Assembly: GCA_903948415.1 (NCBI GenBank)
Contig: CAJAYO010000629.1
Location: forward strand, 1-36,855
DNA: 36,855 nucleotides
DNA from: an uncultured Opitutia bacterium
Lineage (GTDB): Bacteria; Verrucomicrobiota; Verrucomicrobiia; Opitutales; Opitutaceae
Reading direction: 5' to 3'
This document shows, in pieces, positions 1 to 36,855 of the stretch (its first letter is position 1; every line of letters begins with the position of its first letter). Below the pieces are notes generated by a model that did not search any database, was not told where the DNA came from, and saw only the letters and a list, made by a program, of their open reading frames with translations. Made by a program: the position numbers and the translations under genes.

Positions 1-38
1 GATAAAATGAGGAGCGCGCGAATAAAAATCATGGCTTG

Positions 39-195
39 AGGTGGAGCGCGTTGGGGTCAACGCGCTAGTCGGCACACGAAACAGAGAGCGCGTTGGGGTC
101 AACGCGCTCCACCGACGGACGAGGGCGCGTTGGGGGCAACGCGCTAGTCGGCACACGAAACAGAGAGCGCGTTGGGGGCAACGCGCTCCACCTAC
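39..195. repeat. Composite palindromic repeat array: four AGCGCGTTG-(4 nt)-CAACGCGCT hairpins in two 79-bp direct repeats, bounded by a 15-bp inverted repeat
   Basis: Hairpins at 45-66, 87-108, ~125-144 and 166-187. Hairpins 1-2 have loop GGGT, hairpins 3-4 have loop GGGG. Spacer agtcggcacacgaaacagag is repeated. Outer ends AGGTGGAGCGCGTTG (39-53) and CAACGCGCTCCACCT (179-193) are reverse complements. Confidence 0.9.
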
Positions 196-1508
196 GGACG
201 AGGTCGTGTGGCGTCGTCGCCGAGGGGGCGTTGGTGGCTGACGTTGGGGCTGGCGGGGACGGCGAAGGCGGCGGGATCGTCGGGGCGCGCGGGGTCGAGG
301 GGCTTGAAATCGGCGACCAGGTGCCGGGCGAGCGGGAGATTTTGGTCGCGGATGGCTTGGACGATGAGTTTCGAGAGCGCGTAGCTGCCGTAGTTGTTGT
401 GGTGGGTGTTGTCCTGACCGGCGAAGGCGTGGCGAGAGAACTCGGGGCCGCGGGATTCGAGGGCCTCGTAGAACGGTTGGGAGAGGGCGTTGAGGTCGAT
501 GAACGCGACGCCGAGTTCGCGGGCGGACTGGCGGGCGGCCGCGGCGTAGTCGGCGAGGGAGGGAATCACTTTGCCGGCGGCGTCGAAGCCGCGACGTTCC
601 ATGGGCGAGAGGATGAGCGGGGTGCCGCCGTGGGCCCGGACGGCGTCGACGTGTTTTTTGATTTCGGCCCGGTAGGTGGTGAACGGGGCGCCGGATTTTT
701 GGGCGATCTGCTTCTGGTCGTTGTGGCCGAACTGCATCAGCAGCCAGTCGCCGGGTTTCATCAGGCTGAGGATTTTGTCGAGGCGGCGGCGGCCGAGGGA
801 ATCGCGGTAGGTCTCGCCGGACTCGCCGTGATTGGCGATGGCCACGTCGGGTTTAAACCAGTTGGGGAGCATCTGGCCCCAGCTGTTGTAGGGCTCCTTC
901 GACTGGTCGCAAACGGTGGAATCGCCGAGGAGGAAAAGGGTGGGCGTGGTGGCGGGTGCGGGCGTGAGTTCGATGGCGGTGACGGCGGGACGGGCGCCGT
1001 TGAATTCGAGGGTGAGGAGGTGGTCCCAGGCCCAGGCTTCCTGGGTGGTTTCGCGGGGGGCTTTGAGTTTCACGGTGCCGGCGGCGAGGGCGGGGGCGGT
1101 CGCGGTGGCGGGGGTCGCGGGGATTTTGGGCGTGCGCGTGTTGACGAGGAAGGTGCGCGTGACGGCGGGTTGGCCGGCGGGAACGACGACGTGTTCCACC
1201 ATGAGGCGGCGGAGTTCGGCTTTGACGGTGGCGTCGGTGCCGGGCGGAAAGGTTACGGTGACGCGGTAGTTTCCCTCCGTGGGGACGGCGGCGGAGAAAT
1301 AGAACGGGGCGGTGCTCGTGACGGCGTCGGGCGTGGCGGTGAGGGTGGCGCCGGGTTCGAAGCCGTAGCCGCGCGCGGCGTCGTAGGTGTGGGTGGCGTC
1401 GATGCGGCCGGAGGCGGAGCCGAAGGGGAAACGGAGTTCGGCGCTGAAGACGGCGGGGATGGCCGCGAGCGCGAGCAGGGCGGTGAGCAGGCGGAGATTC
1501 GGGGGCAT
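192..1508 (-). CDS. Secreted SGNH/GDSL hydrolase, rhamnogalacturonan acetylesterase-like
   Basis: Motifs FLLGDSTVCDQ (block I), GESGETYRD, GHNDQKQ and D-x-x-H-like C-terminal region. Signal peptide MPPNLRLLTALLALAAIPAVFSA favours start at 1508 rather than 1544. Confidence 0.8.
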   Translation of the reverse strand: MPPNLRLLTALLALAAIPAVFSAELRFPFGSASGRIDATHTYDAARGYGFEPGATLTATPDAVTSTAPFYFSAAVPTEGNYRVTVTFPPGTDATVKAELRRLMVEHVVVPAGQPAVTRTFLVNTRTPKIPATPATATAPALAAGTVKLKAPRETTQEAWAWDHLLTLEFNGARPAVTAIELTPAPATTPTLFLLGDSTVCDQSKEPYNSWGQMLPNWFKPDVAIANHGESGETYRDSLGRRRLDKILSLMKPGDWLLMQFGHNDQKQIAQKSGAPFTTYRAEIKKHVDAVRAHGGTPLILSPMERRGFDAAGKVIPSLADYAAAARQSARELGVAFIDLNALSQPFYEALESRGPEFSRHAFAGQDNTHHNNYGSYALSKLIVQAIRDQNLPLARHLVADFKPLDPARPDDPAAFAVPASPNVSHQRPLGDDATRPRP

Positions 1509-1592
1509 GCCGACGAGAAGAGCGGGTTGGCCGAGACGTTGCACGGGTGGAGCGTGACGGACGGTCAGAGCGGAAGGCCGCGGCCGGAGCGA

Positions 1593-4500
1593 TCAGGGCA
1601 GTTCGTAGACCTCCACGAGGGCGACGCCGGTGGTGCCGTTGACGCCGCTGACTTGGGCGGTGTAGCTGCCGGGGGCGAGGGTGATGAGCAGCACGGCGTC
1701 GCGGGTGGTGGAGGCGGGCAGGGCGAAGGCGCCGACGCGGGTGAAGGTGGTGGCGAGCGCGGCGGTGGCGGCGGAGGTGGCGCTGGCGCTCCAGTTGTCG
1801 TTGGCGTAAAGCAGCGTCGAGCCCTGGTAAACCTCGAGCTGCGGATCGGCGAGGGCGCCGGCGACCCCAAAGGCGGTGAGGGCGGGGCCGATGCCGCGCA
1901 CGAGGACGGTGCGCGGGACGTTGCCGGAGATCGTGAAGCCGGCGATGAGGATGTCGCCGCCGGTGCCGATCTGGGCGCGCGCGGAGACGTTGGTGAGGCG
2001 GCTGGGCGTGGGGCTGCTGCCGGAGTCGGCGTCGTAGAGTTCGACGAGGGTGACGCCGTTGGCGCCGGTGGCGGCGGAGGCCTGGGCGGTGTAAGCGCCG
2101 ACCGGGAGGGATTGTTGGAGGGCGGCGTCGCGGCCGGCGGGGTCGAGGGGAAAGGCGCCCACGGAGGTGAAGAGGGCGGAGAGCGCGGCGCCGCCGCCCC
2201 AGTTGTCGTTGGTGGCGAGCGCGGTGGCGGCGGTGGAATTGAAGAGTTGGAGCTGAGGGTCGGCGAGGGCGCCGGGAACGCCGAGGGAGGTAAGGCCGGG
2301 GCCGATACCGCGGAGGAGGACGTTTTTGGCCGGGCCGGGACCGACGGCGAATCCAGTGATGAGCGTTTGGGCGCCGGCGCCGCCGACGGCGCGCACGGAG
2401 AGGTTGACGATGCGGCCGGGGGCCGGGGTCGCGACGGTGAGCGTGGTCGGGGCGCCGGTGGTCGAGCCCTGCGGGCCGGTGACGATCAGGCGGTAGATGC
2501 CGTTGTCGGCGGCATCGGTGCGCGGGATCGCGTAGACCGGAGACGTGGCACCGGCGAGGGTGGCGCCGTCTTTGGTCCATTGGTAGCTGAGGGGGAAGGC
2601 AGCGGCGGCGGCGGTGGCCCCGAGAGTGACCGGGGCGCCGGCCAGGGCGGCCTGGGGAGCCGGGGTGCTGACGATGGGCGCACCGGCGGCGAGGATCCCG
2701 GAGTTTTCGCCGACGAGGAAGAGCTCGTTGCCGAGAACGGCGCAGTCGAGGAGCGCGTCGCTCGTGCCGGTGAAGCGGCCGGTCCACGTCGCGCCGTCGG
2801 AGGAAACGTAATACGTGCTGCCGGGGCCGGTGGCGATCCACTGGCCGAAGGCGGCGGTGACGGAGGTGAGGGCGTCGTTGGAGAAACGGCGGTCGGTCCA
2901 GGCGGCGCCGTCGGGGGAGGTGAGCACGGTGCCGCCGGTGCCGACGGCGACGAAGCGCCCGGAGGCGAAAACCACGTCGTTGAGGTTTTCGGGCGTGAGG
3001 CCGGCGGCGGGCGTCCACGCGATGCCGTCGGGCGAAGTGAGGAGGGCGCCGGCGTTGCCGACGGCGACGAAGAGGCCGTGGCCGAAGGCGGCGCGGGTGA
3101 ACACGGTGGAGGTCGGGCCGGTGTAGCGCTGGGTCCACTCGAGGCCGTTGGCGGACGTGAAGATGCGGCCGGAGGAGGCGGCGATCACCCAGAGGCCGTT
3201 GGCAAAGTGCACGCCGTTGAGGGTGACGGTGGCGGGCGCGGTCTGGCGGGACCAGGTGGTGCCGTCGGCGGAGGACAGGAGGGTGCCGGCGTTGCCGACG
3301 GCGACGAAGCGGCCGGCGCCGAAGGCGACATCGTTCAGTTGCGTGGTGGTGCCGGAGGCGCGCGCGGTCCAGCGGGTGCCGTCGGTGGAGTGAAGAATGG
3401 AGCCGGAGGTGCCCACGGCGACGAGGGCGGAGGAGCTGGCGGCGGCGCCGCGGAGCGTGACGCCGATGGCGCCGGCGCCGGCGATGCTCTCGCGCCAGGT
3501 GATGCCGTCGGTCGAGGTGAGAAGCGCGCGGCCGAGGGTGGCGCTTTGGCCGGGGATCACATAGAGGCCGTTGCCGAAGGCGGCATTTTGGAGGTTGGTG
3601 CGGTTGCCGCTCGCACTGCGGGCGGTCCAAGTGAGGCCGTCGGGCGAGGTGCGGATGGCGCCGCCGGTGCCGACGGCGACGAACTGGCCGTTGATGAAAT
3701 TGATGCCGAGGAGGAATTCCGCGGTGGCAGCGGAGCCGCCGGTCCAGGTGGTGCCGTTGGTGGAGGTGAGCGTCTCGCCCGAGGCGCCGCCGGCGACGAG
3801 GCGGCCGGCGCCGTAGGCGATGCGCCGCATGCCGGCCGTCGGCGTGGTGAGGGACGTCCAGTTCACGCCGTCGGCGGTGCTGAAAATGCGACCGCTGACG
3901 GAGGAGACGGCGTGGAAGCGGTCGAAGGCGAAGGCGACGCCGGTGAGGTCCTCGGTGGTGCCGGCGGTGCCCGAGGTCCAGTGGATACCGTCGGTGGAGG
4001 TGCTTGTGAGGCCGGCGATGCCGACGGCGACGAGGCGGCCGTCGCCGAGGGCGAGGTCCTGGAGGCCGCTGCCGGCGTCGCGGTGGACGGTGCCGGAATT
4101 GCGGGGGGTCCAGGTGAGCGTGTCGGGCGAAGTGAAGACGGCGCCGAGACTGCCGAGCGCGACGTAGAGGCCGTTGAAGAAATGGAAACTGAAGAGGTTG
4201 TTGGCGGCGGGGAGGGTGCGGGTGGTCCAGTTGAGGCCGTCGGTGGAGGTGAGGAGGGTGCCGCGGATGCCGCCGACGAGGAAGCGGCCGTTGACGAAGA
4301 AGGCACGGGTGAGGCCGTTGCCGGTGGGGAGGGGATTGCGCCATTGCCAGCCGCCTTCGGGCGAAACGAACTGGGTGAACCCGGGGGAGGTGACGGAGCC
4401 GGCGGGATTGGTGGCGACGACGCGGTAGACGCCGCCGTTGGCGGGTTGCCAATTGCGGAGGAAATAGACGGGGCCGTCGGCGTCGGGCAGATCCACGCCG

Positions 4501-6545
4501 TCGAGTTGCCAGCGCAGCGTGAGGGGATCGGAACCGCCGGTGAGGGACGCGGTGAGGTTTTGGTTGGTGCCGGCAGGGATGGCGCGGCCGAAGGAACTGA
4601 CGATGGGGAACGGTCCGAACGAAGGGAGCGTCGGCGGCGCGGGGGTGCTGACGGCGAGGACGGCGGCGGCGCTGGTGGCGGAGCCGGCGCTGTTGGAGAC
4701 GAGGCAGCGGTAGCGGTCGCCGTTCATGGCGACGGTGAGATTGGCGATCGAGACGGCTGCGGTGGCGGCGCCCGCGACGGTGGCGGAATCGGCGAGGCCG
4801 GTCCAAGTCGTGCCGCCGTCGGTGGAGCGTTGCCAGGCGAAGGTGGTGGCGGGATTGCCGCGGGCGAGGACGGCGAAGGTGGCGGAGTTGCCGGGGAACT
4901 GGGTTTGGTTTTCGGCCTCCTGCACAATCGCGGCGGCGAGGGGGGCGGCCGGGGCGGGGACGGTGCCGGTGACCGCGAAGGCGCCGATGCTGCCGTAGGC
5001 GGTGTAACCGGTCGGCTGATTCGCGAGCGGGGTGGCGACGCCGGTGCCGGCGACGCGGAGAAGGTAGGTGCCGGCGGGAAGAGTGATCGAGAAGCTGGCG
5101 GACGGGGAATCGGGCGGATCGGAGCGGGCGATCACGGTGCCGGACGCATCGCGCAGCTCGGCGACGACATCGAGGGAGGTTCTGTTGGAGAGGACGGTGG
5201 GGTTGACCAACGCCCCGATCTGCAGGGCCACGGGGCCGCCGGCGGTGGTGAACGCAAACGTGTCGGTGTCGCCGGTGGTTTCGAGCAGGCCGCGGTGGGA
5301 GACGGCGGCGCCGTTGACGATCAGGGGCGTGGCGGCGGCGTCAGTGCCGGCGTGGTCGTCGGGGCGGACGGTGAGTTTGGCGGCGATGATGGCGAGGTCG
5401 TCCTCGGGGTTGTTGGCATCGAAATATTCGCCCTTGGACCATTGGATCACGTTGCGCGTGGCGCTGCCCATGATCGGGCCCCAGGAGGTTTCGCCGCCGC
5501 CGTGGCCGGCGTAGTATTCGACGGCGGAGGTACCGTCGTGGCTCAGGCCCATTTGGTGGCCGAGCTCGTGGGCGGCGACGCGCGCGATCTGGCTGTCGGT
5601 GAGGGTGGTTTGGTAAACGAAACAAATGTTGTAGGTGGTGGCGAAGGACGCCGCGCCGAAGAAGTTCAGATAGGCGACGCCGCTGGCGGTGGCGGAGACG
5701 GGGGTGCGGACGCCTTTGGCATCGCGCTCCTGGGTGATGAGGACGCGCGCGGTCTGGTTGGTGAAGACGGCGGGTGGCTCGGTCGTGACGTCGACGTCGA
5801 AGGCGCGGAAGGCCTCGGCGACCCGTTCCCAGATGAGGACGATGCCGGCCTGCTCGGCCGGGCTGAAGGAGCTGGTGTTGGCATCCCGGTCGTAAGGCGT
5901 GCAGGTGTAAGAGGCCTGGGCGTCGGCGCCGGAATTCCAGGCGGTGCCGGTGACGATGTGGCCGTTGAAATCGAGATAGATGGTCCGCGCGGAGCCGGGT
6001 TTGCTGTGGCGGACGGGTGGGTTCTCGATCGGAACGGCGACGTCGAATCCGTCGACCGAACCGGCGGTGGCGCGGGGCGGGAGGAGGCCGTCGTCGGCGG
6101 CGAGGCCGGCGGATTTTGCGCAGGCGAAGGAGAGTGCGCCCTCGGCGTCGACGTGCAGGGAGGCGACGTTGTTGAGCGGAACGTGCAACGCGCCGAGCGT
6201 GGCGAGGGCGCGGGCGCGGGCGGGGGCGGAGACCGCGAGGAGTTCGTCGCGGAAGCGGCCGGCGGGGATGTCGGCCAGGGTGACGGGACCGTTGGCGCCG
6301 AAGACGAGGATGCGGGGGAAAGCGGGGCCGGGCGGGCGGGTGGGCGCGGCGGCTGGGGCGGATGCGGCGGCGGCGGCGGGGTTCACGGTCGGCGCGCCGG
6401 CGGAGGGCGCGGGGGTGAAGGCGGTGGACGGCGGAGTGGTGGCGTCCGCGGGCCGCAGCGGCGACGGCGAGACGAACCAGAGGATGGGCGTGAGAACTGC
6501 GGCGACGACGAGAACGCTGAGGCCGAGTTTGGCGGACGGTGTCAT
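1593..6545 (-). CDS. Giant secreted multidomain protein: metzincin-type zinc metalloprotease, Ig-like domains, ~14 propeller-type repeats, tandem C-terminal module
   Basis: 1650 aa; N-terminal hydrophobic segment; HELGHQMGLSHDG with downstream GPIMGS; Ig-like segments (NSATFAVLARGNPATTFAWQRS...YRCLVSNSAGS); repeated (S/T)xDGxxWTxR...GxFVAVGxxGxxxT units; two C-terminal RIVNLSxR...NDNWGG...ALVEVYE modules. Confidence 0.85.
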   Translation of the reverse strand: MTPSAKLGLSVLVVAAVLTPILWFVSPSPLRPADATTPPSTAFTPAPSAGAPTVNPAAAAASAPAAAPTRPPGPAFPRILVFGANGPVTLADIPAGRFRDELLAVSAPARARALATLGALHVPLNNVASLHVDAEGALSFACAKSAGLAADDGLLPPRATAGSVDGFDVAVPIENPPVRHSKPGSARTIYLDFNGHIVTGTAWNSGADAQASYTCTPYDRDANTSSFSPAEQAGIVLIWERVAEAFRAFDVDVTTEPPAVFTNQTARVLITQERDAKGVRTPVSATASGVAYLNFFGAASFATTYNICFVYQTTLTDSQIARVAAHELGHQMGLSHDGTSAVEYYAGHGGGETSWGPIMGSATRNVIQWSKGEYFDANNPEDDLAIIAAKLTVRPDDHAGTDAAATPLIVNGAAVSHRGLLETTGDTDTFAFTTAGGPVALQIGALVNPTVLSNRTSLDVVAELRDASGTVIARSDPPDSPSASFSITLPAGTYLLRVAGTGVATPLANQPTGYTAYGSIGAFAVTGTVPAPAAPLAAAIVQEAENQTQFPGNSATFAVLARGNPATTFAWQRSTDGGTTWTGLADSATVAGAATAAVSIANLTVAMNGDRYRCLVSNSAGSATSAAAVLAVSTPAPPTLPSFGPFPIVSSFGRAIPAGTNQNLTASLTGGSDPLTLRWQLDGVDLPDADGPVYFLRNWQPANGGVYRVVATNPAGSVTSPGFTQFVSPEGGWQWRNPLPTGNGLTRAFFVNGRFLVGGIRGTLLTSTDGLNWTTRTLPAANNLFSFHFFNGLYVALGSLGAVFTSPDTLTWTPRNSGTVHRDAGSGLQDLALGDGRLVAVGIAGLTSTSTDGIHWTSGTAGTTEDLTGVAFAFDRFHAVSSVSGRIFSTADGVNWTSLTTPTAGMRRIAYGAGRLVAGGASGETLTSTNGTTWTGGSAATAEFLLGINFINGQFVAVGTGGAIRTSPDGLTWTARSASGNRTNLQNAAFGNGLYVIPGQSATLGRALLTSTDGITWRESIAGAGAIGVTLRGAAASSSALVAVGTSGSILHSTDGTRWTARASGTTTQLNDVAFGAGRFVAVGNAGTLLSSADGTTWSRQTAPATVTLNGVHFANGLWVIAASSGRIFTSANGLEWTQRYTGPTSTVFTRAAFGHGLFVAVGNAGALLTSPDGIAWTPAAGLTPENLNDVVFASGRFVAVGTGGTVLTSPDGAAWTDRRFSNDALTSVTAAFGQWIATGPGSTYYVSSDGATWTGRFTGTSDALLDCAVLGNELFLVGENSGILAAGAPIVSTPAPQAALAGAPVTLGATAAAAAFPLSYQWTKDGATLAGATSPVYAIPRTDAADNGIYRLIVTGPQGSTTGAPTTLTVATPAPGRIVNLSVRAVGGAGAQTLITGFAVGPGPAKNVLLRGIGPGLTSLGVPGALADPQLQLFNSTAATALATNDNWGGGAALSALFTSVGAFPLDPAGRDAALQQSLPVGAYTAQASAATGANGVTLVELYDADSGSSPTPSRLTNVSARAQIGTGGDILIAGFTISGNVPRTVLVRGIGPALTAFGVAGALADPQLEVYQGSTLLYANDNWSASATSAATAALATTFTRVGAFALPASTTRDAVLLITLAPGSYTAQVSGVNGTTGVALVEVYELP

Positions 6546-6681
6546 GGGGCTTGAGCGGGGGGGCGGCGGCTCAGCCGCAGCGGACGGAGATTCCGGGCGC
6601 GGTGAGCGCGGAGGGCGGAGGATTCACAGCGGGGAAGGTGTGAAGCCTCCGGAGTGAGGCAAGGGGCTTTCGCGGGACGCA

Positions 6682-6711
6682 GGCGGGGAGGGCGCGGTCC
6701 GCCCCGCCCTA
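6682..6711 (-). repeat. Palindrome abutting a TAG stop: minus strand TAG-GGCGGGG-(13 nt)-CCCCGCC
   Basis: Plus-strand ggcgggg 6682-6688 and ccccgcc 6702-6708 are reverse complements; cta (TAG) at 6709-6711. An alternative inner stem GGGCG/CGCCC also exists. Confidence 0.5.
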
Positions 6712-7605
6712 TTTCGCGGGGATGAATTTGCGGTCGACGAGCCACTCGCGGAGGCGGTCGGGCCACGCGCCGGCAGGAGATTTGTTGGCGGCGCGGAGAC
6801 CGAAGCCGTGGCCGGCGCCGGCGTAAATGTGCAACTCGGCCGGGACGCCGGCGCGTTTGAAACGCAGATACACTTCGGCGAGGCCTTCGGAGATGTCGGT
6901 GCGGTCGCCGAAGCCGGCCGCGAGGAAGACGGGCGGAGCGCCTTTTTCGGGGATGATCTGGCTGGATTTGCCGGGGTAGATGAGGGCTTGAAAATCGGGG
7001 CGGGCGGACTCGCGGTCGATGGGATCGGCGGCGGAGGCGTTACCGGGTGCGGCGCGCATCGCGGTGAAGGCGACGACTTCGCCGCCGGCGGAGAAGCCGA
7101 CCATGCCGACGGCGGCGGGATTGAGGGACCACTCGGCGGCGCGGCGGCGGACGAGGCGGAGGGCCCGTTGGCCGTCGGCGACGGCGTCGCGGTCAATGGT
7201 GTAGGGTTGGGGAGTGCCGGCGGGGGTGGCGTCGTCTTTGGCGAGGCGGTGCTTGAGGACGAAGGCGGCGATGCCGCGTTCGGCGAGCCATGACCCGACA
7301 TTGTAGCCCTCGTGTTCCATCACGAGTTTGGAGTGGCCGCCGCCGGGGACGACGATGATCGCGGTGCCGGTGGCGACGGCGGGCGCCGGGAGATAGACGG
7401 TGAGCGTGGGGTGGTGGATGTTGGAGACGTTGGCGCCGACGATTTTTTCGGGCTCGGTGCGGCGGGCTTCGGAGCCGGGGGCGCCGTTCGGCCAGAGGGG
7501 GATGATGGGGCGGTCAGTGGGGGCGGCGGCGTGGAGCGCGGTGAAGGCGGCGAGGAAACAGGAGAGACGAGAAAGGGCGGAGCGGAGGAGGGGGCGGAGG
7601 CGCAT
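6709..7605 (-). CDS. Secreted alpha/beta-hydrolase (BD-FAE/acetylxylan-esterase-like)
   Basis: IIVVPGGGHSKL oxyanion region and GFSAGGEVVAF nucleophile elbow, AGAGHGFGLR catalytic His region; signal peptide MRLRPLLRSALSRLSCFLAAFTALHAA gives start 7605. Confidence 0.8.
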   Translation of the reverse strand: MRLRPLLRSALSRLSCFLAAFTALHAAAPTDRPIIPLWPNGAPGSEARRTEPEKIVGANVSNIHHPTLTVYLPAPAVATGTAIIVVPGGGHSKLVMEHEGYNVGSWLAERGIAAFVLKHRLAKDDATPAGTPQPYTIDRDAVADGQRALRLVRRRAAEWSLNPAAVGMVGFSAGGEVVAFTAMRAAPGNASAADPIDRESARPDFQALIYPGKSSQIIPEKGAPPVFLAAGFGDRTDISEGLAEVYLRFKRAGVPAELHIYAGAGHGFGLRAANKSPAGAWPDRLREWLVDRKFIPAK

Positions 7606-7648
7606 GGGGAGAAAACGTGAGGGAGGTGGGCAGGTGTGGTGGGGAAAA

Positions 7649-8428
7649 TCAGTGCGGAAATTTTTTCTTCGCGGCGGCGGGGACATCGACTTGGGCGGTG
7701 CCGACGTTTTTGACTTCGACGGTGGTCGTGGTGTCGACCTCGCGCTCGTCGCCGTTGGGCATCGTGAACGTGCCGACAGTGTGCGTGGAGTATTGGGCGA
7801 GGGCGCCGTCTTTCAGCCAAAATTTCAGCGTGACGGAGGAATACCTGGCGCCGCCGGGAGCTGGGCCACCGCGACCGCCGCCGGGCGCGAGCAGCGCGGC
7901 GGCGTCATCGCCGGAGGCGGTCGCAACCAGAGCACCGTCGGCGACTTTCAGGTCTTTGATTTTGGCGGCGAGTCCGGCCACGACTTCGGCGGGATTTCCG
8001 GCGCCGCCAAGCATGCCGCCGCCCCAGCCGCCGCGCCCGCCGCCGCGTTGACCGCCGCCTTGGCCGCCGGCTCCGCCCGGAGCCCCGCCGGCGAATTGGG
8101 GGCGCATTTCTTCCATCGTCACCCACTCGCCGTCGCGGTTTTGCATCGCGACCTCAGTGCCTTTGCGGACGGTCTGCGACGTATTGCCGTTGAAGGTACG
8201 GGTCGTGACCGTGAAGCCGCCTTTTTCGGCGACGCCTTCCAGGGGCATCGCGGGGAATGGGGCGTTGGCGATCTCGGTCGTGGCGGTCCAGGCGTAGTTC
8301 GGGGCGTCGGCGAGTTTCCTGGCGGCGGCGGCGAGATCGTCGGCGGGAGCGGCGTGGGTCAGGGAGGAGACGGAGAGGACCCAGGAGACGGAGAGGACGG
8401 AGAGGACGGAGGCGGTGCGGGTTTTCAT
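7649..8428 (-). CDS. Secreted protein of unknown function with Gly-rich linker
   Basis: Signal peptide MKTRTASVLSVLSVSWVLSVSSLTHAA; Gly-rich GGAPGGAGGQGGGQRGGGRGGWGGGMLGG; follows the PL22 gene start region closely and in the same orientation. Confidence 0.6.
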   Translation of the reverse strand: MKTRTASVLSVLSVSWVLSVSSLTHAAPADDLAAAARKLADAPNYAWTATTEIANAPFPAMPLEGVAEKGGFTVTTRTFNGNTSQTVRKGTEVAMQNRDGEWVTMEEMRPQFAGGAPGGAGGQGGGQRGGGRGGWGGGMLGGAGNPAEVVAGLAAKIKDLKVADGALVATASGDDAAALLAPGGGRGGPAPGGARYSSVTLKFWLKDGALAQYSTHTVGTFTMPNGDEREVDTTTTVEVKNVGTAQVDVPAAAKKKFPH

Positions 8429-8435
8429 GGGGTGG

Positions 8436-9854
8436 TTATCTGGCTTTGGCGATTTCGACGGCATAGGTGTGGACGACGCCGTGGAGGTTGGAGCGGAAAA
8501 CGATCCACTTCTGGTCGGGCGTGAAGGAGACGTTGGGTTCGAGGAGATAGTTGTGTTTGGCCAGGTTCACGAGGCGTTCGGATTTGAGGCGGCCGGTATC
8601 GATGAGGGTCGCGGAGTCGGGGTTCTTCACGCCGGCGACGTCCGGGATGCGTTCGGGGCGGAAGAGGTAAATCCATTTTCCGTCTTTGGCGTGGGCGACC
8701 ATTTCCTCGTCGCCGCCGTCGCCGGCGAAGAGCCGGCCGTCGGGGGAGATGTTGAAATGGACGGACCATTCGTCGCGGGAGAGGTGATACCAAGTGCGCT
8801 TGGCGGTGGCGAGGTCGTAGCCGGCGAGCCAGAAATCTTCGCCGCGCGGAGTCTGGAGGTCATACCAGACGGTGCGGCCGTCGGCGGAGAAGAACTCGTG
8901 GCCGGCGATCTCCATGTTCATGGTGCGCGTGTGGACTTTGGTGAGGCCGGTGCCGTCGGTGCGGATGAGCCAGACGCGGTCGACTTCATGCCAGGTGCCC
9001 TCGTGGCAGAACATGATCTGGTGCGGATCGGTGGGGGAAAACTGGAGGTGGCCGAGCCACTCGCGTTCGCGGAGGACTTCTTTGGTTTCGCCGGTGGCGA
9101 GGTTGACGGTGAAGATGACCTGGGGCGGGCCCTGGCGGATGGCCATGAGGCGGTGGTGGAGGGCGAGGTCTTTGGCTTCGGCGTAGGTCATGGGCGTGCC
9201 GTCGGGCCAGTTCGCGGAGTAGTTGCCCTGAAAGGTGGGATTGGCGCCGGCGGCGTTGGGTTGGCTGGCGGCGGTGTTGGTCAAGCCGGCGGGCGGGCCG
9301 TCGGGTGCGCCGCGGGGAGCATCGCCGCCCTCGCGGTAGACGCCGAGCATGAGGGTTTCGTCGGCGTTGATGGAGGAGACGCCGCCGCGGGGGAGTTTGG
9401 CGACCTCGCGGGTTTTCTTCGTGGCGAGGTTTGTGGCGAAGACGCGGACTTCGGACGAGGGAGGTGGGGTGGTGGTCGGAGGCGCGGCGGGGGCGGCGGG
9501 ATCGCGCGCGGCGCGCTGGGAGTAGTAAACGTCGCCGGATTTTTTGCCGACCATAATGACGTTCACGCGGCCGGTGACGACGGACTCGATCGCGCGGGTG
9601 GCGAGGTCGACGGTCGAGATGCCGGTGGGGGTGGTGATGACGAGTTTTTTGCCGTCGGGGGAGTAGGCGTTTTGGTGGAAGTAGAGCGAAGCGCTGCCGG
9701 GCTCCGTGGTCAGGCGGACGATGCGGTGGCCGGTGTCGGGGTCGATCCAGTCGGTCGGTGGATCGGCGGCCGGGGCGGGGGCGGCGGCGAGGAGGGTGGC
9801 GAACAGGGCGGACAGGACGGAAGGGACGAAAAGGGAATGGGGAGCGGGGCGCAT
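8436..9854 (-). CDS. Oligogalacturonate lyase-like protein (PL22 family), signal peptide present
   Basis: DWIDPDTGHRIVRLT...LYFHQNAYSPDGKKL, LGHLQFSPTDPHQIMFCHEGTWHEVDRVW, AGHEFFSADGRTVWYDLQTPR, NYLLEPNVSFTPDQKW; N-terminus MRPAPHSLFVPSVLSALFATLLAAAPAPAA. Confidence 0.8.
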   Translation of the reverse strand: MRPAPHSLFVPSVLSALFATLLAAAPAPAADPPTDWIDPDTGHRIVRLTTEPGSASLYFHQNAYSPDGKKLVITTPTGISTVDLATRAIESVVTGRVNVIMVGKKSGDVYYSQRAARDPAAPAAPPTTTPPPSSEVRVFATNLATKKTREVAKLPRGGVSSINADETLMLGVYREGGDAPRGAPDGPPAGLTNTAASQPNAAGANPTFQGNYSANWPDGTPMTYAEAKDLALHHRLMAIRQGPPQVIFTVNLATGETKEVLREREWLGHLQFSPTDPHQIMFCHEGTWHEVDRVWLIRTDGTGLTKVHTRTMNMEIAGHEFFSADGRTVWYDLQTPRGEDFWLAGYDLATAKRTWYHLSRDEWSVHFNISPDGRLFAGDGGDEEMVAHAKDGKWIYLFRPERIPDVAGVKNPDSATLIDTGRLKSERLVNLAKHNYLLEPNVSFTPDQKWIVFRSNLHGVVHTYAVEIAKAR

Positions 9855-9875
9855 GGGTGGGGGGATCGGAGGGCG

Positions 9876-9895
9876 GGTCGAAGACCTCGACCTAC
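9876..9895 (-). repeat. GTAG-headed palindrome GTAGGTCGAGGTCTTCGACC
   Basis: Minus strand GTA + GGTCGA-GGTCT-TCGACC; the TAG of the head is the stop codon of the downstream-coordinate CDS (9892-9894). Confidence 0.6.
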
Positions 9896-11205
9896 TTTTT
9901 AACTTGGACGGCGTAGGTGTGGGTGGTGGCGCGCTGGCCGCGGCCGGGGTTGGTGTGGAAATTGCCGGAGAAGATGAGCCACTTGCCGTCGCGCGTGAAG
10001 GTGAGGTTCGGCTCGACGCCGGTGTCTTTGCTGTAGTTGTGGTGGGCCAGGTTGACGAGGCGCTCGGAGCGGAGGACGCCGATGTCGATGAGCGGTTTTT
10101 GGTCGCGGAACGAACTGCCGCGGACGGGCGAGGGGTAAAACGCGTAGATCCATTGGCCCTGGCAGGGAGGGTCGAGGCGGGTGCCGTCACCGGAGAACGC
10201 GGCCACGCTGTCGGCGCCACCGCCGTCGCCGGCGAAGAACGTGCCGTCGGGGGCGACGTTGTAGTGGACGGACCACTCCTCGCGCTTGAGGTTATACCAG
10301 GTGCGGTGGCCGGTGGTGAGGTCGACGTTGGCGAGCCAGAAGACGGTGCTGCGCGGGGTCTGGAGGTCATACCAAACTTTTTTTCCGTCGGGGCTGAAGA
10401 ATTCGTGGCCCTGAATTTCCAGGTTTATGGTGCGCTCGTGGAGGAGGCGGGCGGGGGAACCGTCGGCGCGGACGGTCCAGGTGCGGTCGTTGAAGTGCCA
10501 CGGGCCCTCGTGGCAGAAGAGGATTTGGAGCGGGTCGGTGGGCGAGCACTGGAGGTGGTTGGTCCAGTCGTTTTCGCGGTGGAGGACGCGGAAGGCGCCG
10601 GTTTTGACGTCGATCGTATAGATCATTTTCGGGGTGCCGGCGGCCCACTGGGCTTCGAGCGTGCCGCCGGCGCCGCCGGCCGGTGGGGTGCGCGGGATGG
10701 TCGGGCCGTCGGGGTCGCGGGCGATACCGACGAGGAGGGATTCGTCGCAGTTGAGGGCGAACTGGCCGCCGCGGCCGCGGGCAACTTCGGGGAGCGCGAT
10801 GACGGTGCGCTCGGCGTGCGTGTCGAGATGGAGGGCGACGATGGAATTTTCGCGGCGGACGTAGGCTTCGCGGGTGCGCCAGGCGGTGGCGATGGCGCGG
10901 GTGTTGGGGGCGACGATTTCGATTTTCGGCGGAGAAACGCCGAGCGTGGCGAGGTTGACGGTGGCGAGGTCGGTCACGCCAGGCGTGTCGGTGCGCGTGT
11001 GGATGATGAGTTTGTCGCCCTCGGGGGTGTAGCCGTTTTGGTGGAAGTAGAGGCTGGAGCCGCCTAGGTCGGGGGAGAGGCGGATGACGCGGTGGCCGGT
11101 GTCGGGATCGATCCAGTCGCGCGGGGGCGGATCGGCGGCGAAGGCGAGGAGGAACAGCCCGGACAGACACGAGACGCAGGACAGCAGGCGGAAAGCGGAA
11201 CGCAT
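9892..11205 (-). CDS. Second oligogalacturonate lyase-like protein (PL22 family), signal peptide present
   Basis: DWIDPDTGHRVIRLSPDLGGSSLYFHQNGYTPEGDKL, NHLQCSPTDPLQILFCHEGPWHFNDRTW, QGHEFFSPDGKKVWYDLQTPR, VEPNLTFTRDGKWLIF; start ATG 11205 with MRSAFRLLSCVSCLSGLFLLAFAA. Confidence 0.8.
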   Translation of the reverse strand: MRSAFRLLSCVSCLSGLFLLAFAADPPPRDWIDPDTGHRVIRLSPDLGGSSLYFHQNGYTPEGDKLIIHTRTDTPGVTDLATVNLATLGVSPPKIEIVAPNTRAIATAWRTREAYVRRENSIVALHLDTHAERTVIALPEVARGRGGQFALNCDESLLVGIARDPDGPTIPRTPPAGGAGGTLEAQWAAGTPKMIYTIDVKTGAFRVLHRENDWTNHLQCSPTDPLQILFCHEGPWHFNDRTWTVRADGSPARLLHERTINLEIQGHEFFSPDGKKVWYDLQTPRSTVFWLANVDLTTGHRTWYNLKREEWSVHYNVAPDGTFFAGDGGGADSVAAFSGDGTRLDPPCQGQWIYAFYPSPVRGSSFRDQKPLIDIGVLRSERLVNLAHHNYSKDTGVEPNLTFTRDGKWLIFSGNFHTNPGRGQRATTHTYAVQVKK

Positions 11206-11347
11206 AGGGGAGGATTGCGCGCCTGACGCGGGGCGGGGGTGGGCGATGCGCGCGGGGTAGGCGGACAGTTTGAGCGCGGGCGGGACGAGGCTGGGGTGGG
11301 CCGCAAAAAGGCGCAAGATGCGCAACAAGACGGGAGCGCGGGCGGTG

Positions 11348-13060
11348 CTACGGGCTGGGCTTCGTGGCGGCGGAGACGGCGAGGCCGTCGCAGGTGAGCG
11401 TGAGTTGGCCGGCGTCGGTCGTGGCGGCGACGGGGCCGTGCGGACCGACGGAGAGGGCGAAGGCGGTGATGGCTTCGTCGAGGGCGGCGAGATCGAATTC
11501 GCGTTCGGGGCCGTGGTAAAATTCGACGTCGAGATAACGGAGATTGGCGGTCTGGCCGGGGGTGAGTTTGCCGGGGAGGTCGCCGAGGCGGGCGTGGGCG
11601 AGGGTGACGTGGAAGGTGAGATCGCCGGCGGTGAGGGTGGCCTGCGTGGGGGACGTGACGGCCAGGGCGGCGTTTTTCGCGGCGGGGCCGCCGAGTTCGA
11701 AACGGAGGCGGAGATCGCGGGCGCGGATTTTCGCGCCTTTGACTTTGTCGAGGGAGACGTGGGTATCGCCGCCGTTGGTGAGGAGGTTAACCGCGCCGAC
11801 GACGAGGCCTGCGCGTTGGGTGCCGTGGAAGATGGCGGAGGAGAAGTCGTAGTCGTTTTTCAGGAAGCGGAGTTGGAGGTAGCCGGGCGCGGCGGCGGTG
11901 CCGAAGTGGGCGAGGAGCGGACGCCGTTGGTTCCACAGGTCGCCGCGGTTGATCGAGCCGAGGGCGAACTGCGGGTGGAGGTAGGTCGTGCCGACGGTGG
12001 AGGAACGTTTGATAAACGTCTCGGTGACCGTGCGGGGCGCGGTGAGTGACGCGAAGAGCGGCTCGAGGTCGGGCGGACAATGGAGGGGCAGGCGGAGTTC
12101 TTCGCGGTCGGGGGCATCGACGCCGAAGTCGATGCGGCCGGCGGTGGCGCGTTGGATGAGGGCGAGCGTGCCGTCGGAGTACAGCGAGCGGTAGGCGCGG
12201 CTGTGCGGACCGGCCCACTGCCGGGTGGGCGCGTGAAAGTGCGTGGCGATTTCCTGCCAGGCGTGGCGGAGGAGATCGTCGATGAGAGGTTGCGCGGAGG
12301 GCGTGCGGACGTGGGCCTTGAGGCGCGAGAGCTCAAGCAGGGCGATGATGGTGTAGGTGGGGCTGTTGTATTCCTCGAACGTGCCGTTGTCGCGGGTGTA
12401 GGCGTGAAAGCGCGTGAGGCGGGCGAGCCCGTAGGTGCGATACTCGTCGTTCGAAAGGAGTTCGCCGGCGACGAGCGTCACGTAGGCGCCCATGATCGCG
12501 ATGTTGGTGTAGCCGGGGCCGACGTTGCGCTGCTTGATGGCGGCGCAGGCGCGGAGAATCGAGGCGTCGACGGCGGCGGCGAGATCGGCGGGGAGACGGT
12601 CGCGGTGGTCGCGGGCGATTTGGAGGAGGGCGACGCCGTTGAAGTCGGCCCAGTTGAAATCGGGCGGGCTCATTTTCGCGAGCGGTTCCTCGAGAAACCA
12701 GGACCAGATGCCGTGGGTTTTGCTGGCGGGGTCGGAGTCTTGGAGCGCGATCACGCGGCGGAGGATGGCGCAGGCGCGGTCGAGGTGCTCCGGTTTGCCG
12801 GTGTCGAGGAGGCCGACGGCGTAGGTGAACGCGTCGCGGGTAGAGTGCACGAAGCCGCCTTTGAGCGTGGTGTGGTAACCGGGCGACGAGAACGGGCGCT
12901 TGGGCATCTGCTCGGCGGGATCCCACTGCGCATGGTGCGGGGCGAGGGCGCGTTCGAGACGGGCGAGTTGCGCGGTGTCGGGAGGTGTCCACGCGGCGCG
13001 GGCGCAGAGCGCAGCGCACGCGAGGGCGATGGGGAGGGCGAGGCGCCGGACAACATTCAT
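11348..13060 (-). CDS. Secreted 570-aa protein, possible (alpha/alpha)-toroid polysaccharide lyase-like; unassigned
   Basis: Signal peptide MNVVRRLALPIALACAALCARA; helical-rich N-terminal half (GIWSWFLEEPLAKMSPPDFNWADFNG, NIAIMGAYVTLVAGELL, GTFEEYNSPTYTIIALLELSRL) and beta-rich C-terminal half. Confidence 0.6.
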   Translation of the reverse strand: MNVVRRLALPIALACAALCARAAWTPPDTAQLARLERALAPHHAQWDPAEQMPKRPFSSPGYHTTLKGGFVHSTRDAFTYAVGLLDTGKPEHLDRACAILRRVIALQDSDPASKTHGIWSWFLEEPLAKMSPPDFNWADFNGVALLQIARDHRDRLPADLAAAVDASILRACAAIKQRNVGPGYTNIAIMGAYVTLVAGELLSNDEYRTYGLARLTRFHAYTRDNGTFEEYNSPTYTIIALLELSRLKAHVRTPSAQPLIDDLLRHAWQEIATHFHAPTRQWAGPHSRAYRSLYSDGTLALIQRATAGRIDFGVDAPDREELRLPLHCPPDLEPLFASLTAPRTVTETFIKRSSTVGTTYLHPQFALGSINRGDLWNQRRPLLAHFGTAAAPGYLQLRFLKNDYDFSSAIFHGTQRAGLVVGAVNLLTNGGDTHVSLDKVKGAKIRARDLRLRFELGGPAAKNAALAVTSPTQATLTAGDLTFHVTLAHARLGDLPGKLTPGQTANLRYLDVEFYHGPEREFDLAALDEAITAFALSVGPHGPVAATTDAGQLTLTCDGLAVSAATKPSP

Positions 13061-13076
13061 GCGGACGGAGGAAGGA

Positions 13077-13700
13077 CTATGGTTTCGAAGTCGGGGCGAG
13101 GTGGCCGGCGGCGACGGCCTCGCGGAGCATGTGTTCGATGGCTTCCCAGAGGACGGTGGAGCCGTCGGCGACGGGGGCGCTGCGGCCCTGAGCCTTGTCG
13201 TGGGTGACGTGGTGCTTGCGCCAGCTGCCGCCTTCGGTGCGGGCGTTGAGGAGCATGGGCTGGAAGCGGTCGCAGGCGTGGGCGAATTTCGCCTCGGGCG
13301 TCGTGCGGGCTTCGAACTCGTCCCAGAGGGCGCGGAATTCGCGGGACTGGTCGGCGGGAAGGAGACCGAAAATGCGGTCGGCGGCGCGGGCCTCGCGGTC
13401 GTGCTGATTGACCATCGCGGCGGTGTCGTAGGCGAAGGTGTCGCCGGCGTCGATTTCCACGAGGTCGTGGATGAGGCCCATCTTGAGGACGCGGAGGACG
13501 TCGAGCTGCGGGACGTTGGCGTGCTCGGCGAGGACGATGACGCAGAGGCAGAAGGCCCAGGAGTGTTCGGCGTCGTTTTCGGGGCGACGGCTCTGGGTGT
13601 TGATCGTCTGGCGGAAGATTTCCTTCAGTTTGTCGCACTCGGCGATGAAGGCGATCTGCTGGGCGAGGCGGGTGACCGGGTTGGCAGAGGGAGGAACCAC
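13077..13700 (-). CDS. HD-domain hydrolase (YfbR/HDDC2-like nucleotidase family)
   Basis: AEHSWAFCLCVIVLAEHA and MGLIHDLVEIDAGDTFAYD (HD motif), GRFQP-like FAHACDRFQPMLLN. GTG start at 13700 is a guess; no in-frame ATG close by. Confidence 0.7.
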   Translation of the reverse strand: MVPPSANPVTRLAQQIAFIAECDKLKEIFRQTINTQSRRPENDAEHSWAFCLCVIVLAEHANVPQLDVLRVLKMGLIHDLVEIDAGDTFAYDTAAMVNQHDREARAADRIFGLLPADQSREFRALWDEFEARTTPEAKFAHACDRFQPMLLNARTEGGSWRKHHVTHDKAQGRSAPVADGSTVLWEAIEHMLREAVAAGHLAPTSKP

Positions 13701-13801
13701 GAGGGAGACCAAAGTCGCGAACGGCGGGCGGGGCAATGCCGGAGAGCATCCGGGGGCCGGTGCGCCGACGAGCGGGGAGCGCGCCCGGTCGGGCGGGCTG
13801 T

Positions 13802-14497
13802 TTATTTCAACAAGGGCGCGAGGAGGGGCGTCCACACCGCGTAGCCGGCGGGGGTCAGGTGGAGTTTGTCGGCGACGTAAAGTTCGGGGCGGGGCAGGCC
13901 GTCGGGGCCGAGCATGGGCTGCCAGATGTCGAGGAAGGCGAGGCGCTGGGGGGCGGTGGCGCAGTCGGCGGCGATGAGGGCGTTGGCTTTGAGGCCTTTT
14001 TCGCGGATATCCCAGCGTGAAGGGCTGGGCTTGATACCGATGAAGACGATCCTGGCGGCGGGGAGTGCGGCGTGGATTTTTGTGCGGAAGGCTTTGAAGT
14101 CGGCGGCGACGGTCTCGGGGGACTTGCCGGCTTTGAGGTCGTTGTCGCCGGCGTAGACGACGACGATGCGCGGTTGGTAGGGGAGGACGATGCGGTCGGC
14201 GTAGAAGACGCTGTCGGCGAGTTCGGAGCCGCCGAAGCCGCGGTTGATCGTCTGCACGCCGGGGAAATCCCGGGCGAGGGAGGTCCATTTGACGATGGAG
14301 GAACTGCCGACGAAGACGACGGCGTGGGCGGGGGGTGGGGTCGTGGCGTCGGCCTGGGTGAATTTGGCGATCGCGGCGGACCATTTTTCGGGCGCGGCGA
14401 ACCCGGCGCCGGCGCCCGTGAAAGCGAGGGCCAGCGCGAGCGCGAGGAGCCGGAGCCGGTTTTTCGACACCGGTCGGGAGGTGCGCGGGGGCGTCAT
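13802..14497 (-). CDS. Secreted SGNH/GDSL-like hydrolase
   Basis: VVFVGSSSIVKW, INRGFGGSELAD, VVYAGDNDLKAG, DKLHLTPAGY; signal peptide LRLLALALALAFTGAGAGFAA; ATG overlaps the RND pump stop (ATGA). Confidence 0.8.
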   Translation of the reverse strand: MTPPRTSRPVSKNRLRLLALALALAFTGAGAGFAAPEKWSAAIAKFTQADATTPPPAHAVVFVGSSSIVKWTSLARDFPGVQTINRGFGGSELADSVFYADRIVLPYQPRIVVVYAGDNDLKAGKSPETVAADFKAFRTKIHAALPAARIVFIGIKPSPSRWDIREKGLKANALIAADCATAPQRLAFLDIWQPMLGPDGLPRPELYVADKLHLTPAGYAVWTPLLAPLLK

Positions 14498-17400
14498 TTC
14501 GCCAGACCAACGGCCGTGGCGGCGCCGGCCGGGGCAGCACGGTCGCGTTCCACCTCGTCGACCGATTTCGGGGTCAGGTGCTTCGTGAACTTCTCCATGT
14601 AGAGGTAGAACACCGGGGTGATGTAGAGCGTCAGCAGCTGCGAGACGACCAGGCCGCCGACGACGGCGAGGCCGAGGGTGCGGCGGGCGTCGGCACCCGC
14701 ACCCCAACCGAGGGCGATCGGCAGGGTGCCGGCGAGGGCGGCGAGGGTGGTCATCATGATCGGGCGGAAGCGCACGATGCAGGCTTCGAAGATGGCTTCC
14801 TCGGCGCCCTTGTGGCGGTTGCGTTTCGCGTCGAGGGCGAAGTCGATCATCATAATCGCGTTTTTCTTCACGATCCCGATGAGCATGATCAGGCCGACGT
14901 AGCCGTAGATGTTCAGCTCCTGTTTGAAGAGCACGAGCGTGACGAGCGCGCCAAAGGTGGCGGACGGCAGGCCGGAAAGAATCGTCAGCGGGTGGACGAA
15001 GTCTTCGTAGAGGACGCCGAGCACGAGATAGATCACGAGGACGGCGATGAGGAGCGTCCAGCCGAGCCCATTGAGCGAACTGGTGAAGGCGGCGGCGGTG
15101 CCTTGGAAGGTGCCGCTGATGGTCGGGGGCAGGAGCTCGCGCGAAATTCGTTCGATCTCGGCGGTGGCCTCGCTGAGGGAGACTTCGGGGGTGAGGTTGA
15201 ACGTGAGCGTGACGGCGGGGACCTGGCCCATGTGCGCGACGGTAAGGGGGCCGACGGTCGAGCGGACTTTCGAGACGGACTCGAGGGGGATCAGTTTGCC
15301 CTCGCGGTTGCGCAGGTAGAGGAAGGCGAGAGCGCTCGGGTCGCGCTGGTATTGTTTGTCGAGCTCCAGGATGACGGAGTACTGATTGGTCGAGGTGTAA
15401 ATGGTGGAGACCTGGCGCGAGCCGAAGGCGCTGTAGAGGGTTTCTTCGACCTGTTGGGCGGTGAGGCCGAGCGAGGAGGCTTTGTCGCGATCGATGTCGA
15501 TGATGATCTGCGGGCTCGTGATCTGCAGATCCGAGTTTACGTCGATAAGGCCGGGGATTTCTTTGACGCGTTCGAGAAGGATCGGGGTGACGCGGTAGAG
15601 TTCCTGCAGATCGGTGCCGGAGAGGGTGTATTGGTAGACGGAACTGGCGCCGCGGCTGCCGAGGCGGATGCTGGGCGGAACTTGCGGGAAAACTTTCACG
15701 CCGGGAATGCCGGCGGTTTCGGTGCGCAACATCTGGGCGATGACGGTGGCGTTGGGGCGTTTGTCGCGGTCGATGAGACCGACGAACATGCGGCCGGTGT
15801 TGCCACCGCCGCTGCCGCTGCGACCGAACGAGCCCATCATGGACGAGGTGTCCGCGACGTAGGGATTTTTTCTCACGGCGGCCATCACCGCGGTCTGGTG
15901 GCGGACCATGGATTCGAAGGAGACGTCCTGGGCGGCTTCGATCGCGACACTGATGCGACCGGTGTCTTCGGTCGGGATGAAGCCCTTGGGCACAATATTG
16001 AGGAGCCAGAGCGTGAGGCCGACCATGGAGAACGCGACCAGCATGGTGACGACGCGGTAGCGCAGGGAGATCCGCAGGGTGCGCTCGTAGAGACCGACGC
16101 TGGCCTGGAGGATGCGTTCGGTGGTCCGGTAGAACAGGCCGTGTTTGGCCGCATGGTCGACGGGCTTCAGGAAACGGCTGCACAGCATCGGCGTGAGCGT
16201 GAGCGAGACGAAACCGGAGACCAAGATCGCCGCGCTGATCGTGACGGCGAATTCGTAGAGGAGGCGCCCGAGGACGCCGCCCATGAAGAGCACCGGGATG
16301 AACACAGCCACGAGCGAGATCGTCATCGAGAGGATGGTGAAGCCGATTTCGCGGGAGCCTTTGAGGGCGGCGGCCATCGGGGTTTCGCCGAGTTCGATGT
16401 GGCGGACGATGTTTTCGAGCATCACGATCGCGTCGTCCACGACGAAGCCGACCGAGAGGGTGAGGGCGAGCAGCGAGATGTTGTCGATGCTGAAGCCGAA
16501 GAAATACATGACGCCGAAGGTGCCGAGGATGGCGATGGGCATCGCGATGCTGGGGATGATCGTCGCGGAGGCCGAGCGGAGGAACAGGAAGATCACGAGC
16601 ACGACCAGGACGATGGCGAGCACGAGGGTGAATTTGACGTCGTGGACGGAGTCGCGGATGGCGAGCGATTTGTCGCTGAAGATCTCGAGGTTGACGGTGG
16701 CGGGCAGTTGGGCGCGGAAGGCGGGGAGCAGTTCCTTGATGCCGTCGACGACTTTGATCGTGTTGGTGCCGGGCTGGCGTTGGATCGACAGGGTGATGGT
16801 GCGCGTGGCTTTTTCCCCGGTGGCGAAGGCGGGGTCCTCCACGCCGTTGACGAACCGTTGGTCGAACCAGCTGTAGGATTTTTCGTTTTCGATGCCGTCG
16901 GTGACGTTGGCGACGTCGGCGAGGCGGACGGCGGCGCCGTTGCGGTAGCTGACGATGACCTTGCGGAAGCCCTCGGCGCTCTTGAGCTGGCCGGTGGCGA
17001 TGAGGGTGGTGGCCTTGTGCGTGCCGTCGAGGGTGCCGGAGGGGAGGTTGACGTTGTTGGTGTCGAGGGCGGTGCGGACCTCGTCGATGCCGATGCCGCG
17101 GGCGGCGAGGGCGCGCGGATCGAGGCGGACGCGCACGGCGTATTTCTGCGCGCCGAAGACGTTGACCTGCGAGACGCCGTCGACCGTGGAGATGCGCTGG
17201 GCGAGGATGGTCTCGGCGTATTCGTTGACCTCGGAGAGGGACAGCGTCGACGACGAGAGCGCGAGGAGGAGGACGGAGTCCTCCGCCGGATTTGATTTCC
17301 GAAACGACGGCGGGTTGGGCATGTCGCGCGGGAGGCGGCGCTGTACGGCGGAAATGGCCGACTGCACGTCTTGCGCGGCGCCGTCGATGTCGCGATCCAG

Positions 17401-17688
17401 GTTGAACTGGAGGGTGATCGAGGTGCTGCCGAGGGAACTGGTCGACGTCATCGAGTCGATGCCGGCGATGCTGGAGAGCTGTTGTTCGAGCGGGGTGGCC
17501 ACCGACGCGGCCATCGTTTCCGGACTCGCGCCGGGCAGGCTGGCGGAGATCGAGATGGTGGGGAAATCGACGTTGGGGAGCTCGCTGACCGGCAGCTTCT
17601 GATAAGCCATCCAGCCGAAGAGGGTGACGGCCGCGGTGATGAGTGTCGTCATCACGGGCCGGCGGATGAAGTGTTCGGGGATGTTCAT
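14494..17688 (-). CDS. RND efflux permease (HAE1/MdtB-AcrB type)
   Basis: 1064 aa; MNIPEHFIRRPVMTTLITAAVTLFGWMAYQKLPVSELPNVDFPTI start, GxxLLxLTLSVGFVVDDAIVMLENI, LIGIVKKNAIMMIDFAL, RFRPIMMTTLAALAGTLP. Confidence 0.95.
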   Translation of the reverse strand: MNIPEHFIRRPVMTTLITAAVTLFGWMAYQKLPVSELPNVDFPTISISASLPGASPETMAASVATPLEQQLSSIAGIDSMTSTSSLGSTSITLQFNLDRDIDGAAQDVQSAISAVQRRLPRDMPNPPSFRKSNPAEDSVLLLALSSSTLSLSEVNEYAETILAQRISTVDGVSQVNVFGAQKYAVRVRLDPRALAARGIGIDEVRTALDTNNVNLPSGTLDGTHKATTLIATGQLKSAEGFRKVIVSYRNGAAVRLADVANVTDGIENEKSYSWFDQRFVNGVEDPAFATGEKATRTITLSIQRQPGTNTIKVVDGIKELLPAFRAQLPATVNLEIFSDKSLAIRDSVHDVKFTLVLAIVLVVLVIFLFLRSASATIIPSIAMPIAILGTFGVMYFFGFSIDNISLLALTLSVGFVVDDAIVMLENIVRHIELGETPMAAALKGSREIGFTILSMTISLVAVFIPVLFMGGVLGRLLYEFAVTISAAILVSGFVSLTLTPMLCSRFLKPVDHAAKHGLFYRTTERILQASVGLYERTLRISLRYRVVTMLVAFSMVGLTLWLLNIVPKGFIPTEDTGRISVAIEAAQDVSFESMVRHQTAVMAAVRKNPYVADTSSMMGSFGRSGSGGGNTGRMFVGLIDRDKRPNATVIAQMLRTETAGIPGVKVFPQVPPSIRLGSRGASSVYQYTLSGTDLQELYRVTPILLERVKEIPGLIDVNSDLQITSPQIIIDIDRDKASSLGLTAQQVEETLYSAFGSRQVSTIYTSTNQYSVILELDKQYQRDPSALAFLYLRNREGKLIPLESVSKVRSTVGPLTVAHMGQVPAVTLTFNLTPEVSLSEATAEIERISRELLPPTISGTFQGTAAAFTSSLNGLGWTLLIAVLVIYLVLGVLYEDFVHPLTILSGLPSATFGALVTLVLFKQELNIYGYVGLIMLIGIVKKNAIMMIDFALDAKRNRHKGAEEAIFEACIVRFRPIMMTTLAALAGTLPIALGWGAGADARRTLGLAVVGGLVVSQLLTLYITPVFYLYMEKFTKHLTPKSVDEVERDRAAPAGAATAVGLAK

Positions 17689-18950
17689 GAGGCCTTCTTC
17701 TCCTTGTCTTTCTTTTTGCCTTCGCCTTTGCCCTCGCCGCTCTTGCCGGCGCGAACGCCGCCGCTCGGGGCGGCAGCGTCTTTGACGTCAACGGGTTTGC
17801 CGGGAATGACGCGGAGTTGTCCGTCCGTGACGACCGTCTCGCCGGCGGTGAGGCCCTTGCTGATCACGGCGTCGGCCTCGGAGAGGCGCTCGACGACCAC
17901 GGGGCGGAGTTCGGCGGTCTTGTCGGATTTGACGACGTAAACATATTGGCCGGTCTGGGAGGTTTGAATCGCGCTGCTGGCCACGGTGAGCACTTCGGGG
18001 GAGGCGAGGGTGACGGTGACGGTGGCAAATTGCCCCGGCCAGAGGCGTTGGGCGGTGTTGGGAAAGGTGCCCTTGAGCTTCAAGGTGCCGGTGGACGAAT
18101 CGACCGTGTTGTCCATGAAGGTGAGATCGCCGTGTTCGGGTTTTTCTTCCAGGCCGGGAGGGATCACCGCGACCTTGAGGGTGCCGGTCGCCCGGTAGCG
18201 GACGACGGAACCGAAGTATTGTTGGGGCACGCCGAAGGTGACGTAAATCGGGCTGACCTGATGGATGGTGACGAGGAGGCCGCCGGCTTCGTTGACGCGG
18301 ACGAGGTCGCCTTCGTGCACCGGGATGTTGCCGGTGCGGCCGGCGAGCGGGGCGCGGATGGAACAGTATTCGAGCTGGAGCTTGGCGGTGGCGAGGCGCG
18401 ACTCGTCGGACTGCACCTCGGATTCGAGATTGCGGGCGGTGTCGGAAATTTTTTCGAACTGCTCTTTGGACACCATCTGATCGGTGGTGAGCGAGCGATA
18501 GCGGGCCACCTGGGTGCGGGCGGTTTCGAGCTGGACCCTGGCCTTTTGGAGATCGGCCTCGGCGGCGCGCAGGGCGTTTTCGAACGGACGGGGATCGATT
18601 TCGAAAAGCAGGTCGCCTTCCTTCACCGTCTGACCCTCCTTGATCGCGATCTTCACGAGCGTGCCGGTCACTTGGGAGCGGACCGTGGTGGTGCGGATGG
18701 GTTCGACGGCGCCGATGGCCTCGATCACCAACGGGACAATTTTCGTTTGCGCCTGGCCCACATAGACCGGGACCGCGCCGCCGCCCTTCTTGCCGCTGGC
18801 TCCACCGGCGCCGCCTGCGGCGGGAGCGGCGGCCTTTTCGCCGCAACCGGTCAGGCAAGCGAGCAGGGCGATTACCGGAAGGAACTGGAGGGGGGCGCCG
18901 AGAAGCAGGGCAGGGGAGCGAGGGGTTCGGGAGGACGGCGTGAGAATCAT
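17685..18950 (-). CDS. RND efflux periplasmic adaptor lipoprotein (MdtA-like)
   Basis: Lipobox LTGC at MILTPSSRTPRSPALLLGAPLQFLPVIALLACLTGCGEK; GTLVKIAIKEGQTVKEGDLLFEIDPRPF lipoyl-like region; YCSIRAPLAGRTG; ATGA overlap with the pump. Confidence 0.9.
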   Translation of the reverse strand: MILTPSSRTPRSPALLLGAPLQFLPVIALLACLTGCGEKAAAPAAGGAGGASGKKGGGAVPVYVGQAQTKIVPLVIEAIGAVEPIRTTTVRSQVTGTLVKIAIKEGQTVKEGDLLFEIDPRPFENALRAAEADLQKARVQLETARTQVARYRSLTTDQMVSKEQFEKISDTARNLESEVQSDESRLATAKLQLEYCSIRAPLAGRTGNIPVHEGDLVRVNEAGGLLVTIHQVSPIYVTFGVPQQYFGSVVRYRATGTLKVAVIPPGLEEKPEHGDLTFMDNTVDSSTGTLKLKGTFPNTAQRLWPGQFATVTVTLASPEVLTVASSAIQTSQTGQYVYVVKSDKTAELRPVVVERLSEADAVISKGLTAGETVVTDGQLRVIPGKPVDVKDAAAPSGGVRAGKSGEGKGEGKKKDKEKKAS

Positions 18951-19204
18951 GAGTAAGGGGGAAGGGAAGCGACGATGGCGGCGGGCGAAGGCCGTTCCGC
19001 GCAGCAGGACGTTTTCAAGGAGGGTAGGTTGCGTCAGAAGCGCGGGCGAACCTGCGGCGCGAAATCTCATCCGGCAAGCCGCCTTTCGCAGAATTTGCCA
19101 CCGCCCGGCAAAAACGAAATCCCAGCCCTGGCGCCCTCGTCATAGCCCAAACCTTTTCCTTGCTAGACGGGAGCGCCGACATTTCCCTTGAGGCCATTTT
19201 CTTC

Positions 19205-20794
19205 ATGAAAGTCCTCGTCGCCGATAAGATCTCACCCAAAGGAGTCGCCTACCTGCGCCAGCAGCCCGGCATCGAAGTCATCGAGGCCTACGGCTCGTCT
19301 CCGGAGAAAATTCTGGAACTCGTCAAGGACGTGCACGCGATCGCGGTCCGCTCGGAAACCAAGATCACGGCGGCCGTGTTCGCCGCCGCGCCGTTGCTCA
19401 AGGTCGTCGGCCGCGCCGGGGTCGGCGTGGACAACGTCGATGTCGAGGCCGCCACCGAGCGCGGGGTGATCGTGATGAACACGCCGTCGGGCAACACGAT
19501 CGCGACGGCCGAGCTGACCTTTACGCATATTCTCTGCGGCGCGCGTCCTGTGCCCCAGGCTGCCGCGTCCATGAAGGCCGGGCAGTGGGACCGGAAGAAT
19601 TTTTCCGGCATCGAGCTCTTTAAGAAAACCCTCGGCGTGATCGGCCTCGGCCGCATCGGAGCCGAGGTCGCGAAGCGCGCGCAGGCCTTCGGGATGAAGG
19701 TGCTCGCCTATGATCCCTATCTCGCGCCGAGCCGCGCCAAGGCCATGCAGGTCGAGGGCGTCACGCTCGACGAGCTCCTCGCGCAGTCGGACTACATCAC
19801 GGTGCACATGCCGATGACGGACGACACGCACCACATGATCGACGAGGCCGCGTTCGAGAAGTGCAAGAAGGGGCTCCGGATCTTCAACTGCGCCCGCGGT
19901 GGTATCATCAAGGAATCGGCGCTTATCGCCGCGCTCAAATCCGGCAAAGTCGCCGCCGCCGGCCTCGATGTTTTCGAGGAAGAGCCGCTGGCGAAGGACA
20001 GCGAACTCCGCACGCTCCCCAACGTCGTGCTCACGCCCCACCTCGGCGCTTCCACCACCGAGGCCCAGGAAGCGGTCGGCATCGAAGTTGCCGAGCAGAT
20101 CGCCGACGTCCTGAACGGCGGTGTGATCCGCAATGCCGTCAACATGCCCTCGATGGACGCGAACGCCGTGAAGGTGCTCGGACCCTCGATCGATCTCGGC
20201 GGCAAGCTCGGGACGCTGGTGCAGCAGATCGCGCCGCCGCAGATCGCGACGCTGCGCATCACGTATTGGGGCAAGATCGTCGACCTCGACGTGAACGCCG
20301 TCACGCGCGCGATCCAGCGCGGCTTCCTCCGCCGCATCAGCGGCGACTCCGTGAACTTTGTGAACGCGCCCGTCGCGCTCGAGCGTCTCGGGGTCCGCGC
20401 CGAAATTGTGAAATCGACGGACGATTCCGGTTACTCGGAGCTCATCCGCGTCGAGGCGATCACGCCGGACAACACGGCTTACACCGCCTCGGGCACGTTC
20501 ATCGGCAAGAGCAACCAACCGCGCATCGTCAGCATCAACGGTCGCGAGGTCGAAGTCGCCGCCGAGGGCAAGCTCCTCGTCCTCGAGAATCTCGACCAGC
20601 CCGGCATGGTCGGCACGATCGGCACCATCCTCGGCCAGGACAAAGTGAACATCGCCGACATGTCGCTCTCGCGCCTCACTCCCGGCGGCACCGCCTACAT
20701 GGTGGTGCGCGTCGACACCGAGCCGAGCGAGTCGGCCCGGGCGGTCATCAAGGGCCACGCCGCGATCAAGCTGGCGAAGTTCGTGCAGTTGTAA
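19205..20794 (+). CDS. serA: D-3-phosphoglycerate dehydrogenase
   Basis: MKVLVADKISPKGVAYL; LGVIGLGRIGAEVAKRAQAFGM Rossmann motif; NCARGGIIKESAL; C-terminal ACT region NLDQPGMVGTIGTILGQDKVNIADMSLSR. Confidence 0.95.
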   Translation: MKVLVADKISPKGVAYLRQQPGIEVIEAYGSSPEKILELVKDVHAIAVRSETKITAAVFAAAPLLKVVGRAGVGVDNVDVEAATERGVIVMNTPSGNTIATAELTFTHILCGARPVPQAAASMKAGQWDRKNFSGIELFKKTLGVIGLGRIGAEVAKRAQAFGMKVLAYDPYLAPSRAKAMQVEGVTLDELLAQSDYITVHMPMTDDTHHMIDEAAFEKCKKGLRIFNCARGGIIKESALIAALKSGKVAAAGLDVFEEEPLAKDSELRTLPNVVLTPHLGASTTEAQEAVGIEVAEQIADVLNGGVIRNAVNMPSMDANAVKVLGPSIDLGGKLGTLVQQIAPPQIATLRITYWGKIVDLDVNAVTRAIQRGFLRRISGDSVNFVNAPVALERLGVRAEIVKSTDDSGYSELIRVEAITPDNTAYTASGTFIGKSNQPRIVSINGREVEVAAEGKLLVLENLDQPGMVGTIGTILGQDKVNIADMSLSRLTPGGTAYMVVRVDTEPSESARAVIKGHAAIKLAKFVQL

Positions 20795-20814
20795 CCGCCC
20801 GCTGATCCGCGCGC

Positions 20815-21453
20815 ATGATCGTTTCGCTCCTCCTCGCCGCCGTTGTGGGGTATCTGTTGGGCGCACTGCCCTTCGGCTACCTCGTCGCGAAGGCGAAGGG
20901 GGTGAACATCTTTGAGGTCGGCAGCAAAAACCCCGGCGCGACCAATGTGCGCCGGGTGCTCGGGCACGGGCCGGGGAATTTGGTGCTGTTGCTGGATGCG
21001 GCCAAGGGGGCGCTGGCGGTGGGATGGATGATCCTTCTCAGCCGGAACGGCGGAAACATCGCGCCGGATGATCTCCTTCCGCTTGAGGTCACCGGGCTCG
21101 TCGCCGCCATGCTCGGCCACAGTTTCTCCTGTTTCACCAAGTTCAAGGGCGGCAAGAGCGTGGCCACCGGCGCCGGCGGTTTTCTCGTACTGTTTCCCCT
21201 TGGCATGGGCATCGGCTTCGTGGTCTTCAGCCTGACGCTCGCGCTCTCCCGCTACGTGTCGCTCGCGTCCATGCTCGGCGCCGCCTCGCTGCCGTTTGCG
21301 GCGTTTGCGTTCAAGCAGCCTTCGCCGGTCATCTCGCTGGCGGCGATGGCCGCCGCGTTTGTCATCTACCGCCACCGCGCGAACCTCGCGCGCATCCGCG
21401 CGGGCACCGAAAGCAAAGTCGGTCAGAAAAAGACCGACGCCCCCCACTCATGA
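20815..21453 (+). CDS. plsY: Glycerol-3-phosphate acyltransferase PlsY
   Basis: GYLLGALPFGYLVAK, VGSKNPGATNVRRVLG, LDAAKGALAV, FKGGKSVATGAG motifs. Confidence 0.95.
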   Translation: MIVSLLLAAVVGYLLGALPFGYLVAKAKGVNIFEVGSKNPGATNVRRVLGHGPGNLVLLLDAAKGALAVGWMILLSRNGGNIAPDDLLPLEVTGLVAAMLGHSFSCFTKFKGGKSVATGAGGFLVLFPLGMGIGFVVFSLTLALSRYVSLASMLGAASLPFAAFAFKQPSPVISLAAMAAAFVIYRHRANLARIRAGTESKVGQKKTDAPHS

Positions 21454-22772
21454 GCGAACCCATCACGATCAACATCGGCCTCTGCGGCTTCGGCACCGTC
21501 GGGCAGGGCGTATGGAAACATCTTTCGGCCAATCTCGCCGAACTCGAGTCGCGCCTCGGCGTGAAACTCAATCTCGCGCGCGCCGCCGTGCGCGACCTCA
21601 CGAAGGCCCGCACGGTCAGGGTCCCCGCGGCCAAACTCACCGACGATCCGCTCGCCATCGCCAACGATCCGGCGATCCACGTCGTGTGCGAACTCATGGG
21701 CGGCACGACGCTGGCGCGCAAAGTCACGCTCGCCGCGCTGCGGCACGGCAAGATCGTCGTCTCCGCCAACAAGGCGCTCATCTGCGAGCACGGCGCGGAA
21801 ATCTTCGAAGTCGCGCGCCGGCACGGCGGCCACTTCTTCTTCGAGGCCTCCGTCGCCGGGGGCATTCCGATCATCAAGGCCCTCCGCGAGGGGCTCGTCG
21901 CGAACCGGTTCCCGCGCATTTACGGCATTCTGAACGGCACGTGTAACTACATCCTCACCCAGATGGAGGACCGCGACGCCCCCTACGCCAGCGTGCTCGC
22001 CGATGCGAAGCGTCTTGGTTACGCCGAGGCCGACGAGTCGCTCGATGTCGACGGCTGGGACACCGCGCACAAGGCCAGCGTCCTCGCGTGGCTCGCGCAC
22101 GGCGTCTGGGTGAAGACCGACCAGATGATCGTCGAAGGGATCTCGCGTATCACGCCGGCGGATTTCAAGAACGCCGCCACGCTCGGCTTCGGCATCAAGC
22201 TCCTCGCGGTGATCACGCGCGACTTCGCGAAAAACGAACTCTGCGTGCGCGTGCACCCGACGCTCCTCCCCGAGGGCAACGTGATCGCCAACGTCAGCGG
22301 CGTGTTTAACGCGATCTCCGTCACCGGCGACGTCGTCGGCACCACCCTCTACAGCGGACGCGGCGCCGGCCAGGACGCCACCGCGAGCGCGGTGATCAGC
22401 GATATCGCCGACGCCGTGGCGCTCATCAAACACGGCAAAGGCGCGCACTTCATCGGCGAAGCGGTTCCCGCGCCGCGCCACGAGAAACGCCTCGCGCCAC
22501 CCGAGCACATCCGCTCGCGTTACTACCTTCGTCTCACGGTCAAAGACCAGCCCGGCGTGCTCGCGCGCGTCGCCTCGGTCATGGCGAAACACCACGTCAG
22601 CATCGCCAGCGTCATTCAAAATCCCGCCGAAACCGTCGGCGCCGCCTCGCTCGTCCTCACGACGCACCAGAGCAACGAAAAGGCGATGCACGCCACGCTC
22701 AAGCAACTCGGCGCCCTCGCCGCCGTCCTCGACGAACCGGTGCTCCTGCGCATCGGCGATTTCAACGACTAG
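21450..22772 (+). CDS. hom: Homoserine dehydrogenase with C-terminal ACT domain
   Basis: INIGLCGFGTVGQGVWKHL; ANKALICEHGAEIF; GILNGTCNYILTQMED; ACT segment DQPGVLARVASVMAKHHVSIASVIQ. ATGA overlap with plsY. Confidence 0.95.
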   Translation: MSEPITINIGLCGFGTVGQGVWKHLSANLAELESRLGVKLNLARAAVRDLTKARTVRVPAAKLTDDPLAIANDPAIHVVCELMGGTTLARKVTLAALRHGKIVVSANKALICEHGAEIFEVARRHGGHFFFEASVAGGIPIIKALREGLVANRFPRIYGILNGTCNYILTQMEDRDAPYASVLADAKRLGYAEADESLDVDGWDTAHKASVLAWLAHGVWVKTDQMIVEGISRITPADFKNAATLGFGIKLLAVITRDFAKNELCVRVHPTLLPEGNVIANVSGVFNAISVTGDVVGTTLYSGRGAGQDATASAVISDIADAVALIKHGKGAHFIGEAVPAPRHEKRLAPPEHIRSRYYLRLTVKDQPGVLARVASVMAKHHVSIASVIQNPAETVGAASLVLTTHQSNEKAMHATLKQLGALAAVLDEPVLLRIGDFND

Positions 22773-22789
22773 TTTTTCGCAAAACCTCC

Positions 22790-24004
22790 ATGGCCAGAAT
22801 CGTCCAAAAATACGGCGGCACCTCGGTGGGTGACGTCGACCGCATCAAGAACGTCGCCGCCCGCATCAAGGCGTTTCGCGACGAGGGCAACGAACTCGTT
22901 GTCGTCGTCTCGGCCCGCTCCGGCGTGACCAACGAACTCATCGCGCGCGCGAAATCGATCCACCCGAATCCGCCCGAGCGCGAGATGGACCAGCTCCTTT
23001 CCATCGGCGAGCAGGAGACGATCGCGCTCACCGCGATGGCGCTCGAGGCGATCGGCGTCGACGCCGTGAGCTACACCGGCGCGCAGGCCGGCATCTTCAC
23101 CGACACGGTGCACACCAAGGCGAAGATCAAAACCATCGATGCGAAGCCTCTCGAAAAAGACCTGAGCGCCGGCAAGGTGATCATCGTCGCGGGCTTTCAG
23201 GGCATCAACGACGAGGGCCACATCACGACGCTCGGCCGCGGCGGTTCCGACCTCACGGCCATTGCGCTCGCCGCCGCCATCAAGGCCGACAAGTGCGAGA
23301 TCTACACGGACGTCGACGGCGTTTACACCGCCGACCCGCGCGTCGTCAAAGACGCCCGCAAGCTCAACGAAATCAGCTACGACGAAATGCTCGAGCTGGC
23401 CTCCCTCGGCTCCAAGGTCATGCAGACGCGGTCGGTTGAGTTCGCATCGAAATACAACGTCGTTTTTGAAGTCCGCTCCTCTTTTAACAACAACCCAGGA
23501 ACCATCGTGAAACAAGAAGTCGCCTACATGGAAAAAGTCGTCGTTCGCGGCGTCGCCGTCGACAAGGACCAGGCCAAGGTCGTCGTCAGCAACATCGCCG
23601 ACAAACCCGGCACCGCCGCGAAGGTCTTCCGCGCGCTCGCGGAGGCCAACATCAACGTCGACATGATCGTCCAGAACGTCGGCCGCGACGGCGTGGCGAA
23701 TCTCACCTTCACCGTCCCGCAGACGGAAGTCGGCAAGGTCGAGCGGACGCTCGCGCCGGTGCTGAAGGACATCGGCGGCAGCGTGACGCTGGACGACCAG
23801 ATCGCGAAGCTCTCCGTTGTCGGGGTGGGCATGCGCACGCACAGCGGCGTGGCCTCGACGCTGTTCACCGCCTTGGCCGGCGCCGGCATCAACCTCGAGT
23901 TGATCAGCACGTCGGAAATCAAAATCTCCGTCGTGATCGCGAAAAACAAGGCCGACGAGGCCGCGCGCGTCGCGCACAAGGCCTTCGAATTGGAAAAACT
24001 GTGA
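22790..24004 (+). CDS. lysC: Aspartate kinase
   Basis: MARIVQKYGGTSVGDVDRI; TTLGRGGSDLTAIALAA; EIYTDVDGVYTADPRVV; C-terminal ACT domains. Confidence 0.95.
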   Translation: MARIVQKYGGTSVGDVDRIKNVAARIKAFRDEGNELVVVVSARSGVTNELIARAKSIHPNPPEREMDQLLSIGEQETIALTAMALEAIGVDAVSYTGAQAGIFTDTVHTKAKIKTIDAKPLEKDLSAGKVIIVAGFQGINDEGHITTLGRGGSDLTAIALAAAIKADKCEIYTDVDGVYTADPRVVKDARKLNEISYDEMLELASLGSKVMQTRSVEFASKYNVVFEVRSSFNNNPGTIVKQEVAYMEKVVVRGVAVDKDQAKVVVSNIADKPGTAAKVFRALAEANINVDMIVQNVGRDGVANLTFTVPQTEVGKVERTLAPVLKDIGGSVTLDDQIAKLSVVGVGMRTHSGVASTLFTALAGAGINLELISTSEIKISVVIAKNKADEAARVAHKAFELEKL

Positions 24005-24007
24005 GGG

Positions 24008-24075
24008 CCGGGCGGACTTTGGTCCGCCTGCTTCGAATCGAACACCACCGAGCGGCGGACTGAAGTCCGCCCTAC
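24008..24075. repeat. Paired inverted REP/REPIN-like palindromes between lysC and thrC
   Basis: GGCGGAC-TTTG-GTCCGCC (24011-24028) and GGCGGAC-TGAA-GTCCGCC (24054-24071) followed by CTAC; reverse strand reads GTAGGGCGGACTTCAGTCCGCC. Confidence 0.8.
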
Positions 24076-24086
24076 TTTCAAGCCCG

Positions 24087-25448
24087 ATGCGCTTCCTTTC
24101 CACCCGCGGCCAGACTCCGTCCCTCGGCTTCTCCGACGCCGTGGCCACCGGCCTTGCGCCGGACGGCGGGCTATTCCTGCCGGAGACGCTGCCGGATTTC
24201 TCCGGCCAGCTCGCGGCGTTTGAGAAGCTTTCCTACGCCGAACTCTGCTTCGAGTTCATGCGGGTGTTTGCGACGGACATTCCGGCCGAGACGCTGCGCC
24301 GCATCGTCACCGCGAGCTACACGACGTTTGCCGATCCCGCGATCGCGCCGCTGAAGCCGCTCGGAAAGAATCTCTACGTGCTCGAGCTCTTCCATGGGCC
24401 GACGCTCGCGTTCAAGGACTTCGCGCTCCAACTCCTCGGCAATCTCTACGCGCACCAGTGCGTCGTGCGCCGCGAGACGATCAACGTCCTCGGCGCCACG
24501 TCCGGCGACACGGGCGCCGCGGCGATTCACGGTCTGCTCGGGAAACCCGGCACCGCGATTTTTATTCTCTATCCCGACGGCCGCGTCTCACCGCTGCAGG
24601 AACGCCAGATGGCCTGCACGGGTGCGGAGAACGTCTTCGCGATCGCGGTCGACGGTTCGTTCGACGACGCGCAGGCCTCGCTGAAGGAAATCTTCGGCGA
24701 CCAGGCTTTCCGCACGCGCCACCGCTTGTCCGCGGTCAATTCCATCAACCTCGCGCGCGTCCTCGCGCAATGCGTTTACTATCTTTACGCATGGCTGCGG
24801 CTCCCGGCGAGTGAGCGCGGCAACGTCGAGTTCGTGGTGCCGACGGGCAATTTTGGCAATGTGCTCGCGGGCTGGCTGCTCCAGCAAATGGGCGTGCCGA
24901 TCCGCGGTTTCAAAGTCGCGACGAACCAGAACGACATCCTCCACCGGCTCTTCACGACGGGGGAATACCGGGTCGGCACCGTGCAACCGAGCCTCGCGCC
25001 GTCGATGGATATCCAGGTCGCGTCGAACTTCGAGCGCTTCATCTATTTCAACGTCGGCCGCGATCCGGCGCGCGTGCGCGAGGTCATGCAGACCTTCAAG
25101 ACGACCGGCGCCTACACGTTCGCGAACTTCAACCGCGACACGTTCAGCGCCTCGCGCACCAGCGATGCGGAGATCGCGAGCATCATCACGCGGGTTTATC
25201 GCGAGCACGGCTACGTGGCGGATCCGCACACGGCGTGCGGTTTCAAGGAGCTGAATCCCGACCGCGTGAGCATCGTGCTCTCGACGGCGAGCCCGGCCAA
25301 GTTTCCCGACACGATCCGCGCCGCCATCGGCGTCGAGCCGACGCATCCGAGCCTCGAAGCGCTCAAGGCGCGCAAAATCGTGAAGCACCTGCTCTCGGCG
25401 ACGCCCGCGGCGATCCGGGCGTTTGTCGACCGGCACGCGGTCGGGTAG
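24087..25448 (+). CDS. thrC: Threonine synthase
   Basis: MRFLSTRGQTPSLGFSDAVATGLAPDGGLFLPE; FHGPTLAFKDFALQLLG (PLP Lys); ATSGDTGAAAIHG; VPTGNFGNVLAGWLL. Confidence 0.95.
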   Translation: MRFLSTRGQTPSLGFSDAVATGLAPDGGLFLPETLPDFSGQLAAFEKLSYAELCFEFMRVFATDIPAETLRRIVTASYTTFADPAIAPLKPLGKNLYVLELFHGPTLAFKDFALQLLGNLYAHQCVVRRETINVLGATSGDTGAAAIHGLLGKPGTAIFILYPDGRVSPLQERQMACTGAENVFAIAVDGSFDDAQASLKEIFGDQAFRTRHRLSAVNSINLARVLAQCVYYLYAWLRLPASERGNVEFVVPTGNFGNVLAGWLLQQMGVPIRGFKVATNQNDILHRLFTTGEYRVGTVQPSLAPSMDIQVASNFERFIYFNVGRDPARVREVMQTFKTTGAYTFANFNRDTFSASRTSDAEIASIITRVYREHGYVADPHTACGFKELNPDRVSIVLSTASPAKFPDTIRAAIGVEPTHPSLEALKARKIVKHLLSATPAAIRAFVDRHAVG

Positions 25449-25618
25449 ATTTGTCTTCGCGCCCGGGATCACGGCGAGCCCGCCCGAATTCACGGCGGCG
25501 CGAATAGCGGACACAATGAACTCGCCACGGCGCGAAACGTGTCCGAGATATCGCGTCCGTTAGTGACGACGATGACGCCCGGAACGAACCGGGCCATCTT
25601 CGTGAATTCATACCCCCC

Positions 25619-27109
25619 ATGAAGACGACCACGAAGAAAAGCCCCGCGCGTCCGCTCACGCGGCGCGAGTTTGTCGGCCGAGCTTTGACCACGGCCGGAG
25701 TCATCGCTGGAGCGCCGGCGTTCCTGCGCGGCCAGAACCTCAACAGCAAACTGAACATTGCGTTCCTGGCCTGCGGTGGCCGCGCCAACACGAGCCTCGG
25801 TGAACTCACGCGCGTGCCGGGGCGCGCGGGAGGCAAGGGCGGCAAGCAGGCCGCCGCCGATCCTGCCGCGGGCCCGCATCCCGACGAGAACGTCACCGTG
25901 CTCTGCGACATCAACCAGGTCGCGATCGATTCCGCGGCGCAGCGTTACCCGCAGGCGAAAACCTTTACCGACCTCCGTCGCGTCTTCGACCGCCCGAACG
26001 ATTTTGACGCCGTGGTGGTCTCGACCGCGGAGCACACGCACGTGTTCGCCACGTATCTGGCACTCACGCACGGCAAACACGTCTATTGCGAGAAACCGCT
26101 CGCCTACAATCTTTGGGAGACGCGGTTGATTCGCGAAACCGCGGCGAAGTATCCGAAACTCTCGACGCAGATGGGGAACCAGGCCCACGCCTCCGTGGCG
26201 CGCCGCACGATCAAGGAGATTCTCAACACGGGCGTCATCGGCCCGGTGCGGGAGGTGCACGTCTGGGCGGATCGCGCGTGGGGCCTGCAGGACGCCGCGT
26301 CAGCGGAGAAGTTCGACAAACCGCACGGCTTCTACAACGGCACGCAGATCGTCAACCGCTTCACGGAGGAGATGCCGGTGCCGGCGACGTTGAACTGGGA
26401 CCTGTGGGTTGGGCCCGCGCCCATGCGGCCTTTCCACGCGACGTATTTTCCAGGTCCGCGGTGGTATCGCTGGTGGGAATTTGCCAATGGCACCATGAGC
26501 GACCTCGGCAGTCACGACAACGACGTGCCCTTCACAGTGCTCGACCTCTGGCGGCCGGACGGGAAGGGCGGGCGGGTGCTGGCTCCGGCGACGATCGAGG
26601 CGGTGTCGCCGAACGTGCCGGTGGCTCACCGCGAACTCTCTCCGGCCACGATGATGGCGACGTTTCAGTTTCCGGCGGCGGGCGCCCAGCCTGCGCTCAA
26701 GCTCGTGTGGCACCAGGGCGACAGCAAACCGCCGGGCTGGATTCCGGCCTGGGGCAAGCGCTCGTGCGTGTTTATGGGCGACAAAGGCCTGTTGCTCGGC
26801 GACGGAATGCTGCTGCCCGAGGAGCGCTTCAAAGGTTTTATCGCGCCGCCGGCGACCTTGCCACGCTCGCCCGGTCACTGGATCGAGTGGGTTAACTATG
26901 CGAAGGGCAATGGCCCTGTGCCCGGCTCGAATTTCCAATATTCGGGTTGGACGACCGAGGCGAACCACCTCGGCAACGTGGCCTATCGCACGGGAAAAAA
27001 GATCGAGTGGGACTATGCGAATCTGCGCGCGACCAACGCGCCGGAAGCGGCGCCCTTCATCAAACGGCCCGCCTACCGCAAGGGGTGGGAGGGCATTCTC
27101 CATGCATGA
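25619..27109 (+). CDS. Gfo/Idh/MocA family oxidoreductase with Tat-type signal
   Basis: LTRREFVGRALTTAGVIAGAPAFL twin-Arg leader; VVSTAEHTHVFATYLALTHGKHVYCEKPLAYN; MGNQAHA. Confidence 0.9.
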   Translation: MKTTTKKSPARPLTRREFVGRALTTAGVIAGAPAFLRGQNLNSKLNIAFLACGGRANTSLGELTRVPGRAGGKGGKQAAADPAAGPHPDENVTVLCDINQVAIDSAAQRYPQAKTFTDLRRVFDRPNDFDAVVVSTAEHTHVFATYLALTHGKHVYCEKPLAYNLWETRLIRETAAKYPKLSTQMGNQAHASVARRTIKEILNTGVIGPVREVHVWADRAWGLQDAASAEKFDKPHGFYNGTQIVNRFTEEMPVPATLNWDLWVGPAPMRPFHATYFPGPRWYRWWEFANGTMSDLGSHDNDVPFTVLDLWRPDGKGGRVLAPATIEAVSPNVPVAHRELSPATMMATFQFPAAGAQPALKLVWHQGDSKPPGWIPAWGKRSCVFMGDKGLLLGDGMLLPEERFKGFIAPPATLPRSPGHWIEWVNYAKGNGPVPGSNFQYSGWTTEANHLGNVAYRTGKKIEWDYANLRATNAPEAAPFIKRPAYRKGWEGILHA

Positions 27110-27140
27110 CGTACAAAGAGGGGGCCAGTCGTTTCCGGCC

Positions 27141-28028
27141 ATGAAGCGTCGCGCATTCCTGAAAATCTCTGCGGGCGCCGCGGTGGCGGCGGCTCTCGTC
27201 CCGCCCGCGTTCGCCGCGCCGAAGCGGGCTCTGCGCAAGGCGATCATGTATTCGACGATCGGCGTGAAGGGCACGGTGCTCGAAAAATTCCGGGCCATGA
27301 AGGCGGCAGGATTCGACGGCGTGGAGCCGATGGGCGCGATGAATCGCGACGAGGTGGTCGCCGCGCTCAAAGAAACCGGTCTTCAGGCCGCGAGCGTGTG
27401 TGATCACATCCATTGGGTGAAGCCGCTCTCCGCGCCGGACGAGGCCACGCGCAAGATCGGCTTCGACGGCCTCGTGCACAGTCTGCACGACGCGCACGCC
27501 TACGGTGCGACGAGCGTGCTGCTCGTGCCGGGCGTCGCCCGCAACGGAGTGACCTACCAGCAGTGCTTCGAGCGCTCGATCGTCGAAATCAAGAAAGCGA
27601 TTCCGGTGGCGCGCGACCTTGGCGTGAAGATCGCGATCGAGAATGTCGGCAACGATTTCATCCAGACGCCCGAGCAGGCGGTCGACTACCTCGATGCGAT
27701 CGGCAGCGAATGGGTGGCCTGGCATTTCGACATCGGCAATGTCGGGCGGCGCGGTCCCGCCGCCGAGCAATGGATTCCGCTCCTCGGGAAGCGCATCAAC
27801 CGGATCCACATCAAAGATTACTCCGCGGCGCCGCCCGATGCCGCCGGGAAGGCGGCCGCGCGGCCCAAACTCCTCGACGGCGACACGAATTGGCCGGCGG
27901 TCATGACGGCGTTGGACAAGGTGGGCTACGCTGGCTGGGCCATCTCGGAGCAGCCCGGCAACCAGGCCGCCGATGTGGAAACAGCCCGTGATTTGGCCCA
28001 GCGGATGGACCGGATTTTTGCGTTGTGA
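27141..28028 (+). CDS. Sugar phosphate isomerase/epimerase (xylose-isomerase-like TIM barrel)
   Basis: MKRRAFLKISAGAAVAAALVPPAFA leader; FRAMKAAGFDGVEPM; VKIAIENVGNDF; WHFDIGNVG; INRIHIKDYS. Confidence 0.88.
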   Translation: MKRRAFLKISAGAAVAAALVPPAFAAPKRALRKAIMYSTIGVKGTVLEKFRAMKAAGFDGVEPMGAMNRDEVVAALKETGLQAASVCDHIHWVKPLSAPDEATRKIGFDGLVHSLHDAHAYGATSVLLVPGVARNGVTYQQCFERSIVEIKKAIPVARDLGVKIAIENVGNDFIQTPEQAVDYLDAIGSEWVAWHFDIGNVGRRGPAAEQWIPLLGKRINRIHIKDYSAAPPDAAGKAAARPKLLDGDTNWPAVMTALDKVGYAGWAISEQPGNQAADVETARDLAQRMDRIFAL

Positions 28029-28145
28029 GCCCGATGGACGCAGGCGGCGGCGCAGTCATCCGTTGACGCGACGGCGGGTTGGTCGCTGACTCGGGCCGGC
28101 AACCGGCGGCGACGCGCACCCTTCAGTTTCATTTAGCTCACGATC

Positions 28146-29546
28146 ATGAAAACGACCCACCGCAGAGACTTTATCAAGACGGGCGCAATCGGCACGGCGG
28201 GGCTGGCCATCGGCGGGATGGGTTTTAGTGCGAAATCGTATGCGGCCATCGCCGGCGCCAACGAGCGGATCAATCTTGCGGTCATCGGGCTGCGCAACCA
28301 GGGCACCGTGCACCTCACCAGCTATTGCAGCCTGAAGGAGAGTCACCGCGTCCGCCTGCACGCGCTGTGCGATACGGACGAGGCGCTCTTCGCCCCGGCG
28401 TTGAAACTGGTCGCGGAAAAATCCGGCCAGACGCCGACGACGCATTGGGACCTGCGGGCGGTCCTCGACGACAAGGCGGTTGATGCGGTCTCGATCGTCA
28501 CGCCGAACCATTGGCACGCGCTGGCGACGGTCTGGGCGTGTCAGGCGGGCAAACACGTTTACGTCGAGAAGCCGGCGTCCCACAATATTTGGGAAGGCCG
28601 CCAGATGATCGAGGCGGGGCGCAAGTATGACCGGCGCATGCAGGTCGGGTTGAACAACCGTTCGTCCTCGAATGTGCGCGAGGCGATGGCGTTTTTGCAC
28701 AAGGGCGGGATCGGCGAGATTTACCTCGCCCGCGCCCTCTGTTTCAAGGCGCGCGATTCGTATGGTCTGGCGAAGGACGGGACGCCGCCGGCGACGTTCC
28801 ACTACGACCGCTGGCTCGGGCCCGCGCCGCTGCGGCCCTACAATGAAAAACGCAGCCACTACAACTGGCATTGGTATTGGGATACGGGCAATGGCGACAC
28901 GGGCAACACGGGGCCGCATCAGCTCGATCTGGCCCGTTGGGGCCTGCAGAAGAACGAGCACCCGGTGGCGGTTTACTCGACCGGCGGATTGTTTGGATTT
29001 ACGCAGGACGAGGGGAAAACGCCCGGCAAACGCGTGTATGGCGACGTCGAGGCTTATGGCCACGACAAGACTTCGCAGGAGACGCCGAACACGCAGACGG
29101 CCGCCTACACCTACGCCGACGGCAAGATCATCGAGATGGAAACCCGTGGCCGCTACACGAACCACGAGGGCAGCCAGGGCCAGGAAGTGGGCAATCTATT
29201 CTACGGCTCCGAGGGCTGGCTCGAAATCGGCGGGAATAGCTGGAAAGCGTTTCGGCGGCGGGAAAAGCAGCCGTTCGCGCAGTCCAAGGACGCCGAGCGC
29301 GAGCGCGCGGCGCACTGGGCGAATTTCCTCGAGGCCCTGGGGGCGGGAAAGAACGCCGTGCTGCACGGCGATATTCACGAGGGCCATCTGTCCACTTCGC
29401 TCTGCCATCTCGCCAATATTTCGTATCGCGTCGGACGTTCGCTGAAGTTCAACGGCGCGCAGGAAAAATTTGTGAACGACGCGGAGGCTGATGCGCTGCT
29501 GACGCGCGTTTACCGGGCGCCGTATGTCGTGCCGGGCACGGTTTAG
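28146..29546 (+). CDS. Gfo/Idh/MocA family oxidoreductase with Tat-like signal
   Basis: MKTTHRRDFIKTGAIGTAGLAIGGMGFSAKSYA; VSIVTPNHWHALATVWACQAGKHVYVEKPASHNIWEG; GNTGPHQLDLARWGL. Confidence 0.9.
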   Translation: MKTTHRRDFIKTGAIGTAGLAIGGMGFSAKSYAAIAGANERINLAVIGLRNQGTVHLTSYCSLKESHRVRLHALCDTDEALFAPALKLVAEKSGQTPTTHWDLRAVLDDKAVDAVSIVTPNHWHALATVWACQAGKHVYVEKPASHNIWEGRQMIEAGRKYDRRMQVGLNNRSSSNVREAMAFLHKGGIGEIYLARALCFKARDSYGLAKDGTPPATFHYDRWLGPAPLRPYNEKRSHYNWHWYWDTGNGDTGNTGPHQLDLARWGLQKNEHPVAVYSTGGLFGFTQDEGKTPGKRVYGDVEAYGHDKTSQETPNTQTAAYTYADGKIIEMETRGRYTNHEGSQGQEVGNLFYGSEGWLEIGGNSWKAFRRREKQPFAQSKDAERERAAHWANFLEALGAGKNAVLHGDIHEGHLSTSLCHLANISYRVGRSLKFNGAQEKFVNDAEADALLTRVYRAPYVVPGTV

Positions 29547-29638
29547 GCGGCTTGGGTGACCGCCCCGGCGGCGGCGCGGCGGCGGGGCGAAAAGCTCCCT
29601 TGCCAGCGGTGGGGCGCGCCGCAAACCTCCGCCCTCTT

Positions 29639-31201
29639 ATGGCCACCGCCGTCAAAATCTACGACACCACGCTGCGCGATGGCACGCAGGGTGAAGGCAT
29701 CAGCTTTTCCGTCACCGACAAGCTGCTGATCGCCCAAAAACTCGACGCGTTCGGCGTGGACTACATCGAGGGCGGTTTTCCCGGTTCCAATCCGCGCGAC
29801 ATCACGTTTTTCCAGGAGGCGAAAAGCCTGAAGCTCAAGCACGCGCGCCTGGCGGCGTTCGGCTCCACGCGCCGGGCCGGGGCCAAGGCCGACGAGGACG
29901 CCCAATTGCGCACGCTCCTCGACAGCGGCATGCCGGTCATGACGATCGTGGGGAAGACGTGGACGCTCCATGTCACCGAAATCCTTCGCACCACGCTCGA
30001 GGAAAACCTGGCGATGATCGAGGACTCGGCGCGCTACCTCGTGGCGCAGGGCCGCGAGGTGATTTACGACGCGGAGCACTATTTCGACGGCTACAAGTCC
30101 GACCCCGACTACGCGCTGCGGACGCTCGCGGCGGCGCTGCGCGGCGGCGCGAGCAATCTGACGCTGTGTGACACGAACGGCGGCACGCTCGTCGACGAGT
30201 TCAAGGACATCGTTGCGCGGGCGGTGAAGGAGTTTGGGGCCGACAAGGTCGGCGTGCATTGCCACAACGACGGCGGACTCGGCGTGGCGCTCACGCTCGC
30301 CGGGGTCGGGGCGGGTGCGACGCTGGTGCAGGGGACGATGAACGGTTACGGCGAACGGGTGGGCAACGCCAACATGGCGACGGTGCTGCCGAATCTCTTT
30401 CTCAAAATGGACCGCACGTCGCGTTGTGCGGCGAACCTCCCGCAGCTGCGCGATTTGTCCCTGTTCTTCGACGAACTGGCCAATTTGCGCCCCGACCCGA
30501 AGGCGCCGTTCGTCGGGCAATCGGCGTTTGCCCACAAGGGCGGACTGCACGCGAATGCCGCGCAGAAGGTCGCGCGCAGTTACGAACACATCGACCCCGC
30601 CCTCGTCGGCAACCGCACGCGCGTGCTCGTCTCTGACATGGCCGGACGCAGCAGCCTCGCGCTGAAGGCGAAGGAACTCGGCTTGGAACTCGACGAGAAA
30701 CGTCCCGAGATGAAGGGGCTGATCGAGGAGCTGAAGGAACGTGAATTCCGCGGCTACGAATACGAGGCCGCCGACGCGTCGTTCCGCCTGCTCGTTGAGA
30801 AACATCTCGGGCAGCGCCGGGCCTTTTTCGAAGTGGAGAGCTACCGCGTCATGGTGGAGCGCCACGGGGCCGACCTCTGGTCGGAGGCCACGGTGAAGCT
30901 GCGGGTCGCGGGCGAGTTGGTCCACACGGTCGCGGAAGACGCGGGTCCCGTCGGCGCGTTGGACAAGGCCCTGCGCCTCGCGTTGGAGAAGACGTATCCG
31001 CAAATCCGGTCCGTGACCTTGCGTGACTTTAAGGTCCGTATCCTCGAAAACACCGGCAACACGAGCGCCCGCACGCGGGTGTTGATCGAGAGCGGCGACG
31101 GCGGACGCATCTGGGGCACGGTCGGGGTGAGCGACAATATTATCGATGCGAGCTGGGAAGCGCTGCGCGAGTCGGTGGAGTTCAAACTGTCGCAGGGCTG
31201 A
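29639..31201 (+). CDS. cimA: (R)-citramalate synthase-like (LeuA/HMGL family)
   Basis: VKIYDTTLRDGTQGEGISFSVTDKL; VDYIEGGFPGSNPRD; LTLCDTNGGTLVDEFKDIV; VGVHCHNDGGLGVA; C-terminal regulatory domain. Symbol by family resemblance. Confidence 0.85.
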   Translation: MATAVKIYDTTLRDGTQGEGISFSVTDKLLIAQKLDAFGVDYIEGGFPGSNPRDITFFQEAKSLKLKHARLAAFGSTRRAGAKADEDAQLRTLLDSGMPVMTIVGKTWTLHVTEILRTTLEENLAMIEDSARYLVAQGREVIYDAEHYFDGYKSDPDYALRTLAAALRGGASNLTLCDTNGGTLVDEFKDIVARAVKEFGADKVGVHCHNDGGLGVALTLAGVGAGATLVQGTMNGYGERVGNANMATVLPNLFLKMDRTSRCAANLPQLRDLSLFFDELANLRPDPKAPFVGQSAFAHKGGLHANAAQKVARSYEHIDPALVGNRTRVLVSDMAGRSSLALKAKELGLELDEKRPEMKGLIEELKEREFRGYEYEAADASFRLLVEKHLGQRRAFFEVESYRVMVERHGADLWSEATVKLRVAGELVHTVAEDAGPVGALDKALRLALEKTYPQIRSVTLRDFKVRILENTGNTSARTRVLIESGDGGRIWGTVGVSDNIIDASWEALRESVEFKLSQG

Positions 31202-31215
31202 GGTTCGGGGGCGGT

Positions 31216-31249
31216 CGCTTGTCGGCCGTCCGCGGCTCGGCGACAAGCG
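31216..31249. repeat. Inverted repeat 3' of the citramalate synthase-like gene (possible terminator or interspersed palindrome)
   Basis: CGCTTGTCG (31216-31224) and CGACAAGCG (31241-31249) are perfect reverse complements; no T-run follows. Confidence 0.5.
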
Positions 31250-31512
31250 CCGGCCCGCCCCGCCAATTATCAAGAAACGACGGTCTGACGCCGGCGCAGC
31301 TGGACCGGTGGTGGGGCGGTGGGCGCGCGCCGACGGGGCGGTGCCCGCGTGATTCGTGGCGGGAAATGACGGGGTGGGCGGGGCGGTTTTGAGCGGCGGA
31401 TCGCGGCGGAGGCGGGCGGCCGGAAAAACGCCTGTCCCGATGAATTGAATTCGATGGTGAAAAAAGCCTTGCCGTCGGGGGAGCGAGTCGAGAGCTTCCG
31501 CCTTCCTTGTCC

Positions 31513-31598
31513 GGTAGGATACTCAAGTGGCCAACGAGGGGAGACTGTAAATCTCCTGGCTTACGCCTTCCCTGGTTCGAATCCAGGTCCTACCACCA
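31513..31598 (+). tRNA. tRNA-Tyr (GTA anticodon), CCA encoded
   Basis: Acceptor GGTAGGA/TCCTACC, anticodon arm GGAGA-CTGTAAA-TCTCC, long variable arm, T-arm CCTGGTTCGAATCCAGG, 3' ACCA. Confidence 0.95.
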
Positions 31599-31762
31599 AT
31601 TTCCTTCGGTCCGGCCCGGCGGAGGGAGGTCCGCCGAGGTGTCCGGCGCGAATGCGCGCGGCGAGCTTGGGTTTGTTACGAACTCACAAAAGTCGCCGGT
31701 CGGACCGGATTTTTCTCCCGTTTTCCGCCACCAAGCATTTCGTTTCAGGTCCATTGGCTCCC

Positions 31763-34399
31763 ATGATCATGAAGCATCCGTCCCTCTCTGTCTTCACCTC
31801 GGTCGTATCGCGGTTTTTCCCGTTGGCGCGCTCCCTCCGCCGGCTCGGCGCAGGCCTCGTGGCCGGCGGATTCGCGGGGACCCTGTGGGCCCAACCGCTC
31901 GCAGTGACTACGTTTGCCGGACAGGCCGGCGCGCGGGGGAACGTCGACGGCCCAGGCACGGCAGCGCGGTTTTTCGGCCCGAGCGGGATCATGGCCGACG
32001 GGGCGGGCGGATTGTACGTCGCCGACGCTTTGAATAACACGATCCGCCGCGTGACCTCTGCCGGCGTGGTGAGCACCGTCGCGGGCGGAAACGTCAACGA
32101 AATCACCAATTTGCCCGAGCGCGGCTACGCCGACGGGGCGGGCCGCAACGCCCTGTTTTCGACCGGTTTTTCCGTGACCGCGGGCACCGACGGACCGCTC
32201 ATCGTGTCGAATTACGGCGCGCTGACGATGGCGCTGGACGGTGCGGGCAATCTTTACGTGGCCGACACGTTGAACCACGTGATCCGGAAGATCACGTCAG
32301 GCGGGGTGGTTTCCACTTTCGCGGGCGCCGCAGGCAGTTCGGGCAGTGTGGATGACGTGGGCGCCGCTGCGAAATTTTCCTCCCCCTATGGGGTCGCGGT
32401 CGATCCGACGGGAAATATTTACGTGGCCGATGCGGGCAACAACACGATCCGCAAGATCACGCCGGGCGGCGTGGTCAGCACGTTCGCCGGTCGCGACGGC
32501 TCCAATGCCGGCGCTGCAGACGGTAACGGCACCAACGCGCGTTTCAATAACCCGAGCGGGCTCGCCGTCGACGGGGCGGGCAACATTTACGTCTCCGACA
32601 CCAACAACCATACGGTTCGCAAAATCACCGGTGCGGGCGCGGTCACCACGCTGGCCGGATTTGCGGGTGCGAAGGGCAGTTCGGACGGCCTGGGTTTGAG
32701 TGCCCGTTTCAGCGGCCCAACCGGTATTTCGGCGGACCGCACCGGCACGCTTTACGTGGCTGATACGGGCAACGCCACGATTCGCAAAATTTCGCCGGGA
32801 GGATCGGTGAGCACGATCGCCGGATTTGCGGGGGTCGCGGGCGCCGCCGAGGGGACGGGCAACGCCGTTCGTTTCACCACGCCCTACGGGGTCGCGGTCG
32901 ACACCGCCGGAAATGTGTTCGTCGCCGACAGCGGGAACAACGCGATCCGCAAGGGAGTGGTGGCGGCTGCGTCGTCCGGCACCGTCGCGATTCAGACCCA
33001 GCCGAAAAGCCAATATGTTAATGTCGGCACCAAAGTCGGGCTCACGGTGGAGGCGACCGGCACGCCGGCGCCGACCTACCAGTGGCGGAAGAACAATGTG
33101 GCTATCCCCGGTGCGACGACGGCGTCGCTGACCTACGCCTCGATCCAGTTTTCTGACGAAGCGAGCTACACGGTAGTCGTCACCAGCAGCACGGTATCGG
33201 TCACCAGCGCTCCCGGAGTCGTGCAGGTTTATCCGGCCAATCTTCCCATCCCCAATGTCATTTTTCGCATCCAACCTGCGGCCCAAGCTTTGTTGGTGGG
33301 CCAAAGTGCGACGTTTTTCGTGGAGGTTGTGGGAGCGGCAGTGCCCGCGTATCAGTGGCAGAAGAACGAGGTAAATATTTCCGGGGCGACGGCGGTCGCG
33401 TTCACGATTCCTGCATTGCAAGCGTCGGATGCCGGTGACTATCGGGTCGTCGTCACTGCCGGCGGAGAAGTTCAAAATTCGAGTTCGGCGGGGTTGAGCG
33501 TCGGCGGAGCGATTGTCCCCCCCCCGCCGCCCCCGCCCCTTCCGCCCCCGCCCCTTCCGCCCCCGCCGGTGCCGGTGCCGGTAGCGTTTGGCCGGATCAT
33601 CAATCTTTCCATTCTCACGTCGATTGCGACGGGCGGGGACAATTTTACGATGGGTTACGTGGTCGGCGGGAATGCGACGAGCGGAGCGAAGCCGCTCGTG
33701 ATTCGCGCGGCCGGGCCCTCCCTCGGCGCGCTCGGGGTAGGCGGCACCCTCGACGACCCGAAGTTCGAGCTTTTCGCGGGCGCGACGAAGACGGGCGAGA
33801 ACGACAACTGGGGTGGGGCGCCGCAACTCACCGCGGCACTCGCGGCCGTCGGGGCGTTCGCCTATGTGGGCCCGACCTCGAAGGACGCGGCGGCCACGGC
33901 GAACATCACCTCGCGCGACAATTCGGTCGTGGTGTCCGCGGCGGGTAGCGGCGCCGGACTGGTGATCGCGGAACTCTACGATGCGACCCCGTCGGACACC
34001 TTCGTCGCAGCGACCCCGCGGCTGATCAATGTGTCGGTGCGCAAACATCTCGGCCCGGGGTTGACGGCGGGCTTCGTGCTCGGCGGCTCGGCGGCGACGA
34101 AGGTGTTGATCCGCGCGGTCGGCCCGACGCTCGGGGTGTTTGGTGTGCCGGGAGTGGTGACCGATCCGCAGCTCACGCTTTTCAACGGGGTCTCGGTTAA
34201 GATTGGCGAGAACAACGATTGGGGCGGCACGGCGGAGCTCACCGCGGCGTTCGGGGCCGTCGGGGCCTTCGGCCTGCCGGCGACCTCGAAGGACGCGGCG
34301 TTGCTCGTGACGCTGCCACCGGGAAATTATTCCGTGCAGGCCGCGGGTACGGCGAATACCACGGGCGTCGCGCTCGTGGAGGTTTACGAGGTGCCGTAA
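31763..34399 (+). CDS. Secreted NHL-repeat beta-propeller protein with Ig-like domains, Pro-rich linker and tandem C-terminal module
   Basis: Six units of (N/T)xYVADxxNxTIRKI...GVVSTFAG; two Ig-like domains; VPPPPPPPLPPPPLPPPPVPVPV linker; two modules ending GVALVEVYEVP. Start 31763 or 31769. Confidence 0.85.
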   Translation: MIMKHPSLSVFTSVVSRFFPLARSLRRLGAGLVAGGFAGTLWAQPLAVTTFAGQAGARGNVDGPGTAARFFGPSGIMADGAGGLYVADALNNTIRRVTSAGVVSTVAGGNVNEITNLPERGYADGAGRNALFSTGFSVTAGTDGPLIVSNYGALTMALDGAGNLYVADTLNHVIRKITSGGVVSTFAGAAGSSGSVDDVGAAAKFSSPYGVAVDPTGNIYVADAGNNTIRKITPGGVVSTFAGRDGSNAGAADGNGTNARFNNPSGLAVDGAGNIYVSDTNNHTVRKITGAGAVTTLAGFAGAKGSSDGLGLSARFSGPTGISADRTGTLYVADTGNATIRKISPGGSVSTIAGFAGVAGAAEGTGNAVRFTTPYGVAVDTAGNVFVADSGNNAIRKGVVAAASSGTVAIQTQPKSQYVNVGTKVGLTVEATGTPAPTYQWRKNNVAIPGATTASLTYASIQFSDEASYTVVVTSSTVSVTSAPGVVQVYPANLPIPNVIFRIQPAAQALLVGQSATFFVEVVGAAVPAYQWQKNEVNISGATAVAFTIPALQASDAGDYRVVVTAGGEVQNSSSAGLSVGGAIVPPPPPPPLPPPPLPPPPVPVPVAFGRIINLSILTSIATGGDNFTMGYVVGGNATSGAKPLVIRAAGPSLGALGVGGTLDDPKFELFAGATKTGENDNWGGAPQLTAALAAVGAFAYVGPTSKDAAATANITSRDNSVVVSAAGSGAGLVIAELYDATPSDTFVAATPRLINVSVRKHLGPGLTAGFVLGGSAATKVLIRAVGPTLGVFGVPGVVTDPQLTLFNGVSVKIGENNDWGGTAELTAAFGAVGAFGLPATSKDAALLVTLPPGNYSVQAAGTANTTGVALVEVYEVP

Positions 34400-34405
34400 G
34401 GTGCT

Positions 34406-34435
34406 CCGGAGCCGAGCGCGGCTCTCCGTCTTTTT
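34406..34435 (+). terminator. Putative Rho-independent terminator
   Basis: GAGCCG-AGCG-CGGCTC stem followed within a few nt by TTTTT, directly after the NHL gene stop. Confidence 0.65.
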
Positions 34436-34647
34436 GCGGATGATAAAACGGTCTCGACGGCCAGAGGCGTGGTTCCGCTTTGGCAGCCGCCGCCGCGCGA
34501 TTCCGGCCGGAGCCCTTGCGATTTACGGCGTGCGCTGCAGGCGGGTAAGTGTAAGTTCTCCTCGTGTTCGCAGCGCCGGCTTGCGAGAAAATACGACAAC
34601 AGCTTATTCGGTCTGCTGTCGTCGGTCCGGCGACGAGGGTATTTCCA

Positions 34648-35595
34648 ATGTCTCAACTCGATGAAAAATTAAAGACTCTGCTGGTGCGCGAGGCGCATCT
34701 GCGGTTGAGCCGCGAGCAGTTGCGGCCGATTTGGGCGAGCAAAGAGGCGGAGTTGCGGGCGGTGCAATCGTCCAAACCGACCTTTTTACCCGTTATGGGA
34801 CGGCGGGCGAAGGAGGAGTATCTTGGGCGGCTGGCGACCGCCCAAGAGACCGTCCGGATCCTGCGCAACGGGCTGGAGGTCGTCGAGCGGTGCGAGCCGC
34901 ACATCAAGAAGATGATCGAGGAGGAGATCGAAAATGTGCTGCGCAACCAGTGTGAGGAATATGTGCAGGCGCTGGCGGCGCGAAGGCAGAAGGACGATTG
35001 GGTGCGGTGTCTGGACCGGTTTGCCGCGATGATTTTCGAGTTCACGCGTTCGCTCGGCAACGTGCGCAACGTCGCGTGCTCGGGCTATACGCGCGACACG
35101 AAAGTGTATTCCGAGGCGGCGGTGCAGGCCTTCACGTTGGCGATCACGGCAGCGCAGAAGGTCGAGGGAGAGATCAAGTTTGCGAACAAGATTTCGAGCG
35201 AACAACAGCGGATGCTGAAGGAAAACGGCTTCGACACGAGGCCCTTGCCGCGTCTGCCGGAGACCGGCTACGCCGTGTGGGTGTCCAAGATCAGCTCGTT
35301 GCCGCTGGCCGAGGCTCAGGTGCAGTTTGACCAGCTCATCGACCAGACGAAGAAACTTTTCGAGACCGGCATTCCCGAACTCCGCGGCCAGGCGGACAAC
35401 GTCGAGGTCTCCCAGGGAAACGAGATTCATAATTTCCTCCTCGCCGCGTGGGAGCAGTTTCGGGCGGAGGTGGCCCCAGAAATTTTTTCCGGCGACACCG
35501 AGAGCAATGTGGCGGAAACCGAGCGGATGCTGGTGGCATCGGCCCGCACGAGCGTCCTCGGGCGGCTTGAGACGTTCGCGACCAGCAAGGACTAG
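34648..35595 (+). CDS. Uncharacterised cytoplasmic helical protein
   Basis: 315 codons from ATG 34648 (MSQLDEKLKTLLVREAHLRL...ETFATSKD); charged, heptad-like helical composition; no signal peptide. Confidence 0.7.
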   Translation: MSQLDEKLKTLLVREAHLRLSREQLRPIWASKEAELRAVQSSKPTFLPVMGRRAKEEYLGRLATAQETVRILRNGLEVVERCEPHIKKMIEEEIENVLRNQCEEYVQALAARRQKDDWVRCLDRFAAMIFEFTRSLGNVRNVACSGYTRDTKVYSEAAVQAFTLAITAAQKVEGEIKFANKISSEQQRMLKENGFDTRPLPRLPETGYAVWVSKISSLPLAEAQVQFDQLIDQTKKLFETGIPELRGQADNVEVSQGNEIHNFLLAAWEQFRAEVAPEIFSGDTESNVAETERMLVASARTSVLGRLETFATSKD

Positions 35596-35669
35596 CGCGT
35601 TTTCCATGAAACGAGGGCCAACGTGGGCGCACTCGTTTTTGGCATCCTTGGTGGGGATCTTCGCGAGCG

Positions 35670-35858
35670 CTTGGTTGGACGCCGACCGTGTGAGGGTTTG
35701 GTTGGACGCCGACGGAGTGAGGGCTTGGTTGGACGCCGACCGAGTGAGGGTTTGGTTGGACGCCGACGGAGTGAGGGCTTGGTTGGACGCCGACGGAGTG
35801 AGGGCTTGGTTGGACGCCGACCGAGTGAGGGTTTGGTTGGACGCCGACGGAGTGAGGG
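35670..35858. repeat. Tandem repeat array, 7 units of 27 bp
   Basis: Consensus yTTGGTTGGACGCCGACsGAGTGAGGG, seven contiguous copies (first copy ends CCGTGTGAGGG). Confidence 0.95.
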
Positions 35859-36855
35859 GTGGGAGCGGGTTTCGGCGCTTGCGGGCGTGCCTCCACTTCG
35901 CGCCACCTCACCGCCAGGGGCTCAAGGTCGGGCAAGGAGGTGGGCATGCAGCACGTCCTGGCGCCGGCAGAGGCGATCGGTGCAAGGGACCCTTTGTTTT
36001 CCTGGGCCCCAAAATTGTCTATGACCGCGATGCCGCGGCGCGCGTCGCGCTTCGGCGTCCTTGGCCCGGACGTGTTCGGCGGTGTGGAGCGTCGCTCTCT
36101 GGCAGGGCGCCCAAGGGCAACGAGGTCATCGTGCACCGCACCAAGGACGTCGCCCTGAAAAGGCGAAGCAAACGCTCTTGGCGGAAAGGCTCGAAGCGGA
36201 GATGGAGCAGGGGGCGCTCGCCGGCAAAGGGACCGCACCGCCGGGCGCCGTGGCTATCGCAGCGGACAGGACACCCGTTCGTCGGTGACCCGCGGCGGTA
36301 CGCTCAAACGCGGGTGCCGCAGAATGGGGCAGGGGCGATTCCCGATCGGGATGTTCACGCGCAATCAGCGCGGCGAGAATGCCCCGGTGGCCGCGCGGAT
36401 GGAGACGGATGTGCAGGGCGGGTCGACCTGCCGGACGAAAGCAATCACCGGGGAACCCTGCGGTCATGAGTTCAGCGCCTTCGCGGTCCGTGACCTCAAC
36501 CAGAAACAGCGGGGCCAGCTCCCGCACAGCGGGCGCGGCGGCGCGAGCTTCGGTGCCGGCACGTCCGCCACCCGCGCGGACGCGTTGGCCCAGCCGTACG
36601 CCAAGGTGGCCGCCACCGGGCGTCGAGTTTGCCTGGCGAAGCGACCGCACGCTGACGCAGGTCACGCGCGGTGCGATAAGGCTCGCGCAGATTCCAGTCG
36701 CGGTAACTGACTCCGCGGCCGATTTATTTTTTCTCCGTGGCGCCTGTCGGCGACCTCACCTCTGAACGTTTTTTTCGCGGCCACGCCGAAAGGCGGAAAT
36801 CGGTTCGCCTGACGTCGTAAAACTAGGCGAAGCCAAACAGGCTGATGCCCCAGGC

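Follow-up and report, generated by a model that had tools for sequence, protein, structure and literature searches.

A divergent PPC/DVUA0089-like domain, mobile among exported proteins of the Opitutaceae and used mostly as a C-terminal pair

The window, a stretch of 36,855 nucleotides from an uncultured bacterium of the family Opitutaceae, encodes two large secreted proteins that end in two copies each of a module of about 125 aa (Table 1). The first, whose reading frame closes at position 34399, measures 876-878 aa counted from an ATG at 31769 or 31763, one of which is probably the start and gives a signal peptide. A single HMM, built at the start from the four copies in the window and then iterated with other fetched loci, matches all four at 125-167 bits each, far above chance. 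The original prediction had read a tandem module at the C-terminus of the NHL protein, running up to its stop, and the same pair at the end of the metzincin protein; both pairs are confirmed, and the residue pattern it gave for the module was correct. The upstream parts differ as it stated, with NHL and Ig domains in the first protein, and a metzincin domain (HELGHQMGLSH), Ig domains and DUF6242-type repeats in the second. The genes between the two (RND efflux, threonine biosynthesis, oxidoreductases, 2-isopropylmalate synthase-like) have ordinary functions and showed no functional link to the module. A conventional PPC-type domain also lies within the metzincin protein (4956-5303, minus strand) and is 40% identical to a domain of genome G012 that scores above the Pfam cut-off.

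Table 1. Features of the two module-bearing proteins in the window.
Feature	Position	Strand	Basis
NHL beta-propeller / Ig / module-pair secreted protein	31763..34399	+	ORF and translation; stop 34397-34399
Predicted Sec signal peptide (MIMKHPSLSV...GGFAGTLWA)	31763..31891	+	Sequence and heuristic scan; putative cleavage site
NHL repeat beta-propeller	31898..32953	+	Pfam PF01436, E 2.8e-36; approximate boundaries
Two Ig-like domains	32972..33500	+	Pfam Ig_3/I-set, two stretches; approximate boundaries
Proline-rich linker upstream of the module pair	33497..33592	+	Sequence
NHL-protein module copy A, PPC-like beta-sandwich	33593..33985	+	HMM 125 bits; AF2 tandem model pLDDT 95.9
NHL-protein module copy B, ending ...TTGVALVEVYEVP at the stop	34019..34396	+	HMM 161 bits; AF2 single model pLDDT 96.3
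Metzincin / Ig / repeat protein, 1650 aa, same C-terminal pair	1593..6545	-	ORF, Pfam
Metzincin-protein module copy A	2028..2414	-	HMM 144 bits
Metzincin-protein module copy B	1596..2000	-	HMM 167 bits

A Pfam search of the module returned no matching model, and the model for PPC, the bacterial pre-peptidase C-terminal domain (PF04151), did not match the window copies even at E<=10; it gave 11.4 bits with a class-level relative, the Pfam gathering score being 25.9. AlphaFold2 confidently predicts a PPC-type beta-sandwich for the module, modelled singly (pTM 0.90) and as a tandem pair of such sandwiches (pTM 0.92; pLDDT values in Table 1). The best solved Foldseek match of the single module is 5sv5, a 'pre-peptidase C-terminal domain' (probability 1.00, TMq 0.59, TMt 0.69), followed by domains of KP-43, Tk-SP, GOLD and ColG CBD type, and that of the pair is 5iku, the tandem collagen-binding domain of ColG (E 4e-11). 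Single-module TM-scores of about 0.6, obtained with a predicted structure, indicate a shared fold rather than close kinship. Profile comparison by hhalign against 33 PPC domains from this family of bacteria gave 92-93%, aligning D-P-x-L, N-D-x-W and P-G-x-Y of the module with the PPC core; the controls gave 7% for Ig and at most 0.3% for NHL, CHRD, and reversed and column-shuffled PPC. A calx-beta control reached 77%, which we judged a small-sample artefact (25 columns, three sequences), and a PDB sequence search yielded only weak antibody matches, dismissed as chance. The NCBIfam model for the DVUA0089 (FDP) family (NF038127) detects the module as well: the two window copies scored fall under its cut-off of 29 (21.7 and 17.3 bits), whereas two paralogues in the same genome exceed it (36.4 bits on contig C779 and 29.2 on C359), as does, at 42.6 bits, a relative belonging to a different family of the class. 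Because the predicted fold, the Foldseek matches, the profile alignment and the DVUA0089 matches agree, we call the module a divergent PPC/DVUA0089-like domain that is highly expanded in the Opitutaceae. The fold family, which the original prediction did not recognise, is a known one.

The module resembles PPC domains, the ColG collagen-binding domains and the C-terminal jelly rolls of KP-43 and Tk-SP in its beta-sandwich fold, and PPC-type domains likewise stand at the C-terminus of secreted proteins, often in tandem. Unlike PPC, it carries two insertions (RAxGPxLxxFGV and LTAAxxxVGAF), occurs in far more copies and on a far wider range of cargo, and does not clearly retain the PPC binding residues. 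In the putative counterpart of the D-x-D-x-Y motif, reported to be important in PPC binding, D49 is present in 73% of modules, position 51 is variable and positions 53-54 are L/V/I; W68, found in 96%, may be equivalent to the Y/W binding residue of PPC. The invariant positions G35, P36, G116, E121, W68 and GAF 82-84 look like structural residues. Because the module does not clearly retain the residues for PPC binding, substrate binding is not directly transferable to the module.

Two proteins in one window understated the extent of the module, which is carried by about 50 classifiable proteins of this genome (6.7 Mb in 977 contigs, 95% complete). The genome gave 94 module matches, and the HMM started from the four copies, as the original prediction had proposed, detected 107 modules after iteration on fetched loci. 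The two copies within one protein have a median identity of 47% (41 pairs of the same genome), and in a tree the A copies and the B copies are not cleanly separated into two clades. Frameshifts or stops break some copies (L010:1972-2739, L037:2265-3529), so module copies decay too. The best 80 loci in named genomes all come from Opitutaceae or from otherwise labelled Verrucomicrobia/Opitutae MAGs. Each of eight congeners has 30-68 tandem matches; numbers in the family's remaining genera range from high through low to zero, and within one genus (g16) one genome holds at least ten copies and two others none. In a phylum survey that scored ten candidates per genome, and so may miss distant forms, at least 21 of 388 genomes matched; 18 of these belong to the family, one to the order and two to other parts of the class. 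The DVUA0089 model matches more widely (37/289 genomes). Searches of phage, plasmid and viral collections found no module, and a literature search found no paper on it.

The cargoes include polysaccharide lyase 8, subtilase, matrixin, metallophosphatase/PhoD, phytase-like, YHYH and DUF1800 proteins, together with NHL, Kelch, RCC1, PQQ and delta-60 propellers, and a simple heuristic detects a signal-peptide-like start in 36 of 43 testable module proteins. When module pairs of two proteins are at least 70% identical, the remainders are unrelated in eight of nine cases, and proteins with more distant A copies tend to have more distant B copies too (r 0.38, 0/2000 permutations). We conclude from these two results that the pair moves between genes as a unit, as had been claimed from the two proteins of the window.

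The position of the module was judged in 50 proteins of the genome. It is C-terminal in 43 (34 pairs, 9 singles), always ending 1-4 residues ahead of the stop; in the other seven it lies just behind the signal peptide (four pairs, one truncated by a contig end) or internally (three). The original prediction of a C-terminal unit therefore describes the usual arrangement, but strict C-terminal placement does not hold. On contig C119, the pair forms the C-terminus of a YHYH protein, in a metallophosphatase close by it lies behind the signal peptide, and these two pairs at opposite gene ends are 69% identical. This contig (L019) holds a cluster of five module genes in genome G000, encoding the YHYH protein, two metallophosphatases, a Kelch protein and one single-copy protein, and grouped module genes also occur on G002:C51 and G008:C23. 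Further N-terminal pairs are found on one Kelch and two DUF1800 proteins, as well as in a congener, on a gene of L056.

What follows the pair varies even on one type of cargo. After a delta-60 propeller and the pair, nothing follows in L043; in G200 and G212 there is a Gly-rich, hydrophobic and basic tail (GlyGly-like, membrane-tail-like), and in L034 an Ig domain and two EF-hand-like units, which are also present downstream of the pair in L046. The latter repeated units, EF-hand/dockerin-like and placed C-terminally after Ig domains (L034:1-3888, plus strand; L046:1764-4478, minus strand), share the pattern HADTNxDxRLGLxELTRVIELYNTRNGTVRTGxY...TEDGF, to which Pfam and NCBIfam searches gave no name. 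Two reading frames of 2030 residues (L166 and L167; L237:8651-14740 and L238:7751-13840) combine delta-60 repeats, the module pair and a Ser/Gly linker with a GGGG-hydrophobic-basic end that resembles GlyGly-CTERM and has no NCBIfam match; both genomes have rhombosortase matches above cut-off. At L121:2088-5180 an internal pair precedes 232 residues with a LamG-like-looking end.

Genomes that carry the module and genomes that lack it both have exosortase, PEP-CTERM, rhombosortase and GspD-like secretins; a GspD search gave no match above the model cut-off. Exosortase (PF09721) is found in 45 of 47 genomes irrespective of the module, and is missing from the module-rich G341 and G381, which also have no PEP-CTERM matches; G021, with 57 module matches, has no rhombosortase match (TIGR03902), and G000 has none above cut-off. 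The module thus does not track exosortase, rhombosortase or PEP-CTERM. A search for the type IX protein SprA/Sov (PF14349) was negative in 47 genomes, and no control genome matched either. The gene neighbourhoods contain no recurrent neighbour common to all carriers. Histidine kinases form the largest recurrent neighbourhood cluster but are generic, and a porin-like gene that shares an operon with a module gene, present in 9 of 24 genomes with the module and 1 of 23 without, is therefore not required. A conserved group at L077:2-5810, seen also in L109, L124, L133 and L012, runs from a small upstream ORF through a histidine kinase and the porin-like gene to a module protein; its porin-like outer-membrane protein has no Pfam match. 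No co-varying partner emerged among the named candidates, and a partner gene outside them is possible.

Based on these results, we favour, with some confidence, a mobile accessory domain of divergent PPC/DVUA0089-like type that rides on Sec-exported cargoes and most likely holds them in place by binding. The module would serve mainly as a rigid tandem pair, copied onto new cargoes probably by recombination and usually at the 3' end of the gene; the cargo would leave via Sec, possibly by a further route beyond it, and the pair would then hold or position it by binding a polymer or protein of the substrate, the matrix or the cell's own surface. This role is modelled on secreted proteases whose C-terminal PPC domains stand in tandem: in E495 these domains bind protein substrates, and MCP-03 does not need them to be secreted (PMC3327674). 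By that analogy, an accessory domain for binding or attachment is the most likely and most economical mechanism.

The original prediction likened the module to C-terminal sorting or anchoring domains, and the strongest form of that idea would have a translocon or surface enzyme recognise the folded pair, then export and attach the cargo, as in type IX secretion. The likeness is real in that the type IX CTD (TIGR04183) is also a C-terminal unit common to many secreted proteins of one genome; some 50 unrelated secreted cargoes share the module, most end with it, and close relatives have it in bulk or lack it. However, it has no TIGR04183 match and is not strictly C-terminal, and pairs that are 69% identical sit at opposite ends of two genes within one cluster. 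PEP-CTERM and GlyGly-CTERM, also C-terminal features of many exported proteins in the same organisms, are handled by exosortase and rhombosortase, whereas the module has no hydrophobic helix or basic end, the last strand of C-terminal copies being followed by 1-4 residues (...VEVYEVP), and it is found alongside a GlyGly-like tail in G200/G212, independent of sorting enzymes. The beta-domain of autotransporters is a single C-terminal membrane beta-barrel; the module pair is modelled as two beta-sandwiches. Because of its position, the varied ends downstream of it, its independence of exosortase, rhombosortase and PEP-CTERM and the lack of a neighbour shared by all carriers, a sorting role is not supported, and we regard it as improbable. 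Since the pair also stands at the start or in the middle of some proteins, the module has the look of an exchangeable accessory domain, probably a binding one, rather than of a secretion signal.

Within an accessory role, cargo of such variety could not share a single substrate, and this speaks more for either a surface or matrix ligand that all have in common or a purely structural function. The former is a more specific form of the accessory-binding explanation, in which the pair would dock some 50 proteins non-enzymatically to one shared ligand of the cell's own surface or matrix, without exosortase or rhombosortase. A conserved pair on diverse cargo fits this, as do the module-rich genomes that lack exosortase or have no rhombosortase match; but no partner gene was found among the candidates, and the module-rich G053, G123 and G174 retain many PEP-CTERM proteins, so that we hold such docking to be rather unlikely. 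About as doubtful is that the pair is a structural or pro-domain which stabilises its cargo, keeps enzymes inactive until they are outside or spaces domains, perhaps being cleaved. Removal after secretion is common among classical PPC domains, for which effects on activity and stability have been reported (PMC3327674), and conservation in the module lies mainly at structural-looking positions. Against this, a large number of cargoes, being propellers or Ig proteins, contain no enzyme that could be inhibited, some pairs are N-terminal and a cleavage site is not evident.

The module is thus real and widespread in the Opitutaceae, and on present evidence it is not a new sorting system. With the name PPC/DVUA0089-like, dozens of proteins in each genome of this family gain an annotation for a module that Pfam does not model, and the shuffling of the module over hydrolases clearly exemplifies how a bacterial accessory domain spreads within a secretome. 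Should the pair dock its cargoes to the surface, this would explain how these bacteria retain their enzymes without sortase-type machinery.
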